Part shown: one piece after another, positions 1 to 64,000 of the stretch
Numbering within the stretch: the stretch's first letter is position 1
How the letters are laid out: the number at the start of each line of letters is the position of its first letter
DNA from: an uncultured Eubacteriales bacterium
Lineage (GTDB): Bacteria > Bacillota > Clostridia > TANB77 > CAG-508
Assembly: GCA_949289635.1 (NCBI GenBank)
Contig: CASEOS010000004.1
Location: 62,001 to 126,000 of the forward strand
Direction of reading: 5' to 3'
DNA length: 64,000 nt
The notes under the pieces: model-generated
Database searches by the model: none
Seen by the model: the letters and a program-made list of their open reading frames with translations, nothing else
Told to the model about the DNA's origin: nothing
Program-made: the position numbers and the translations under genes

Positions 1-926
1 TGGATGATATAAAAACAATAAAGCCAATAACAAAACTAATAGGACAAGTATTAGCCGCTATTATAACTGTTGGATTTGGTGTCAGAATAGAAGATATTAC
101 ATTACCATTTTTAAATACAATAGAAATGCAAGAAATGTTTTCTATTATTATAACGGTTATTTGGATTGTGGGAGTAACCAATGCCATTAATTTGATTGAT
201 GGATTGGATGGCTTATCATCAGGAATTTCTGTTATATCTGCCATTTCATTATTAATTATATTTGTGTTAAATGATTCACCAATGGTGGCAATTTTATTAA
301 TAACAGCACTTGCAGGTGCATTGGTTGGTTTTTTACCATTTAATTTTGCTCCAGCAAAAACATTTATAGGGGATACAGGCTCAAACTTTTTAGGATTTTC
401 ATTATCGATTATTTCTATTTTAGGAGTAGCAAAAACCTATACAGCAGCTGTTATTGTATTACCATTAATTGTGTTAGGATTACCATTGTTTGATACATTT
501 TGGGCAATTGTTAGAAGATTAATAAAAGGAAAATCTATTAAAGCTATATTTAAAGCAGATAAAGGACATTTACATCATAGAATCGTGGCAAAAGGATTTA
601 GCCAAAAACAAGCGGTTTTAGTATTATATGGCATTAGTGCCACTTTTGGAATATTTGCGGTAATTATGTTAGAAAGTGGCATATGGAAAGCACTATCATT
701 CTTACTTATGGTAATTGTAGCAATTAGTTTAGGATATAGAAATTTTAAAACAGAGAAAACGGATAATCAAAGATATGAATGTATAGAATGTAAATATATT
801 TATAATCCTAAATTTGGAAATGAAAAAGCAGGAATAGAACCAGGAACACCTTTTGAAGATTTACCAGATGATTGGGTCTGCCCAGTTTGCGGAGAAGGAA
901 AAGATATGTTTGAGATACATCAATAG
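1..926 (+). CDS. WecA/TagO/MraY-family polyprenyl-phosphate sugar-1-phosphate transferase fused to a C-terminal rubredoxin (5' end outside window)
   Basis: The reading frame is open from base 3 (307 visible residues), so the gene starts upstream; the ATG at 126 is internal. The family transfers a sugar-1-phosphate from a UDP-sugar to undecaprenyl phosphate at the membrane, the first step of teichoic acid or wall glycan assembly. Visible family motifs are [15 protein letters not shown] (about residues 60-74), GDTGS (123-127) and HLHHR (189-193), set among several hydrophobic membrane segments. The last 50 residues (258-307) are a complete rubredoxin: a CxxC pair (C260, C263), [10 protein letters not shown] with C293 and C296, and the usual aromatic and acidic spacing. 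The fusion is in one uninterrupted frame. HLHHR favours the WecA/TagO branch over MraY. The role of the iron centre is unknown. Confidence 0.9.
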
Positions 927-950
927 ATATAAAAATGAAAAAAGGATAAC

Positions 951-995
951 AAACGAAGTCATATAGAATGAAATATGACTTCGTTTATTGTTTTA
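951..995 (+). terminator. Rho-independent terminator after the transferase-rubredoxin gene
   Basis: A perfect 14-bp stem (951-964 with 973-986), an 8-nt loop and a T-rich tail, 25 nt after the stop codon. Confidence 0.85.
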
Positions 996-1014
996 GACAA
1001 CAAGGTTTTGGGGT

Positions 1015-1047
1015 ACCCGACTACAATCTTTGATTGTTATGTCGGGT
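1015..1047. repeat. Second, more GC-rich hairpin of unknown role
   Basis: ACCCGAC (1015-1021) pairs with GTCGGGT (1041-1047), and ACAATC (1023-1028) with GATTGT (1032-1037), leaving a small bulge. It is not followed by a T-run. It lies in the 428-bp gap 927-1354, which otherwise holds only the upstream terminator and the promoter of the next gene. Confidence 0.5.
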
Positions 1048-1194
1048 CAGGTTATGATTTGTATAAAATAAAAAATATATAAAAGATTATGTAAAATAAT
1101 CAAAAACAGAGAATTTTATATAAAAGTGATTATTTTATAGTTAAAAAGAGGAAAAAACAGTTATTTTAAGATATAAAATGAAAATAAGAACAGA

Positions 1195-1223
1195 TTGACT
1201 TTAATTAATCGAAATGATATAAT
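1195..1223 (+). promoter_or_regulatory. SigA-type promoter of the GT81-like gene
   Basis: TTGACT (1195-1200), a 17-nt spacer and TATAAT (1218-1223). It predicts a 5' leader of about 125 nt before the start at 1355. Confidence 0.75.
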
Positions 1224-1354
1224 TTGAAGGTATGTTAAAAGAATATAAAAAATTAAGAAAACGAGTATACAAATTATGTATATAAAAGGAAAAAATAAAT
1301 CGCTAATAAATTCAAATAATAAAATAAAATATATGGAAGAATAGAGGAAAAACT

Positions 1355-1999
1355 ATGATAAGTGTAATTATACCAGCATATAACGAGGAAGAAAATATAA
1401 AAACAGTTATAAATATATGTAAAAAAAATAAAGATGTTAGTGAAATTATAGTAGTAAATAATTTAAGTACAGATAGAACAGAAGAAATAGCAAAAGAAGA
1501 AGGAGCAAAAGTAGTCTTTTGTGATAAGCAAGGTAAAGGTTATGCTATGGAAATAGGAATAAAAGAAGTTCAAAATGAATGTATTGTATTTTTAGATGGC
1601 GATATTTCAGATTATTCTGATGATGTGATTTATAAATTATCAGAGCCTATTCTAAATAGAAATATGGATTTTGTAAAAGCGACATTTGACAGAGAAGGAG
1701 GAAGAGTAACAGAATTAGTTGCTAAACCATTATTACATTTATTATTTCCAGATGTAAAATACACACAACCTTTAAGTGGGATGATAGCTGGAAAAAAATC
1801 AGTATTTCAGAAGATAGAATTTGAAAAAGATTATGGAGTTGATATTGGTATTTTGTTAGATATGATAAAATTAAATGTAAACATAGAAGAGATAAAAATC
1901 GGAAAATTAAAAAATGTTTGTAAGAGTTGGAAAGCATTAGAAAAAATGTCTACTGAAGTAATGAGAGCTATCTTAAAAAGAGCAAATGTAAAATGTTAA
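1355..1999 (+). CDS. GT-A fold glycosyltransferase resembling glucosyl-3-phosphoglycerate synthase (GT81-like)
   Basis: A 214-residue soluble glycosyltransferase. The N-terminus (ISVIIPAYNEEENI) is the nucleotide-sugar binding start of the GT2/GT81 fold, and DGD (residues 81-83) is the metal-binding DxD. The stretch GGRVTEL (115-121), then PLLHLLFP, QPLSGM and YGVDIGILLD follows the order seen in GpgS enzymes, which transfer glucose to 3-phosphoglycerate in glucosylglycerate synthesis. It is shorter than typical GpgS, so the acceptor is uncertain and an ordinary GT2 is possible. GAGG at 1344-1347 supports the start. It has its own promoter and terminator, with no partner phosphatase on the same strand. 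Confidence 0.75.
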   Translation: MISVIIPAYNEEENIKTVINICKKNKDVSEIIVVNNLSTDRTEEIAKEEGAKVVFCDKQGKGYAMEIGIKEVQNECIVFLDGDISDYSDDVIYKLSEPILNRNMDFVKATFDREGGRVTELVAKPLLHLLFPDVKYTQPLSGMIAGKKSVFQKIEFEKDYGVDIGILLDMIKLNVNIEEIKIGKLKNVCKSWKALEKMSTEVMRAILKRANVKC

Positions 2000-2003
2000 A
2001 TAA

Positions 2004-2041
2004 AAAATAGCAAACATAAATTTATATATGTTTGCTATTTT
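2004..2041. terminator. Bidirectional terminator between convergent genes
   Basis: A 15-bp perfect stem (2004-2018 with 2027-2041) with A- and T-rich flanks on both strands. It serves the + strand glycosyltransferase and the - strand phosphatase operon. Confidence 0.85.
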
Positions 2042-2043
2042 TA

Positions 2044-2625
2044 TCATCTTTCAAAATTTGTCTTGTGTTCAGAAATAATCTTAGAAGAATCATAATTCTC
2101 AAAAGAACAATTATCTAATTTTATATTTAAAAGATTCATATCATTAGGAAATCCATTAAAATAACAGTTAGTTGCAATATTCACACCATTATGTGAAACT
2201 AATAAAAGTGTTTTTTCTGGATATGTTTTTATTAAAGAATCTAAATATCTATGAATTCTACCAAAAAAATATTGAATAGGTTCTACATCTTTATATTGAT
2301 AGTTTTTTGAATAGTTCCAAAATAAATTTTTATCATATTCATCTCCTTTTACACCTTCTAAACATCCAAAACTTCTTTCTAACAAAGATGTATCTGTGAT
2401 TAAAGGAATATCTCTATGTTCGTTAATGATATTAGCTGTATTAAGGGCTCTACTAAGAGGAGAAGAAATAATATAATCAAAATGAGTAGAACGTAGTTTA
2501 TCAGCTAGAATATGTGCTTGTTTAATTCCAGTAGAATTTAATGGAATATCAGAAGAACCTTGTAAACGATTTTGGATATTCCAATCAGTTTGACCATGTC
2601 TAACAAAATAAATATTCATTATCAT
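2044..2625 (-). CDS. Histidine phosphatase superfamily protein (phosphoglycerate mutase-like)
   Basis: A protein of about 193 residues with the superfamily signature FVRHGQTDWN at the N-terminus (phospho-accepting His in RHG), the SSPLSRALNTA segment and the second catalytic His in LLLVSHNG. Members remove phosphate from small metabolites or phosphosugars. The substrate cannot be read from sequence, and cobalamin-pathway or sugar phosphatases are alternatives. Its start overlaps the stop of the upstream glycosyltransferase by 4 nt (ATGA), so the two are translationally coupled. An in-frame second ATG two codons later (MNIYFVRHG) is an equally plausible start. Confidence 0.85.
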   Translation of the reverse strand: MIMNIYFVRHGQTDWNIQNRLQGSSDIPLNSTGIKQAHILADKLRSTHFDYIISSPLSRALNTANIINEHRDIPLITDTSLLERSFGCLEGVKGDEYDKNLFWNYSKNYQYKDVEPIQYFFGRIHRYLDSLIKTYPEKTLLLVSHNGVNIATNCYFNGFPNDMNLLNIKLDNCSFENYDSSKIISEHKTNFER

Positions 2626-3608
2626 TCATTTCCTTTCAATAATTCTTGAAATTTGTTATAATAATATGTCTTAGATTGTAACATATTAGCAGGTTTTGTA
2701 CTAAAATTTTCTATAGCATCTGGTACATATATTTCGTTAAATTTTGTTTTTAAAACATTTCGTACATAAGGTTTATTGTCAAAATCAGAAGCTTCTAATT
2801 CTGTTAGAATCAAGACTAATAATCTTAAATATCTTCTTTCACATTTATTTATTAAGTATGTATCGCCTAAGTTTTTGAAGAAGGTCATATAATTATCATA
2901 AGGTTCAAGTGCATCTAATCGAGATAAACTAAAAGGCTTATTCATAATACTAGATTTACGTTGTACATAACCATATAATTGTTTATTTGAAGATATGACT
3001 TTTTTGGCTTTATAGAATAATTTATAAGTAGTGTATTCATCTTCATGTATTTTTCCCACAGGATATCGAATATCTTTAAAAAGATTTATTTTATATAATT
3101 TATTCCAAACAACTACAGAATTTACACATATATCTAAATTATCATTATGTATACGATTTAGAGCTTCTATAGAATTCAATGTTAAACATTCAAACTGAGA
3201 ATTTGTAGAGAAAGTGTAATTAGGTAAATCAGTTTCATCAATTTTTATAAAAGCACATTCTGAGATATCAGCATCATTAGAAAGCAATAGATGTAATAAA
3301 TGCTCATAAAAATTAGGAGCGATAATATCATCAGCATCAATAAAACTTATATATTCAGATGAAGCAATTTCAATCCCTCTATTTCTTGAATAAGAAAGTC
3401 CGTGGTTTTCATGATGAATAATTTTAATACGATTATCATGTGTAGCATATTTTTTACAAATTAATAAAGAAGAATCAGTAGAACCATCATCTACTAGTAT
3501 AATTTCTAAATTTTTATAAGTTTGTTTTATAATACTATCTAAACAAAATGGTAAAAATTTTTCTACATTATATATTGGAACAACAACACTAATTTTGGGT
3601 GATTGCAT
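2622..3608 (-). CDS. Family 2 glycosyltransferase
   Basis: A GT2 enzyme of 328 residues from the preferred start at 3608. Visible features are SVVVPIYNVEKFL at the N-terminus, LVDDGSTD and SFIDADD (DxD-type metal and UDP-sugar site), then a helical C-terminal region typical of capsule or wall polysaccharide transferases. The frame is open back to 3671, but GGAGG lies 7 nt before the ATG at 3608 and homology starts there. It is the first gene of a two-gene - strand operon with the histidine phosphatase. The acceptor is unknown. Confidence 0.88.
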   Translation of the reverse strand: MQSPKISVVVPIYNVEKFLPFCLDSIIKQTYKNLEIILVDDGSTDSSLLICKKYATHDNRIKIIHHENHGLSYSRNRGIEIASSEYISFIDADDIIAPNFYEHLLHLLLSNDADISECAFIKIDETDLPNYTFSTNSQFECLTLNSIEALNRIHNDNLDICVNSVVVWNKLYKINLFKDIRYPVGKIHEDEYTTYKLFYKAKKVISSNKQLYGYVQRKSSIMNKPFSLSRLDALEPYDNYMTFFKNLGDTYLINKCERRYLRLLVLILTELEASDFDNKPYVRNVLKTKFNEIYVPDAIENFSTKPANMLQSKTYYYNKFQELLKGNE

Positions 3609-3688
3609 AATAACCTCCATCTTATTAAATTCATTAAGAAGTATATCATAAAAAATGGAATGGAGCAACATAAAATGATGACAAATGC

Positions 3689-3717
3689 TTGAAATATCAC
3701 AGGAAATGTATTAAAAT
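3689..3717 (+). promoter_or_regulatory. Promoter of hslO
   Basis: TTGAAA (3689-3694), a 17-nt spacer and TAAAAT (3712-3717), in the divergent gap between the GT2 gene and hslO. Confidence 0.65.
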
Positions 3718-3747
3718 ATACAAGATAAAAAAGCAAAGGAGAACAAA

Positions 3748-4644
3748 ATGAAAGATAAAATAATTAAATTTTTAGCACATGATGGAAGAATTTCAGTTGT
3801 ATGTGCAGATACTACAAAAATGGTAGAAGAAGCAAGAAAAATCCATGATATGAGTCCAGTCGTAACTGCAGCATTTGGAAGACTGTTAACAATAACAGCT
3901 ATCATGGCAACAGAGATGAAAGGAAGCAAAGATAAATTAACAGTTCAATTAAAAGGAAATGGACCAATAGGTGTCATGATTGCAACAGCCAATAATAAAC
4001 CAATAGTAAAAGGATATGTTACAAACCCAGTTGTAGAAATGCCATTAAATGAAGATGGAAAATTAGATGTGGGTGGAGCTGTTGGATATGAAGGATATAT
4101 TAATGTAGTCAAGGATATTGGCTTAAAAGATCCCTATGTTGGAATATCTCCATTAGTATCAGGAGAAATAGCAGAGGATTTTGCTAACTATTTTGTAAAC
4201 TCAGAACAAAGAGATTCAGCAGTGGCATTAGGTGTTTTAGTGGATAAAAATGGTGTCAGAGCAAGTGGTGGATATTTAATTAACCCCATGCCAGATGCAA
4301 CAGAAGAGGATATATCAATAGTTGAGCAATCTATTTTTAAAGCAGGTGCCATGTCAAAAATGCTAGACCAAAACTTAACTTTAGAAGAGATTGCAAAAAA
4401 AATAACAGGAGATGAAAATGTTCAAATTATAGAAGATGATATTGTACCAGAGTTTAAATGTGACTGCTCAAAAGAACATATGCAAGATGCATTAATGACA
4501 ATAGGTAAAGAAGAATTGAAAGATATCATTGAGAAAGAAGGAAAAGCAGAATTAGTTTGTCACTTTTGTAATAAGAAATATCAATTTAATAAAGAAGAGT
4601 TGGAATATATTTTAAAAAACATAGATACAAATAAAGAAGAATAA
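3748..4644 (+). CDS. hslO: Hsp33 redox-regulated chaperone
   Basis: A 298-residue cytosolic holdase that becomes active on oxidation. The zinc-binding redox switch is intact at the C-terminus: CDC (C238, C240) and CHFC (C271, C274). The N-terminal part shows the family segments FGRLLTITAIMATEMKG and GNGPIGVMIA, and the length matches the family. AAAGGAG precedes the ATG at a good distance. The gene is monocistronic, with its own promoter and terminator. Confidence 0.96.
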   Translation: MKDKIIKFLAHDGRISVVCADTTKMVEEARKIHDMSPVVTAAFGRLLTITAIMATEMKGSKDKLTVQLKGNGPIGVMIATANNKPIVKGYVTNPVVEMPLNEDGKLDVGGAVGYEGYINVVKDIGLKDPYVGISPLVSGEIAEDFANYFVNSEQRDSAVALGVLVDKNGVRASGGYLINPMPDATEEDISIVEQSIFKAGAMSKMLDQNLTLEEIAKKITGDENVQIIEDDIVPEFKCDCSKEHMQDALMTIGKEELKDIIEKEGKAELVCHFCNKKYQFNKEELEYILKNIDTNKEE

Positions 4645-4660
4645 ATTTTATATAAATATA

Positions 4661-4701
4661 AGAAAAGGTAAATCTTATAAAAGTTTTTCCTTTTCTTTTT
4701 T
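4661..4701 (+). terminator. Terminator of hslO
   Basis: AGAAAAGG (4661-4668) pairs with CCTTTTCT (4689-4696), followed by a T-run. Confidence 0.7.
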
Positions 4702-4729
4702 GTTTTTAGCTATTTTATTGTACGTTTAA

Positions 4730-4758
4730 TTGACAAATTTCGCAAATGAAAATATAAT
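4730..4758 (+). promoter_or_regulatory. Consensus SigA promoter of the pyrophosphatase gene
   Basis: TTGACA (4730-4735), a 17-nt spacer and TATAAT (4753-4758). Both hexamers are perfect, implying strong constitutive expression. Confidence 0.9.
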
Positions 4759-4797
4759 AAGTAAGATAATAAAAGATATAGAAAAGGAGAAATGAAT

Positions 4798-5724
4798 ATG
4801 AAAAACGAAGTATTTATATTTGGACATAAAAATCCAGACACAGATTCAATATGTGCAAGTTTAGTAAGTGAAAGATTAGATAAAAAGAATGGATGGGATT
4901 ATACAGTAGCCAAAAGATTAGGAAAAGTAAATAAAGAAACACAATATGTATTAGATTATCTAAAAATCGAAGCACCAGAGATGTTAGATAAAATAGAAGA
5001 AGGACAAGAGGTATGCTTAGTAGACCACAATGAATTTAATCAAAGTGTAGAAGGAATAGAAAAAGCAAAAATTTTATCAGTAACAGATCATCACAGAATT
5101 GCAAATTTTGAAACATCAGAACCTTTATATTACACAGCAAAACCATATGGATGTACATGTACAATTTTATTTGAAGAATATAAAAAATTAGGACATGAGA
5201 TTAGTAAAGAAGAGGCCATTTTAATGGCAAGTGCCATCATATCAGATACATTATTACTAAAATCACCAACAACCACAGAACATGATAAAAAAGCATTGGA
5301 AGAATTAGAAAAAATTGCAGGAATGAATCTTCAAGAATATGGATTAGAAATGCTAAAAGCAGGAACAGATTTAGGAGATTTCTCAGAGGCAGAACTAGTA
5401 AATTTAGATGCTAAAAATTTAGATAAAGATGGAAATAAATTTGTGATTGCACAAGTAAATACTGTCGATATTGAAGATGTTTTAAAAAGACAAAAAGAAT
5501 TAGAAAGTGCCATCAATAGTGAAATAGAGAAAAAAGGATTACAATTATTTGTATTTGCAATTACAGACATTTTAAATAGCAATTCAGAAATCATTGCTTT
5601 AGGAAAAAGAACAGATGCAGTAGAAAAGGCATTTGATGTCAAATTAGAAAACAATAGAGCATTTTTACCAGGAGTTGTTTCAAGAAAGAAACAATTATTA
5701 CCTGATATAGACAAAAATATGTAA
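4798..5724 (+). CDS. ppaC: Manganese-dependent (family II) inorganic pyrophosphatase
   Basis: A cytosolic DHH-superfamily enzyme that hydrolyses pyrophosphate. The metal-binding motif GHKNPDTDS is at the N-terminus and VTDHHRI carries the DHH motif; the C-terminal half ends in the substrate-binding SRKKQ segment. It has 308 residues, normal for the family without CBS insertions. An ATG at 4792 is only 2 nt from AAGGAG, so the ATG at 4798 (8-nt spacing) is the better start. It is transcribed alone from a consensus promoter and followed by a REP-like palindrome. Confidence 0.95.
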   Translation: MKNEVFIFGHKNPDTDSICASLVSERLDKKNGWDYTVAKRLGKVNKETQYVLDYLKIEAPEMLDKIEEGQEVCLVDHNEFNQSVEGIEKAKILSVTDHHRIANFETSEPLYYTAKPYGCTCTILFEEYKKLGHEISKEEAILMASAIISDTLLLKSPTTTEHDKKALEELEKIAGMNLQEYGLEMLKAGTDLGDFSEAELVNLDAKNLDKDGNKFVIAQVNTVDIEDVLKRQKELESAINSEIEKKGLQLFVFAITDILNSNSEIIALGKRTDAVEKAFDVKLENNRAFLPGVVSRKKQLLPDIDKNM

Positions 5725-5734
5725 AATGTTGAAT

Positions 5735-5848
5735 GAGGTTGCCAAAGGGGACGGGCTATTTTGGCAACTTTTGTATATTTATTTTTATAAGATATAAGAT
5801 GAAATTTAAAAAAAGTTGCCAAAATGGCCCGTCCCCTTTGGCAACCTC
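5735..5848. repeat. REP-like palindrome, inverted pair upstream of smc
   Basis: Two 38-nt copies (5735-5772 and 5811-5848) are reverse complements with one mismatch and are separated by 38 AT-rich bases. Each copy is itself near-palindromic: GTTGCCAAA at one end, TTTGGCAAC or its shorter form at the other, and a GCCCGTCCCC core. The right copy ends directly before the smc ribosome-binding site. Confidence 0.9.
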
Positions 5849-5860
5849 AAGGAGATATAC

Positions 5861-8800
5861 ATGTATTTAAAAAGATTAGAATTACAAGGATTTAAGTCAT
5901 TTGCAGATAAAACTGTATTAGAATTTATGCCAGGAATTACAAGTGTTATAGGACCAAATGGATCTGGGAAAAGTAATATATCAGATGCGATTAGATGGGT
6001 ACTTGGAGAGCAAAGTATGAAATCATTAAGAGGTTCTAAGTCACTAGATATTATTTTTGCGGGTACACAAAATAGAAAATCATTAGGTTTTGCAGAAGCA
6101 TCATTGGTATTTGATAATACTGATGGAACTTTGCCTATTGAATATACAGAAGTAACGGTTACCAGAAAAATATATAGAAGTGGAGAAACAGGTTACTATA
6201 TCAATAAAGTACCATGTAGATTAAAAGATGTATTAGAACTATTTATGGATACAGGTATCGGAAAAGATGGGTATTCTATTATAGGACAAGGAAAAATCGA
6301 TGAAATTTTAAGTAATAAATCAGAAGATAGAAGACATATCTTTGAAGAAGCAGCAGGAATTGTAAAATATAGAGTGAGAAAAGCTGAAAGCGAGAAAAAA
6401 TTAGAACATACCAAATTAAATCTTCTTAGAATTAATGATATATTGGCAGAGATTGAAACTAATATAGAGCCTTTAAAAGCACAAGCAGAAAAAGCAAAAA
6501 AATATTTAAATGTAAGAGAAGAATTAAAAAATATTGAAATTGGTTTGTTTTTATATAATATAGAAAAATATAAAAAAGAATTAGAAGATATTGTAAAAGA
6601 TGAAGAAATTTATAAAACACAATGTAATGATGAGGAAGGTAGATTAGAAAGAATCAAAGCATTAAAAGAAGAATTAAAATCAGAAATTGATCATATTACA
6701 GAATCGATTGAAGAGATGTCTAATTTAGGATTTGAAAGCAAAAAAGAAATCGAAATGTTAAATTCTGATATCAATGTTTCTCACACAAGAATTGAAAATA
6801 ATAAGCAAAATAAAGAAAGATTTGAAAAAGAAATTAAAGAATTAACAGTCAGAATACAAGAACTAAAAGAGGAGAAAAAGCAAAAAGAAGAAAAGAAAGA
6901 AAATTTAAAACAAAATAGAGAAAAATTTGCAAAAGAGTTAGAAGAAAAAGAAAAAGAATTAGCAGAAATTACAAAAAAATTGTCTAGTAAAGAATTAGAA
7001 ATGGAAGAACATAAGAAAACAATAGAAGAAAATACAGACAAAAAATATGATTTACAGGCAAGTATTAGTGAGCAAGATATCAATTATCAAAACTATCAAA
7101 AAAGGCAAACACAAATTAAAAACGAAATAACAGGTAATATTTCTGAACTAGATAACACCAGAATGAAAAAAGAAGAAATTGCAAAAGAATTTTATGAAAT
7201 AGAAAGTAAACGAAATAAAATATTAACAGATTTAGAAGAAGCAAATAAAGAAAAACAAGAAGCAGATAGAAAAATCAAAGATTTTGATAGTAAAATCAAT
7301 ATGCTTTCAGGAGAAAAGAGAATCAAAGAATCCAAATTAAAATTCTTAATCGAAACAGAAAAAGAAAAAGAAGGATATATCAAAAGTGTTAAAACATTAT
7401 TAAAAGATTGTGAGACAACAAAAGAATTAGGAAAAGGAATGCATGGTGTTTTAGCCAATATTATAGAAGTACCTGAAGAATATCAAACAGCGATTGAAAT
7501 GTGTCTAGGAAGTAGTTTACAAAATATTGTAACAGAAAATGAAGAAGATGCCAAAAGATTAATTGAACATTTAAGAAAAAACAATTTAGGAAGAGCATCA
7601 TTTTTACCAATTACATCAGTAAAAGGAAAGAAACTTGAAAAAATAAAAGGTAAAAATACAGGTGTGATTGGAATTGCCTCAGATTTAATTCGATATAGTA
7701 AAAAATATGAAAATATTATCTTAAATCTATTAGGAAGAACAGTTATTGTACAAGATATGGAAACAGCGATTAGAGTTGCCAAAGACAATGGATATAGTTT
7801 TAGAATTATTACAGTAGAAGGAGATGTCATTAATCCATCAGGAGCCATCACAGGAGGCTCTGTTACGAAAAAAACTGTCAACATCTTAGGTAGAGGAAGA
7901 GAAATTGAAAAACTACAAAAAGAAATCAAGAAATTAGAAGGACAAATACAAAAACTAGAAGAGGAAAAAGAAACTTATCAAGAATCTATTGGACATGTAT
8001 TGGAAAAGGTAACTACTTTTGAAAAAGAATTGCAAGAAATTGAAATTACTTATGCAACAGGAAAAGAAAAGATAAATGGAATAGAAGAAAATATCAATCG
8101 AATTGAAACAAGATTAAATAAACTAAAAGAAGAAAGCAAAAAATTAGAAGAACAAAAAGAACAAAGTATGAAAAATAAAGCAGACTTCCAAGAGAAAATA
8201 CAGATAATCAATGAAGAAAATGAAAAATTGAAGAAAATCATTACAGAATTTGCAGAATTAAATAAAGATAATCAAAAATATGTAGATGATTTGAATTTTG
8301 ATATTACCAATTTAAAAATTTCTGTATCATCATTTGATGAAAGTGAAAGTTCAATAGAAGAAATTCAAGAAAGAATTCATTCTGAAATCGAAAGTACGAA
8401 TAAGAGTATTGAAAATAAAAAGATACAAATTGAACAAATCAAACAAGACAATTTTGATTTAGAAAAAGCAATCGAAGAAATCAAAGAAAAGATAGAAAAG
8501 ATTAAAGAAGAAGTAAAAAATAGTGGTTCAAAAATTGAAGAACTAAAAGAAAAAAGAATTCAAAAAAATCAGAAATTAACAGAACAAGAAGAGGAAATCA
8601 ACAATAAATTAAAAATTATTGAAGATTTAAAAGCACAAATGCTAAAAGTGGATGTTAAGAAAACGAAACTAGAAGAAGACATTAATGAAATTATCAATAA
8701 AATGTGGGAAGAATATGAATTAACACCAAATAATGTTGTGGATTACAGAAAACCAGAGAATGTACAATTAACACAAAAAAAAGTAAAAGAGTTACGAAAT

Positions 8801-9412
8801 GAAATTAAAGAATTAGGAAGTGTAAATGTTGACTCAATAGAGGAATACAAGAACTTAAAAGACAGATATGACTTTATGTGTGAACAAAGAGTAGATTTAG
8901 AAAGTACAATGGCAAAATTAAGAAAGATTATTTCTGATATGACAAGTATTATGAAAGAACAATTCAAAGAAAAATTTGAAATGATTAACAAAAATTTTGC
9001 AGAAGTATTTAGAGAATTATTTGGCGGAGGAACTGCAAGTTTACGATTAGAAGATAAAGATAATATCTTAGAATGTGGAATAGAAATAACGGTACAACCA
9101 CCAGGAAAGAAATTACAAAATATGATGTTATTATCTGGTGGAGAAAAAGCATTTACAGCCATTGCTTTGTTATTTGCTATTTTAAAAATCAATCCAGCAC
9201 CATTCTGTGTATTAGATGAGATTGAAGCAGCATTAGATGATGTCAATGTTTATCGATATGCAGAATATTTAAAGAAATTTTCTAAAAATACACAATTCTT
9301 GGTAATTACCCATAGAAAAGGAACGATGGAAGCAGCAGATACGGTTTATGGAATTACCATGGAGGAAAATGGTATATCAAAATTGTTATCCATGAAATTA
9401 AAGAATCATTAA
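5861..9412 (+). CDS. smc: Chromosome segregation SMC ATPase
   Basis: The condensin subunit that, with ScpA and ScpB, organises and segregates the chromosome. It has 1,183 residues, the normal length. The Walker A GPNGSGKSN is at residues 31-39. Two long coiled-coil arms (about 170-490 and 680-1010) flank the hinge. The ABC signature LLSGGEKAFTA and the Walker B FCVLDEIEAALDD are near the C-terminus. The frame is open back to 5816, but that part is translated REP sequence; AAGGAG sits 8 nt before the ATG at 5861 and homology starts at MYLKRLELQGF. Neither rnc nor ftsY, common smc neighbours, is adjacent. Confidence 0.98.
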   Translation: MYLKRLELQGFKSFADKTVLEFMPGITSVIGPNGSGKSNISDAIRWVLGEQSMKSLRGSKSLDIIFAGTQNRKSLGFAEASLVFDNTDGTLPIEYTEVTVTRKIYRSGETGYYINKVPCRLKDVLELFMDTGIGKDGYSIIGQGKIDEILSNKSEDRRHIFEEAAGIVKYRVRKAESEKKLEHTKLNLLRINDILAEIETNIEPLKAQAEKAKKYLNVREELKNIEIGLFLYNIEKYKKELEDIVKDEEIYKTQCNDEEGRLERIKALKEELKSEIDHITESIEEMSNLGFESKKEIEMLNSDINVSHTRIENNKQNKERFEKEIKELTVRIQELKEEKKQKEEKKENLKQNREKFAKELEEKEKELAEITKKLSSKELEMEEHKKTIEENTDKKYDLQASISEQDINYQNYQKRQTQIKNEITGNISELDNTRMKKEEIAKEFYEIESKRNKILTDLEEANKEKQEADRKIKDFDSKINMLSGEKRIKESKLKFLIETEKEKEGYIKSVKTLLKDCETTKELGKGMHGVLANIIEVPEEYQTAIEMCLGSSLQNIVTENEEDAKRLIEHLRKNNLGRASFLPITSVKGKKLEKIKGKNTGVIGIASDLIRYSKKYENIILNLLGRTVIVQDMETAIRVAKDNGYSFRIITVEGDVINPSGAITGGSVTKKTVNILGRGREIEKLQKEIKKLEGQIQKLEEEKETYQESIGHVLEKVTTFEKELQEIEITYATGKEKINGIEENINRIETRLNKLKEESKKLEEQKEQSMKNKADFQEKIQIINEENEKLKKIITEFAELNKDNQKYVDDLNFDITNLKISVSSFDESESSIEEIQERIHSEIESTNKSIENKKIQIEQIKQDNFDLEKAIEEIKEKIEKIKEEVKNSGSKIEELKEKRIQKNQKLTEQEEEINNKLKIIEDLKAQMLKVDVKKTKLEEDINEIINKMWEEYELTPNNVVDYRKPENVQLTQKKVKELRNEIKELGSVNVDSIEEYKNLKDRYDFMCEQRVDLESTMAKLRKIISDMTSIMKEQFKEKFEMINKNFAEVFRELFGGGTASLRLEDKDNILECGIEITVQPPGKKLQNMMLLSGGEKAFTAIALLFAILKINPAPFCVLDEIEAALDDVNVYRYAEYLKKFSKNTQFLVITHRKGTMEAADTVYGITMEENGISKLLSMKLKNH

Positions 9413-9415
9413 AAA

Positions 9416-9455
9416 ACTGAAAGAACGGCAAGGGTGCACCTTCCGTTCTTTCAGT
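9416..9455. terminator. Hairpin between convergent smc and ytaF-like genes
   Basis: A 13-bp stem (9416-9428 with 9443-9455) extended by an inner AAGG/CCTT pair. On the - strand it is followed by a T-run, so it is mainly the terminator of the ytaF-like gene. It lacks a T-run on the + strand. Confidence 0.8.
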
Positions 9456-9471
9456 GTATATAGACAAATGA

Positions 9472-10134
9472 TTATATCATTTTACAAAATCCAATCATAA
9501 TTAATAAAATACCAGAAATTGTTGACCAAATGTTATCAGGTAATTTACTAAAAGAATATAATTTTTTTCCACAATAATTTCCTAAACTTAAGAAAAATAA
9601 TTGAAAACAACTTGTCAATAATGGAAATATAATAGAAAAGGTATTTAGCATACTAAAACCAATCCCAATGCAAAAACTATCTAAAGAAAGTGCGAATCCT
9701 AAAAACAAGGCCTCTTTAGAATCAATAACATTGGATTTATCTAAATCAGAAGAGCTAGGATTTTTAATAATTTTAATTGTAATCCCTAAACATTTAATAA
9801 AAAAGGAATATATTTTTTCACTATCGAACATTTCTAAATTTTTATTATCTTTGATATGACACTCTTGCCTTGATTTTCTTAATGATTGAAAACACATAAA
9901 TAATCCCATTAATATTAAAAGAAAACTACCTAAATAATGAATCAGAAAGTCAGGAAACAAGTATTTCAATAAATTTCCAAAATATATGGAGATGATAGAA
10001 ATAATAAAACTAATAAAAAATAAAATGAATTTGGCACTATTGATTATTTTTGTATTTTTTATTCCATATGTAATACCAATTCCTAGAGAGTCGATACTAC
10101 TAGAGATTGCTAAAATTAAACAGTTAAGTAACAT
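9472..10134 (-). CDS. ytaF: Sporulation membrane protein YtaF-like (MntP-type fold)
   Basis: A 220-residue integral membrane protein with two internal MntP-like repeats, each containing an SxDS motif in a helix: SSSIDSLGIG near the N-terminus and LSLDSFCIGIG in the second half. A hydrophilic loop of about 50 residues separates the repeats. The length and the double repeat match YtaF, a family found in spore formers whose transport substrate is not established here. A plain MntP manganese exporter is the alternative but is usually about 190 residues. AGAGGTG precedes the ATG. Confidence 0.8.
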   Translation of the reverse strand: MLLNCLILAISSSIDSLGIGITYGIKNTKIINSAKFILFFISFIISIISIYFGNLLKYLFPDFLIHYLGSFLLILMGLFMCFQSLRKSRQECHIKDNKNLEMFDSEKIYSFFIKCLGITIKIIKNPSSSDLDKSNVIDSKEALFLGFALSLDSFCIGIGFSMLNTFSIIFPLLTSCFQLFFLSLGNYCGKKLYSFSKLPDNIWSTISGILLIMIGFCKMI

Positions 10135-10281
10135 AAAAACACCTCTAATGACATCATATTCATTATAAAAGAGAAGGGTGCATTTGGGAATTTTAAGATA
10201 AAGTTAAATTTTATGGAAAATGAGGCATAAAAATAATGCATCCGAATACAATTAAAAGACAAAGGACAAGATCATTGTTTA

Positions 10282-10513
10282 TTCATTTTCAGTACTTTAT
10301 TGGGGTGAGGTGGTATATGTTATTTTTTTCATGATTTCCTCGGCTAGCTCCATAGACTATAAATTCTAAAGATTAAATAAACGAGCCTCTCGCTGCTCGC
10401 GCTTCCTCATTCATTTAATCTTAAGAATTTATACATCTATTCCACGTCACATTCGTCAATACATTCAAAAAATAACATATACCACCTCACCCCAATAAAG
10501 TACTGAAAATGAA
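10282..10513. repeat. 232-bp nested inverted repeat (MITE-like or structured RNA)
   Basis: The outer arms 10282-10328 and 10467-10513 are perfect 47-bp reverse complements. Inside them a second inverted repeat (10358-10378 with 10413-10433) matches at 20 of 21 bases. The central loop (about 10380-10410) is markedly more GC-rich than the surroundings. There is no open frame inside and no convincing target-site duplication. It fills most of the 406-bp gap between the ytaF-like gene and the calcium ATPase and ends 19 nt before the ATPase Shine-Dalgarno region. Confidence 0.9.
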
Positions 10514-10540
10514 AATGTCTATACAAAGGAGATGAATTTT

Positions 10541-13123
10541 ATGTGGGAGACACTTAGAAAAGAAGAAGTTGAAAAAACACTAAACACAGATTTTACTAAG
10601 GGACTTAATGATAATGAAGTTTTAAAAAGACAAAACAAATATGGTAAGAATGAATTAGAAAATAGTAAAAAAGAGGGAATCATTATTAAATTTTTTAAGC
10701 AATTTAATGATTTTATGATTATTATCCTGATTATGGCATCTATTGTATCAGCAGGTGTATCTTGGTATCAAGGTGAAAATGATTATATTGATTCTATCAT
10801 TATCATAGCAATTGTTGTACTAAATGCTATTATGGGAGTTTTACAAGAAGCAAAAGCGGAAAAATCAATCGAAAGTCTAAAAAAAATGACACCACAAATG
10901 TCAAAAGTGATTCGAAATGGAAAAGAAATAGAAGTACCATCAGAAACATTAACAGTAGGAGATATTATTATTTTAGAGGCAGGAAATCGTGTACCAGCAG
11001 ATGGTAGAATTATCGAAAATTTTAATTTAAAAGTAGAAGAATCTAGTTTAACAGGGGAAACAGAAGCTGTTGAAAAAGATGGAGCTGTCATTTGTAAAAA
11101 AGGAATACCATTAGGAGATATTGTCAACATGGTATTTATGGGAAGTACAGTAGTCAATGGACATGCCAAAGTTGTTGTAACAGAAATTGGAATGGATACC
11201 AAGGTCGGAAAAATTGCCAATATGATTATAGAAAATGAATCACCAGAAACACCAATTCAAAAGAAATTAAATCAAGTAGGAAAAATATTAGGTGTGATTT
11301 GTTTAATTATTTGTTTAGTCATTTTTGTTATTGGAATCATTAAAAAAATACCACCAATGGAGATGTTTATGACTTCTGTTGGATTAGCTGTGGCAGCTAT
11401 ACCAGAAGGATTACCAGCAATTGTTACCATTATGCTATCTATTGGAGTAACCAAAATGGCAAAACGAAATAGTATTATTCGAAAATTACCAGCAGTTGAA
11501 ACATTAGGAAGTAGTAATGTGATTTGTTCAGATAAAACAGGGACATTAACACAAAATAAAATGAAGGTAGTAGAAATTAAAGCAGAAAATCCAAACTTTG
11601 CGATGGAATTAGCAACTATGTGCACAGATACTAAGTTAGAGGTGAATAGTGGAAAGGTAGAAGTGGTTGGAGAACCGACAGAAATGGCGCTAGTAGAAGC
11701 AGCCTATATCAATCAACTAGACAAAAATAAATTATATCAATCTATGCCAAGAGTGAATGAAATTCCATTTGATTCAACCAGAAAAATGATGACAACTATA
11801 CACAAATTAGAAAATGGAAAATATAGAGTAATAACAAAAGGAGCGCCAGATGTATTACTAAATAAATGTATAGGGGGATACAAAGAAAAAATAGCAAAAG
11901 AAAATGAAAAAATGGCTAATAAAGCATTAAGAGTAATTGCTGTGGCATATAAAGATGTAGACCATTTGCCAAATAAAATAGAAAGTATTAGCATGGAAAA
12001 TCATTTAACTTTTGTAGGACTTATCGGTATGATAGATCCACCAAGAGAAGGTGTCAAAGAAGCAGTAGAAACTTGTAAAAAAGCTGGTATCAAAACAGTC
12101 ATGATAACAGGAGACCATATTGCAACTGCCAAGGCAATAGCAGAAAAAATAGGTATATTTTCGAAAAACGATAAAGCGATTACAGGAGAAGAACTAGATA
12201 AATTAAATCAGGAAACGTTTGAAAAAGAAATTCAAAACTATACGGTTTTTGCAAGAGTAACACCTGAACATAAAGTAAGGATTGTAAAAGCATGGCAAAA
12301 AAAGGGTGCAGTTGTAGCAATGACAGGAGATGGTGTCAATGATAGTCCTGCACTAAAAAGTGCAGACATTGGAATTGCCATGGGAAAAGGTGGGACAGAT
12401 GTTGCCAAAAATGCAGCAGATATGATTTTAGTAGATGATAACTTTGTAACCATTGTAGATGCTGTCAAACAAGGAAGAAATATTTATGATAATATCAGAA
12501 AAGCCATTCACTTTTTAATTGCGACAAATATAGGAGAAATTGTAACCATTTTTATGGGATTGGTCTTAGGACTTCAATCACCATTACTTGCGATACAACT
12601 ATTATGGATCAATTTAGTGACAGATTCTTTACCTGCAATTAGCATAGGATTGGAACCACCTGAAAAAGATATTATGGAAAGAAAACCAATTGATTCAAAA
12701 AAAGGAATATTTGCAGATGGATTATGGAGTAAAATCATATTAGAAGGCATGATGATAGGGATGCTTACATTAATTGCTTTTAGTATAGGAAATAAATATT
12801 ATGGAGTAGAAGTTGCAAGGACAATGGCTTTTATCAGCATGGGAGTATTAGAACTTGTCCACAGTTTTAACATTAAAAGTGAAAAATCTATTTTTAAAGT
12901 AGGAATATTAGAAAACAAATTCTTAATAGGAAGCTTTATTCTTGGCGTTATTGTACAGACGATTGTGGTATGTATTCCTGCTTTATCAAATGTGTTTAAT
13001 GTAACAAATTTAACTGGAGTACAATGGGGAATAACATTAGGTATTTCACTATTACCAATACCAATTATGGAATTACAAAAACAAATGAATAATATAAATT
13101 GCAAAAAGGAAAAAGAATATTGA
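10541..13123 (+). CDS. Calcium-translocating P-type ATPase (P2A, SERCA/PMCA type)
   Basis: An 860-residue membrane pump exporting Ca2+ with ATP hydrolysis. Visible in order: cation ATPase N-terminal domain, TGET actuator motif, PEGLPA in TM4 (ion-binding), the phosphorylated Asp in SDKTGTLTQNK (D331), TGD and the hinge TGDGVNDSPALK, then C-terminal membrane helices with NLVTDSLPA. PEGLPA with NLVTD is the calcium-type signature. The ATG at 10532 overlaps the Shine-Dalgarno, so the ATG at 10541, 9 nt from AAAGGAG, is the start. The large inverted repeat directly upstream may affect its expression. Confidence 0.94.
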   Translation: MWETLRKEEVEKTLNTDFTKGLNDNEVLKRQNKYGKNELENSKKEGIIIKFFKQFNDFMIIILIMASIVSAGVSWYQGENDYIDSIIIIAIVVLNAIMGVLQEAKAEKSIESLKKMTPQMSKVIRNGKEIEVPSETLTVGDIIILEAGNRVPADGRIIENFNLKVEESSLTGETEAVEKDGAVICKKGIPLGDIVNMVFMGSTVVNGHAKVVVTEIGMDTKVGKIANMIIENESPETPIQKKLNQVGKILGVICLIICLVIFVIGIIKKIPPMEMFMTSVGLAVAAIPEGLPAIVTIMLSIGVTKMAKRNSIIRKLPAVETLGSSNVICSDKTGTLTQNKMKVVEIKAENPNFAMELATMCTDTKLEVNSGKVEVVGEPTEMALVEAAYINQLDKNKLYQSMPRVNEIPFDSTRKMMTTIHKLENGKYRVITKGAPDVLLNKCIGGYKEKIAKENEKMANKALRVIAVAYKDVDHLPNKIESISMENHLTFVGLIGMIDPPREGVKEAVETCKKAGIKTVMITGDHIATAKAIAEKIGIFSKNDKAITGEELDKLNQETFEKEIQNYTVFARVTPEHKVRIVKAWQKKGAVVAMTGDGVNDSPALKSADIGIAMGKGGTDVAKNAADMILVDDNFVTIVDAVKQGRNIYDNIRKAIHFLIATNIGEIVTIFMGLVLGLQSPLLAIQLLWINLVTDSLPAISIGLEPPEKDIMERKPIDSKKGIFADGLWSKIILEGMMIGMLTLIAFSIGNKYYGVEVARTMAFISMGVLELVHSFNIKSEKSIFKVGILENKFLIGSFILGVIVQTIVVCIPALSNVFNVTNLTGVQWGITLGISLLPIPIMELQKQMNNINCKKEKEY

Positions 13124-13177
13124 ATAAACATACCATTCAAGAAGGATAAACATTATATAAAAAGTAAAAAAATATGC

Positions 13178-13206
13178 TTGCAATATATAAAAAAATGTGA
13201 TAAAAT
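13178..13206 (+). promoter_or_regulatory. Promoter of the rpsF-ssb-rpsR operon
   Basis: TTGCAA (13178-13183), a 17-nt spacer and TAAAAT (13201-13206). The -10 element overlaps the 5' arm of the preceding terminator hairpin. Confidence 0.7.
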
Positions 13207-13240
13207 AGCTGTGCTTTAAAGATAGCATAGCTATTTTTAA
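13202..13240 (+). terminator. Terminator of the calcium ATPase gene, overlapping the rpsF promoter
   Basis: A 13-bp stem (13202-13214 with 13225-13237, one G-U pair) ending in a T-run, 79 nt after the ATPase stop. Confidence 0.65.
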
Positions 13241-13246
13241 ATCTCT

Positions 13247-13265
13247 ACTTGTGAAAAACACAGGT
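13247..13265 (+). promoter_or_regulatory. Hairpin in the rpsF leader, possible ribosomal protein binding site
   Basis: ACTTGTG (13247-13253) pairs with CACAGGT (13259-13265) around an AAAAA loop, just before the rpsF Shine-Dalgarno. S6:S18 autoregulation of rpsF leaders is known in other bacteria, but the known consensus could not be confirmed here. Confidence 0.3.
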
Positions 13266-13289
13266 TATAAATCCATAGGGAGGTGAAAG

Positions 13290-13577
13290 ATGATGAATAA
13301 ATACGAAAGTATTATCATTGTTAATCCAAATGTTGATGAAGCAGGTTTAAAAGCTTTAGAAGAAAAATTTACAGGATTAATTAATGAAAATGGTAAAGTA
13401 GAATCAGTTGAAGACATGGGAAAAAGAAAATTAGCTTATGATATTAAAAAATTCAAAGAAGCTACATATATGTTATTCAACTTTGAAGCAAAACCAGAAT
13501 TAATAGCTGAACTTGAAAGAGTTTACAGAATTACAGATGATATTATAAAATTTATTACAGTAAAAGTAGAAAAATAA
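13290..13577 (+). CDS. rpsF: Ribosomal protein S6
   Basis: A 95-residue 30S subunit protein that binds 16S rRNA as a heterodimer with S18. It begins MNKYESIIIVNP and contains the family segment AYDIKKFKEATYMLFNFEA. Two consecutive ATGs follow GGGAGGTGAAAG; the first is taken, and the second differs by one residue. It is the first gene of a conserved rpsF-ssb-rpsR operon. Confidence 0.97.
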   Translation: MMNKYESIIIVNPNVDEAGLKALEEKFTGLINENGKVESVEDMGKRKLAYDIKKFKEATYMLFNFEAKPELIAELERVYRITDDIIKFITVKVEK

Positions 13578-13633
13578 GAAAAAAACTAAATAAAGAAGGG
13601 GCCTTTATTTAAAGTAAAGAAAGGTGATAAGAT

Positions 13634-14065
13634 ATGAATAAAGTAATTTTAATGGGAAGATTAACAAGAGATCCAGAAACAAGATATACACAAACAAATA
13701 ACACATTAGTATCTTCATTTAGTCTAGCAGTAAATAGAAGATTTGTAAGACAAGGAGAAGAAAGACAAGCAGATTTTATTAATATTGTTGCATGGGCTAA
13801 ACTAGGAGAATTTTGTAGCAAATACTTTAAGAAAGGTCAACAAGTAGGAATTATTGGAAGAATTCAAACAAGAACTTGGGATGATGACCAAGGACAAAAA
13901 CATTATGTGACAGAAGTTGTAGCAGAAGAAGCATATTTTGCTGATAGTAAAAGAGATGGAGAAACATCAAATAATACAGCTTTTGAAAACACATTTGGAA
14001 ATACAGCACCTGGAAGTATGGGAGCAGATTTTGAAATGTCTTCAAGTGATGACCTACCATTCTAA
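13634..14065 (+). CDS. ssb: Single-stranded DNA-binding protein
   Basis: A 143-residue replicative SSB. The OB fold (about residues 1-105) starts MNKVILMGRLTRDPE and includes FINIVAWAKLGEF. A short flexible linker leads to the acidic protein-interaction tip DDLPF at the very C-terminus, which recruits repair and replication partners. Its position between rpsF and rpsR is typical of Firmicutes. Confidence 0.97.
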   Translation: MNKVILMGRLTRDPETRYTQTNNTLVSSFSLAVNRRFVRQGEERQADFINIVAWAKLGEFCSKYFKKGQQVGIIGRIQTRTWDDDQGQKHYVTEVVAEEAYFADSKRDGETSNNTAFENTFGNTAPGSMGADFEMSSSDDLPF

Positions 14066-14089
14066 TTTGTTAGGGGGGAAAATATAAAA

Positions 14090-14368
14090 ATGGCAGATAA
14101 AAAACAAAATAAAAGAAATAATAAAAACTATGATGAGGATTACAATCCAAGATTCAGAAAACAAAGAAAAAAAGTATGTTTATTATGCAGTGATAAAAAC
14201 TTTGTTTTAGATTACAAAAATCCAGAACAATTAAGAAAATTTATCAGTGATAAAGGTAAAATCTTACCAAGAAGAAATACTGGAATGTGTGCTAAACATC
14301 AAAGAGATATTACAATTGCTGTTAAAAGAGCAAGACATATTGCTTTATTACCATATGCACAAAAATAA
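14090..14368 (+). CDS. rpsR: Ribosomal protein S18, zinc-binding type
   Basis: A 92-residue 30S protein, partner of S6. The core [18 protein letters not shown] is diagnostic. This copy keeps zinc ligands (C30, C33, C67, H70), the C+ form of S18, which suggests zinc dependence. It is the last gene of the operon, preceded by GGGGGG-type Shine-Dalgarno sequence and followed by a terminator. Confidence 0.97.
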
Positions 14369-14389
14369 TAAAATAATAAAAAAACAGAG

Positions 14390-14426
14390 TATGGGACTAC
14401 ATTAACTTGTAGTCTCATATTTCTTA
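14390..14426 (+). terminator. Terminator of the rpsF operon
   Basis: A 12-bp stem (14390-14401 with 14408-14419, one G-U) and a T-rich tail. Confidence 0.85.
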
Positions 14427-14433
14427 TTTAATA

Positions 14434-14462
14434 TTGAATATGAAATATTTTTATGATATAAA
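14434..14462 (+). promoter_or_regulatory. Promoter of the tandem-HEPN cassette
   Basis: TTGAAT (14434-14439), a 17-nt spacer and TATAAA (14457-14462), directly behind the rpsR terminator. Confidence 0.55.
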
Positions 14463-14503
14463 AGAATTAATAACAAAAGAAAATTCACAATAGGGGAAGA
14501 GAT

Positions 14504-16417
14504 ATGAAAGTAGAAAATTTAAGTGATTTTAATCAAGTTATTAAATATTATAAAGAACTTTTGAGATTAGCAAAAGATTTAAGACCTAATATAAGTGCTT
14601 CAGAGATGAATAAATGGATAACTGGATTTGATACAGATAGTGTAAGCGAAATTTCTTATTATAGAGTTTCATGTAATAATATTTCGCTATTCATTTCTCA
14701 AATTCATGAAAAAACTCGACAAATGGATGACGAACAATTGCTAGATGCTTCTTTTGATAAAATAGAATCTATAAAAAATATTCAAGGAAAAAATGGTGAA
14801 ATAAGTTTATTTGAAAAAAAGAAACAATTAAGAAATTGTTTAGCACATGCAGAATATAAATTAGTATTTGAGGGCTTTAAAAAAGTGAGAGATGAAAATT
14901 CTAAAATAAGAGGAATAGCAGTTAAATCATTATATATTGAAATAGAAAATGATTATATAAAAGGAAAAATTCCATTTGAGGACATACTAGAATTTGCTCA
15001 AAAATATAAAGATGCATATTCATATTTTCAAAACAATGATGAAATTTCTTTTTTAATTAATCCAGATAGGCTAAAAATAAAAACAGTAGATGAATATATA
15101 GAGAAAACTAAAAAGGTTAGACTTATTCCAAAAAAAGATGAATCAGGACTTCCATTTGAAAAATTTGCATATAGACTTAGTAAAGAAATTAAAATTCCTA
15201 AAGAAGGAAGTACATATTTTCATAGTATATTAACTGAATGGAGAAATATGTTGGTACAACGTAAAGGAGAAAAAACATTTAAAACATTTGAATACAGAGA
15301 AGAATCAGTACCAGAAGATAGAAAAACATTTATGAGAAAATATATAAGTTATGTAGGTACCAAAAATTTTATGAATGATGATACTGCTTTAGAAGCACTT
15401 AATGAATTTTTTGCACCGAATCTTAAAGGAATAGTGTCTCTTGATCAATTAATAGGAATAACAGAAACCTCTCATGATATATTAAAAACCAAAAAAATTT
15501 TACAGCTTGCTTTACAAGGAAATAGTATAGAAGGATTCGATATCATCATGCAAGCTATACAAAAAACAGTTGACGAGGTAAGAAAGTATAGATTTCAAGG
15601 ACCTATGATATATGCTAATAATTTGCTTGGATTAGCATATTACTGCTTTGATTATGCAAGAGAAGTAAACGAAAATCACGAAAAGGAATTTTTCGACTTT
15701 TATGGTATAGAAAATTTAGACGAAATAAAAGCTAAATTAGTATATAATGATGGAAGCGTAAGTGAAAAAGAAGTGGTAGAAACAATAAATCCAAAGCAGA
15801 AAGCTGAAAATATTTTAGCTGAAATAACAATTAGATTAAAAAAATTAAGAGAGGAGAAATCGAAAAAAGAGAATACGGTAAATTCTTTAAAAAATCCTAA
15901 AAATAGAAATCCAAAAAAAGATATGATTTTAAGAAGTATAGAAGAATGGATGACTAGATATCCAGAACTTGAAGAAAAACTTGTAGAAGAGCAGAAAGTA
16001 GCAGCTGAAACAGTGGAAAATAGTGAGGAAACAGTACATGAAGATAGTACGAATTTTTTTAGACACTTGAGAAATAGTATGGCTCATGGGAATTATACAA
16101 TTAACTATAATAACTTTAATAATAAAAGTACAATAACATATATTTTTGAAGATCATGATGAAAAAAATAATGCAATGTATTGTATTGAAATTACAGCAGA
16201 ACAATTAGAAAAAATAATAGATGGATTTCAAAAAAAAATTAATAAATGTAGTAAAGAATATATTGAAGGAGAAAAGCTAGAAAAGAAGATATTAGAAGAA
16301 GCATTAAGAGGGCAAGAGGTATCTCAGAGTGATATAGATGCTCAAGATAAAGTTGAAGAAAATATGAATGAAATGGACAAAGGAAACAAGGAGGAAACAA
16401 ATGATACAAGTTTATAG
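14504..16417 (+). CDS. Tandem-HEPN protein, putative ribonuclease
   Basis: A 637-residue protein that I do not recognise as a named family. Two RNxxxH motifs are visible: RNCLAH (110-115), after the helical segment FEKKKQL, and RNSMAH (523-528) in FFRHLRNSMAHGNY. HEPN domains use this motif as the RNA-cleaving active site in toxins, abortive-infection proteins and Cas13. The second motif is followed by a beta stretch (TITYIF) and a closing helix, as in stand-alone HEPN nucleases. Between the two lie about 400 mostly helical residues (115-520) with no recognised motif. No CRISPR array is present, and the protein is well below usual Cas13 length. GGGGAAGAG precedes the ATG. Activity and target are inferred only. 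Confidence 0.7.
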   Translation: MKVENLSDFNQVIKYYKELLRLAKDLRPNISASEMNKWITGFDTDSVSEISYYRVSCNNISLFISQIHEKTRQMDDEQLLDASFDKIESIKNIQGKNGEISLFEKKKQLRNCLAHAEYKLVFEGFKKVRDENSKIRGIAVKSLYIEIENDYIKGKIPFEDILEFAQKYKDAYSYFQNNDEISFLINPDRLKIKTVDEYIEKTKKVRLIPKKDESGLPFEKFAYRLSKEIKIPKEGSTYFHSILTEWRNMLVQRKGEKTFKTFEYREESVPEDRKTFMRKYISYVGTKNFMNDDTALEALNEFFAPNLKGIVSLDQLIGITETSHDILKTKKILQLALQGNSIEGFDIIMQAIQKTVDEVRKYRFQGPMIYANNLLGLAYYCFDYAREVNENHEKEFFDFYGIENLDEIKAKLVYNDGSVSEKEVVETINPKQKAENILAEITIRLKKLREEKSKKENTVNSLKNPKNRNPKKDMILRSIEEWMTRYPELEEKLVEEQKVAAETVENSEETVHEDSTNFFRHLRNSMAHGNYTINYNNFNNKSTITYIFEDHDEKNNAMYCIEITAEQLEKIIDGFQKKINKCSKEYIEGEKLEKKILEEALRGQEVSQSDIDAQDKVEENMNEMDKGNKEETNDTSL

Positions 16418-16820
16418 AAAAGAATATAATGAAATTCTAGAATTGCTAAAATTAATACCTTCATATGATTATTTAAAAATACCTTCTGAAAAAATAGAAT
16501 TTTTTGAAAAACATGCTATTAAAAATTACAATTTTACTATTCAATCTACGAATAGGTTAGAGTTTTCTAGAACTACATATGTGATTTTTACAAAACTTTA
16601 TAGAGACTATATTGCAACTGAAGATGAAAAAACAAAAATAGATGAAATTTTAAGATTAAACGAAGAGAAAAAAAGAAAAGAATTAAAAATAAAGGAATTA
16701 TTTCCTAATAAAATTAAAAATCATGAAGTACAAAATAATCTACCAGTTGCTGAAAATAATAATATGTCGTTATTTAAACGAATAATGAATAAGATTAAGA
16801 AGTTTTTTACAAAAAAATAA
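16401..16820 (+). CDS. Small charged protein coupled to the tandem-HEPN gene
   Basis: A 139-residue protein of unknown function. The start at 16401 is chosen because AAGGAGG lies 6 nt upstream; the frame is open to 16368 but without a ribosome site. The gene begins 17 nt before the HEPN stop codon, so translation is coupled. The N-terminal half (YNEILELLKLIPSYDYLKIP) resembles a small helical domain I believe is common in uncharacterised Clostridia and Mollicutes proteins. The C-terminus is basic and amphipathic (KRIMNKIKKFFTKK), suggesting membrane or nucleic acid contact. It could be an accessory, inhibitor or antitoxin of the HEPN protein; nothing in the sequence decides. Confidence 0.75.
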   Translation: MIQVYRKEYNEILELLKLIPSYDYLKIPSEKIEFFEKHAIKNYNFTIQSTNRLEFSRTTYVIFTKLYRDYIATEDEKTKIDEILRLNEEKKRKELKIKELFPNKIKNHEVQNNLPVAENNNMSLFKRIMNKIKKFFTKK

Positions 16821-16875
16821 TATATTATAGAATTAATAAATGGGATATTAAATTCTAATTAGTTTTCATTTTGAG

Positions 16876-16905
16876 AACCTCCTAATAAGGAGGTTTTAAT
16901 TTTGT
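16876..16905 (+). terminator. Terminator closing the tandem-HEPN cassette
   Basis: AACCTCCT (16876-16883) pairs with AGGAGGTT (16888-16895), with a short loop and a T-rich tail. Confidence 0.8.
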
Positions 16906-16935
16906 ATAGAAAAAATCAAGTAAATAAAGAATTTC

Positions 16936-16964
16936 TTGCTAAATTATGTAAAATATAGTAAAAT
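16936..16964 (+). promoter_or_regulatory. Promoter of the methionine gamma-lyase family gene
   Basis: TTGCTA (16936-16941), a 17-nt spacer and TAAAAT (16959-16964). Confidence 0.65.
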
Positions 16965-16997
16965 AGAGATAATAATTAATAGGGGGAAAAGATAAAT

Positions 16998-18233
16998 ATG
17001 AATCAAGAACTATTACAATTAGCAAAAGAAGTAGAAAAAAAGATAGAACCACAATTTAAGAAAATGGATGACATTTGTAGTAAAAATAGTATAAAAGTCA
17101 TTGAAGCTTTTCAAGAATGTAATTTACAAGAAATACATTTAGCAACCTCAACAGGATATGGAATTGATGAAATAGGAAGAAATAAAATAGAAGAAATTTA
17201 TGCTAGAGTGTTTAGAGCAGAAGATAGTTTAGTAAGAGCACAATTTATATCAGGAACACATGCATTAGCGATAACCTTGTCTGCGCTATTGCGTCCAGAT
17301 GATACGATGATTAGTATTACAGGAGCACCATATGATACTTTACAAACAGTTATTGGAATTGGAAAAGAAGTAAGTGAAAGTTCATTAAAAGCTTTTGGAA
17401 TACACTATGAACAAATTGAATTAGTCAATAATGATTTTGATATCGAAGCCATTAAAGAAAGACTATCAAAACATAATGTTAAATTAGTAGAAATCCAAAG
17501 ATCAAGAGGATATTCTACAAGAGAAAGTTTGACAATAGAAAAGATAGAAAACGCAATACAAGCCATCAGAGAAGTGAATAAAGATGTTATCATCATGGTA
17601 GATAATTGTTATGGAGAATTTGTACAAGATAGAGAGCCAACCGAAGTGGGAGCAGATATTGCAGTAGGTTCATTGATGAAAAACCTAGGGGCTGGAATTG
17701 CCACAAGTGGAGCATATATAGTAGGAAAAGAACATTTAATCAAGTTATGTGCAGAAAGATTAACAGCACCAGGAATTGGAAAAGAGATTGGACCATCATT
17801 AAACCAAAATACCAATTTATTAAAAGGACTATTTTTTGCACCACAAGTCGTAGCAAGTAGTGTAAAAACAGCTATATTTGCAAGTTGTATTTTAGAAGAA
17901 TTAGGATATACCGTAGAGCCTAAATATAATGAGGAAAGAGCAGATATTGTACAAACGATTCATTTAGGAACAGCTGAAAAATTAATCAAATTTTGCCAAG
18001 GAATACAAAAAGGTTCACCAATTGATTCATGTGTGGTACCAGAACCAAGTCCAATGGGAGGATATGAAGATGAAGTCATTATGGCAGCGGGAACATTCAC
18101 AGAAGGATCAACCATAGAACTTAGTTGTGATGGACCAATTAGAGAGCCATATATTGCATACATGCAAGGTGGATTAACGTATGACTATGGAAAATACGGA
18201 ATACTAAAAGCAATCGAAGAAATGAAAAAATAA
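16998..18233 (+). CDS. Methionine gamma-lyase family (aluminium-resistance/YnbB-type) PLP enzyme
   Basis: A 411-residue cytosolic PLP-dependent enzyme. Family segments are TSTGYGIDEIGRN near residue 51, the cofactor-binding VDNCYGEF (D202) and the predicted Schiff-base lysine in GSLMKNLGAG (K228). It belongs to the group often annotated methionine gamma-lyase or aluminium resistance protein; its physiological substrate is not firmly known. In many Firmicutes it lies near hflX and glnR, but not here. GGGGG precedes the ATG. Confidence 0.9.
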   Translation: MNQELLQLAKEVEKKIEPQFKKMDDICSKNSIKVIEAFQECNLQEIHLATSTGYGIDEIGRNKIEEIYARVFRAEDSLVRAQFISGTHALAITLSALLRPDDTMISITGAPYDTLQTVIGIGKEVSESSLKAFGIHYEQIELVNNDFDIEAIKERLSKHNVKLVEIQRSRGYSTRESLTIEKIENAIQAIREVNKDVIIMVDNCYGEFVQDREPTEVGADIAVGSLMKNLGAGIATSGAYIVGKEHLIKLCAERLTAPGIGKEIGPSLNQNTNLLKGLFFAPQVVASSVKTAIFASCILEELGYTVEPKYNEERADIVQTIHLGTAEKLIKFCQGIQKGSPIDSCVVPEPSPMGGYEDEVIMAAGTFTEGSTIELSCDGPIREPYIAYMQGGLTYDYGKYGILKAIEEMKK

Positions 18234-18236
18234 TGA

Positions 18237-18292
18237 TTAGGAATGGAGTGATGATTTTTTGCTCCGTCCCCAAAATCATCACTCCATCCTAA
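18237..18292. repeat. Strong hairpin with CCGTCCCC loop (REP-like variant)
   Basis: Arms 18237-18258 and 18272-18292 pair over about 21 bp with one bulged base. The 13-nt loop contains GCTCCGTCCCC, the same core as the palindromes at 5735, 19589 and 38879. It lies between the PLP enzyme and flavoprotein genes and may also terminate transcription, although no T-run follows. Confidence 0.8.
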
Positions 18293-18313
18293 ATCGTTAG
18301 AAAGGAATTTGTT

Positions 18314-19576
18314 TTGAATAAAGTAATTGTAATAGGTGGTGGTCCTGCTGGAATGATGGCAGCGATTACTGCGAAAGAAAATAAAAATGATGTTTTGATA
18401 ATAGAAAAAAATAATCAATTAGGTAAAAAATTATTGATTACAGGGAAAGGAAGGTGTAATATTACATCTTCTTTAGAGATGGAAGATTTTATTAAAAATA
18501 CACCAGGAAATGGTATGTTTTTATATAGTGCTTATCAGCAATATACCAATAAAGATATCATTGAATTTTTAAAACAACAGGGACTTGAAGTGAAAGAAGA
18601 AAGAGGAAACCGAATTTTTCCAATAACAGATAAATCGGTCGATGTTTTAAAATGTTTTACTAAAAAAATCAAAGAGTTAAATATAGAAATAAAGTACAAT
18701 ACAAAAGTCCAAGAAATCTTAACAGCAAAGGTAAATGGAGAAAACATAGTCATTGGTGTTAGAACAGAAAAAGAAATGATAAAAGCGAGTAAAGTTATTT
18801 TAGCCACGGGAGGAAAAAGTTATCCATTAACAGGTTCAACAGGGGATGGATATAAACTAGCAGAAAAAGTAGGACATAGTATAACAGAAATCAAACCTTC
18901 ATTAGTTCCATTAGAAGTATATGATAAAACAGAATGTAAAGAATTACAGGGACTAAGTTTAAAAAATATTGAAATAAAATTGATTGATAAAGAAAAAAAT
19001 AAGCAAATATATGAAGATTTTGGAGAGATGTTATTTACACATTTCGGTGTTTCAGGACCAACTATTTTAAGTTCATCAGCACATTTAGTGAGATATAAAA
19101 ATGTGGATACATTATTTCATGAGAAAAAGATTGTTTTAAAAATAGATTTAAAACCAGCTTTAGATGAAAAAAAACTAAATGATAGAATTTTAAGAGATTT
19201 TGAGGAAGTAAAAAACAAGCAATTTAAAAATAGTTTGGATAAATTATTACCACAAAAATTAATACCAGTTATTATAAAAAGAAGTAAAATAAATCCCCAA
19301 AAACAAGTAAATGAAATAACAAAAAAAGAAAGAGAAGAATTAATAAAGCAAATAAAAGACTTTGAAATGATTATCAAAGGATTTAGACCAATAGAAGAGG
19401 CAATCATTACAAGCGGAGGAATTAAGATTAAAGAAATTAATCCAAAAACAATGGAATCTAAAAAAGTAAAAGGTTTATATTTGGCAGGGGAAATCATTGA
19501 TGTAGATAGCTATACAGGAGGATTTAACTTACAAATAGCCTATTCAACAGGTTATGTGGCAGGTTTAAATTCGTAA
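18314..19576 (+). CDS. HI0933/BaiN-family flavoprotein (FAD-dependent oxidoreductase)
   Basis: A 420-residue protein with an N-terminal Rossmann FAD site (VIVIGGGPAGMMAA), followed by GKKLLITGKGRCNITS, the signature of the YhiN/HI0933 family. A C-terminal FAD-contacting segment reads GLYLAGEIIDVDSYTGGFN. The substrate is unknown; some relatives act on bile acid or aromatic intermediates, but assigning that here would be speculation. The likely start is TTG at 18314, about 9 nt after AAAGG. Confidence 0.88.
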   Translation: MNKVIVIGGGPAGMMAAITAKENKNDVLIIEKNNQLGKKLLITGKGRCNITSSLEMEDFIKNTPGNGMFLYSAYQQYTNKDIIEFLKQQGLEVKEERGNRIFPITDKSVDVLKCFTKKIKELNIEIKYNTKVQEILTAKVNGENIVIGVRTEKEMIKASKVILATGGKSYPLTGSTGDGYKLAEKVGHSITEIKPSLVPLEVYDKTECKELQGLSLKNIEIKLIDKEKNKQIYEDFGEMLFTHFGVSGPTILSSSAHLVRYKNVDTLFHEKKIVLKIDLKPALDEKKLNDRILRDFEEVKNKQFKNSLDKLLPQKLIPVIIKRSKINPQKQVNEITKKEREELIKQIKDFEMIIKGFRPIEEAIITSGGIKIKEINPKTMESKKVKGLYLAGEIIDVDSYTGGFNLQIAYSTGYVAGLNS

Positions 19577-19588
19577 CAAATGGTGGAG

Positions 19589-19619
19589 GTTGCCAAAATG
19601 CCCCGTCCCCTTTGGCAAC
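19589..19619. repeat. Single REP-like palindrome
   Basis: A 31-nt palindromic unit, GTTGCCAAA...TTTGGCAAC around a GCCCCGTCCCC core. It is almost identical to the arms at 5811-5848 and 38948-38984, and lies between the flavoprotein and the YigZ-family gene. Confidence 0.9.
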
Positions 19620-19642
19620 TAAAAAAGAAAAGGAAGAAAAAA

Positions 19643-20281
19643 ATGAATCGTTATGTAACAATAAAAAATAATGTAGAAACAGAAATTGTTGTAAAAAAAT
19701 CAAAATTTATTGCGAATTTTATAAAAGTAACCTCAAAGGAACAAGCAGAAGAAGAAATCAAAAAAATGAAGAAAAAATATTTTGATGCAAGACATAATTG
19801 TGTTTCTTATAGAGTATTAGAAGATGAGAAAATAGTAGAAAGATTTAGTGATGATGGAGAACCTTCTGGAACAGCAGGGGGACCAATGCTCAATATTTTA
19901 CAAAAAAATAATTTAATAAATGTCTTAATTGTAGTCACAAGATATTTTGGAGGAATATTATTAGGAACTGGTGGATTGGTTAGAGCATATTCAGATAGTT
20001 TACAAAAAGCAATAGAAGAAAGTGAATTGTTGGAACTTGTCATAGGAGTAGAATGTAAAGTGGAATTAGAATATAGTTATTTTGAAAAATTTAAATATTA
20101 TTGTAAAAATAATGATATTCAAATAAAAGATACCCTATATACCGAGGAAATTGTTTGTAAAATAGAAATGGAAGAAAATAAAAAAGAGAAATTATTAAAA
20201 GATTATGCATTAAAAAATATAAATTTTTTGAATTTTAAAGTTTTATCTAAAAAATATATAGAAAAAAGTATACAAAAATAA
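19643..20281 (+). CDS. yigZ: YigZ/IMPACT family protein
   Basis: A 212-residue protein. The N-terminal UPF0029/IMPACT domain shows KKSKFIA, ARHNC and the conserved FSDDGEPSGTAGGP and TRYFGGILLGTGGL stretches; the C-terminal half is a ferredoxin-like fold resembling EF-G domain IV. The cellular role in bacteria is not established. The frame is open back to 19580, but that region is the REP-like repeat; AGGAAG before the ATG at 19643 and homology set the start. Confidence 0.92.
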   Translation: MNRYVTIKNNVETEIVVKKSKFIANFIKVTSKEQAEEEIKKMKKKYFDARHNCVSYRVLEDEKIVERFSDDGEPSGTAGGPMLNILQKNNLINVLIVVTRYFGGILLGTGGLVRAYSDSLQKAIEESELLELVIGVECKVELEYSYFEKFKYYCKNNDIQIKDTLYTEEIVCKIEMEENKKEKLLKDYALKNINFLNFKVLSKKYIEKSIQK

Positions 20282-20320
20282 AGCTTTTATAAAATAAATG
20301 GAAAAAATTACCAAATTTTC

Positions 20321-20349
20321 TTGCAAATTTTCATCTGTGAGCATATAAT
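20321..20349 (+). promoter_or_regulatory. Promoter of spo0A
   Basis: TTGCAA (20321-20326), a 17-nt spacer and TATAAT (20344-20349). No Spo0A box was seen next to it. Confidence 0.75.
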
Positions 20350-20392
20350 TGAAATTGTAAAATATTTACAATTTATTTTTGGAGGAAAAATT

Positions 20393-21217
20393 ATGAAAGA
20401 AAAGATTACAGTGTTAATAGCAGATGACAATCAAGAATTTAGTCAAACATTAGCATCCTATATAGATGCACAAGAAGATATGGAGGTTATTGCGAAAGCA
20501 AAAGATGGAACAGAAGTTATAGATATGATTGCAAATACAGTACCAGATGTTATATTGTTAGATGTCATTATGCCACATTTAGATGGTTTGGGTGTTTTAG
20601 AAAATATTAATAAAATTAAAATAGCAAAAAAACCAATTTGCATAATGTTATCAGCAGTTGGACAAGATAAAATAACGCAAAGAGCAATAGAATTAGGAGC
20701 ACAATATTATGTAGTAAAGCCTTTTGATATTGAAGTATTAATACAAAGAATCAGGGAATTTAAGTTTTATAAACCGACAACATCCAATACAAATAATAAT
20801 TTTATAGCAAAAGATATGAAACCACAATATATAGAAATATCTTCAGATAATACAAAATCAGAAGAAAATTTAGAAGCATTAGTAACCAATATTATTCATG
20901 AAGTAGGTGTGCCTGCACATATAAAAGGATATCAATATTTAAGAGAAGCTATCATGATGGTGGTAAATGATATAGATGTGATTAATCAAATTACCAAAAG
21001 TCTATATCCACAAATTGCACGTAAATTTAATACAACGCCAAGTCGTGTAGAAAGAGCCATCCGACATGCAATAGAAGTAGCATGGGGAAGAGGGCAACAA
21101 GAAGTGGTTGAAAACATTTTTGGGTATACCATTTCAGCTGCAAAAGGAAAGCCAACAAATAGTGAATTTATAGCAATGATAGCTGATAAATTACGACTTG
21201 AACTAAAATCTGCTTAA
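20393..21217 (+). CDS. spo0A: Sporulation master regulator Spo0A
   Basis: A 274-residue response regulator that, when phosphorylated, switches cells into sporulation. The receiver domain carries the acidic pocket (D11, D12), the phospho-accepting D57 in [11 protein letters not shown] and K109 in VVKPF. After a linker of about 45 residues comes the Spo0A-specific DNA-binding domain: [19 protein letters not shown], then the recognition segment [21 protein letters not shown]. The frame extends to 20321, but GGAGG lies 8 nt before the ATG at 20393. The common neighbour spoIVB is not upstream here. Confidence 0.98.
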
Positions 21218-21276
21218 CATATATAAAAATAGTAAGAAACTATTTACATGTATTAATAATAGGATAATAAAATTGT

Positions 21277-21321
21277 CATCCATTTATTAGATTTAAATTT
21301 AATAAATAGATGGCTTTTTTA
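21277..21321 (+). terminator. Terminator of spo0A
   Basis: Stem CATC plus ATTTATTA (21277-21289) with TAATAAAT plus GATG (21300-21312), one mismatch, then a run of six T. Confidence 0.75.
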
Positions 21322-21396
21322 TTGTATAGGAAAAATCTTATTAAATTTCCTATCAACAATTTGTGATGATATTCATAATATGTATAGGGGATTTAT

Positions 21397-21930
21397 ATGA
21401 ATCATTGCTATTGTGAGCAAGCAGACATTTGTAAGTGTATAGCTATTGGAGTAGGCATTATTTTTTTTATATTGTTTATTGCTGTCATAATTATTCTTAA
21501 TACCAATGATGAAGAAAAAGATATATTAACAACCATTGCAGTACAAGGAGATAATACGCAATTAGGAACAACAACAATTAGATTTAGTCAAAATGATATA
21601 GTTGTTGGAAATGCATTGACACATGAAGAAGGAACTGACACCATTTTAATTAACGAAACAGGAATTTATCAGATTTCTTACCAATTATTTGGAATAAAAG
21701 AAGGTGCAGGATCTTTTAACTTTAATGCAGTTTTATCTGTAAATGATACACCAGTTGAAAGCACTTTTAATGATGGACCAGTATTAGAAGATTTAGTAAA
21801 TAATCGTATAACATTAACGAGTACAGTTATTTTAAAATTAAATGCAGGCGATAGATTAAAATTAGTTGGTGTATCTATTGAAGATATCACATATGAAAAA
21901 GCAAGAATAGATATTGAGAAGATTGACTAA
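21397..21930 (+). CDS. Membrane-anchored BclA-like (TNF/C1q-type jelly-roll) surface protein
   Basis: A 177-residue protein. A short Cys-rich N-terminus (CYCEQADICKC) precedes one membrane helix (about 15-36). The rest looks like the beta jelly-roll C-terminal domain of BclA-type exosporium glycoproteins: AVQGDNTQLG, the ETGIYQISYQL strand, a VLSVNDTPVE strand and LNAGDRLKLVGV. It lacks the collagen-like GXX region of true BclA. Its place next to spo0A suggests a spore-surface role, but this is inference. Confidence 0.65.
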   Translation: MNHCYCEQADICKCIAIGVGIIFFILFIAVIIILNTNDEEKDILTTIAVQGDNTQLGTTTIRFSQNDIVVGNALTHEEGTDTILINETGIYQISYQLFGIKEGAGSFNFNAVLSVNDTPVESTFNDGPVLEDLVNNRITLTSTVILKLNAGDRLKLVGVSIEDITYEKARIDIEKID

Positions 21931-21955
21931 GATGGAAGAACAACTTTCTCTTGAG

Positions 21956-21993
21956 AAACAGGTGCGTCATAAGTACGATGTGCCTGTTTTTCC
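21956..21993 (+). terminator. Terminator of the BclA-like gene
   Basis: A 13-bp stem (21956-21968 with 21977-21989, three G-U pairs) followed by T residues. Confidence 0.75.
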
Positions 21994-22057
21994 ATGTATA
22001 AAATGAAAAATGATGGAAATACTGAAAATAAATACATAAGAAATTAAGGAGGGACAG

Positions 22058-22393
22058 ATGGAAGATATCGATTTAAAAAATATGGTCATTTTAAAAGATT
22101 TACCATCAAATATAGTGAAAGAAGCCTATGTAGTTTTTAAATCTAACAAAATGATAAAAAAATTTCAAAAGATAAATAAAAATATGGAACAAAAGCAAGT
22201 CAATAGGGATAATGAAGATAGTCAATATGCAATAAAAGAAGCAGAAATGTTGGTATCAGAATATATAGAAAAAGTAGAAAAATCAGAAAAAGAAGTGATT
22301 TTAAATTCAAGAATTAATAAAAGAGTAAAAAAATATGCATATATAGCAAGTATGATTATGATTCTACAATTTATATTATTAATCATTAAATAG
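22058..22393 (+). CDS. Small tail-anchored protein of unknown function
   Basis: A 111-residue protein: about 85 charged, probably helical residues, then a single C-terminal membrane helix (YIASMIMILQFILLIIK). It has no signal peptide, so the bulk probably faces the cytosol. AAGGAGGGACAG precedes the ATG, a strong ribosome site supporting a real gene. No family was recognised. It lies directly before spoIVFA, so a sporulation role is possible. Confidence 0.7.
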   Translation: MEDIDLKNMVILKDLPSNIVKEAYVVFKSNKMIKKFQKINKNMEQKQVNRDNEDSQYAIKEAEMLVSEYIEKVEKSEKEVILNSRINKRVKKYAYIASMIMILQFILLIIK

Positions 22394-22397
22394 GCAT

Positions 22398-22455
22398 AAA
22401 ACACCTTTTCCAAACATATAGTTAAACAAGAAACGAAGGAAGAGGTGTTTTTTAT
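22398..22455 (+). promoter_or_regulatory. Terminator-like hairpin containing the spoIVFA ribosome-binding site
   Basis: A 14-bp stem (22398-22411 with 22438-22451, one G-U pair) with a 26-nt loop is followed by a T-run at 22447-22452. The ATG of the next gene is at 22456. The GAGG Shine-Dalgarno sits in the 3' arm, so folding would both terminate transcription and hide the ribosome site. Confidence 0.6.
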
Positions 22456-23358
22456 ATGGAAAGAACAATGACTGTGGAAGAGAGAATTAGACGAGCAGAA
22501 GAAATTTATGAACGCAGAAAAAGAAATGAAGGACTAACTGTTGTCCATGAGGAAAAGAATAAAAAAGAAAAAAATGAGAAAAAGGATATAAAACTATTAA
22601 AAAAAATGCTTATCCAATTGCTTGTTTGTATATGTATTTATCTAGTAATTTATACAATACAAAATAAGCAATATATTTTTTCGGAAGATTTTATCAATAA
22701 AATAAATGAAATCATTTCATATGATATTGATTTTAAAAAATTATATGAAGATACTAAAAATTATGTGATGGGAATGCTTAATAAAGAAAACAAAATTCAG
22801 GATTCGAACGAAGGCCAAAGTGAAGAAAGTAATGAAACCAATGTAACAGAAAATACAGAAATCAATAATGGTATCGGAGGAGCAGTAGAAAAAAGTACAG
22901 AAGAAACCCAACAGATAGAAGAAACGCAAAATTTATCTCAAGAAGAGCAGGATATTCTTAATGTAAAAAATACAACAAGCTTTATAAAACCAGTAGAGGG
23001 TACGATTAGTTCTATATATGGATATAGAGAAACTGCGACAGGAAATGTACCTAAAAATCACACAGGAACAGATATAGCAGCTATCACAGGAACTAAAATA
23101 AAATCAGCGACTGATGGACAGGTGGTCCTAGTTTCAGAAGAAGGTGACTATGGAAAACATATTAAAGTACAAATTGGGGAAGTTAGTATTATTTATGCAC
23201 ATTGTAATAGCTTATATGTAAAAGAAGGAGATATGGTTACACAGGGACAAGAAATTGCAGAGGTAGGCTCTACTGGAAATTCAACAGGCCCCCATTTACA
23301 TTTTGAAATTCGAATATCAGAAAGAACGGTTGATCCACAAAAGATACTAGAATTATAA
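22456..23358 (+). CDS. spoIVFA: SpoIVFA-like M23 (LytM) membrane protein
   Basis: A 300-residue protein: a charged cytosolic N-terminus (1-45), one membrane helix (about 50-67), an acidic Glu/Thr/Asn-rich linker (about 105-165), and a C-terminal M23 domain with all zinc ligands present (H202 and D206 in HTGTD, H280 and H282 in HLHFE) plus the active-site H249. The gene is followed 10 nt later by a SpoIVFB-like protease, the order of the spoIVF operon, in which SpoIVFA holds and inhibits SpoIVFB in the forespore outer membrane. A stand-alone endopeptidase such as SpoIIQ is the alternative; adjacency favours SpoIVFA. Confidence 0.8.
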   Translation: MERTMTVEERIRRAEEIYERRKRNEGLTVVHEEKNKKEKNEKKDIKLLKKMLIQLLVCICIYLVIYTIQNKQYIFSEDFINKINEIISYDIDFKKLYEDTKNYVMGMLNKENKIQDSNEGQSEESNETNVTENTEINNGIGGAVEKSTEETQQIEETQNLSQEEQDILNVKNTTSFIKPVEGTISSIYGYRETATGNVPKNHTGTDIAAITGTKIKSATDGQVVLVSEEGDYGKHIKVQIGEVSIIYAHCNSLYVKEGDMVTQGQEIAEVGSTGNSTGPHLHFEIRISERTVDPQKILEL

Positions 23359-23368
23359 AGGAGAAAAG

Positions 23369-24076
23369 ATGAGATTTAGAATTGATTTAAAAATATTTAT
23401 ACTTGTTATATTATTCTTTATAACCAATCAAATAAAGATTTATGCTATGATAATGTTATTTGCCATTATACATGAATTTGGGCATTTACTTGCAGGAATT
23501 TTATTAGGAATGAAACCAGCCAAAATGGAAATAAGACCATTTGGCGTATCTATTGATTTTGATGTAAAAGGAAAAGATTATAATATTAGGATAGGAAAGG
23601 GGAATTTTATAGAACTAAAAAAAATATTTGTAGCACTAGCAGGACCAATGACAAATGTTATTATTATTTTAATAATATCAAATGTTTTTAGTTTTGAATA
23701 TAATGACAAAATGATAATGATATTTTCCAATATGGCATTAATTCTTTTTAATATATTACCCATATATCCATTAGATGGAGGAAGAATTTTAAAAGGAATG
23801 ATTTATATGTTTAATGGAAAATATACTGCTGAAAAATACATATATAAAATATCTTATATAACTTTGCTAATCATAACAATTATTAGTAGTATAGCAATAT
23901 TATATTTAAAAAATATTGCTATATTTTTAGCAATCATTTTCTTATGGGGATTACAGATAAAAGAATATAGGATATATAGAAATCGAAAAATATTGTATGA
24001 AACAATACAAGAACAAATGGATAAATATGATTATAAAAATATAAATATTCCTATTGAAAATAAAATCAATTCATAG
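23369..24076 (+). CDS. spoIVFB: SpoIVFB-like site-2 (M50) intramembrane protease
   Basis: A 235-residue membrane protein with the zinc site HEFGH (H35, H39) in an early helix and the second motif in ILPIYPLDGGRIL (third ligand D136). The family member in Bacillus cleaves pro-sigma-K inside the membrane during late sporulation. GGAGAAA precedes the ATG and it is cotranscribed with the SpoIVFA-like gene. There is no C-terminal CBS domain, as in several clostridial relatives. Another S2P target is possible if pro-sigma-K is absent from this organism. Confidence 0.88.
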   Translation: MRFRIDLKIFILVILFFITNQIKIYAMIMLFAIIHEFGHLLAGILLGMKPAKMEIRPFGVSIDFDVKGKDYNIRIGKGNFIELKKIFVALAGPMTNVIIILIISNVFSFEYNDKMIMIFSNMALILFNILPIYPLDGGRILKGMIYMFNGKYTAEKYIYKISYITLLIITIISSIAILYLKNIAIFLAIIFLWGLQIKEYRIYRNRKILYETIQEQMDKYDYKNINIPIENKINS

Positions 24077-24110
24077 TAAACTATACTAAAGAAGGTTGGA
24101 GGTAATGCAA

Positions 24111-25544
24111 ATGATAAAAAAGGATAAAGGGATTACAATGATTTCATTATCAATAGCAGTTATCATCATATTAACCATAACAGGAATGATTCTTTATTCT
24201 GCAAAAGATAATATTTATATAAAAAATTTAACTAATATGCAGAACGATATAGCAAACTTAAGAGATAAAACATCTTTATATTACTCAGAATATGGGGATA
24301 TACCTGCTAAAACAGAATATCCAAATGTTGAAAATTTACAAACAGCAGGTGTTATAGGAGCAAATGATACAGGAAAATTTTATATTATTGAACTGGAAAA
24401 ATTAGATGGTCTAACATTAAATTATGGTGAAGATTATGAGAAATATAAAGCAAATGGGTATACATATTCATCAGATTTGACAGATATTTATATCATTAAT
24501 GAAAATAGTCATAATATCTTTTTTGTAGAAGGGATTCGAGTTAAAGAAAATGATGAGACAAAGATGTATTATACAGATTATACTGAAGGAGATAAAGAGG
24601 CTGTTATATTAAAAGAATTACAAGATTGGCATGAAGAAACAAATGAAAATGGAGAAACGATTATCACTAATGGAGTAGCACAATTTAAAATAGGAGACTA
24701 TGTAGATTATAATCCTCATAAAGGTGCAGATAAAACAACTTATACATCATCAAAAAATAAAACAGGATATACAGAAGATCAAGTATTTAATTTAGAAAGT
24801 TATCAATATGGTTGGAGAGTTTTAGGTGTTGATGAGGAAACCAATGAAATTTTATTGGTAGCAGAAGATTTTATTGGACCAGATAGTGGTGGACAAGAAG
24901 AAAATGGAAGAACCTATTATTATCTTATTGGACAAACAGGATATGCTAACGGAATAGAAGAGTTAAATATGATTAGTCAATTATATGGACAAGGAAAAGG
25001 TGCTAGCAGAGCGAGAAGTATTACTGTAGAAGATGTAAATAAAATTGTAGGATATAAACAAACAGATATAGAAAATTGGGAAAAAGGAGAAACACAGGCA
25101 TATGGAAATCAAATAACTTATTCAAGTGTAGGTTTTACATATTTTGATGAGCAAAGTAAAACTTGGAAGACATTGGAAAGTGGAGAAAGAATAACATTAG
25201 TGAATAATTATTATTCTTATAGTAATAATGATTCTTTATTATTTGCTAATAGTGTAAATAGTGCCATAGAAGATACTTATAAAAGAAGTCAAACAGGTTG
25301 TCAATATTGGCTAGCTTCACCATATTTGGCTACTTATGATGAAGATTTGATTCATTGGGGATTTCATTCAGTACAAGAGGGAATGATAAATACTGACCAG
25401 GCAAATGATAGTTCAATGCTTGTAGGAACTAATAGTGATGGTAGAAATCGATACAGAGGTATTCGTCCGGTGATTTCATTAGATGCAGATATAGTTATTT
25501 TACAACAACAAGGAACATCAGATAATCCACATCAAATACAATAA
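24111..25544 (+). CDS. Pilin-like membrane-anchored surface protein
   Basis: A 477-residue protein starting at 24111 (GGAGG 8 nt upstream; the ATG at 24105 is too close). The N-terminus KKDKGITMISLSIAV, followed by a hydrophobic helix, is shaped like a type IV prepilin leader cut after Gly, but the usual Glu at mature position 5 is Ser. A long extracellular part follows, and the C-terminal region ends in RGIRPVISLDADIVI, a closing motif I recall from many clostridial surface proteins. No pilus assembly genes are nearby. It is probably a stand-alone surface protein of unknown function. Confidence 0.65.
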   Translation: MIKKDKGITMISLSIAVIIILTITGMILYSAKDNIYIKNLTNMQNDIANLRDKTSLYYSEYGDIPAKTEYPNVENLQTAGVIGANDTGKFYIIELEKLDGLTLNYGEDYEKYKANGYTYSSDLTDIYIINENSHNIFFVEGIRVKENDETKMYYTDYTEGDKEAVILKELQDWHEETNENGETIITNGVAQFKIGDYVDYNPHKGADKTTYTSSKNKTGYTEDQVFNLESYQYGWRVLGVDEETNEILLVAEDFIGPDSGGQEENGRTYYYLIGQTGYANGIEELNMISQLYGQGKGASRARSITVEDVNKIVGYKQTDIENWEKGETQAYGNQITYSSVGFTYFDEQSKTWKTLESGERITLVNNYYSYSNNDSLLFANSVNSAIEDTYKRSQTGCQYWLASPYLATYDEDLIHWGFHSVQEGMINTDQANDSSMLVGTNSDGRNRYRGIRPVISLDADIVILQQQGTSDNPHQIQ

Positions 25545-25576
25545 AAAATGAATATAGATTTATTACAGAAAGACGA

Positions 25577-25628
25577 TAAACAAATATTATTAAACAATAA
25601 AATTTAGTAATATTTGTTTATTTTTTTC
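25577..25628 (+). terminator. Terminator of the pilin-like gene
   Basis: A 13-bp perfect stem (25577-25589 with 25608-25620) and a run of T. The remaining gap to minD holds only the minD promoter. Confidence 0.85.
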
Positions 25629-25743
25629 AAACACATATTATTTTTTATCTGCTTGTTTCCGTAGGAAATGTAAGATACAATTTTTTATGTAACAAAAATG
25701 TAACATTTTAGCAATATTTTTGTAATTTTAGCACGAAATATCA

Positions 25744-25772
25744 TTGACAATTAATGGATTTCGTTATATGAT
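25744..25772 (+). promoter_or_regulatory. Promoter of the minD-minE-rodA operon
   Basis: TTGACA (25744-25749), a 17-nt spacer and TATGAT (25767-25772). Confidence 0.8.
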
Positions 25773-25818
25773 ATACACATCAAAAAATATGTGTTTTTAA
25801 ATCCTAAGGAGGAAAATT

Positions 25819-26613
25819 ATGGGAGAAGTAATTGTTATCACATCAGGTAAAGGTGGAGTAGGAAAAACAACAACAACAGCAAATTTAGGTTCTAGTTTAG
25901 CATTAGAAGGGAAAAAAGTTGTATTAATTGATACAGATATAGGATTACGTAATTTAGATGTTGTTATGGGATTAGAAAATAGAATAGTATATGATATTGT
26001 TGACGTTGTAGAAGAAAAATGTAAATTAAGACAAGCATTAATAAAAGATAAACGTTTTAAAGAATTATACCTATTACCAGCAGCCCAAACAAGAGATAAA
26101 AGCGCAGTAAATGAAGAACAAATGAGAAATTTAGTAGGCAAATTAAAAGAAGAATTTGACTATATATTAATAGATTGTCCTGCTGGAATAGAGCAAGGAT
26201 TCAAAAATGCAATTGCTGGAGCAGACAGAGCAATTGTTGTTACAACAGCAGAGATATCTGCTATAAGGGATGCAGATAGAATTATAGGACTTTTAGAATC
26301 ATCTGATATAAAAAATCCAGAATTGGTTATTAATAGAATAAGACCTAATATGGTAAGAAAAGGTGAAATGATGGATGTTGATGATATCGTTGATTTATTA
26401 TCTATTGACTTAATTGGTGTTGTACCAGATGATGAATATATCATTACACAAACCAATAAGGGAGAGCCTGTTATTCAAAATAGAAGAGCACCATCAGGAA
26501 AAGCCTATATTGAAATTGCAAAAAGAGTATTAGGAGAAAAAATAGAGGTAACTATACCAGGTAGAGAAAAAGGATTTTTTGCAAAATTGAAAAGATTATT
26601 TAATAAATCATAA
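25819..26613 (+). CDS. minD: Septum site-determining ATPase MinD
   Basis: A 264-residue ParA/MinD-type ATPase that places the division septum with MinC and MinE. It has the deviant Walker A SGKGGVGKTT (9-18), VLIDTDIGLRNLD and IDCPAGIEQGF. The C-terminal amphipathic helix GFFAKLKRLFNKS is the membrane-targeting sequence. AAGGAGG precedes the ATG. It heads the operon minD-minE-rodA-dusB. minC, often directly upstream, is not present in this window. Confidence 0.97.
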   Translation: MGEVIVITSGKGGVGKTTTTANLGSSLALEGKKVVLIDTDIGLRNLDVVMGLENRIVYDIVDVVEEKCKLRQALIKDKRFKELYLLPAAQTRDKSAVNEEQMRNLVGKLKEEFDYILIDCPAGIEQGFKNAIAGADRAIVVTTAEISAIRDADRIIGLLESSDIKNPELVINRIRPNMVRKGEMMDVDDIVDLLSIDLIGVVPDDEYIITQTNKGEPVIQNRRAPSGKAYIEIAKRVLGEKIEVTIPGREKGFFAKLKRLFNKS

Positions 26614-26641
26614 TAAATACAGGTTGGAGGGAAATTTAAGA

Positions 26642-27235
26642 ATGTTTGAAAACATAATGAAATTCTTTAATAAATTAAGAAAAAAAGAAGAAAAAGTAGC
26701 ACCAAATTCAAAAGAAGCTGCTAAAGAAAGATTACATTTAGTTCTTATGCAAGATAGAGCAAATGTGTCAGCAGATTTCTTAGAATTAATGAAACAAGAA
26801 ATTATAGAAGTTATCAAAAAATATATAGATATAGATGAAGGGGCAATAGATGTCAGATTAACCAATAAAGAAAATGAAGATGGTACAAATGGAGCTCCAG
26901 CTTTATATGCGAATATTCCAATATTAAATATAAAAAATGAAGCAAGAAAAATGGAGAAAAAACAGGAAGATGTAAAAGAAACTAAGCAAGAAGAAAACAA
27001 AAAGACAGAAAATAAAAAAGAGGCAAAACAAGAGGAGAAGGGCAAAGAAACAGAAACAAAAAATCAAGAAGACAAAATAGAGAAAAAAGATGAAATGCAT
27101 AAAGAAATAGAAAATGAAGAAAAAAGTGAAGATAAAGAGGAAGACAAAAAAGAAGAAAATATAGACTCAGAAAATAAACAAGATATTGCAGAAGAAAAAG
27201 AAACAAAAGAAGAATTAAATCAAAATAAAAAATAG
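26642..27235 (+). CDS. minE: MinE with a long charged C-terminal tail
   Basis: A 197-residue protein, about twice normal MinE length. Residues 1-103 are MinE: an N-terminal amphipathic segment MFENIMKFFNK, then AKERLHLVLMQDRANVSADF, the topological-specificity part VIKKYIDID and a final ANIPI strand. Residues about 104-197 are a low-complexity tail made almost wholly of Lys, Glu, Asp, Asn and Gln, probably disordered or coiled. The tail ends at a clear stop just before rodA, so it is not an assembly join. The start at 26642 follows GGAGG by 11 nt; the TTG at 26624 overlaps the ribosome site. Confidence 0.9.
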   Translation: MFENIMKFFNKLRKKEEKVAPNSKEAAKERLHLVLMQDRANVSADFLELMKQEIIEVIKKYIDIDEGAIDVRLTNKENEDGTNGAPALYANIPILNIKNEARKMEKKQEDVKETKQEENKKTENKKEAKQEEKGKETETKNQEDKIEKKDEMHKEIENEEKSEDKEEDKKEENIDSENKQDIAEEKETKEELNQNKK

Positions 27236-27250
27236 AAAAAGAGTGATTTA

Positions 27251-28357
27251 ATGAGAAAAAGAGAATTAAAAAATATGGAGTGGGGAATCTTAATTACTGC
27301 AATTATTCTGTGTGTTATAGGAATAGTTGCATTATTTTCTGCCACGCAAGAAACTGAATATGATGAATTTACAAAACAGATAATATGGCTTGTAGTAAGT
27401 TTAATAGCAATGGGCATTGTGATGTTTATTGATTATAACCTGTTATTAAAAGCATCACCAGTATTATATGGCATATTTATTGTATTATTAATAGGGGTAT
27501 TATTTACATCTCCCATTAATGGAGCAACAAGTTGGTTCAATATAGGAGCTTTTTCATTTCAACCAGGAGAATTTGCAAAAATATTTGTTATATTGTTTTT
27601 GACTTATACAATTATCAAAATTCAACGAAAAGGACAAGATGAAATCAATAGAATAACAAGATTACCAATTGCATTAGCAGTTGTAGGCGTGCCGATTTTA
27701 TTAATTGTCATGCAACCTGACTATGGAACAGCATTAGCATATATTGTTGCCATGGCATTAATGTTATTTTCAGCAGGTTTAGATAAAAAATATATCATTG
27801 GAACCATTTTATTAATTGTTATTGCAGTTCCTTTATTATATAATTTTGTATTGCCAGAACATGCTAAAAACAGAATTGACGTATTTTTAAATCCAGAATC
27901 AGATCCTAGAGGAGCGGGATATAATATTATTCAATCTAAAATTGCCATAGGTTCTGGAGGATTAACAGGAATGGGAATCTTAAAAGGAAATCAAACACAA
28001 TTAGGATTTTTATATCCAAAAACGACAGACTTTATTTATTCTGTTATTGGAGAAGAAATGGGCTTTATTGTAGCAGGTGGTATTATTTTACTATATGTAT
28101 ATTTAATAACCAAATGTATTTATATTGCAAAAACAGCAAAGGATAAAGCAGGTTCACTAATTGCTATTGGAATTACAGGAATATTTTTATTCCATGTACT
28201 AGAAAATATAGGAATGGTTATGGGATTATTACCAATAACAGGTGTACCGCTACCTTTTGTTAGTTATGGAGGAAGTTCTTTAATTACAAACTTTATATGT
28301 ATAGGACTATTATTAAATATTAGTGGTAAAAGGCAAAAAACAATTTTTGTACAATAA
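27251..28357 (+). CDS. rodA: SEDS-family peptidoglycan glycosyltransferase RodA
   Basis: A 368-residue polytopic membrane protein (about ten helices) that polymerises lipid II for cell elongation. Family motifs are SFQPGEFAK, MQPDYGTA, the extracellular RIDVFLNPESDPRGAGY loop, ATSWF and the C-terminal GVPLPFVSYGGSS. RodA is preferred over FtsW because of the minDE context and the absence of division-cluster genes, but the sequence alone does not fully separate them. Confidence 0.93.
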   Translation: MRKRELKNMEWGILITAIILCVIGIVALFSATQETEYDEFTKQIIWLVVSLIAMGIVMFIDYNLLLKASPVLYGIFIVLLIGVLFTSPINGATSWFNIGAFSFQPGEFAKIFVILFLTYTIIKIQRKGQDEINRITRLPIALAVVGVPILLIVMQPDYGTALAYIVAMALMLFSAGLDKKYIIGTILLIVIAVPLLYNFVLPEHAKNRIDVFLNPESDPRGAGYNIIQSKIAIGSGGLTGMGILKGNQTQLGFLYPKTTDFIYSVIGEEMGFIVAGGIILLYVYLITKCIYIAKTAKDKAGSLIAIGITGIFLFHVLENIGMVMGLLPITGVPLPFVSYGGSSLITNFICIGLLLNISGKRQKTIFVQ

Positions 28358-28377
28358 ATATTTTACAAGGAGAAATA

Positions 28378-29352
28378 ATGCGTTATATTAAAAAATTGAG
28401 AATAGGAAATGTAGAATTAGAGAATAATTTAATATTAGCTCCGATGGCAGGTGTTACCAATAGACCATTTCGAATGATATGTAAAGAATATGGTGCAGGA
28501 ATGGTTTGTACAGAAATGGCAAGTGCAAGAGCCATGTTTCATAATGATGTAAAGACAAAGAGATTGTTAAATACAGAAGGAGAGAAAAGTCCCATTAGTA
28601 TGCAAATCTTTGGAAGTGATGAAGAATCCATGGCATATGCAGCAGAACATGTAAGCGAGATGGCAGATATTTTAGATATTAATATGGGATGCCCAGCACC
28701 AAAGGTAGTCAAAAATGGGGATGGTAGTAAATTACTATTAGATTTGGAAAAAGCAGAAAGTATTTTAAAAACAGTGATTGCACATTCAAAAGTTCCAGTT
28801 ACATTAAAAATCAGAAAAGGATGGGATAAAGAAAACATTGTAGCTGTGGAAATAGCCAAAATTGCAGAGGCAGTCGGTATATCGGCAATCACCATACATG
28901 GAAGAACGAGAAGTGAATTCTATACAGGAAAAGCAGATTTAGATATCATAAAACAAGTAAAGGAAAGTGTTCATATTCCGGTGATTGGAAATGGAGATGT
29001 GGTAGATGGTGAATCTGCAAAAAGAATGTTTGAATATACTGGTGTAGATGGGATTATGATTGGAAGAGGAACTTTTGGAAAACCATGGATATTTAAAGAA
29101 ATATTGGAATATTTAGAAACTGGTAAAGTAATAGAAGAACCGGATAATGATGAAAAATTAAAAATTATAGAAAAACACATAGAGTTAGCAGTAGAAGAAA
29201 AAGGAGAAATTGCTGTTAAAGAGCTTAGAAAACATATTGCTTGGTATACAAAAAATCTAAAAAATTCCAGTGAATTTAGAAATTCCATTAATAAAATAGA
29301 AACAAAGGAAGAGTTAATCCATAAGATAGAAGAATATTTTAAAAGTCTCTAG
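28378..29352 (+). CDS. dusB: tRNA-dihydrouridine synthase
   Basis: A 324-residue FMN enzyme reducing uridines in tRNA. It contains the TIM-barrel start APMAGVTNRPFR, the catalytic Cys in NMGCPAPKV (C105), IHGRTRSEFYTG and IGRGTFGKPW. Length and motifs fit the DusB branch usual in Firmicutes. It follows rodA by 20 nt with GGAG before the ATG, so it is probably in the same transcript. Confidence 0.94.
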   Translation: MRYIKKLRIGNVELENNLILAPMAGVTNRPFRMICKEYGAGMVCTEMASARAMFHNDVKTKRLLNTEGEKSPISMQIFGSDEESMAYAAEHVSEMADILDINMGCPAPKVVKNGDGSKLLLDLEKAESILKTVIAHSKVPVTLKIRKGWDKENIVAVEIAKIAEAVGISAITIHGRTRSEFYTGKADLDIIKQVKESVHIPVIGNGDVVDGESAKRMFEYTGVDGIMIGRGTFGKPWIFKEILEYLETGKVIEEPDNDEKLKIIEKHIELAVEEKGEIAVKELRKHIAWYTKNLKNSSEFRNSINKIETKEELIHKIEEYFKSL

Positions 29353-29415
29353 AATAAGATGTAGCAAGGTTATGATTTAGACTAAAATAGTTTACATCTG
29401 TTTAGGAGGCTTTTT

Positions 29416-30021
29416 TTGAATAAAATATTAAAAAAAATGATCATCATTATTATTTTAATTACCATTTTTTTGGCTATATTTTTTTATATAACAAAGAGTA
29501 AAAAAATAAAAATTGGAAATAATAGTAATAGTCAAGAAATTATCGAAAATATTTTAAATATTAGTTCATATGAAAGTATTATAGATGTAGAAGTGAATAG
29601 TAATAAAAATGTCAATAAATATGTTATTAAACAAAAATATATAGCACCAGATATATCAGAACAAGAGTTACTAGAACCAGAAAATATACAAGGAATCAAA
29701 ATAAAAAAAACCGGAAATGAATTAAAGGTGGAAAATACAAAGTTAAATATATCAAAAATATATAATGATTATCCATATATGGTAGATAATTGTATGGACT
29801 TAAACACCTTTATAGAAATATACAAACAAAATGACGAAAAAGACTATGAGGAAAAAAATAATGAAATCATATTAAGGATAGAAAATAAAGAAAATCCGTA
29901 TACAAAGTTTAGAATACTATATATCAACAAAGAAACAGGAAATCCTATTCGAATGGAAATAAAAGATAATAGCAAAAAAACATTAATTTACATATTATAT
30001 AAAGAAGTAAAGTTTGAATAA
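29416..30021 (+). CDS. Membrane-anchored protein, possibly GerS-like (LolA fold)
   Basis: A 201-residue protein with an N-terminal membrane helix (about 8-27) and an extracellular domain of alternating strands (VNKYVIKQKYIAP, NEIILRIENKEN, GNPIRMEIKD) that resembles LolA-type lipoproteins. No lipobox Cys was seen. In Clostridioides difficile the germination protein GerS precedes alr and the mazEF pair; here the next gene is mazF, which hints at a GerS-type protein, but this is inference from order. The start is TTG at 29416, 6 nt after AGGAGG. Confidence 0.5.
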   Translation: MNKILKKMIIIIILITIFLAIFFYITKSKKIKIGNNSNSQEIIENILNISSYESIIDVEVNSNKNVNKYVIKQKYIAPDISEQELLEPENIQGIKIKKTGNELKVENTKLNISKIYNDYPYMVDNCMDLNTFIEIYKQNDEKDYEEKNNEIILRIENKENPYTKFRILYINKETGNPIRMEIKDNSKKTLIYILYKEVKFE

Positions 30022-30090
30022 AACTTTACACGACTAATATTTAAAATAGAACTCATACTTGATAATATAACAATATTGGGAGTGAAAAAA

Positions 30091-30441
30091 ATGGTAATAA
30101 AAAGAGGAGATATGTTTTATGCAGATTTAAGCCCAGTAGTAGGTTCTGAACAAGGAGGAATTAGACCTGTATTAATTATCCAAAATGATTTAGGAAACAA
30201 ATATAGTCCTACAGTAATTGCAGCAGCTATTACGTCACAAACAGGAAAAAATAAATTGCCAACACATATAGAAATTAATTCAGAAAGTTGTGGATTGAAA
30301 AATAATTCCATAGTTTTAACAGAGCAAATACGAACAATAGATAAAAGCCGTTTAAAAGAAAAGATAGGTCATATAGATGATGAAGAAATCATTAATCAAG
30401 TAAATAATGCATTAGGAGTAAGCTTTGGGCTAGAAGAATAA
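30091..30441 (+). CDS. ndoA: MazF/NdoA (EndoA) family endoribonuclease toxin
   Basis: A 116-residue sequence-specific mRNA interferase. It begins IKRGDMFYADLSPVVGSEQGG and has RPVLIIQND, the strand TVIAAAITSQ and LTEQIRTIDKSRL. The length equals that of Bacillus NdoA. The start at 30091 follows GGGAGTG; the TTG at 30076 would add five residues outside the family. No antitoxin gene (MazE/EndoAI) lies directly upstream; the neighbour there is the GerS-like gene. Confidence 0.93.
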   Translation: MVIKRGDMFYADLSPVVGSEQGGIRPVLIIQNDLGNKYSPTVIAAAITSQTGKNKLPTHIEINSESCGLKNNSIVLTEQIRTIDKSRLKEKIGHIDDEEIINQVNNALGVSFGLEE

Positions 30442-30480
30442 AAGAGGATTTCATTTTATCTAAATCCTCTTTTTAATTTT
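30441..30480. terminator. Bidirectional terminator between mazF and the HD-GYP gene
   Basis: AAAGAGGATTT (30441-30451) pairs with AAATCCTCTTT (30462-30472), with T-rich ends on both strands. Confidence 0.85.
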
Positions 30481-31426
30481 ATACTCTTAATTTTTTAATA
30501 GCTTTAATTTCTTTATATAAATTATCAATAATTGCTTTTCTGGTGCTATGTGCATCTATATATTCTTGATAAATTTGTTCTAAATTATCGATGGTTTCAC
30601 CAGGTTTAGCTAATACATTAATGCCTTCTTCATAATAGCTTCTATCTTTTTCGTTTTTTGCTTTTTCCATTTTTTCTTTATATTTTAACATTTGTTTTAA
30701 TCGTTTAATTTCTTCTTTTAAAGCCTCAACATAACTTAGGGTACAAGTGATTTCATATTCAATATCATCAATAACCACTTTAAATAATGTACGAACAATC
30801 ACAGGATTGCTTTTTCCAAGTTTTGCTTCTTCAGCAAGGTGATGTAATGTTTCAGAATAATCTGGAGTAACAGAAGGTTTTGTTTCATCTACTAAAATTT
30901 TTAAAGTATCAGATATACCAACATGAGATTTATATTGTCTTTTACTTACAATAGCATCATATTCATCAGCTACACGTATAATTTGTCCTTCATAAGGAAT
31001 ATCTTTTTTAGTTAATCCTTGAGGATAACCAGTACCATTTAGAGCTTCATGATGATATAAAGGTCCAGCTGCATAAGGTCGTAATTTTAAATCTTTCATA
31101 CACATTTCATATCCTAAAGTCGTGTGCGTTTTCATAACTTGATATTCTTCTTCTGTTAATTTACCAGGTTTTTGTAAAATAGCAGGTGGAATAAATAATT
31201 TTCCGATATCATGAAGGTATGCACAAATGGTACAATATTCAGTAAAACCTTTATTACAGTGTAAATATTCACAAAGTCTACAAGTTAGAGCGGCTACATT
31301 CTCACAATGTTTTCTTGTAAAAACATCTAATGTATCTAACATATTTAATTGATATCTCATGGTTTTATCTAAATTATATGATTTTAAACTAGTTTTATCA
31401 TAAAAATCAAATTCTGGATGTTTCAT
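30479..31426 (-). CDS. HD-GYP domain protein (putative cyclic-dinucleotide phosphodiesterase)
   Basis: A 315-residue cytosolic protein. The HD-GYP core has H40, H72-D73 (YLHDIGKLFIP), HH at 125-126 (YHHEALNGTGYP) and a GTGYP loop (131-135), as in enzymes degrading cyclic di-GMP. No receiver or PAS domain precedes it. A C-terminal coiled coil (about 230-315) may mediate dimerisation. The third residue of the GYP motif is intact, unlike degenerate HD proteins. Activity is inferred from family. Confidence 0.88.
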   Translation of the reverse strand: MKHPEFDFYDKTSLKSYNLDKTMRYQLNMLDTLDVFTRKHCENVAALTCRLCEYLHCNKGFTEYCTICAYLHDIGKLFIPPAILQKPGKLTEEEYQVMKTHTTLGYEMCMKDLKLRPYAAGPLYHHEALNGTGYPQGLTKKDIPYEGQIIRVADEYDAIVSKRQYKSHVGISDTLKILVDETKPSVTPDYSETLHHLAEEAKLGKSNPVIVRTLFKVVIDDIEYEITCTLSYVEALKEEIKRLKQMLKYKEKMEKAKNEKDRSYYEEGINVLAKPGETIDNLEQIYQEYIDAHSTRKAIIDNLYKEIKAIKKLRV

Positions 31427-31560
31427 AATCTTTTCACTCCTATCAAAATTATCATATCATTAAATAAAAAAAACTGCAATAAAAACAGAAAGATAAAAAG
31501 CAAAAAATGTTTGAAGAAAAAGAAGAAACATATCTGTTAATAGTTTCTTACAGATAACCA

Positions 31561-31589
31561 TTGAAAAATAGCGAAAATTATGGTAATAT
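31561..31589 (+). promoter_or_regulatory. Promoter of aspS
   Basis: TTGAAA (31561-31566), a 17-nt spacer and TAATAT (31584-31589). The leader is too short for a T-box. Confidence 0.6.
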
Positions 31590-31620
31590 AGGTAAGATAA
31601 AACAAACAGGGGGAATAAAA

Positions 31621-33372
31621 ATGTATAGAACAAAAACTTGTGGAGAATTAAATATCGAAAATATAAAAGAACATGTAGAACTTGCAGGATGGATTCAAAA
31701 AATAAGAGATTTAGGTGGAATGACTTTTATAGATTTAAGAGATGAATTTGGAATTACACAAATTGTGGTAAATGATGAAGAATTAAAGAAATTTGTAAAA
31801 GAATTACATACAGAAAGCTGTATCCACATAGAGGGAGAAGTTGTGGAAAGAGCAAGCAAAAATCCTCACATGAAAACAGGAGATATTGAGGTCGTTGCGG
31901 AAAAAATAGAAGTATTAGGAAAATGTAAAAATGTACTACCATTTGAGATTAACACAGACCAAGAAGTTAGAGAAGATTTACGATTAGAATATAGATTTTT
32001 AGATTTGAGAAATGAAAAACTACATAACAATATTTTATTACGTTCAAAAATATTAAAAACCATAAGAGATAAAATGGACGAATTAGAATTTACAGAAATT
32101 CAAACACCAATCTTAGCCAATTCTTCACCAGAAGGTGCAAGAGACTATTTAGTACCAAGTAGATTAAATCCAGGGGAGTTTTATGCACTTCCACAAGCAC
32201 CACAACAATTCAAACAATTATTAATGGTGAGTGGATTTAATAAATATTATCAAATCGCACCATGTTTTAGAGATGAAGATCCAAGAGCAGATAGAGCACC
32301 AGGAGAATTTTATCAATTAGATTTTGAAATGAGTTTTGCTACACAAGAAGATGTGTTTAAGGTTATCGAAGAAGTGGTACCATATACATTTGAAAAATTT
32401 ACAGATTGGAAAGTGGATAAAGGACCATTTGTTAGAATTCCATATAAAGAAGCAATGGAGAAATATGGGATTGATAAACCAGACTTAAGAAACCCATTAA
32501 TCATCCAAGATGTAACAGAAGTATTTAAAAGTTCTGATTTTAATGCATTTAAAAATAAAACTATCAAAGCCATTATCGTGCCAAATGGAGCAGAACAAGG
32601 AAGAAAATTCTTTGATAAAATGGGTGAATTTGCTACAACAGAGGAAGTAGGTGCAAAAGGATTAGCTTGGACAAAACTAGATAATGAAGGAAATGTACAA
32701 GGTGGTATTGCAAAATTCATTACAGATGAAATTAAAGAAAAACTAGAAAAAGACTTTGGACTAGAAAAGAATGCAAGTATTTTCTTTATTGCAGATGAAT
32801 TTGAAAAAGCACAAAAAATTGCAGGACTTGTTAGAATTGAATTAGGAAAACGTTTAGACTTAATTGAAAAAGGTGTCTATAAATTCTGCTTTATTGTAGA
32901 TTTCCCAATGTATGAATTATCTGATGAAGGAACCATTGATTTTAGCCATAATCCATTTTCAATGCCACAAGGTGGCATAGAAGCATTAGAGAATAAAAAT
33001 CCATTAGATATATTAGCATATCAATATGATTTAGTATGTAATGGATATGAAATGGCATCAGGAGCCGTTAGAAATCATGATCCAGAAATTATGGTAAAAG
33101 CTTTTGAAATTGCAGGATATAGTGAAGAAGATGTCAAAAATAGATTTGGTGCTTTATATAATGCATTCCAATATGGAACACCACCTCATGCAGGTGCTGC
33201 ACCTGGAATTGATAGAATGATTATGCTAATTGCAGATTCTCAAAATATAAGAGAAGTGATTGCTTTTCCAAAGAATAAAAGAGCAAGAGATTTACTGATG
33301 AGAGCACCATCTGTTGTTACAGAACAACAATTAAAAGATGTACACATTAAACTAGATTTAGATAAAAAATAA
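31621..33372 (+). CDS. aspS: Aspartyl-tRNA synthetase
   Basis: A 583-residue class II synthetase of the bacterial type. An N-terminal OB fold (LAGWIQKIRDLGGMTFIDLRD) precedes motif 2 (FRDEDPRADRAPGEFYQLD), a GAD insertion domain and motif 3 (GAAPGIDRMIML). The frame is open to 31561, but GGGGG before the ATG at 31621 and homology set the start. Whether it also charges tRNA-Asn cannot be told from sequence; gatCAB is not in the window. Confidence 0.97.
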   Translation: MYRTKTCGELNIENIKEHVELAGWIQKIRDLGGMTFIDLRDEFGITQIVVNDEELKKFVKELHTESCIHIEGEVVERASKNPHMKTGDIEVVAEKIEVLGKCKNVLPFEINTDQEVREDLRLEYRFLDLRNEKLHNNILLRSKILKTIRDKMDELEFTEIQTPILANSSPEGARDYLVPSRLNPGEFYALPQAPQQFKQLLMVSGFNKYYQIAPCFRDEDPRADRAPGEFYQLDFEMSFATQEDVFKVIEEVVPYTFEKFTDWKVDKGPFVRIPYKEAMEKYGIDKPDLRNPLIIQDVTEVFKSSDFNAFKNKTIKAIIVPNGAEQGRKFFDKMGEFATTEEVGAKGLAWTKLDNEGNVQGGIAKFITDEIKEKLEKDFGLEKNASIFFIADEFEKAQKIAGLVRIELGKRLDLIEKGVYKFCFIVDFPMYELSDEGTIDFSHNPFSMPQGGIEALENKNPLDILAYQYDLVCNGYEMASGAVRNHDPEIMVKAFEIAGYSEEDVKNRFGALYNAFQYGTPPHAGAAPGIDRMIMLIADSQNIREVIAFPKNKRARDLLMRAPSVVTEQQLKDVHIKLDLDKK

Positions 33373-33391
33373 AAAAACAGGAGGAATCATT

Positions 33392-33652
33392 ATGGAATAC
33401 CGATATAGTCCAAGTGGAGTTTGTTCAAGAGAAATGATCATTGAATTAGATGGAAATATGATTAAAAAATTAACGATTATTGGAGGTTGTGCTGGAAATA
33501 CAGTAGGTGTTTCTAAATTGATAGAAGGAATGAATATTAATGAAGCAATTAAAAGACTAAAAGGAATTCCTTGTGGTACAAGAGGAACATCTTGTCCAGA
33601 TCAATTATCAAAAGCATTAGAAGAAGTAAAAGAAAAATACAAAATAGACTAA
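33392..33652 (+). CDS. TSCPD-domain protein (TIGR03905-like)
   Basis: An 86-residue protein with the TSCPD domain also found in some ribonucleotide reductases: GVCSREM, IIGGCAGNTVG, KGIPCGTRGTSCPDQL. Conserved Cys residues suggest metal or nucleotide binding; the function is not established. It lies 20 nt after aspS with AGGAGG before the ATG, so it shares that transcript. Confidence 0.9.
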   Translation: MEYRYSPSGVCSREMIIELDGNMIKKLTIIGGCAGNTVGVSKLIEGMNINEAIKRLKGIPCGTRGTSCPDQLSKALEEVKEKYKID

Positions 33653-33717
33653 TTATAATATAAATATGTGTTAAGACAAAAGTAATAAAAATAAATATAA
33701 TAGAATGAGGAAGTTTA

Positions 33718-34767
33718 ATGAAAGAAAAAGTATTATTAGGAATGAGTGGTGGCGTAGATAGTTCTGTGTCGGCCATTCTTTTAAAAAAAGCAGGATATGA
33801 AGTCATTGGTTGCACAATGAATTTATTAGAGGAACCAAATGAAGAATCTATAAAAGATGCTAAAAAAGTGTGTGAAAAATTAGGAATTGAACATCATGTA
33901 TTTGATTGTAAAAAAGAATTTAGATGTCATGTAATGGATACCTTTATTTCTGAATATGAAAATGCAAGAACACCGAACCCATGCGTGGAATGTAATCAAT
34001 ATTTAAAATTTGGCATTTTTTATGACAAGGCAAAAGAATTAGGGTGCAAATATATAGCAACAGGGCATTATGCAAAAAAAGAATATTCAGAAAAATATAA
34101 ACAATATGTTTTAAGAAAGTCCAACGAAGAGAAAAAAGACCAGACATATTTTCTATACACCATTCCAAAAGAAAAAGTAGAATATATTTTATTTCCATTG
34201 CAAGATAATGTAAGCAAAGAAGACACAAGAGCGTTAGCAGAAGAATACGGGCTAGAAATTGCCAGCAAAAAAGACAGCCAAGAAATCTGTTTTATCAAAG
34301 ATGATGATTATCAAAGATTTTTAAAGGAGAACATGCAAAAACAGCCCAAAAAAGGAAAAATCGTTTTAACAACAGGAGAAGTTTTAGGCACCCATAATGG
34401 ATTAATTAATTATACAATAGGACAAAGAAAAGGTTTAGGAATTTCTTATAAAGAGCCATTATATGTCGTAAGATTAGATATTAAAAACAATCAAGTGGTT
34501 GTTGGTACAGAAACAGAATTATATAATAATCAATTGGAAGCAATGGATGTCAATTGGATTGTAGATATTGAAAATCGATTAGAAGAGGGATTAGAATGTT
34601 TTGCCAAAATTCGATATAGAGCAAAAGAAGCAAAAGCAAAAGTCATAAAAGAACATGAAAAAATAAAAGTCATATTTCAGGAACCACAAAGAGCGATTAC
34701 CCAAGGACAATCTGTTGTATTTTATGATGCAGATGGAATTGTTTTAGGTGGAGGAAAAATCAAATAA
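33718..34767 (+). CDS. mnmA: tRNA-specific 2-thiouridylase
   Basis: A 349-residue enzyme that places sulfur at position 2 of U34 in Lys, Glu and Gln tRNAs. The PP-loop is GMSGGVDSS (8-16). The catalytic cysteines are C89 (NPCVEC) and C191 (QEICFI), and TGHYAK and TIGQRKGLGI are also present. A weak -10 (TATAAT at 33696-33701) suggests its own promoter. GAGG precedes the ATG. Confidence 0.97.
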   Translation: MKEKVLLGMSGGVDSSVSAILLKKAGYEVIGCTMNLLEEPNEESIKDAKKVCEKLGIEHHVFDCKKEFRCHVMDTFISEYENARTPNPCVECNQYLKFGIFYDKAKELGCKYIATGHYAKKEYSEKYKQYVLRKSNEEKKDQTYFLYTIPKEKVEYILFPLQDNVSKEDTRALAEEYGLEIASKKDSQEICFIKDDDYQRFLKENMQKQPKKGKIVLTTGEVLGTHNGLINYTIGQRKGLGISYKEPLYVVRLDIKNNQVVVGTETELYNNQLEAMDVNWIVDIENRLEEGLECFAKIRYRAKEAKAKVIKEHEKIKVIFQEPQRAITQGQSVVFYDADGIVLGGGKIK

Positions 34768-34794
34768 TAGATTGTAAAGAAATGAATATATAAA

Positions 34795-34840
34795 AAGAAA
34801 GATTATGCTTGGCTTTATTAGATAATCTTTCTTTCTTGTT
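34795..34840 (+). terminator. Terminator of mnmA
   Basis: A 12-bp stem (34795-34806 with 34822-34833) followed by a T-rich stretch. Confidence 0.8.
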
Positions 34841-34841
34841 A

Positions 34842-35087
34842 CTATCGCACAAATATTTGTGCGATTCCATTTTTATAGATGAATGTACCAGATGGAATCC
34901 ATCCTTTTTCCATTTTTTTCTCTATCCCATTTTTCCAGCTTTTTTTTCGCTTATACTTTTCTATACAGTATTCCACGGCTTTTCGGTGTTCAAAAACCAA
35001 ACAAACGGAAAACCACCAACCATTGTATCTGTTAGGGAAGACTGCAATAGAAATAGGAACATATCCTTTTTTCCCATGTAGTTTCAA
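34842..35087 (-). CDS. Uncertain small ORF in frame with, and directly after, the transglycosylase stop
   Basis: Eighty-one codons (TTG first) that begin at the base after the TAA stop of the transglycosylase gene, in the same frame. The translation is rich in Trp, Tyr, Lys and Arg (RYNGWWFSVCLVFEHR, KKMEKGWIPSGTFIYKNG) and looks protein-like, with higher GC than neighbours. It has no ribosome site of its own. It could be a small gene, a gene remnant or a readthrough extension. The last codons overlap a perfect palindrome (CGCACAAATATTTGTGCG, 34848-34865). No family recognised. Confidence 0.35.
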   Translation of the reverse strand: MKLHGKKGYVPISIAVFPNRYNGWWFSVCLVFEHRKAVEYCIEKYKRKKSWKNGIEKKMEKGWIPSGTFIYKNGIAQIFVR

Positions 35088-35783
35088 TTATTTACTATCT
35101 ATAATTTCATCCGCCTGTGCTTGTGTAATATATTCATTTTCAACCATTGTTTTTAAAACATGAGATTGCCTTTGATTTGCTAAATCTGGATTAACCGTTG
35201 GAGCATAGACAGAAGGAGCATTTGGGACACCAGCAAGCATAGAAGCTTCATCTAAGTTTAAATCTTTTGGTTCCTTATTGTAATACCCCATACTAGCATC
35301 ATAAATGCCATAATAGCCATCTCCAAAATAGGCACTGTTAACATATAAAGCAAAGATTTCATCTTTTGAAAAATTTTGTTCTAAGTCATAAGCAGCAAAT
35401 AATTCACCCAATTTTCTAGTGGCTGTTTCTTCTTGTGTAAAGACTAAATTTTTTGCCACCTGCTGTGTAATGGTACTACCACCTTCTTGTAATTCACCAG
35501 TTCTAAGGTTTGTCCAAAGAGCTCTAGCAATTCCAATAAAATCAACAGGACCATGATCATAATATCTTCTATCTTCAACAGAAATAACGGCATTGATATA
35601 ATCTTGAGATAATTCACTAAAAGGTGTATAATGTTCATCTTCTGTTACTTCTGCTGTTCTGGTTAACAATGGTTTTTCATCTAAGGCTTTAGAATAGGTA
35701 ACAAAACCAATAATACCACATACAATGCCAGCAATTAGAATCAATATAAAAATAATCAATAATAATTTTCTAAAAAGTTTCAT
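35088..35783 (-). CDS. Monofunctional peptidoglycan glycosyltransferase (GT51)
   Basis: A 231-residue enzyme that polymerises lipid II outside the membrane. One N-terminal membrane helix (about 7-28) is followed by the GT51 domain with the catalytic Glu in SVEDRRYYDHG, then RALWTNLRTGELQEGGSTITQQ and a KLGELFAAYDLE helix. There is no transpeptidase domain, unlike class A PBPs. The start at 35783 follows AGAGG by about 5 nt; a GTG two codons earlier is less likely. The same frame stays open for 81 codons after the stop. Confidence 0.92.
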   Translation of the reverse strand: MKLFRKLLLIIFILILIAGIVCGIIGFVTYSKALDEKPLLTRTAEVTEDEHYTPFSELSQDYINAVISVEDRRYYDHGPVDFIGIARALWTNLRTGELQEGGSTITQQVAKNLVFTQEETATRKLGELFAAYDLEQNFSKDEIFALYVNSAYFGDGYYGIYDASMGYYNKEPKDLNLDEASMLAGVPNAPSVYAPTVNPDLANQRQSHVLKTMVENEYITQAQADEIIDSK

Positions 35784-35810
35784 AGACACCTCTATATAAT
35801 CTTTTTCTTT

Positions 35811-35839
35811 ATTATATAGTAATGTTTATGTTTTTACAA
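35811..35839 (-). promoter_or_regulatory. Promoter of the transglycosylase gene
   Basis: On the - strand: TTGTAA (35839-35834), a 17-nt spacer and TATAAT (35816-35811). Confidence 0.75.
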
Positions 35840-35916
35840 TAATATAAAAGTTAAGATTTTATGAATTTTTTATAAAGGGTATCTGTACAAAAATAGGATA
35901 TTATGATAAAATTCAA

Positions 35917-35946
35917 AATAGAATCATATAATTATATGGTTCTATT
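35917..35946 (+). promoter_or_regulatory. Hairpin just upstream of dapF
   Basis: A 13-bp stem (35917-35929 with 35934-35946, one G-U) lies 28 nt before the dapF start. It is not followed by a clear T-run, and it is not a recognised lysine riboswitch. Confidence 0.4.
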
Positions 35947-35974
35947 TATTAATACCTAAAAGAGGTGAAAGAAA

Positions 35975-36823
35975 ATGATAAAATTTACAAAAATGCATGG
36001 GCTAGGGAATGATTATGTCTATATGGATGCGATTCATCAAAATATAGAAAAAGAATCATCTCTAGCTCAATTTGTTAGCAATCGACATTTTGGAATTGGT
36101 TCAGATGGATTAATTCTAATATGTAAAAGTGAGATGGCAGACTTTAAAATGAGAATGTTTAATGCTGATGGTAGTGAAGCAGAAATGTGTGGAAATGGAA
36201 TTCGATGTGTAGGAAAGTTTGTATATGATAAAGGTCTTACAAATAAAACAGAAGTTACCATAGAAACATTAGCAGGTGTCAAAACATTACAATTAAATGT
36301 AGAGGAAGGAAAAGTAAAAACAGTAAGAGTAGATATGGGAGAGCCTATCCTTACACCAAAAGAAATACCTGTTATTGCAGGAGAAGAACCAGTAAAAAAT
36401 TTAAAGTTAAAAGCAAAAGATAAAGAATTTACATTTACATGTGTGTCAATGGGAAATCCACATGCAATCACATTTGTAGACAATACAAAAGAATTTGATG
36501 TAGAAACTTATGGAAAAATTTTAGAAGTAGATAAAGTATTTCCAAACAAAACCAATGTGGAATTTATTCAAATTGTAGATAAAAGTCATATTAACATGAG
36601 AGTATGGGAAAGAGGGGCTGGAGAAACATTAGCTTGTGGTACAGGTGCTTGTGCATCAGTTGTAGCATGTAATTTAAATGATTTAACAGAAAATAAAGTA
36701 AATGTGGAATTATTAGGTGGAACTTTAGAAATTGAGTGGAACAAACAAGATAATCATGTATATATGACAGGACCAGCAGTCACGGTTTTTGAAGGGGAAT
36801 TAATAGATATGCCTAAATATTAA
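35975..36823 (+). CDS. dapF: Diaminopimelate epimerase
   Basis: A 282-residue PLP-independent epimerase converting LL- to meso-diaminopimelate for lysine and peptidoglycan. The two catalytic cysteines are C72 (MCGNGIRC) and C221 (ACGTGACA). The N-terminal MHGLGNDY is diagnostic. AGAGG precedes the ATG. It is followed by dapL, so this organism uses the aminotransferase variant of the pathway. Confidence 0.97.
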
Positions 36824-36899
36824 AAAATAAAAGAAAAAAGTTGAAATATGTTTATGATTTTTAACTTAAAGGATAACATAGAAGGGAAAGTGATGAGAT

Positions 36900-38144
36900 A
36901 TGAGTAAAATAAACGAAAATTTTTTAAATTTGCAAGATAGTTATCTATTTTCAACAATAGCAAAAAAAGTAGCAGAATATAGTAAAAATAATCCAGATAA
37001 AGAAATTATTAAATTAGGAATTGGAGATGTCACAAAACCAATTGTACCAGCATGTTTAGAAGCTATGCATAAAGCGGTTGATGAAATTGGAACACAAGAA
37101 GGATTTAAAGGATATGGACCAGAACAAGGATATGAATTTTTAAGAAATGCCATTGTAGAGAATGATTATAAAGCAAGAGGAGTTGATATAGAACCAGATG
37201 AGGTATTTGTATCAGATGGAGCAAAATGTGATTGTGGTAATATTGTAGATATATTTGCACAAGATAATAAAGTTGCCATTACAGATCCAGTATATCCAGT
37301 GTATCTAGATACCAATGTTATGTCAGGGAGAAGTGGAAAATATAATGAACAAACAGGTACATATGAAAATATTGTATATTTACCAGTAACGGCTGAAAAT
37401 GATTTTAAACCAGCATTACCAAAAGAAAAAGTAGACATGATTTATTTATGTTTTCCAAACAATCCAACAGGAACCGTATTAACCAAAGAAGATTTAAAAG
37501 TTTGGGTAGATTATGCAAAAGAAAATGATAGTATTATATTATATGATGCAGCATATGAAGCTTTTATAGAAGAAGAGAATATACCACACAGTATTTTTGA
37601 AGTAGAAGGGGCAAAAGATGTAGCTATTGAATTTAAGAGCTATTCAAAAACAGCAGGATTTACAGGTACCAGATGTGCTTATGTGGTAATCCCAAAAACA
37701 GTAAAAGGATATACAAAAAGTGGTGAAGCAATTGAATTAAATAAATTATGGAATAGAAGAACTTGTACAAAATTTAATGGTGTATCTTATATTGTTCAAA
37801 GAGCGGCAGAAGCTACTTATACACCTGAAGGAAAAAAACAAATAAAAGAAAATATTGGATATTATAAAGAAAATGCAAAAATTATCAAAAAGGGATTAGA
37901 AGAAGCAGGCTTTACCGTGTATGGAGCTGTAAATTCACCATATATCTGGCTAAAAGTGCCAGAAGGAATGACTTCATGGGAATTCTTTGATAAGTTATTA
38001 GAAGAGGTAAATATTGTAGGGACTCCAGGAAGTGGATTTGGACCTCACGGAGAGGGATATTTTAGATTAACTGCTTTTGGAACAAAAGAAAATACATTAA
38101 AAGCAATTGAAAGAATCAAAAACTGGAATATAAATAACGGATAA
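36900..38144 (+). CDS. dapL: LL-diaminopimelate aminotransferase
   Basis: A 414-residue PLP aminotransferase that makes LL-diaminopimelate directly from tetrahydrodipicolinate, bypassing succinyl or acetyl intermediates. It has [30 protein letters not shown] and the PLP lysine K250 in [14 protein letters not shown]. It lies 76 nt after dapF, so the two form a compact diaminopimelate operon. Confidence 0.96.
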
Positions 38145-38151
38145 TAAAAGA

Positions 38152-38195
38152 AAGCTGTAGATAGAAAAAGTTCTATTTACAGCTTATGATTTTTA
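38152..38195 (+). terminator. Terminator of dapF-dapL
   Basis: A 15-bp stem (38152-38166 with 38171-38185, one G-U), a 4-nt loop and a T-run shortly after. Confidence 0.85.
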
Positions 38196-38252
38196 AGATA
38201 TATTTATAAAAAGATGAATCATGAACAGAAAACAAAAGTTCGAAAAAATATA

Positions 38253-38281
38253 TTGACTTTTTAAAATAGAATTTATATAAT
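38253..38281 (+). promoter_or_regulatory. Promoter of the HD-domain hydrolase gene
   Basis: TTGACT (38253-38258), a 17-nt spacer and TATAAT (38276-38281). Confidence 0.8.
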
Positions 38282-38313
38282 GAGAAAGAACAAAAAATAA
38301 AAAGGAGCAAAAA

Positions 38314-38868
38314 ATGAAAGAAGAATTTTTAAGATTATTAAGAACAGTCAATCGAGAAGGAATAGAAGAATTAATTAATTTTTTAGAAAAATCAGACTTT
38401 TTCAAAGCACCTGCCAGTACGAGATTTCATGGAGACCATGAAGGAGGGTTAGTAGAACATAGCTTAAAAGTATATGAAATTCTAAAACATAAAGTAGAAC
38501 ACAATATAAAAGGAGTAACCGTACCAGAAGAATCTATTATTATCATTGGGTTATTACATGATATTTGTAAAACAAACTTTTATAAAGTAGATTATAGAAA
38601 TGCAAAAAATGCATTAGGCGTTTGGGAAAAAGTACCATATTATACGATTGAAGATACCATTCCATATGGACATGGAGAAAAATCTGTTATGATGATTACA
38701 GAATATATGAAATTAACCCCAGAAGAAAAATACGCTATTCGTTGGCATATGGGATATACAGAACCAAAAGAATTATATAATGCGATAGGAGCTTCTTACA
38801 CAAAATATCCAATTGCTTTATTAACACATGAAGCAGATTTAGAGGCTACGTATTTTTATGATACATAA
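38314..38868 (+). CDS. HD-domain phosphohydrolase
   Basis: A 184-residue soluble protein. The HD metal site is visible as HGDHEGGLVEHSLKV, LLHDICK (HD pair) and a distal His/Asp (RWHMGY, THEADLEA). Similar short HD proteins occur in clostridial chromosomes and phages; the nucleotide or other phosphoester substrate is unknown. AAGGAG precedes the ATG. It is followed by a REP-like pair and ruvA. Confidence 0.82.
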   Translation: MKEEFLRLLRTVNREGIEELINFLEKSDFFKAPASTRFHGDHEGGLVEHSLKVYEILKHKVEHNIKGVTVPEESIIIIGLLHDICKTNFYKVDYRNAKNALGVWEKVPYYTIEDTIPYGHGEKSVMMITEYMKLTPEEKYAIRWHMGYTEPKELYNAIGASYTKYPIALLTHEADLEATYFYDT

Positions 38869-38878
38869 AAGTTGAAAA

Positions 38879-38984
38879 AAGTTGCCAAAGGGGACGGGGC
38901 AAAATGGCAACTTTTCATAAAAAATAAAAAAAGTTATATAAAAACAAAAAAGTTGCCATTTTGCCCCGTCCCCTTTGGCAACTT
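38879..38984. repeat. REP-like palindrome, inverted pair upstream of ruvA
   Basis: Arms 38879-38915 and 38948-38984 are perfect 37-bp reverse complements separated by 32 AT-rich bases. Each arm has the GTTGCCA...TGGCAAC unit with a GCCCCGTCCCC core, shared with the elements at 5735 and 19589. The ruvA ribosome-binding site (AAGGAAGG) begins directly after the right arm. Confidence 0.92.
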
Positions 38985-39001
38985 AAAGGAAGGAAAAAGA
39001 T

Positions 39002-39640
39002 ATGTTAGCATATATAAAAGGAACTCTAGAAATGAAAATGACAGAATATGTAGTCATTGATGTAGGAGGATTAGGATATAAAATATACATGTCAAGTATA
39101 GGAATGGAGAAATTAGGAAATATAGGAGAAAAAGTAAAAGTATATACTTATTATAGAGTGAGAGAAGATGATATTAGTATATATGGATTTAATTCTAATG
39201 AAGAATTAAGAATGTTTGAGTTATTATTATCAGTCAGTGGTGTAGGAGCTAAAACGGCTTTGGCAATGCTTGCTGTATGTACACCATCAGAATTTGTGTT
39301 AGCGATTGTATCAGAAGATGTCAATGTATTAACATCTATTCCAGGAATTGGTCCTAAATCAGCTAAGAGAATTATATTAGAATTAAAAGATAAGATTAAG
39401 AAAGAACAACAAATTCAAGAATTAGAAATGGCTTCGAAAAATAATAAAGATATAAGTGAAACAAGTATGAAAGTAAAACAAATGATTGAAACTGATAACA
39501 AAGTACAAGAAGCAGTTGCAGCACTTCAAGTGTTAGGGTATAACAAAAAGGAAATTGAAAAAGCATTTGCTAAAATAGATAAAATGAACTTAACAACAGA
39601 AGATTTAATCAAAAAAGGATTGAGTATTTTAGCAAATTAA
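39002..39640 (+). CDS. ruvA: Holliday junction DNA-binding subunit RuvA
   Basis: A 212-residue protein that tetramerises on Holliday junctions and loads RuvB. It has an OB fold at the N-terminus (MLAYIKGTLE...), two helix-hairpin-helix motifs (SVSGVGAKTALAML, SIPGIGPKSAKRI) and a C-terminal RuvB-binding helical domain (VQEAVAALQVLGY). ruvB, usually the next gene, is not adjacent; the next gene is rarA. Transcription may begin before or inside the REP-like pair. Confidence 0.96.
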   Translation: MLAYIKGTLEMKMTEYVVIDVGGLGYKIYMSSIGMEKLGNIGEKVKVYTYYRVREDDISIYGFNSNEELRMFELLLSVSGVGAKTALAMLAVCTPSEFVLAIVSEDVNVLTSIPGIGPKSAKRIILELKDKIKKEQQIQELEMASKNNKDISETSMKVKQMIETDNKVQEAVAALQVLGYNKKEIEKAFAKIDKMNLTTEDLIKKGLSILAN

Positions 39641-39737
39641 TTTATATTGCTATAAAAAAGAAATTAATTTTTCTATTTGAATAAACAGTTTTAATGATAG
39701 CAAAGATAACAAGGAAAAGGAAAAATAGAAGGGAAAA

Positions 39738-40988
39738 ATGAAAATGAATAGTAATGAGCCATTAGCATTTAGGATGAGACCTAGAACTTTAGAAGAATAT
39801 GTTGGACAAGAACATGTTTTAGGAAAAGGTAAAATATTATATAGAACAATTAAAGCAGACAGATTATCTAGTATTATTTTATTTGGACCACCTGGATGTG
39901 GAAAAACATCATTAGCAAGAGTGATTAGTGAAACCACAAAATATAAATTTTACAAAATTAATGCTGTTACAGCTGGTGTAGCAGATATTAAAAGAGTGGT
40001 GGAAGAAACTAAAAATTTTATGATTAATCCAGCTGGAAAAAGTATATTATTCATTGATGAAATTCATAGATTTAATAAATTGCAACAAGATGCATTACTT
40101 CCTTATGTGGAAAATGGAACAGTGATTTTAATTGGAGCAACAACAGAAAATCCATATTTTGAGGTAAACAAAGCTTTGATTTCTAGGTCAATGGTTATCA
40201 AGCTAGAACCATTAACAATAGAAAATATTTTTACAATTTTAAAAAATGCACTTGAAAGAAAAGATGGATTAGGGGAATACAATATCAAAATAGAAGATGA
40301 AACTTTAAAAAAATTAGCAATCATTTCAAACGGAGATGTGCGAACAGCTTTAAACGGTTTAGAAGTAGCAGTATTAACAACCAATATGGATGCAGATGGA
40401 TATATCCATATTACAGATGAAATTATCAAAAATAGTGTGCAAGATAGGAAAGCGATATTTGATAAAAATGGAGAAGCACATTATGATAATATAAGTGCAT
40501 TTATAAAATCTATGAGAGGTTCTGATCCTGATGCAGTTGTATTTTATTTAGCAAGGGCATTAAATGGAGGAGAAGATCCGATGTTTTTAGCAAGAAGAAT
40601 TGTTATTTGTGCATCTGAAGATGTAGGATTGGCAAATCCACAAGCATTAGTAGTTGCCAATTCTGCGATGCAAGCTGTTCATATGGTAGGAATGCCAGAA
40701 GCAAGAATCATTTTATCAGAAGCTGCTATATATGTGGCATTATCTAAAAAATCAAATGCAAGTTACTTAGCCATAAATAAAGCATTGGAAGATGTAAAAA
40801 ATAAAGAAACCGGAGAAGTGCCAATGCATTTAAGGAATGCCCCAATTGAAGATATGAAAAATTTAGGATATAGTAATGGTTATTTGTATCCACATGATTT
40901 CCCGGGACACTATGTCGAACAACAATATTTACCAGATGAAATGTTAGGAACAAAATATTATGTTAAAGATGAAAATATAGATTTATAA
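39738..40988 (+). CDS. rarA: Replication-associated recombination ATPase RarA (MgsA)
   Basis: A 416-residue AAA+ ATPase acting at stalled forks. It starts with FRMRPRTLEEYVGQEH and has the Walker A GPPGCGKTS (50-58), Walker B SILFIDEIHRFNK, the GATTENP sensor 1, and a C-terminal tetramerisation domain (DPMFLARRIVICASEDVGLANPQ split across the conserved arch). GAAGGG precedes two possible ATGs (39738, 39744). It is not RuvB: the RarA-specific C-terminal region is clear. Confidence 0.96.
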   Translation: MKMNSNEPLAFRMRPRTLEEYVGQEHVLGKGKILYRTIKADRLSSIILFGPPGCGKTSLARVISETTKYKFYKINAVTAGVADIKRVVEETKNFMINPAGKSILFIDEIHRFNKLQQDALLPYVENGTVILIGATTENPYFEVNKALISRSMVIKLEPLTIENIFTILKNALERKDGLGEYNIKIEDETLKKLAIISNGDVRTALNGLEVAVLTTNMDADGYIHITDEIIKNSVQDRKAIFDKNGEAHYDNISAFIKSMRGSDPDAVVFYLARALNGGEDPMFLARRIVICASEDVGLANPQALVVANSAMQAVHMVGMPEARIILSEAAIYVALSKKSNASYLAINKALEDVKNKETGEVPMHLRNAPIEDMKNLGYSNGYLYPHDFPGHYVEQQYLPDEMLGTKYYVKDENIDL

Positions 40989-41012
40989 GAATAGAATAGT
41001 AAGTTATATAAT

Positions 41013-41057
41013 AAAGATGACATTTTGTAAAAAAACTGTCATCTTTATATTTTTTTG
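41013..41057 (+). terminator. Terminator of rarA
   Basis: A 10-bp stem (41013-41022 with 41037-41046) and a run of T. Confidence 0.8.
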
Positions 41058-41106
41058 GTATATGATATCCAAATATAGAAATAATATATAGCAGTAGGAG
41101 GAAAAA

Positions 41107-41334
41107 ATGCCAAGAAATGAAATTCATGAACAAAATACAAAAGAAAGTAAATGGAAAAATGAAGATAAAACATATTTATTTGAATTACAAAAATTTTTAG
41201 ATATAGTAGAAAATGTAAAAGATGAAGAATTACAAAAAGAAATTATTACACAAATGTTAAAATGTGATAAAAGAGTTACTCAATTAGCAGAAACTATTTT
41301 TCAAAAGTTAGAAAAAAATAGTGATACAGTTTAA
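41107..41334 (+). CDS. Small helical protein of unknown function
   Basis: A 75-residue highly charged protein predicted to be two helices (about 20-45 and 46-70), with no membrane segment or Cys cluster beyond a single Cys. AGGAGG lies 6 nt before the ATG, and a terminator separates it from rarA, so it is probably expressed on its own. No family recognised. Confidence 0.65.
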   Translation: MPRNEIHEQNTKESKWKNEDKTYLFELQKFLDIVENVKDEELQKEIITQMLKCDKRVTQLAETIFQKLEKNSDTV

Positions 41335-41399
41335 ATTTTATCTTTATAAAAAATGGAAGTATATGCATAAAAAATGAAAATTTGTAAACAATAGAAAAT

Positions 41400-41756
41400 A
41401 TGAAAAATATAGCAAAGAAAATCATAATAGGAATTTTTGCAGGATTTGTGAGTGGACTGTTTTCAACAGGTGGAGGGATGATTGTAGTTCCAGCATTAAT
41501 ATATTTATTAAATATGGAAGATAAAAAAGCGAGAGGAACTTCTATTTTTTGCATCTTGCCAATGGTTATGACAAGTGGATTTTTCTATTATAAACATCAT
41601 TATATTGATTGGAATATTTCTATACTTTGTGCAATTGGTGGCATGATAGGCGGATATATAGGAGCAAAATTATTAAAAAAAATTCCAGTACAATATTTGA
41701 AAATAGCATTTACGATTTTTTTAATATATGCATCCTATAAAATGATTTTTCAGTAA
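41400..41756 (+). CDS. Half-size TauE/SafE family membrane protein (first of pair)
   Basis: A 118-residue protein equal to one repeat of the TauE/SafE anion exporter family, which usually has two repeats in about 250 residues. The characteristic GFVSGLFSTGGGMIVVPAL and GGMIGGYIGAKLL stretches are present. No clear Shine-Dalgarno precedes the ATG. The second half is encoded 9 nt downstream as a separate gene. A functional heterodimer is likely; the substrate (sulfite or other organosulfonate) is unknown. Confidence 0.85.
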   Translation: MKNIAKKIIIGIFAGFVSGLFSTGGGMIVVPALIYLLNMEDKKARGTSIFCILPMVMTSGFFYYKHHYIDWNISILCAIGGMIGGYIGAKLLKKIPVQYLKIAFTIFLIYASYKMIFQ

Positions 41757-41765
41757 GAGGAAACG

Positions 41766-42137
41766 ATGATCCAAATTTTAATAGGAATTTTATCAGGAAT
41801 TATTAGTGGAACAGGAATGGGAGGAGGAACTATTTTAATCTTTCTCCTTGTATATGTATTGGGAATAGAACAACATATTGCACAAGCGACAAATTTAATT
41901 TTTTTTATTCCTACATCTATCATAGCAATTATTATAAATTTAAAAAATAAAAATATCGCTTTACAAAGTGCAATATTGGTTTCTGTATTTGGAATATTAG
42001 GTGCTATTATTGGCGCTAATATATCTATTAATATAGATGTAGAATTATTAAGAAAATGGTTTGGTATATTTTTAGGAATTATTGCCATTCATGAAATATA
42101 TACCATTACAAAATGGTATAAAAAGAAAAAAAATTGA
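41766..42137 (+). CDS. Half-size TauE/SafE family membrane protein (second of pair)
   Basis: A 123-residue single-repeat TauE/SafE protein, with GIISGTGMGGGTILIFLLV and GILGAIIGANIS. It follows its partner by 9 nt and has GAGGAAA before the ATG. The two frames differ and both have proper starts, so this looks like a genuine split pair rather than a frameshift in one gene. Confidence 0.85.
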   Translation: MIQILIGILSGIISGTGMGGGTILIFLLVYVLGIEQHIAQATNLIFFIPTSIIAIIINLKNKNIALQSAILVSVFGILGAIIGANISINIDVELLRKWFGIFLGIIAIHEIYTITKWYKKKKN

Positions 42138-42189
42138 GATACTAAGGAAAATAAAAGTTTAAAATAAGATTTTAGAGAGGATGATGAAT

Positions 42190-42330
42190 ATGAAATTTGT
42201 AAAAGGTGTTGTTATAGGAGGATTACTAGTGACAGGTGCTGCTATGCTATATACAGAAATGGGGAAAAGTACAAAAAGAAAAATGATGAAAAAAGGAAGG
42301 AATATGGTAAAAAAGATGGGTATTGTATAA
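42190..42330 (+). CDS. Small YtxH-like membrane protein
   Basis: A 46-residue ORF starting MKFVKGVVIGGLLVTGAAML, then a basic helix ending KKMGIV. It has one short membrane helix and a basic cytosolic tail, like small YtxH-type proteins. AGAGG lies 9 nt before this ATG; in-frame ATGs at 42181 and 42184 are closer to the ribosome site and less likely. The function is unknown. Confidence 0.6.
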   Translation: MKFVKGVVIGGLLVTGAAMLYTEMGKSTKRKMMKKGRNMVKKMGIV

Positions 42331-42371
42331 ACATATAAAAAATATCTTATGCTATATTATTTAAAAAGTTC

Positions 42372-42410
42372 AAAAATCCAACTTAAATAAAAGTTGGATT
42401 TTTATCATAT
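42372..42410. terminator. Bidirectional terminator between the YtxH-like gene and the surface-protein gene
   Basis: A 13-bp perfect stem (42372-42384 with 42391-42403), T-rich on both strands. Confidence 0.85.
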
Positions 42411-42826
42411 TATTTATCATTGCATTTGTCAGATTCTAAATAACAATCACATTTTTCATGTTTATCACCTTTTAAACATTTTCCTTCATGATGACATTTA
42501 GCACAAATTTTAATTTTTTTCGTATCATTTACCCAGATTTGAATAGCATATTGTTTTCCTGGACATAAAGGACCAAATACGAACTCGCCCTCGCAATCGG
42601 TAAACGTATGCCCAATTGGTCTACGTTCTTCTTTACCACAATCATAAACAATTTCAACTAATTTTACAACAGCATCTATTACAGGTTCTTTAAAACAATC
42701 CTTTACAACACCATAAATAACGTCACGATTATCTTCCGGTAAAGTAATGTCTAAATCAAATTGTTTTCCTCCTGATATAACGCCATCAATATCTAAAATT
42801 TGACATGGTTTTTTATCATTTTCCAT
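42410..42826 (-). CDS. Cys-rich protein with carboxypeptidase regulatory-like (beta-sandwich) domain
   Basis: A 138-residue protein. After MENDKKPCQ comes a prealbumin-like fold (VIYGVVKDCFKEPVIDAVVKL ... HTFTDCEGEFVFGPL ... YAIQIWV), then a Cys/His-rich tail with CxxC and CDC motifs (CAKCHHEGKC). There is no signal peptide. Proteins of this kind are common in Clostridia and I believe some are spore or surface components. The start at 42826 is supported by AAAGGG. The promoter is overlapped by a Spo0A box, which fits a sporulation-stage role. Confidence 0.75.
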   Translation of the reverse strand: MENDKKPCQILDIDGVISGGKQFDLDITLPEDNRDVIYGVVKDCFKEPVIDAVVKLVEIVYDCGKEERRPIGHTFTDCEGEFVFGPLCPGKQYAIQIWVNDTKKIKICAKCHHEGKCLKGDKHEKCDCYLESDKCNDK

Positions 42827-42861
42827 TCCAAAATCACCCTTTCTAAAACAACTCAAGTTGC

Positions 42862-42892
42862 TTTATATATCATATGAAGAATTTTGTCGAAA
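42862..42892 (-). promoter_or_regulatory. Promoter with overlapping Spo0A (0A) box
   Basis: On the - strand: -35 TCGACA (42890-42885), a 17-nt spacer and -10 TATAAA (42867-42862). TTTTGTCGAAA at 42882-42892 (+ strand) matches the Spo0A-box core TGTCGAA and covers the -35, so Spo0A is predicted to control the Cys-rich surface gene and possibly the divergent membrane gene. Confidence 0.6.
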
Positions 42893-42934
42893 GTGAAAGA
42901 AATAAAGGAAAAAAGTGAAAAAACAAGAAAAAAC

Positions 42935-42962
42935 TTTACAACTTATATTTTTATGATATAAT
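42935..42962 (+). promoter_or_regulatory. Promoter of the membrane protein at 42993
   Basis: TTTACA (42935-42940), a 16-nt spacer and TATAAT (42957-42962). Confidence 0.65.
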
Positions 42963-42992
42963 AAAAATAGATAAACTAAGGAGGAAATAGAA

Positions 42993-43862
42993 ATGGGAAT
43001 ATGGGAAAATATAAAGGCTAAAAGAGAAGCAAAAAAACAACAAGAAATAGATGAAGAAATAGAAAGAATAGAACAAATTAAAGGCAAAAGACTAAATGAA
43101 AAAGGTAAAGAAAAAATAGTCAAGAACGTAGAAAACAGAAGAACAAGAAGAGGTATTAGAAATACAATTATAGCAATATTGGGATCTATAGGAATTGTAG
43201 TGGGTGGACAATCATTATTAACAGATGGAAATGAAGGAAAGCAACCAGATAATAAAACCAATATGGAAATGGACAATGAAAATACGACTTCAACAACTAA
43301 AAGAGATGAATATTTACAAGAATTACAAGATTTAAGTCAATATCAAGATTTAGAAGACTCACAAAAAGAGATAAGAGATACCCGTATAATAGATGAAATT
43401 TTAAAAATGTATAATGGTAACTTATTGGAACAAGCAGAAATTGATAAAGATGATTTAGGTATTATATTCCAAGATCATGTAGGAGAGGGACATATTATAG
43501 AAAAACATAGTGAAGATGGAGAAGTTTCTTATATAGAAAATGCTTCAAAAACTACAGAAGATTTGCAAGCAGGAGAAACATGGGTAGAATCAAAAGATAT
43601 AGGCCATATATATGTTTTAGTAGATAATGAAAATAATAATACTGTTGCAGGAATTGGTGCTATTGACAAAGCATATCATGAAATTGATGTTGAGCAAATA
43701 AGAGCCAATGGTATAGTATATGAAAAAAATGATCAAACTTATATCGGGTTACCAGAAGAATATGAGTTACAATATATAGATGAAAATTTTGGTAACTATT
43801 TTCAAGACAGACAGGAAAAAGTTAAACAAGAACAAAAAGAAGATAATGAAATAGAATTTTAA
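42993..43862 (+). CDS. Single-pass membrane protein of unknown function
   Basis: A 289-residue protein: a highly charged helical N-terminus (1-55, many Lys and Glu), one membrane helix (about 57-76), then an acidic extracellular part with Asn/Thr-rich linker and a possible folded region (about 140-270; DDLGIIFQDHVGEGHIIEKH, IYVLVDNENN). AGGAGG precedes the ATG. No family recognised. It lies between a Spo0A-box promoter and the giant glucan synthase-like gene. Confidence 0.75.
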   Translation: MGIWENIKAKREAKKQQEIDEEIERIEQIKGKRLNEKGKEKIVKNVENRRTRRGIRNTIIAILGSIGIVVGGQSLLTDGNEGKQPDNKTNMEMDNENTTSTTKRDEYLQELQDLSQYQDLEDSQKEIRDTRIIDEILKMYNGNLLEQAEIDKDDLGIIFQDHVGEGHIIEKHSEDGEVSYIENASKTTEDLQAGETWVESKDIGHIYVLVDNENNNTVAGIGAIDKAYHEIDVEQIRANGIVYEKNDQTYIGLPEEYELQYIDENFGNYFQDRQEKVKQEQKEDNEIEF

Positions 43863-43936
43863 AAACAAATTTACCAGATTACAAAAGTGTGCAATAAAGA
43901 TAAAAGAGTATATAATAAAAAATAACACAAGAGTAT

Positions 43937-43999
43937 AAAAAATCCACTCTTTGCAAACAATATGTGTAAAACATATTTGCAAGGAGTGGGATTTTTTTG
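43937..43999 (+). promoter_or_regulatory. Long terminator-like hairpin overlapping the start of the giant glucan synthase-like gene
   Basis: The arms pair from 43937 inward to ATATGT (43960-43965) and out again through ACATAT (43971-43976) to the T-run at 43992-43998. The 3' arm contains the AAGGAG Shine-Dalgarno (43981-43986), and the T-run contains the TTG start codon (43997). Confidence 0.65.
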
Positions 44000-46900
44000 A
44001 AAACAAATAAAATATTAAAAATTGATGGAACCATACTAGATAAAGAGCAATTAGAAAAGCATTTACAAAAAAATGCATCAAATCATAATTTAAGAAATAA
44101 ACCTTCTAAAGAAACTTATCCAATTCCTCAATTAGTCGAAAATTATGAAACCATAAAAATAGTATATCAGTTATTAAATGAACATGTAAAATTAGGAATT
44201 ACAACACATCCAGCAGGAGAATGGCTATTAGATAACTTCTATATCATAGAAGAAACAGTCCAACAAATCCAAAAAGAATTAACACTAAAAAAGTATATGA
44301 ACTTTTTAGGAATTGCGAATGGAAAATACAAAGGATTTGCCAGAATATATGTATTAGCAGCAGAAATTGTAGCATATACAGATAATAAAATTCAGAAAGA
44401 AGATTTAGAAGATTACCTGTTAAGTTATCAAGAAAAGAAGACATTAAGTATGGAAGAAATTTGGAATATTGGTTTGTTTCTTCAAATAGCAATTATTGAG
44501 AATATTACAGAAATTTGTGAAAAAATATATAGTAGCCAAATACAAAAAATGAAAGCAGAAAATATCGTACGAAGACTAATTGAAACAACTCAAGGAAATA
44601 AAAAAAATCATATATATCATGTAAAAAATATAAAAAAAGATATGTTACAAGATGTTAAATATCCATTTATTGAGCATATGTCATATATTTTAAAACAATA
44701 TGGAAAAAGGGGATATCGCTATTTAAAAGTATTAGATGAAATCATAGAAATGACGGGAACAACCGTGCAAGAAGTAATTAAAAAAGAACATTTTGATATT
44801 GCTGTAAAAAAAGTATCAATTGGAAATAGTATTACAAGTATCAAGACAATACAAAGAATTAATTTTTTAGAAATTTTTGAAAAAATAAATGGTGTAGAAG
44901 AAATTTTAAAACAAGACCCAGCAGATGTATATTCTAAAATGGATAATATGACAAAAGAAAGTTATAGAAACATTATTAAAGAAATATCAAGGAAAACAAA
45001 GATATCAGAAATGTATATAGCCAAAAAAATTTTACAATTGGCAAAAGAGAATAAAAATAAAGGGAAAAAATCACACATAGGATATTATATTCTTGATAAA
45101 GGAATGGAAAAAGTTTATCAGGAATTACAATGTAAAGTACCAAGACAAATGACAGAAAAAAACAAACAAAAACTATATATCGCAACCAATATTGTTTTAT
45201 CAATTGTATTATCACTTGTATTTAGTAGTATTTTAAATCTATATATTAAAAATACAGAAATATATATATTTAGTTTTCTTATTTTACTCATTCCGTCATC
45301 AGAAATGGTAACACAAATTATACAATATATCTTAAGTAAAATCGTAAAACCAAAACCAATTCCCAAAATAGATTTTTCGAAAGGAATTGATAAAGAAAAT
45401 GCCTGTATGGTAGTTATCCCAACGATTTTAAAAAACAAAGAAAAAGTAAAAGAACTTCTTCGTAAATTGGAAGTGTATTATATTGCTAATCAATCGAAAA
45501 ATCTATATTTTACTTTATTAGGTGACTGTTCAGAAAGTAGTACAAAAGAAGAACAATTTGATAATGAAGTGATGGAAACAGGAATACAATTAGTAGAAAA
45601 ATTAAATAAAAAATATGTAACAGAAAATGAATTTCCTATTTTTCATTTTATATACAGAAAAAGAGAATGGAATGAAAAAGAGAACTGTTATTTAGGCTGG
45701 GAAAGAAAAAGAGGAATGCTAACACAATTTAATGAATATCTGTTAGGAAACGAAGAAAATCCATTTCGTACCACTACCATAGAAGAATACAAAGACTGCA
45801 TTCCTAAAATACAATATGTGATTACATTAGATGCAGATACAGATTTGATTCTAAATTCTGCATCTGAATTGGTAGGTGCCATGGCACATATTTTGAATAA
45901 ACCAGTCATAGATGAAGAAAAAAATATTGTTATAGAAGGATATGGGATAATTCAACCTAGAATTGGAATTAACTTAGATATTTCCTATAAAACCATATTC
46001 ACACAAATATTTGCAGGCACAGGAGGAATTGATTCTTATACAAATGCGATTTCTGACTTATATCAAGATAACTTTGGAGAAGGGATTTTTACGGGAAAAG
46101 GAATTTATGATGTAAAGGTATTTTCAAAAGTATTAAAAAATGCAATACCAGAAAATACTGTGTTAAGTCATGATTTACTAGAAGGATGTTATTTACGTTG
46201 TGGATTAGCAACAGATATTATGCTAATGGATGGATATCCTTGTAAATATAATAGTTTTATGAATCGATTATCTAGATGGATAAGAGGAGATTGGCAGATT
46301 ATTAGTTGGTTAAAAAGAAAGGTAAATAGCAAAATAGGAGAGAGACAAAATCCACTAAATTGTCTTTCAAAATATAAAATCTTGGATAATTTAAGAAGAA
46401 GTTTAATAGAATTTATGGTTATTATTTCTTTTCTTTTGTTTGTTGTATTAGGAAAAGTATATCATTTTGAAACATATCCATTTATAGTGATAAGTCTCAT
46501 TGCAATTGTTATGCCATATATATTAGAACTCTTTAATACCATGTTGGTAAAAAAAGAAGGGGAGCATAAGCAAAAGAAATTTTCTCCTAGAATATCTGGA
46601 TATAAAGGAATTGGATTAAGAATTTTGATAACTATAGGAGTGTTACCATATAAAGCATATATTTCCTTTATAGCCATAGTAAAAACATTGTATCGAAAAT
46701 GGATTAGCCACAAAAAATTATTAGAATGGATGACATCTGAAGAAGCGGAAAAACAAGCCAAGAATAATGTAATATCTTATATAAGACAAATGTGGTTTAA
46801 TATTGCTTTAGGAATTTTGAGTTTAGGACTTGCGATAACTAACAAAAATTCTGGAAATTTTATTATTCAGACCATATTAGGTACTTTATGGATTTTTGCA

Positions 46901-49900
46901 CCTTTTGTTATGTGGTATATCAGCAAAGATAAAAAAGAAGTAAAAGCAATTGAAAAATTAAATAAAACAGAAATAAAATATGTCTTGGAAATCGGAAGAA
47001 AAACATGGCAATTCTTTAAACAATATATCACTAAGGAAAACAATTATCTAATGCCAGATAATTATCAAGAAGATAGAAAACAAAAAGTTGTTGCAAGAAC
47101 ATCTTCTACCAATATAGGTTTATCCATATTGGCAATCATTTCAAGTTATGATTTACAATATGAAACTTTACCAGATATGATTCATTTATTGTACAAAGTT
47201 CTAACTTCAGTCGATAGTCTACAAAAATGGAATGGACATTTATACAATTGGTATGATATCAAAACAAAAGAACCATTAAAACCAAGATATATTTCAACAG
47301 TGGATAGTGGAAATTTCGTAGGATATTTGTATGTAACAAAAGCCTTTTTGAATGAAATAATAGAAACAAAAAGGAAAATAGATATCACAAATGAAGAAAA
47401 AAATATAAAAATACGAAATCAAATACAAGAAATGCTAGAAATCATTGAAAGAATGATTAAAAAGACAGACTTTACCTATTTATATAGTCAAGAACATCAA
47501 ATTTTTTCAATCGGATATAATATTGAAGAAAATAAACTAACAGACTCATATTATGATTTACTTGCATCAGAAGCAAGACAAGCAAGTTTAGTGGCTATTG
47601 CCAAAAAAGATATTTCATTAAAACACTGGAATCATTTAAGTAGAACCTTGACTATTTTGGGGAAATATAAAGGACTAATCTCTTGGTCAGGAACGGCATT
47701 TGAGTATTTAATGCCTAATATCAATATTCCCAAATATAAAGGTAGTTTATTAGATGAATCTTGCAAATTTATGATAATGAGTCAAATGAAATATGCAAAA
47801 GAAATGGATTTACCATTTGGAGTATCAGAATCTGCATTTAATTTAAAAGATTTGCAATCTAATTATCAATATAAGGCATTTGGAATTCCATGGTTAGGAC
47901 TAAAAAGAGGGTTAGCCGATGAAATAGTAGTATCTGCTTATGCTAGTATATTGGCCATTACAGATATTCCAAAAGAAGTCATTAAAAATTTAAAGATATT
48001 AGAGCAATATGGTATGTATAACCAATATGGATTTTATGAGTCAATAGATTTTACTCCAGAAAGAGTCAGAAAAGGAAAACAAGCAGAAGTTGTCAAAACA
48101 TATATGGCACATCATCAAGGATTAATTTTATTATCAATTAATAACTTAATCAATCAATTGATTTTGCAAAAACGATTTACGGAAAACCCTGAAATACAGG
48201 CAGTTACTATCTTGCTTCAAGAAACCATGCCAGAAAAAGCAATTATTACAAAAGAAGATAAAGAAAAGGTAGAAAAATTAAAATATAAAGATTATGAAGA
48301 TTATATTGTACAAACATATACCAAAATAGATGGAAGATTAATCTCAGGGAATGTAATTTCTAATGAAAATTATATGGTAGCAATGAACCAAAAAGGGGAA
48401 GGGATAAGTAAATACAAAAATATATATGTTAATTATTTTAAACGTACAGATGATAATACACAAGGAATCCTATTTTATATAAAAAGTATAAAGAATAAAC
48501 AAATAATTAGTTCGAGTTATTCACAAAATATAAAAAAAGAAAATCAATATCAAATTCGATTTATGCCAGATAAAAATGAACAAGAGATAATCAGTGGAAA
48601 TATAAAAGCAACAATCAAAACAACCATTACCTCAAACGAACCAGTAGAATTAAGAAGAGTAGTATTAGAGAATTCTGGAAATGAAGAAGAAATTATAGAA
48701 TTAACAGGATATTTTGAACCAATTTTAGGACCAAAGGAACAATATTATGCTCATCCTGCATTTAATAATCTATTTTTAGTATATGAGTATAATGAAAAAA
48801 ATGAAGCCATCATTGTTAAAAGAAAAAAAAGAGAATTAGCTGAAAAAGAAGTTTATTTAGCAACAACATTACATGCCAGTTATGAAAATAAAATTGGTGA
48901 TTTAGAATATGAAATAGAAGAAGAAAAATTTATAGGAAGAGGAAACTTGGGAATACCTCAAATGGTCAAAGATTCTTTGCCATTTTCTAAAAAAGTGGGT
49001 CTTATAACAGAGCCAGTTGTAGCTATGAAAAGAACAATTAAAATAAAGAGCCAGGAAAAAGTTGTGGTTGATTTTATATTATCTGTAGGAGAGGAAAAAG
49101 AACAAGTTATACAAAATTTAGAAAAATATATATCTTTTGAAAACGTAAAAAATGAATTTGCATTGTCAAAAGCAAGAGTAGAAGCAGAAACCAGATATTT
49201 AAATATAAAAGGAAAAGATATTAAAATGTATCAAAAACTGTTATCTTATATTATTTTTGATAATTCCGTGAAAAGTGTAGAAAAAGAAAAAATTAATCAT
49301 ATACAAACTTATAAACAAAGTGATTTATGGAAATATGGAATATCAGGAGATTTACCAATTATATTGGTAAAAATGAAAAATGCAAATGATGTACAAGGGC
49401 TAAAAGAAGTATTAAAAGCGTATGAGTATTTTAGAACCAAAAATGTAGAAACAGAAATTGTTATTATGGATGAAGAAAAATATAGTTATGAAAATTATCT
49501 AAGAGAAGAAATAGATTCTACGATATTAAACCAACATATGGGATATTTAAAAAATATAAAGGCAGGTATTTTTATATTAAATGAAGAGGAAATGGATAAA
49601 CAAGATATCACATTTTTAGAATTTATATCAGTTATTACAATTGATTGTGCAAAAGGAAATCTAGAAAATAATCTAAAAGAAATAGAAGAAAATTATTTAG
49701 AAAATTATAAAGAAATTAGTGAAGAAGAAAATATCGATCAATTTGTTGAAGAAAATACAGAAGATATCAATATTTTGAAAGATACAGAAAAATTAAAATA
49801 TTATAATGAATATGGAGCTTTTTCAGAAGATGGAAAAGAATATTGGATATGTGTCGATAAAGAAAAACGCTTACCAAGTGTGTGGTCACATATTATGGCA

Positions 49901-52207
49901 AATGAAAAATTTGGTACGATTGTTACAGAAAATATGGGAGGATATAGTTGGTATAAAAATAGTCGATTAAATCGATTGACTAGTTGGAATAATCATCCAA
50001 GTTTCGATATTCCATCAGAGGTTATCTATATAAAAGACATGGATACAAGGAAAAGTTGGTCTTTAGGATTAAATCCAATGCCAGATAATCGAAACTATAA
50101 TGTTATTTATGGTTTTGGTTATTGCAAATATATCCACAGCAATTTAGGAATTGAGCAAGAATTAGAAATGTTTGTTCCAAGAGAAGATAGTTGTAAAATT
50201 GGTATCTTACATTTAAGTAATAAAACACCAAATCGAAAGCATTTAAAGTTATATTATTATATCAAACCAGTTATTGGAGAAGATGAAATTAAAACATCTG
50301 GAAATATAAATATTCGATTTGATAGAAATAGTAATACTGTACTAGCATATAATTTATATGCTAGTGAAATAGATAAAACCAAACTATATATATCATCTAG
50401 TGAAAAAATAAAAAGCTATACAGGAGATAAAAAATTTTTCTTAGGAAAAAATGGATTATCCAACCCAGATGGTATCAAAAAACTCAAGTTGAATAATAGT
50501 AATGCACTAGGACGTGATACTTGCATGGTATTAGAAATTGAAGTAGAAATCGAAAGCTTTTCAAACAAAGAAATTTCTTTTGTTTTAGGAGCAGAAGAAA
50601 CCATGATTGATTGTAAAAATATAGCATATAAATATAGTAAATTACAGAATTGTAGGCAAGAATTAGAACGTGTAAAAAATGATTGGAGAGATTTATTAGG
50701 AAAACTTCAAATATATACCCCATTAGAATCAACGAATATTTTATTAAATGGTTGGTGTATTTATCAGACATTAGAAAGCAGGCTTTTAGGAAGAAGTGGC
50801 TATTATCAATCAGGAGGTGCTTTTGGATTTAGAGATCAATTGCAAGATACGATTGCTTTAAAATATATTTCACCAGAAATTTTAAAACAGCAAATTATCA
50901 AGCATAGTAAACATCAATTTGAGGAAGGAGATGTAGAACATTGGTGGCATGAAGAAACGGGGAGAGGAATTCGTACAAGATTTTCAGATGATTTGCTATG
51001 GTTACCATATCTGGTATTACAATATATTCACTTTACAGGAAATACTAGCATTTTAGATATAGAAACACCATACTTAAAAGGAGCAATCTTAGAAGAAGGT
51101 GTGGATGAAAGATATGACCAATATCCACAAAGTGAAAAACAAGAAAGTATTTACTGGCATTGTATTAGAGCAATTGAAAAAAGTTTTAACTTTGGAGAAA
51201 ATGGATTGCCGAAAATTGGTAGTGGTGATTGGAATGATGGATTTAGTACAGTAGGAAATAAAGGTAGAGGAGAAAGTGTTTGGTTAGGATTTTTCTTGTA
51301 CAACATTTTAGATGAATTTATTCCCATATGTGAAATGAAGGAATCAAAAGAAGAAAGCAATAAGCAAAAAGAAAGTAGAATTGAAAAATATAAAGAGATA
51401 AAGATACAGCTGAAAAAAGCATTAAATACAAATGGTTGGGATGGTAGATGGTATAAAAGAGCATTTATGGATGATGGAAATGTATTAGGAAGTATGGAAA
51501 ATGATGAATGTAGAATTGATAGTATTGCACAAAGTTGGAGTGTAATATCAAATGCAGGAGATAATGATAAAAAATATATTTCAATGGAAAGCTTAGAAAA
51601 TCATCTAGTAGATAAGGAAAATGGCATTATCAAATTATTAGATCCACCATTTGAAAAAGGACATTTAGAACCAGGATATATTAAAGCATATTTGCCAGGG
51701 GTGAGAGAAAATGGAGGACAGTATACACATGCCAGTTGTTGGGCAATTATTGCAGAAGCATTATTAGGATTTGGTGATAAAGCCTTAGAATTTTATCGAA
51801 TGATTAATCCAATCGAACATGCAAGAACGAAAGATGCTAGTAGTAAATATAAAGTAGAACCATATGCCATTGCAGCAGATATTTATGGGGCTGGTAATTT
51901 AGCTGGAAGAGGAGGTTGGACTTGGTATACTGGTTCAAGTAGTTGGTATTATATTGCGGGAATCGAATATATATTAGGTTTAAAAATAGAAAAAGGATAT
52001 TTAACAATAGAACCATGCATTCCAAAAGATTGGAAAGAATATTTCATGAGATATAAATGGAAAGATAGTATTTATAATATCAAAGTGATCAATCAAAATC
52101 AAAAAAATACAGGAGTGGAAAAAGTATTATTAAATGGGGAAGAGGTTGAGAATAAGATTAAATTAGAGGGAAATAATAGAGTGTATCATATTGAAGTTTA
52201 TATGTAA
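43997..52207 (+). CDS. Cyclic beta-1,2-glucan synthase-like membrane enzyme (GT84 / glycoamylase-like / GH94)
   Basis: A 2,736-residue protein with the order of cyclic beta-1,2-glucan synthases. Residues 1-390 are a cytosolic helical region; TM helices lie at about 393-440. The GT84-type transferase (470-770) shows DAD (612-614) and RLSRW (757-761) with WIRGDW. Further TM helices lie at about 803-976. A glycoamylase-like domain (1030-1400: FGVSESAFN, YGFYESIDF, KTYMAHHQG) would do transglycosylation or cyclisation. Residues about 1430-1700 are beta-rich, and a GH94-type phosphorylase domain (1950-2736) carries GSGDWNDG (D2411-D2414). The length matches Cgs/NdvB proteins (about 2,800). The start TTG at 43997 is 10 nt from AAGGAG. 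The product could be cyclic or linear beta-1,2-glucan. Confidence 0.88.
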   Translation: MKTNKILKIDGTILDKEQLEKHLQKNASNHNLRNKPSKETYPIPQLVENYETIKIVYQLLNEHVKLGITTHPAGEWLLDNFYIIEETVQQIQKELTLKKYMNFLGIANGKYKGFARIYVLAAEIVAYTDNKIQKEDLEDYLLSYQEKKTLSMEEIWNIGLFLQIAIIENITEICEKIYSSQIQKMKAENIVRRLIETTQGNKKNHIYHVKNIKKDMLQDVKYPFIEHMSYILKQYGKRGYRYLKVLDEIIEMTGTTVQEVIKKEHFDIAVKKVSIGNSITSIKTIQRINFLEIFEKINGVEEILKQDPADVYSKMDNMTKESYRNIIKEISRKTKISEMYIAKKILQLAKENKNKGKKSHIGYYILDKGMEKVYQELQCKVPRQMTEKNKQKLYIATNIVLSIVLSLVFSSILNLYIKNTEIYIFSFLILLIPSSEMVTQIIQYILSKIVKPKPIPKIDFSKGIDKENACMVVIPTILKNKEKVKELLRKLEVYYIANQSKNLYFTLLGDCSESSTKEEQFDNEVMETGIQLVEKLNKKYVTENEFPIFHFIYRKREWNEKENCYLGWERKRGMLTQFNEYLLGNEENPFRTTTIEEYKDCIPKIQYVITLDADTDLILNSASELVGAMAHILNKPVIDEEKNIVIEGYGIIQPRIGINLDISYKTIFTQIFAGTGGIDSYTNAISDLYQDNFGEGIFTGKGIYDVKVFSKVLKNAIPENTVLSHDLLEGCYLRCGLATDIMLMDGYPCKYNSFMNRLSRWIRGDWQIISWLKRKVNSKIGERQNPLNCLSKYKILDNLRRSLIEFMVIISFLLFVVLGKVYHFETYPFIVISLIAIVMPYILELFNTMLVKKEGEHKQKKFSPRISGYKGIGLRILITIGVLPYKAYISFIAIVKTLYRKWISHKKLLEWMTSEEAEKQAKNNVISYIRQMWFNIALGILSLGLAITNKNSGNFIIQTILGTLWIFAPFVMWYISKDKKEVKAIEKLNKTEIKYVLEIGRKTWQFFKQYITKENNYLMPDNYQEDRKQKVVARTSSTNIGLSILAIISSYDLQYETLPDMIHLLYKVLTSVDSLQKWNGHLYNWYDIKTKEPLKPRYISTVDSGNFVGYLYVTKAFLNEIIETKRKIDITNEEKNIKIRNQIQEMLEIIERMIKKTDFTYLYSQEHQIFSIGYNIEENKLTDSYYDLLASEARQASLVAIAKKDISLKHWNHLSRTLTILGKYKGLISWSGTAFEYLMPNINIPKYKGSLLDESCKFMIMSQMKYAKEMDLPFGVSESAFNLKDLQSNYQYKAFGIPWLGLKRGLADEIVVSAYASILAITDIPKEVIKNLKILEQYGMYNQYGFYESIDFTPERVRKGKQAEVVKTYMAHHQGLILLSINNLINQLILQKRFTENPEIQAVTILLQETMPEKAIITKEDKEKVEKLKYKDYEDYIVQTYTKIDGRLISGNVISNENYMVAMNQKGEGISKYKNIYVNYFKRTDDNTQGILFYIKSIKNKQIISSSYSQNIKKENQYQIRFMPDKNEQEIISGNIKATIKTTITSNEPVELRRVVLENSGNEEEIIELTGYFEPILGPKEQYYAHPAFNNLFLVYEYNEKNEAIIVKRKKRELAEKEVYLATTLHASYENKIGDLEYEIEEEKFIGRGNLGIPQMVKDSLPFSKKVGLITEPVVAMKRTIKIKSQEKVVVDFILSVGEEKEQVIQNLEKYISFENVKNEFALSKARVEAETRYLNIKGKDIKMYQKLLSYIIFDNSVKSVEKEKINHIQTYKQSDLWKYGISGDLPIILVKMKNANDVQGLKEVLKAYEYFRTKNVETEIVIMDEEKYSYENYLREEIDSTILNQHMGYLKNIKAGIFILNEEEMDKQDITFLEFISVITIDCAKGNLENNLKEIEENYLENYKEISEEENIDQFVEENTEDINILKDTEKLKYYNEYGAFSEDGKEYWICVDKEKRLPSVWSHIMANEKFGTIVTENMGGYSWYKNSRLNRLTSWNNHPSFDIPSEVIYIKDMDTRKSWSLGLNPMPDNRNYNVIYGFGYCKYIHSNLGIEQELEMFVPREDSCKIGILHLSNKTPNRKHLKLYYYIKPVIGEDEIKTSGNINIRFDRNSNTVLAYNLYASEIDKTKLYISSSEKIKSYTGDKKFFLGKNGLSNPDGIKKLKLNNSNALGRDTCMVLEIEVEIESFSNKEISFVLGAEETMIDCKNIAYKYSKLQNCRQELERVKNDWRDLLGKLQIYTPLESTNILLNGWCIYQTLESRLLGRSGYYQSGGAFGFRDQLQDTIALKYISPEILKQQIIKHSKHQFEEGDVEHWWHEETGRGIRTRFSDDLLWLPYLVLQYIHFTGNTSILDIETPYLKGAILEEGVDERYDQYPQSEKQESIYWHCIRAIEKSFNFGENGLPKIGSGDWNDGFSTVGNKGRGESVWLGFFLYNILDEFIPICEMKESKEESNKQKESRIEKYKEIKIQLKKALNTNGWDGRWYKRAFMDDGNVLGSMENDECRIDSIAQSWSVISNAGDNDKKYISMESLENHLVDKENGIIKLLDPPFEKGHLEPGYIKAYLPGVRENGGQYTHASCWAIIAEALLGFGDKALEFYRMINPIEHARTKDASSKYKVEPYAIAADIYGAGNLAGRGGWTWYTGSSSWYYIAGIEYILGLKIEKGYLTIEPCIPKDWKEYFMRYKWKDSIYNIKVINQNQKNTGVEKVLLNGEEVENKIKLEGNNRVYHIEVYM

Positions 52208-52232
52208 AAATAATCCAATAAACAAAATCATA

Positions 52233-52275
52233 AAAAGACATAGAATTCTTTTTCAAGAGTTCTGTGTCTTTTAAA
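52233..52275 (+). terminator. Terminator of the glucan synthase-like gene
   Basis: A 17-bp stem (52233-52249 with 52256-52272, two G-U pairs) ending in T. Confidence 0.8.
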
Positions 52276-52375
52276 GTGATGTAAATAGATAAGTATTGGT
52301 AATTTACTAATGCTTTTGGATGATAAAGAAATGTACGCAAATATAAAAACAAAAGAAATAAATCTGTTTAAATAA

Positions 52376-52404
52376 TTGAAATATATGTAAAATAGTGGTA
52401 AAAT
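52376..52404 (+). promoter_or_regulatory. Promoter of the NKDWYI gene pair
   Basis: TTGAAA (52376-52381), a 17-nt spacer and TAAAAT (52399-52404). Confidence 0.65.
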
Positions 52405-52436
52405 ATTTATGTAAATTAAACAAAGGGGAATTTATA

Positions 52437-55379
52437 ATGAGTTTTGAAATAAATATATTTATCAATAAAATACAAAGAATACCAATTACAGAAGTTCAAG
52501 AAATGTTAAAAAAATATGAGAAAGAAATACAGGCTTTACCTTATGTGGATGGTAATGCAATTCTTAGTTTTATAGAAAAAAGATTTAATATTCTACAGCA
52601 AATTCCAAGGCAAGAAATCATGCTTCAAATGTTTTTATTTACAGATTTAAGTAGAAGAAGTAGAGAAGAAGTAAATAGAAGTCCAACACTAAAAGCAAAT
52701 AGTGAAAAAGAGCTAAAATCCTTAGACTTGATTACATTAATTGAATCATTACAATATATAGAAAGTGATAAAGTAAAATCCGTATTAAGAAAATATCATG
52801 ATATTTTACAACCAAGAATTATAGAAACATTAATTATTAATTTACCAGAAAATGAGCAGATTGAATTTATTAAAATATGTAAAAAAGAATTAATGGAAAG
52901 CCAGGCCAATACATTTCATAATTTTATGGCTTCTATTAGTCCAGAAGCTCAAAAATATGTATTGGAGAACTTTGAAGAAAAATTTGAAAGATATTCTCAA
53001 AATGATATGTCTGATGTGCCAACATCTTTATATCAAGAAAATATACCAATATTTACTAGTAGATATCAAAATTCAAAGAATTTAACAGAGATATTAATGG
53101 TTTGTGATGAAGAAAATTTAGAAAGTACATTACATAAATATAAAGAACAGCTTCACGAATTAAATGCAAATACTTTGATGCAAATACTTTGTTTAAAAAC
53201 AACGAATTCAGAAATGCTTTTTAGTATATGGGCAGATATGCAGGATAAATTAAGCGAAGTATCAATACCATTTTTTAAAACATTTATAAGAAGATTAGAA
53301 GATAAAGAAAGATTTGAAGCTATTTATCAATTAAAAGATAAATTTGCAGAAATGGATCTTAATGAAATTGTAGAATTATTTGAACATGATACAGATGAAA
53401 TTAAGGCAGATGTATTAATTGAATATCGTGATAGATTTACTGGTGAAAAATCTGAAACTTTAAAAAAATTTATGACAGAATCAGTAAAGAAAAAAATGAT
53501 AGATATATATGCCCAAAAACAATTGAAGGAATTTCAAGAAAAGAAAAATCAAGGTGTAGATTTATTAAAAGAATTTAGGATAATTGTTACAGAATTAAAA
53601 GATGATAAAAGACATAAATTATTTGATGATGATTATATAAAAGCAATTCTCTTAGGAAGAGTTTTATTAGAAGATTATACAATTGATGATAGAGATAAAA
53701 GTTATGTTGATTTAAGACAAAAATATATGAATCATTTATTTAAAAGTTTACGTAGAGATAATACTGTGGGAAATTGTGTAAATAATGGGCTTTTCTATAG
53801 AATTGTAAAAGGAAATGTAGAATTCAGTCAGATAGAAAATTTAGAAACTGTAAAGGCACTTATCTATTTAACTAGAAATCCAAAGATGAAAGATGTAAAA
53901 AAGATAGAAAACATTATTAGAGGTTTAACAGAAAAACAAGTGCAAACATATAATTTAAAATTATATAAAAGTTTATGTGAGAAAATAAGAGAAACATATA
54001 AAGAATCATCTCCATTAGAAGAAAATATACAAAAACTAGGATATAAACTGTTTTTGGCTTTTGGATATCATAAAGCCTTAAAAATAGTAGAGCATAAAAT
54101 AGATTTTACAACATTAGAATATTTATTCAATGGATTAAGTTTAAGGCATATTGAATTACAGGAAGATGGTATACCAAAAATAAACAAAAAGATACAAAAT
54201 TTTTTATTTGGAAGTAATCAAAATGATCCAAATTGTAATATAAATAGATTATTACATGAAACAGATTCAGAGTTTGGCAAGTATTTTTCTTCCATTTATA
54301 ATGATTGGGAAGAAATTTATAAAAAATTAAATGGTAATGTAAAGGTAAATAGAATTTTAAATTTATATAAAAAGGCAAATACTTTTTTAAAACCAGATGA
54401 ATATAAATTAGAAGGACCAATACACGAAATAGGACTAGGAAAACCACAAATTGTACAAAAAGCAAGAGAGTGGTATCAGATAATGAGAGAAAGACAATAT
54501 TCAAGTATACCAAAAGTTCAAGGAAATTTGGATGATGAATATACATATGAAATGTTAGATTTAGACGATCCTCTTGCTCTAGCAGTAGGATATATCACAA
54601 AATGCTGTTTCTTAATAGATGGATTATCAAAAGAGTCATTATATCACTCTATTAGTAATAAAAATGGTAGAACATTTATTGTCAGAAAAAATGGAGAACT
54701 CATTGCGCAAAGTTGGGTATGGAGAAATGGAAATGTTTTATGTTTTGATAATGTTGAAGCTAGAGGAAATTATAGTTATGATAAATTATTGGAAACTTAT
54801 CAAAAAGCAAGTCAGGAATTGTTAGAAATTTCTGATCAAACAGAAAATGAGACGGAAAGTCTAAAAGTGATTACCTATGGAACGTCTGAATCAAGAATGG
54901 CAAAACCATCTAAAAGATTTACAGAAAAAACATTACCAAAAGTTTTAGAGCCAGTAGGATATTCTGATGCAAAATATGAACAATATATTCTTGCTGAAAG
55001 AGAACAGGAAGAATTATATTATGGAGAAGTTACTGCAAGATACCAAGATCCAAGACCAGAAATAGCAGAATATAGAGACATAAAATCATTAACAGATAAA
55101 AAAATTAGAAAAATAAATCAAGAATTAGATGGGATAGAATATACAGCAACAGGAAAAACACGAAAAAACAATATAAGAAAATGTACATATGTTGCCTATA
55201 ATAAGGATTGGTATATAGCAATAACAAATGGTGGAAAAGTAGAAATACAGATATTAAAAAAAGATCCTAGAGCCATAGAGGAATGTAAAAATAAAGCAAA
55301 AATAATCCTAAAAGAAATAAGAAAAGATAAGATAGTAGTACCAACAGATATTGAAGGAGTTGGAGGTGATGATAGATAA
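52437..55379 (+). CDS. Large alpha-solenoid protein with acetyltransferase-like and NKDWYI regions, unknown function
   Basis: A 980-residue cytosolic protein that I do not recognise. Residues about 1-420 look like repeated helical pairs of 40-45 residues, each ending in a Lys/Glu-rich turn (an alpha-solenoid). Residues about 430-700 are helical without clear repeats. Residues about 705-835 contain DPLALAVGYITKCCFLIDG, then FIVRKNGELIAQSWVWRNGN and CFDNVEARG, a pattern resembling GNAT-type domains. The C-terminus holds an NKDWYI module (922-927) followed by an EI strand and a helix; the next protein has the same module. AAAGGGG supports the start at 52437. The stop overlaps the next start (TAATG). 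Confidence 0.6.
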   Translation: MSFEINIFINKIQRIPITEVQEMLKKYEKEIQALPYVDGNAILSFIEKRFNILQQIPRQEIMLQMFLFTDLSRRSREEVNRSPTLKANSEKELKSLDLITLIESLQYIESDKVKSVLRKYHDILQPRIIETLIINLPENEQIEFIKICKKELMESQANTFHNFMASISPEAQKYVLENFEEKFERYSQNDMSDVPTSLYQENIPIFTSRYQNSKNLTEILMVCDEENLESTLHKYKEQLHELNANTLMQILCLKTTNSEMLFSIWADMQDKLSEVSIPFFKTFIRRLEDKERFEAIYQLKDKFAEMDLNEIVELFEHDTDEIKADVLIEYRDRFTGEKSETLKKFMTESVKKKMIDIYAQKQLKEFQEKKNQGVDLLKEFRIIVTELKDDKRHKLFDDDYIKAILLGRVLLEDYTIDDRDKSYVDLRQKYMNHLFKSLRRDNTVGNCVNNGLFYRIVKGNVEFSQIENLETVKALIYLTRNPKMKDVKKIENIIRGLTEKQVQTYNLKLYKSLCEKIRETYKESSPLEENIQKLGYKLFLAFGYHKALKIVEHKIDFTTLEYLFNGLSLRHIELQEDGIPKINKKIQNFLFGSNQNDPNCNINRLLHETDSEFGKYFSSIYNDWEEIYKKLNGNVKVNRILNLYKKANTFLKPDEYKLEGPIHEIGLGKPQIVQKAREWYQIMRERQYSSIPKVQGNLDDEYTYEMLDLDDPLALAVGYITKCCFLIDGLSKESLYHSISNKNGRTFIVRKNGELIAQSWVWRNGNVLCFDNVEARGNYSYDKLLETYQKASQELLEISDQTENETESLKVITYGTSESRMAKPSKRFTEKTLPKVLEPVGYSDAKYEQYILAEREQEELYYGEVTARYQDPRPEIAEYRDIKSLTDKKIRKINQELDGIEYTATGKTRKNNIRKCTYVAYNKDWYIAITNGGKVEIQILKKDPRAIEECKNKAKIILKEIRKDKIVVPTDIEGVGGDDR

Positions 55380-56785
55380 TGCAAGAACTAAAAATAAAAG
55401 ATATAAAAAGACGATTTAAAAATTATGAAGGTAGAGTAGGGTATGAATATCCAAAAAATATGTTTTTATTTTTTGAAATTTTATCTTCTACATTATCAGA
55501 TACAGCAACTCTAAATGAATTAATATTTACGATACAATTACTAGTAAATGATTTAGAAAATAGAAAATGTGGTTTCCATAATAGTAGTGTTACGAGGAAA
55601 AAATTTGAAGAACTAATTTCTAGATTAAAAGCTTTCAATGATTTACCAATGGTATTGTCATCTGTACCTAGATATATAGACGAAATTGCAGATGCGACTT
55701 TTTCACGAGAATTTTCAAAAATATATGGACGAGTCATATTAGAAAATTTAGGAGTAGAACCACAAAAAGAAGATTATGGATATATAGAAATCAAAAAAGA
55801 TATCATAGATATTTCTAATAAAGATAAAGCAGAGGTTTTAGCAAAATTATATAATAATAGCCATCCAATGGGAATGGGAATGGCACAATACGATCCTACA
55901 CCTATGACTGTAGAATTTGCAAGAAAATTGCTAGAAAAAGAAACGTATTTTAGTTATTTAAAAGGGAGACCATTATATATCGATTTAAAGGATAATATCA
56001 TATATGTAAGTTCTTATAATAGAGATAATGGACCCCAATTAGCTCAACAAGTTATATCTGGCTGTAAAAATATGAATGATATGGGAAAAGAAAACTTGAA
56101 AAAGTTTGAAACGCAAATTGAAGAAGAAATTCAAAGACAAATAGAACAAGAAATAGCGAAAAAACATAAAGAAAAATTACAGGCGAAGGTCCAACAAAAA
56201 AATATGGTATCTACTGCAAACACAAGAAATCATGGCTTAGATTATCTAAGAGTATCTCCATCAGAATTACAGCCAATGAGAAGACTAATAGAAGAATCTG
56301 GACAAGATATCAGTGAAGATACATTACAATTTATAAAAAGTGTTGAAAATGAAGCATATCCAGAAGAAATGAAAATATTACAAGATATTGAAGATGTGTA
56401 TGAATTAGAAGATGCTTATGAGTATGATTTATCTGAACTTACGATTGCCAGAAATAAAGATTGGTATATTATTTATGGAGAAGATGAGGACTCTATTGAA
56501 ATAGTAGATATTGCATCACTTCCAACTAGAGCTAGAGAAGCAAGTCAAGAAATACATAATTATATAACTAAAGTAATCAATCAAAAAGCACATAGTGGTA
56601 ATAAACCAGTGACACTTAATGCAAAAGAAGATACATCCTATCGAATGATTCAAAGAATGGTTAATAATGGGGAATATGAAATTGTAGAAGATACACCAAA
56701 TACTTGGGAGGATGATGAAGAAATTAAGATGCATTATTTAGTATTGATGCCGATTATACAAAGGGACAGACATGAAACAAAATAA
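55379..56785 (+). CDS. NKDWYI-module partner protein, unknown function
   Basis: A 468-residue cytosolic protein coupled to the previous gene by a 1-nt TAATG overlap. Residues 1-130 are helical; about 170-230 contains NNSHPMGMGMAQYDPTP and LKGRPLYIDLKDNIIYVSSYNRDNG; about 235-285 is a Gln/Glu/Lys coiled coil. An NKDWYI motif (359-364) is followed by an EIVDI strand and a long helix, mirroring the C-terminus of the partner. No enzyme motif was recognised. The shared module suggests the two proteins bind a common target or each other. Confidence 0.6.
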   Translation: MQELKIKDIKRRFKNYEGRVGYEYPKNMFLFFEILSSTLSDTATLNELIFTIQLLVNDLENRKCGFHNSSVTRKKFEELISRLKAFNDLPMVLSSVPRYIDEIADATFSREFSKIYGRVILENLGVEPQKEDYGYIEIKKDIIDISNKDKAEVLAKLYNNSHPMGMGMAQYDPTPMTVEFARKLLEKETYFSYLKGRPLYIDLKDNIIYVSSYNRDNGPQLAQQVISGCKNMNDMGKENLKKFETQIEEEIQRQIEQEIAKKHKEKLQAKVQQKNMVSTANTRNHGLDYLRVSPSELQPMRRLIEESGQDISEDTLQFIKSVENEAYPEEMKILQDIEDVYELEDAYEYDLSELTIARNKDWYIIYGEDEDSIEIVDIASLPTRAREASQEIHNYITKVINQKAHSGNKPVTLNAKEDTSYRMIQRMVNNGEYEIVEDTPNTWEDDEEIKMHYLVLMPIIQRDRHETK

Positions 56786-57095
56786 TATATTAGAAAAATC
56801 AGAAATTGATATATAGAATAAGTTTAAAAGTAGTAACAAGTAGTATGTGTGTGCAAATCTATCATATTTATCAATCCTTTCTAAATAATTATCAAAGAAA
56901 TTATATTGTACATAAAGAAAAAAGGAAATATAAATAGTAACAAAAAAATAATCCTTTCATATGTACATATAAAAAATTGTAATAGAAGATAGATATAATT
57001 TGTGTTTTTTAAGGTAAAATTATAAGTATTAGCGAGTGTAAATGCTAATGCTTATTTTTATAGAAAAAAATTTCCAATAAGTGGGTGTAAACTGA
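56786..57095. other. AT-rich gap with an orphan terminator
   Basis: There is no convincing gene. A TATAAT (56994-56999) without a good -35 lies just upstream of a 12-bp terminator stem (57022-57033 with 57044-57055, then TTTTAT), 237 nt after the last gene. This could end a very long 3' UTR or a short unrecognised RNA. Confidence 0.4.
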
Positions 57096-57124
57096 TTGAC
57101 AAAAGAACAAAAGTTTGATAATAT
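57096..57124 (+). promoter_or_regulatory. Promoter of the RhuM-family gene
   Basis: TTGACA (57096-57101), a 17-nt spacer and TAATAT (57119-57124). Confidence 0.8.
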
Positions 57125-57183
57125 ATAACAAAAAATGAGATAATTTTAACTATTAAAAATTTCAATAAAAGGAGGAATTTTAT

Positions 57184-58221
57184 TTGAATAATAATACAAT
57201 TGATGATAATTTAATTGGAAATGAAAATAATATTGTATTTTATACGGATGAAGAAAATAATGTTAATGTTGAAGTTATTTTACACAATGAAAATGTTTGG
57301 CTAAATATTGATTCTTTAACAAAATTATTTAAAATTGATAGAACAGGTATAACAAGGCATATAAATAATATTTATAAAGATGAGGAATTAGAAGAAAACT
57401 CAACTTGTGCAAAAATTGCACAAGTTCAAAAAGAAGGTGGGAGAAGCGTTACAAGAAATATTTCTTATTATAATTTAGATATGATAATATCAATAGGATT
57501 TAGAGTAAATTCGAAACCAGCTATTAAATTTAGAACATGGGCAAATAAGATTATCAAAGAATATATGATTAAAGGATTTACATTAAATGACGACAGATTT
57601 ATCAATGGTAATAAATTTGATACTAGATATTTTGATGAATTATTGGAACGCATAAAAACTATTAGAGTAAGTGAAAGAATGTCTTACCAAAAGATTATGG
57701 ATTTATTTATAGCAACAGCAGTTGATTATAATAAAGATTCAGAAGAAGCATATACTTTTTTCAAAATTGTACAAAACAAGTTACATTATGCTATAACAGG
57801 AAAAACTGCTGCCGAATTAATTTTTGAAAGAGTAGATTCAAAGAAAGATCATATGGGACTCACTTCATGGAAGAACTCACCAGATGGACTAATTTATAAA
57901 TATGATGTAGGCATTGCTAAGAATTATTTACAAAAAGAAGAAATAGAAAAATTAAATGATTTAACTAATTTATTTTTAGATGTAGCAGAAACAGAAGCAA
58001 AAGAGCAGAAAACTATGACAATGAATGAGTGGATAGAAGTTGCGGATGATTTATTAAAGTATAGAAAGAAAAATATTTTAAAAAATGCAGGGAAAATATC
58101 ACATAAACAGGCAATTGAAAAAGCAAATGAAGAATATGAAAAATTTAGAATAAAACAAGATAAAGAATATATTTCTAGTATGGATCAAATGCTTAATAAA
58201 TATTTAAAAGAAAATAAATAA
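57184..58221 (+). CDS. rhuM: RhuM-family protein
   Basis: A 345-residue protein of the virulence RhuM family. The N-terminal DNA-binding-like region has VWLNIDSLTKLFKIDRTGITRHI and the family hallmark YYNLDMIISIGFRVNSKPAIKFRTWA (read as two adjacent blocks), then LNDDRF and the C-terminal GLTSWKNSPDG and AKNYL. RhuM genes are common in genomic islands and near restriction-modification loci; their role is unclear. Here it is alone, with its own promoter. The start is TTG at 57184, 7 nt after AAAGGAGG. Confidence 0.9.
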   Translation: MNNNTIDDNLIGNENNIVFYTDEENNVNVEVILHNENVWLNIDSLTKLFKIDRTGITRHINNIYKDEELEENSTCAKIAQVQKEGGRSVTRNISYYNLDMIISIGFRVNSKPAIKFRTWANKIIKEYMIKGFTLNDDRFINGNKFDTRYFDELLERIKTIRVSERMSYQKIMDLFIATAVDYNKDSEEAYTFFKIVQNKLHYAITGKTAAELIFERVDSKKDHMGLTSWKNSPDGLIYKYDVGIAKNYLQKEEIEKLNDLTNLFLDVAETEAKEQKTMTMNEWIEVADDLLKYRKKNILKNAGKISHKQAIEKANEEYEKFRIKQDKEYISSMDQMLNKYLKENK

Positions 58222-58311
58222 TGCAATTGTTTATTGTAATTAATTAGAGATTGGATAAATGTGAATCAATTTTTTATGTGTTTTACACCAATGTAGAAGA
58301 ATTATTGATGA

Positions 58312-58337
58312 CGATTTTGCTGAGGTCAGCAAAATCG
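58312..58337. repeat. Perfect 12-bp inverted repeat of unknown role
   Basis: CGATTTTGCTGA (58312-58323) and TCAGCAAAATCG (58326-58337) are separated by only GG. There is no T-run. It lies 19 bp before the glucan-synthase gene remnant and may mark a recombination junction. Confidence 0.7.
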
Positions 58338-58356
58338 GTGAAGCAAGAGTAACACA

Positions 58357-58446
58357 GAAAAAGTATTATTAAATGGAGAAAAAGTGGAAAATAAGATTAA
58401 ATTAGATGGAAATAATAAAGTGTATAATATTGAAGTAGTTATGTAG
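58357..58446 (+). pseudogene. Diverged copy of the last 90 bp of the glucan synthase-like gene
   Basis: Thirty codons, stop included, aligning with 52118-52207 at 78 of 90 bases; 24 of 29 residues match (VEKVLLNGE and the NKIKL/GNN block). It has no start and nothing homologous upstream. The similarity ends about 10 bases after the stop codon. It is a remnant of a second gene copy, or the displaced 3' end left by an insertion. Confidence 0.88.
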
Positions 58447-58455
58447 AAAATAATG

Positions 58456-58500
58456 AAAAAAGAAAACAGCGTTTTTAAAATTCTGTTTTCTTTTTTTGGG
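58456..58500. terminator. Bidirectional terminator after the gene remnant
   Basis: A 14-bp perfect stem (58456-58469 with 58483-58496), A-rich on the left and T-rich on the right. Confidence 0.85.
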
Positions 58501-58503
58501 ATT

Positions 58504-60051
58504 TTAGTTAGGTAATTCAATATGTGTTACATTTCTATGAAGATTTTTTAATTTTGTATTGATTCTTAGAGCAATTTCTGAAGTATACTTAGGATGTTTT
58601 TCAATCTGGTCAATATAGAATTGTAATTTTTCAAAATATAAATGAGATTGTTGATTGCTAGATACATATAATTCATAATACAAATAAATTAATTCTTCCA
58701 AAGCTTCTATTAACGCAGGAGATATATCTTGTAGTAATTCAATTGCTTTATCTGTATTTTTTTCAACACCAATTTCTAAACAGCCATGTTTATAAAAATA
58801 TTTTGCTAAGTTATATTTAGCCCATGGACATAAAGTGAATTTTGGAGATTCGGTAGCAATTGCATAATAGTCAAAAGCTTTTTTTAAATCTTTTGTATGT
58901 AATTTTCCAGTTCTATAAAATTCACCGACTTTATTACAAGCCCAACTTTCACCAGCATTGGCAGATAATAAGTAATAGTCAAAGGCTGTTTTATCATTTT
59001 GTTCATTTTCATAAATCATTCCTAAATTATTATAAGCATAGATATTTCCCATTGAAGCAGCTTTTTTAAACATTTCAACAGCTTTTTTCTTGTTCTTTTC
59101 TATATGAGGAATGTCTCCATGTAACATCATTAGTCCAATACTATTCAAGGCATTAGAACATTTTAATTTTCTAGCTCTATTAAAATATTGAAAGGCTAAA
59201 AATAAATCTCTTTTGGATTTTGTTCCAATATGACCTTTGTAATATAAATATCCAATTGCCCAGTTAGCAACAGGATGATTATATTTAGCAGCAATTTTAT
59301 AATATTCATAAGCTTTTTCATATCTAGCTTTTCCTGTGATAATGCCATAACATTCCATAGAAGCAATTTCAAAACAAGCAAAAGGGTTATTTTTTTTCGT
59401 TAATTCTTTAATTCCTCTAATAGACCAAATGCCTGAGTTTAGTTGTATTTTAATAAAATCTTGTATATCACTAACAGAAATATTGGTGTCATAAATATTT
59501 TTTTCAATGACATCATTTAAAGATTCCTCTAAATAGATAGGTTGTTTTTTTTCTAATATAACATAAAATAGTACCTGAGCAATAAAATCATATAAATGAT
59601 TTTCATATAAGTACTTATATAAGGTATTAGATAATAACATACTAACATCAGAATCATTTTTACTAATAGAATACAATTTTGTACATATATGTTTTAATCT
59701 AGTATTTTTGTTGATATCTTGGATAGTTATATTAGGATTATTAAATTCTTCATCTCCCAATAAAGCTAATATTTTAGAAATAATAGGAACCAATATTTCA
59801 TGATTAGTCTCAAAATCGTTTTTTATTCTCATAAAATCATTTTTGTAAATGGGATGAATAGCTCTTAATCCTGTACAATAATTGTTTACTGTACTATCTG
59901 CGATATTATCTGTATTAAAAATAATAGAAAATAAATCAGATTGCCAAAAGGTATGTATATGATTGGACTGTTCTTTCACAATTCTGAAAAAATTTCCAAA
60001 AGATAAATATTGATTATTTACATTTAATCTGATAAATCCTTTTTTAGCCAT
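58504..60051 (-). CDS. Sel1-like repeat protein
   Basis: A 515-residue cytosolic protein. Residues 1-210 form an N-terminal domain that I do not recognise (starts MAKKGFIRLNVNNQYLSF). Residues about 222-410 hold four or five Sel1-like repeats of about 36 residues, with the alternating pattern YYKIAA, IGYLYYKG, YFNRAR, MFKKAASMGN, NLGMIYE. SLR proteins are adaptors in signalling and stress pathways. No catalytic motif is visible. GGGGG precedes the ATG. It has its own promoter facing away from the operon at 60.2 kb. Confidence 0.85.
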   Translation of the reverse strand: MAKKGFIRLNVNNQYLSFGNFFRIVKEQSNHIHTFWQSDLFSIIFNTDNIADSTVNNYCTGLRAIHPIYKNDFMRIKNDFETNHEILVPIISKILALLGDEEFNNPNITIQDINKNTRLKHICTKLYSISKNDSDVSMLLSNTLYKYLYENHLYDFIAQVLFYVILEKKQPIYLEESLNDVIEKNIYDTNISVSDIQDFIKIQLNSGIWSIRGIKELTKKNNPFACFEIASMECYGIITGKARYEKAYEYYKIAAKYNHPVANWAIGYLYYKGHIGTKSKRDLFLAFQYFNRARKLKCSNALNSIGLMMLHGDIPHIEKNKKKAVEMFKKAASMGNIYAYNNLGMIYENEQNDKTAFDYYLLSANAGESWACNKVGEFYRTGKLHTKDLKKAFDYYAIATESPKFTLCPWAKYNLAKYFYKHGCLEIGVEKNTDKAIELLQDISPALIEALEELIYLYYELYVSSNQQSHLYFEKLQFYIDQIEKHPKYTSEIALRINTKLKNLHRNVTHIELPN

Positions 60052-60074
60052 ATGAATCTAACCCCCATGATTTT

Positions 60075-60103
60075 ATTATAAAACAGAATGTTCATTTCGT
60101 CAA
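60075..60103 (-). promoter_or_regulatory. Promoter of the Sel1-repeat gene
   Basis: On the - strand: TTGACG (60103-60098), a 17-nt spacer and TATAAT (60080-60075). Confidence 0.8.
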
Positions 60104-60158
60104 TAAAAAAACGTGAAAATGTCGTGAAAAGCAAAAGAATAAAGTGAAAATAAGTGAG

Positions 60159-60186
60159 TTGATAAAAAGTAAATAATGCATATAAT
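60159..60186 (+). promoter_or_regulatory. Promoter of the hydrolase-Mur ligase-ddl operon
   Basis: TTGATA (60159-60164), a 16-nt spacer and TATAAT (60181-60186). Confidence 0.7.
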
Positions 60187-60224
60187 ATAAAAAGGTAATT
60201 TTATGAGGAAAGTGGTGAGGTAAA

Positions 60225-61004
60225 ATACAAACAATTATCAATAAATTGAACATTCATTATATCGAAAAAGGAAAGGGAAAACCAGTTTTAATTCTCCCTG
60301 GTTGGGGAACAACAATAGAGGTTTATATGGCTATGATAAATTCTATTGCAGAATACAGAAAAGTATATTGTTTAGATATGCCGGGATTTGGAAAATCTGA
60401 AGAACCAAAAATAGCATGGGATTTAAATGACTATATAGAGTTTATTATAAAATTTATAGAAAGCCAGCAAATAAAAGAATTAGATATTATAGGACATTCT
60501 AATGGTGGAAGAATCAGCATCAAACTGTTAAATCAGAAAAATTTGCATTTTAAAGTTAATAAATTAATATTAATCGGAAGTGCAGGAATTGTTCATAAAA
60601 TAAGTTTTACGAAAAGAATGCGTGTAAAACTTTTTAAAATAGGAAAAAAAATTGTACAGACAAAAATAATAAAGAAAAAATATCCAGATTTATTAGATAA
60701 ATTAAAAAGTAGGTTTGGGTCAGAAGATTACCGAAATGCATCCCCTGTTATGCAACAATCCCTAGTAAAATTAATTCATGAAGATTTAAAAGAGGAACTC
60801 CCTAACATTCAAGTACCAACTTTGTTATTATGGGGAACAGCAGATATGGAAACACCAATTGAAGATGCAGAACTTATGGAAAAGGTAATTCCAGATGCAG
60901 GATTGGTAAAATTTGAAAATGCTTCTCATTATGTATTTTTAGAAAAAATGGGGCAAATTCATAGAATCATTAAGACATTTTTACAGGGAGGAGAGAATAA
61001 ATGA
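60225..61004 (+). CDS. Alpha/beta hydrolase, probably starting at AUA
   Basis: A protein of about 259 residues with the alpha/beta hydrolase fold: oxyanion loop PVLILPGWG, CLDMPGFGKSE, nucleophile Ser in IIGHSNGG, an Asp strand (LLLWGTADMETP) and the catalytic His in NASHYVF. The first conventional start is TTG at 60246, but the frame upstream reads QTIINKLNIHYIEKG, the usual beginning of this family, back to an ATA at 60225 preceded by GAGG; a stop lies at 60216. So ATA is the likely start. The substrate is unknown. The stop overlaps the Mur ligase start by 4 nt. Confidence 0.8.
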   Translation: MQTIINKLNIHYIEKGKGKPVLILPGWGTTIEVYMAMINSIAEYRKVYCLDMPGFGKSEEPKIAWDLNDYIEFIIKFIESQQIKELDIIGHSNGGRISIKLLNQKNLHFKVNKLILIGSAGIVHKISFTKRMRVKLFKIGKKIVQTKIIKKKYPDLLDKLKSRFGSEDYRNASPVMQQSLVKLIHEDLKEELPNIQVPTLLLWGTADMETPIEDAELMEKVIPDAGLVKFENASHYVFLEKMGQIHRIIKTFLQGGENK

Positions 61005-62554
61005 AAAGTATCATCATAATAGAATATAGTATGAATTTAATTTCCTTATTAGTTTTCTATATGCATATGTTTCAATTAAATTCTTATTTTCTCAGAAAAC
61101 ACATGCATTGGATGAAGAAGAATATAAAAAAAATAATGATACAATTAGGTTTTATCTTTATTTCACTAATACTATTATGTGTAAATCATTTAATCAGTAT
61201 GATAAGTGTAATCATTGTTTTGGCATTATCTATCATTTACAATATGCCAAAACAAAAAGCCAAAGTACCTTTTCAGTTAACCAATAGAGTAAAAAGAATG
61301 TTTTTAACAGAAGGAATATTGATTGGTATAGTTATATGGTTAGGAGGCATAGATACCTATTTGTATATAAAATTAGGTATTTTGAACATATTTTCTAGCG
61401 TTCTATGTATAATAGTAAACGCTATCAATATGCCAATAGAATATTTTGGAAAGCAAAGATATATAAAACAAGCCCAAAAAATATTAGATGAAATGCCTGA
61501 TTTACTTGTGATAGGAGTGACAGGGAGTTATGGGAAAACAAGTGTGAAAAATTTTCTATATAAAATTTTATCTACGAAATATGAGGTATTAAAAACACCT
61601 AAAAATTTTAATACAACTATGGGTGTAGTAAAAACAATCAGAGAAAAATTAAAACCAACACACCAAATTTTTATATGTGAAATGGGTGCTACAAAACCAG
61701 GAGATATCAAGGAAATATGTAATATTGTAAAACCCAAAATGGGAATCATTACTTCCATAGGTCCACAACATTTAGAAAGTTTTAAAACTATTAAAAATGT
61801 TATTAAAGCAAAATTCGAATTAGCTGATAGTGTAAAAGAAAATCATGGCGTTATGTTTTTGAATGGGAATGATACCAACATAGTGAATGCTATTCAAGAT
61901 AAAACAGACATAAATAGCATAATATATGGAGTGGAAAAAAAGGAGTTTAACTATAATGCTTATGATTTAAAATCTTCTTTAAAAGGTTTAACTTTTAAAA
62001 TACAAGATGAAAATAGAGAAGAGATAGAGTTAAAAACAAAATTGATAGGAAAACATAATGTGATGAATATTACTGCTGCAATGGCAATAGGAAATTATTT
62101 AGGAATACCTATAAAAAACATGAAAGCAAGCATCAGAGAAATTCAAAGTGTAGAACATAGATTGCAATTAATTCCTCATGGGAATTTGACCATTATTGAT
62201 GATTCTTATAATGCCAATCCTATAAGCTCTAAGCTAGCATTAGAAACTTTGGCAGAATTTGATGGAATCAAAATCGTTGTAACGCCAGGATTAATTGAAC
62301 TAGGAGAAAAAGAAAAAAAATATAATTTTGAATTTGGCCAATATATAACAGAAGTATGTGATTACATCTTTTTAGTAGGAGAAGATCATTCTAAAGAAGT
62401 TTTGGAAGGCATTCATTCTAGAAAATTTAATAAGAAAAAAATTTTTGTGGTCCGTACGCCAGAAGAAGCAGTAAAAAAAGCTAATAAATATGCTGTCAAA
62501 GACAGAGTGATAGTGTTATTAGAGAATGATTTACCAGATAATTATAATGTGTAA
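61001..62554 (+). CDS. Mur ligase (MurF-like) with N-terminal membrane domain
   Basis: A 517-residue protein. The first 150 residues hold about four or five membrane helices, absent from ordinary MurF. The rest is a MurF-type ligase: P-loop GVTGSYGKTS (172-181), FNTTMG, CEMGA, KHNVMN (H351) and the family DDSYNANP (400-407) with EHR (385-387). MurF joins D-Ala-D-Ala to UDP-MurNAc-tripeptide. This copy is followed by ddl, so it probably takes a D-Ala dipeptide or variant to a membrane-linked acceptor; that is inference. It is coupled to the hydrolase by ATGA. Confidence 0.88.
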   Translation: MKSIIIIEYSMNLISLLVFYMHMFQLNSYFLRKHMHWMKKNIKKIMIQLGFIFISLILLCVNHLISMISVIIVLALSIIYNMPKQKAKVPFQLTNRVKRMFLTEGILIGIVIWLGGIDTYLYIKLGILNIFSSVLCIIVNAINMPIEYFGKQRYIKQAQKILDEMPDLLVIGVTGSYGKTSVKNFLYKILSTKYEVLKTPKNFNTTMGVVKTIREKLKPTHQIFICEMGATKPGDIKEICNIVKPKMGIITSIGPQHLESFKTIKNVIKAKFELADSVKENHGVMFLNGNDTNIVNAIQDKTDINSIIYGVEKKEFNYNAYDLKSSLKGLTFKIQDENREEIELKTKLIGKHNVMNITAAMAIGNYLGIPIKNMKASIREIQSVEHRLQLIPHGNLTIIDDSYNANPISSKLALETLAEFDGIKIVVTPGLIELGEKEKKYNFEFGQYITEVCDYIFLVGEDHSKEVLEGIHSRKFNKKKIFVVRTPEEAVKKANKYAVKDRVIVLLENDLPDNYNV

Positions 62555-62634
62555 GGAAAAAAGTTTTTATATATTAAGGTAAAAGCTAAATTTTTATTAC
62601 ACTAAATAGAAATATAAGAAAGGAATGATAAAAT

Positions 62635-63843
62635 ATGAAAATTAAAGTAGGTGTGTTTTTTGGTGGAAAATCTGTAGAACATGAGGTATCTATTATCACA
62701 GCACTTCAAGCAATAGAAAATATGAACAAGGAAAAATATGATGTTATACCAATCTATATTGCTAAAGATAATAAAATGTATTGTGGAAATAGTATAGGAG
62801 ACATTAAAAAATATACAAACCTTAAAGAATTGTTAAAAAATAGTACGCAGGTAACATTGGTGCAAAAGGGAGAAAAAGTGGCAATCATAAGAAGTGAAAA
62901 GAAATTTTATGAAAAAGAAGTATATGACTATATTGATATTGCTTTTCCAATTGTGCATGGAACTAATGTAGAAGATGGAACAATTCAAGGATATTTAAAA
63001 ATGTTTAATATACCATTTGTAGGATGTGATGTTATTTCTTCTGCAATCGGAATGGATAAATATGTTTGTAAATGTATTTTAAAGGAAAATGGTTTACCAG
63101 TATTAGACTGTAAATGTTTTTCTAAGAAAGCATATAATGATGACAGCAAAAAAGTGATAGAAGAAATCGAAAATGCTATACCATACCCAGTAATTGTAAA
63201 ACCAATTAATTTAGGTTCTAGTGTAGGAATCAGTATTGCAAATGACCAAGAGGAATTGCAAGAAGCAATAGAAGAAGCTTTTACATATGCCAAAAAGATA
63301 CTAGTAGAAAAAGCAATTAAAAATTTAAAAGAAGTCAATTGTTCTGTATTAGGAGATTATGAAGAAACAATGTCATCAGAATGTGAAGAACCAATCAAAA
63401 CAGATGAAATATTAAGTTATCAAGATAAATATATTTCTGGTGGTAAAAAAATGGGAGGAAAATTAGAAGGAAGTAAAACCTCAATGAATGCAGGGGTTTT
63501 AAAATTACCAGCAGATATTAGTAAAGACACAAAGGAAAAAATACAAATTTTAGCGAAAAAAGTGTTTCATGTTTTAGGATGTACAGGTGTTATTCGAATT
63601 GATTTTATGATTGATCAAGATACAAATAAAATCTATGTAAATGAAGTAAATACTATTCCTGGTTGTTTATCATTCCATTTATGGAGAGAAACCAATATAA
63701 GTTATACAGATTTAATTGATAAATTAATAGAATTAAGTTTAAAGAGAAACCGTGAAGAAGGAGAGATTACTTATTCTTTTGAAACAAATATTTTGGAAGG
63801 ATATCAGCTAAATGGGAGTAAAGGGGCAAAAAATATAAAATAA
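62635..63843 (+). CDS. ddl: D-alanine-D-alanine ligase family protein
   Basis: A 402-residue ATP-grasp enzyme that makes D-Ala-D-Ala or D-Ala-D-X. It contains FFGGKSVEHEVSI at the N-terminus, PYPVIVKPINLGSSVGIS (ATP-grasp), a GYLKMFNIPFVG segment and NEVNTIPG near the metal site. It is about 40 residues longer than Escherichia coli Ddl, with a C-terminal extension. AAAGGA precedes the ATG. In the operon with the MurF-like ligase it probably supplies the dipeptide. Whether it prefers D-Ala or another D-residue cannot be told. Confidence 0.93.
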   Translation: MKIKVGVFFGGKSVEHEVSIITALQAIENMNKEKYDVIPIYIAKDNKMYCGNSIGDIKKYTNLKELLKNSTQVTLVQKGEKVAIIRSEKKFYEKEVYDYIDIAFPIVHGTNVEDGTIQGYLKMFNIPFVGCDVISSAIGMDKYVCKCILKENGLPVLDCKCFSKKAYNDDSKKVIEEIENAIPYPVIVKPINLGSSVGISIANDQEELQEAIEEAFTYAKKILVEKAIKNLKEVNCSVLGDYEETMSSECEEPIKTDEILSYQDKYISGGKKMGGKLEGSKTSMNAGVLKLPADISKDTKEKIQILAKKVFHVLGCTGVIRIDFMIDQDTNKIYVNEVNTIPGCLSFHLWRETNISYTDLIDKLIELSLKRNREEGEITYSFETNILEGYQLNGSKGAKNIK

Positions 63844-63929
63844 TGGAGGAGATTTATCAGAAGAATAAAATTGTCACAAAAAAATAATTCTCTCATATAT
63901 ATAGTAATAAAAGCGATAAAGGGAGGATT

Positions 63930-64000
63930 ATGTTTATGGCAAAAATATTAGTGTTTAACAATGACACAGATAGAATGGAAACTTATTACAGAAATGAAGC
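63930..64000 (+). CDS. Start of a further gene in the operon (3' end outside window)
   Basis: The frame from ATG 63930 (or the second ATG at 63936) reads MAKILVFNNDTDRMETYYRN and runs off the window. GGGAGG precedes it. This N-terminus resembles clostridial proteins with peptidoglycan-binding or D,D-carboxypeptidase-like domains, which would fit the MurF/Ddl neighbours, but only 23 residues are visible, so this is a guess. Confidence 0.4.
   Translation, partial: MFMAKILVFNNDTDRMETYYRNE

What the first reader, a model, noticed from the sequence alone, without database searches (positions are those of the whole stretch)
52376..56785. Coupled pair of large unknown proteins sharing an NKDWYI module
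A 980-residue solenoid protein with an acetyltransferase-like region and a 468-residue partner overlap by one base and share a C-terminal NKDWYI-strand-helix module. Neither matches a family I know. A shared small domain on two co-translated proteins suggests a multi-component machine, possibly defence-related given the neighbours.
Basis: partly seen in the sequence, partly recalled or inferred. Interest (0 to 1): 0.66.

Follow-up and report, generated by a model that had tools for sequence, protein, structure and literature searches.

The report
Split giant solenoid–acetyltransferase-fold protein pair
Two overlapping genes in an uncultured gut Clostridia bacterium encode a split, horizontally moving version of an unnamed family of giant proteins, built from a long helical scaffold and two acetyltransferase-shaped domains that lack the usual coenzyme-A motif; what they do is unknown.

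Summary
In detail: P0001 (52437-55379, 980 aa) and P0002 (55379-56785, 468 aa) overlap by one base, and neither gives a significant Pfam or NCBIfam match. The GNAT guess is right. A confident model of P0001 630-883 matches almost only GNAT acetyltransferases. The NKDWYI motif of P0002 lies on a strand of a second GNAT fold (~310-458). About 80 relatives carry that second domain on the same chain as the first; the window's clade carries it on the second gene. P0001's own NKDWYI tail is probably a truncated remnant (suggestive only). Neither GNAT fold has the acetyl-CoA P-loop motif, yet the first keeps an invariant T-C-C/H/QSWxWRN/CxDNxE set. Relatives in the other deep clade are paired instead with a ProA-like aldehyde-dehydrogenase-fold protein that lacks the catalytic-Cys segment. 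P0002 also holds a domain found as a stand-alone phage protein. The pair is patchy (2 of 34 sampled same-genus relatives), under purifying selection, and moved recently between species (dS 0.13-0.16 against 0.34-0.87 for three control genes). It is not housekeeping. Defence is possible but unsupported: no match to a named PADLOC system, and relatives' neighbours are ordinary genes. Substrate and function remain unknown.

The parts
52376..52404 (+). Candidate sigma-70 promoter with extended -10 (TTGAAA-17-TGxTAAAAT type)
   Evidence: Consensus scan, not above the shuffle expectation overall; lies just upstream of the ATG
52437..55379 (+). P0001, 980 aa: helical solenoid + GNAT1 + short NKDWYI tail
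52437..54296 (+). Solenoid region of P0001 (~1-620), weak internal repeats, fastest-evolving part together with the tail
   Evidence: Self profile comparison with ~28-residue offsets; a relative has 8 DUF4116 repeats here; dN/dS 0.24-0.27; not modelled
54324..55085 (+). GNAT1 domain (P0001 630-883); invariant TKCC 54597-54608, His in YHS 54642-54650, QSWVWRN 54708-54728, CFDNVE 54741-54758
   Evidence: 63-sequence alignment, AF2 pLDDT 88 pTM 0.85, Foldseek to GNATs, motif positions
55200..55376 (+). P0001 C-terminal NKDWYI strand-strand-helix, probable truncated GNAT2 remnant
55379..56785 (+). P0002, 468 aa, start codon overlaps the stop of P0001 (TAATG)
55379..55783 (+). P0002 N-terminal helical domain (1-135), no relative found outside the pair
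55793..56068 (+). P0002 'LYNNS' domain (139-230), relative of a stand-alone ~90-aa phage protein
   Evidence: 39-48% identity to phage copies
56306..56752 (+). P0002 GNAT2 domain (310-458) with NKDWYI at 56453-56470
   Evidence: Profile match to ~80 mostly single-chain relatives, AF2, Foldseek to Ard1/RimI-type GNATs, TM normalised by target ~0.5-0.6
57022..57055 (+). Candidate intrinsic terminator after the pair

Best explanation
P0001-P0002 is a two-gene, overlapping (probably translationally coupled), horizontally mobile accessory operon. It encodes the split form of an unnamed protein family made of a helical solenoid followed by two GNAT folds. SHOWN: the domain order; both GNAT folds (as predicted structures); that the second GNAT sits on the same chain in most relatives but on P0002 here; absence of the acetyl-CoA P-loop motif with an invariant polar/Cys set kept in GNAT1; purifying selection; recent transfer between species; a clade-specific partner. 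INFERRED: P0002 docks its GNAT2 beside GNAT1 of P0001 and rebuilds in trans the tandem-GNAT head of the relatives. The solenoid recognises a target. GNAT1 (TxCC, His, Q-S-W-x-W-R-N, C-x-D-N-x-E) acts on it, either as a transferase whose donor is not bound through a CoA P-loop or as a binding-only pseudoenzyme. The phage-type LYNNS domain takes the place that the ProA-like pseudo-ALDH holds in the other clade, as a regulatory or ligand-binding subunit. The physiological role is most likely a conflict-type or otherwise strain-specific accessory function, not core metabolism.
For: Pair adjacent in Clostridia and Bacilli contigs. GNAT1 model pLDDT 88, pTM 0.85; PDB hits nearly all GNAT, PaiA E 4e-4. 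GNAT2: 84 profile hits, E to 1e-48, mostly at the C-terminus of single-chain relatives; model and Foldseek hits GNAT only. No [QR]xxGx[GA] after beta-4 in 63/63 GNAT1 rows; 3/84 GNAT2 rows hold the pattern anywhere. Invariant residues. Partner: ProA-like C0 found near the family gene in 60 loci, ProA match E 1e-19 with the 249-332 segment of 1o20 reduced to ~30 residues. Tree: the window's clade (100/100) holds all rows with a P0002-type partner, the other clade all rows with C0. dN/dS 0.09-0.16 GNAT1, 0.11-0.12 GNAT2, 0.24-0.27 solenoid. dS 0.13-0.16 for the pair against 0.34-0.45 (G027) and 0.66-0.87 (G020) for SMC, a P-type ATPase and ndvB.
Against: No biochemical data; assembly of P0001 with P0002 was not modelled (no complex prediction available). 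Four pair-bearing Bacilli loci (L058-L061) have a short P0002 without GNAT2, so GNAT2 in trans is not essential to the pair. Clustering of the invariant residues in 3D was not checked (coordinates not given out). Homology of the P0001 tail with GNAT2 is only suggestive. No evidence fixes the physiological role.
Confidence: 0.5

Rival explanations
1. Anti-phage defence system: the solenoid (or the phage-like LYNNS domain acting as a decoy or sensor) detects a phage protein and the GNAT head modifies tRNA or protein to stop growth.
For: Patchy and mobile; solenoid evolves faster than GNAT1; P0002 carries a domain otherwise found in phages, in one record beside an ssb gene and near recT; RhuM neighbour matches the defence-candidate family PDC-S05.
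Against: No significant PADLOC match of the family or its partners; neighbours of relatives are mostly single-occurrence housekeeping genes, with no defence-island pattern.
Confidence: 0.22
2. Ordinary acetyl-CoA-dependent N-acetyltransferase complex (protein or tRNA acetylation) with a large targeting scaffold.
For: GNAT fold in both domains; strong purifying selection on GNAT1.
Against: P-loop motif absent in 63/63 GNAT1 rows and in 81/84 GNAT2 rows; the invariant T-C-C/QSWxWRN/CxDNxE set is not the usual GNAT signature (own knowledge of the superfamily).
Confidence: 0.12
3. Non-enzymatic scaffold: tandem pseudo-GNAT plus solenoid as a structural component.
For: No CoA motif; the partner in the other clade looks like a pseudoenzyme too.
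Against: Invariant polar and Cys residues kept across 63 diverged sequences are more than a scaffold usually needs; no spore or wall genes recur beside it.
Confidence: 0.2
4. A relic or cargo of a mobile element with a PcfJ-like transfer function.
For: Foldseek also lists several PcfJ-like phage proteins; a MobV-like gene lies beside it in a few loci; transfer between species.
Against: No PF14284 match in the own genome, no profile-profile relation to two PcfJ sequences; no integrase or relaxase next to the pair in the window; no relatives of P0001 found on plasmids or in viral contigs.
Confidence: 0.08

Closest known systems
GNAT superfamily (PaiA, RimI, Ard1-type N-acetyltransferases)
   Same: Predicted fold of GNAT1 and GNAT2; two GNAT folds in tandem also occur in a known solved protein, 2wpw (listed)
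   Different: No acetyl-CoA P-loop motif in either domain; GNAT1 has its own invariant T-C-C/H/QSWxWRN/CxDNxE set; large solenoid; GNAT2 on a second protein here
PcfJ-like proteins (PF14284)
   Same: Related fold by Foldseek; similar order of a G-x-x-[L/T]-x-[H/C]-C motif followed by strands with Q and N (by inspection only)
   Different: No Pfam match, profile comparison negative
Microcystis phage MaMV-DC ORF68 (697 aa) and BFVD A0A7G9A3X2 (656 aa)
   Same: Carry the GNAT1 core (TKCCQ, QSWTW, CFDN) or its fold
   Different: Different N-terminal region; phage-encoded; partner not known
Gamma-glutamyl phosphate reductase ProA (for the partner of the sister clade)
   Same: ALDH-fold sequence match, E 1e-19
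   Different: The segment equivalent to 1o20 249-332, with the catalytic Cys, is reduced to ~30 residues; and the window's clade has no such partner beside it

Membership tests
GNAT superfamily | GNAT fold | tested here: met
   Two AF2 models, Foldseek top hits GNAT
GNAT superfamily | Acetyl-CoA binding motif [Q/R]xxGx[G/A] after beta-4 | tested here: not met
   0/63 GNAT1, pattern anywhere in 3/84 GNAT2
GNAT superfamily | Acyl transfer activity | not testable with these tools
   Needs biochemistry
PcfJ-like (PF14284) | Match to the Pfam model | tested here: not met
   No match in the own genome; none in the Pfam scan
PcfJ-like (PF14284) | Profile-profile relationship | tested here: inconclusive
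   Negative, but with only two PcfJ sequences
Known anti-phage defence systems (PADLOC) | Model match of the proteins | tested here: not met
   Only one marginal match, E 0.048 on P0002
Known anti-phage defence systems (PADLOC) | Clustering with defence genes in relatives | tested here: not met
   141 neighbours: mostly housekeeping, families seen once
DUF4116/HEAT-like solenoid | Tandem helical repeats in P0001 1-620 | tested here: inconclusive
   Weak internal repeats; DUF4116 matched only in a relative; the N-terminus was not modelled
ProA/ALDH (partner C0 of the sister clade) | Catalytic Cys segment | tested here: not met
   About 80 residues of 1o20 are replaced by ~30

The most novel reading that the evidence does not exclude
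A new class of two-component accessory systems in gut Bacillota: a solenoid-guided tandem GNAT-fold head that works without the CoA P-loop, held by clade-specific partners (a ProA-derived pseudo-ALDH, or a phage-type domain fused to the second GNAT). It would be a new kind of transferase or conflict machine.
Probability: 0.3. Interest if true: 0.8.

Novelty: new variant of a known kind. Interest (0 to 1): 0.52.

Why it matters
A family of giant proteins (~400 to 1,870 aa), some in tandem copies, in poorly studied gut Bacillota has no significant full-length model match in Pfam, NCBIfam or PADLOC. It re-uses two enzyme folds (GNAT twice, ProA/ALDH) without their standard cofactor or catalytic features, while keeping a new invariant residue set. 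The split in this window shows which piece works in trans, so pull-down and mutation tests become direct.

Tried and rejected
Housekeeping pair: rejected (patchy; dS 2-6 times lower than control genes). NKDWYI as pure chance: not excluded by sequence alone, but unlikely given collinearity and the fold. PcfJ membership: rejected for lack of a model or profile match. Phage or plasmid origin of P0001: no relatives in viral contigs or plasmids; three Microcystis phage records share only the core. PDB sequence search with the GNAT1 and LYNNS profiles: no hit. Rfam on the window: nothing. Clean empty site for the pair: not found; the region after ndvB differs in most relatives looked at. Literature: no paper on the family found. 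A wider phylum scan found a match only in the own genome (1 of 398), although named Bacilli MAGs hold the family.

Full report
OBSERVATION. P0001 (52437-55379, 980 aa, ATG after AAAGGGGAA) and P0002 (55379-56785, 468 aa) overlap by one base in TAATG, with GGAGG upstream of the second start. A promoter-like site with extended -10 ends at 52404 and a terminator-like hairpin lies at 57022-57055. Pfam and NCBIfam give nothing significant for either protein; PHROGs gives only a weak match of P0002 302-387 to a phage family of unknown function. NKDWYI is exact in both proteins.

WHAT THE DOMAINS ARE. The ~110-residue core of P0001 recurs in large proteins of many gut Bacillota MAGs. In a 63-sequence alignment R, P, G, C-C, Q-S, R, C, D and E are invariant and H, W, W, N nearly so. 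The AlphaFold model of P0001 630-883 (pLDDT 88, pTM 0.85) has a GNAT-like order of strands, and nearly all listed PDB matches are GNAT acetyltransferases; viral matches include GNATs and some PcfJ-like proteins. The P0002 domain with NKDWYI (310-458) gives GNAT matches with target-normalised TM about 0.5-0.6. A profile of this second domain finds 84 stretches, most at the C-terminus of single-chain relatives, E down to 1e-48. So the family carries GNAT1 and GNAT2 on one chain in most members; the window's clade carries GNAT2 on the second gene. The P0001 tail (NKDWYI, strand-strand-helix) is collinear with GNAT2 of the relatives but only weakly similar (profile E 0.02, 3 of 300 shuffles as good): a probable remnant.

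CATALYTIC EXPECTATION. The [Q/R]xxGx[G/A] motif that wraps acetyl-CoA is absent after beta-4 in all 63 GNAT1 rows, and the pattern occurs in only 3 of 84 GNAT2 rows. GNAT1 nevertheless keeps T-C-C, H, QSWxWRN and CxDNxE. This points either to a non-CoA donor or to a binding-only domain; the data do not decide.

PARTNERS. In 60 loci a protein of usually ~340 aa lies near the large gene, mostly adjacent. It matches gamma-glutamyl phosphate reductase (Pfam Aldedh 2e-9; PDB 1o20 E 1e-19) but the segment equivalent to 1o20 249-332, which holds the catalytic Cys, is cut to ~30 residues. On the GNAT1 tree the window's clade (support 100/100) holds all five rows with a P0002-type partner and the sister clade holds all 45 rows with the ProA-like partner. 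P0002 itself is a helical N-domain, a ~90-residue domain found alone in phages and GNAT2; in four Bacilli loci the partner lacks GNAT2. Divergent ProA-like genes also sit near other, unrelated large proteins, including one in this genome.

DISTRIBUTION AND MOVEMENT. Full-length P0001 is in 2 of 34 sampled same-genus relatives, the core in 19 of 287 genomes of the order, and, in a phylum sample of 398 genomes, only in the own genome; named MAGs with the family are Clostridia, Bacilli and other Bacillota, nearly all from animal guts. dN/dS is 0.09-0.16 for GNAT1, 0.11-0.12 for GNAT2 and 0.24-0.27 for the solenoid. Between the window and G027 or G020, dS of the pair is 0.13-0.16, while SMC, a P-type ATPase and ndvB give 0.34-0.45 and 0.66-0.87. 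The pair has therefore moved between these species, most simply by recombination of chromosomal segments (inference): no integrase or relaxase is next to it in the window.

DEFENCE? But neither the pair nor its relatives gives a significant PADLOC match, and 141 neighbours of relatives are mostly housekeeping families seen once. Defence remains a possibility, not a result.

VERDICT. Real, unnamed, mobile, under selection; the folds are assigned by prediction, the activity is unknown. The strongest new point is the trans-split of a tandem GNAT-fold head with clade-specific, partly pseudo-enzymatic partners. Steps from anatomy to function are inference.

Noticed in passing
window 52118-52227 and 58357-58466: The 3' end of the ndvB-like giant gene is repeated (83-86% over 110 bp, still in frame to a stop) after the RhuM gene, flanking P0001, P0002 and RhuM.
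   Followed up: partly
window 56840-63872: About 7 kb (RhuM, ndvB end copy, Sel1-like, hydrolase, MurF-like, Ddl-like genes) lies between P0002 and a 226-aa gene that directly follows P0002 in G027 and G020.
   Followed up: partly
L201 1677-15258: In G019 the ndvB gene is split at about residue 446 of the query by an 11.7-kb insert with serine-recombinase-like and MobV-like genes; ndvB matches break at the same place in several other relatives.
   Followed up: no
L150 5590-10142 (G000 contig C3): The window's own genome has a divergent ProA-like pseudo-ALDH gene near another uncharacterised 969-aa protein, syntenic in G027; similar arrangements in L153, L155-L157, L159.
   Followed up: partly
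L096 1174-8288: Two neighbouring paralogs are both broken after the GNAT1 core, at about the same place (851+254 aa, 1013+259 aa): real split or frameshift.
   Followed up: no
L141 5001-5276: A viral-contig copy of the LYNNS protein has two in-frame stops (codon identity not checked), perhaps a recoded phage.
   Followed up: no
window 57184-58221: RhuM-family gene (PF13310 E 1e-100) matching PADLOC candidate family PDC-S05.
   Followed up: no
L062 and L063: Family members inserted between nusG and a ribosomal protein L11 gene (gene names by inspection).
   Followed up: no
L080, L088, L106, L116, L118, L119, L121, L125 and others: A small protein family (~100-167 aa) recurs near the large gene in 12 loci.
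   Followed up: no
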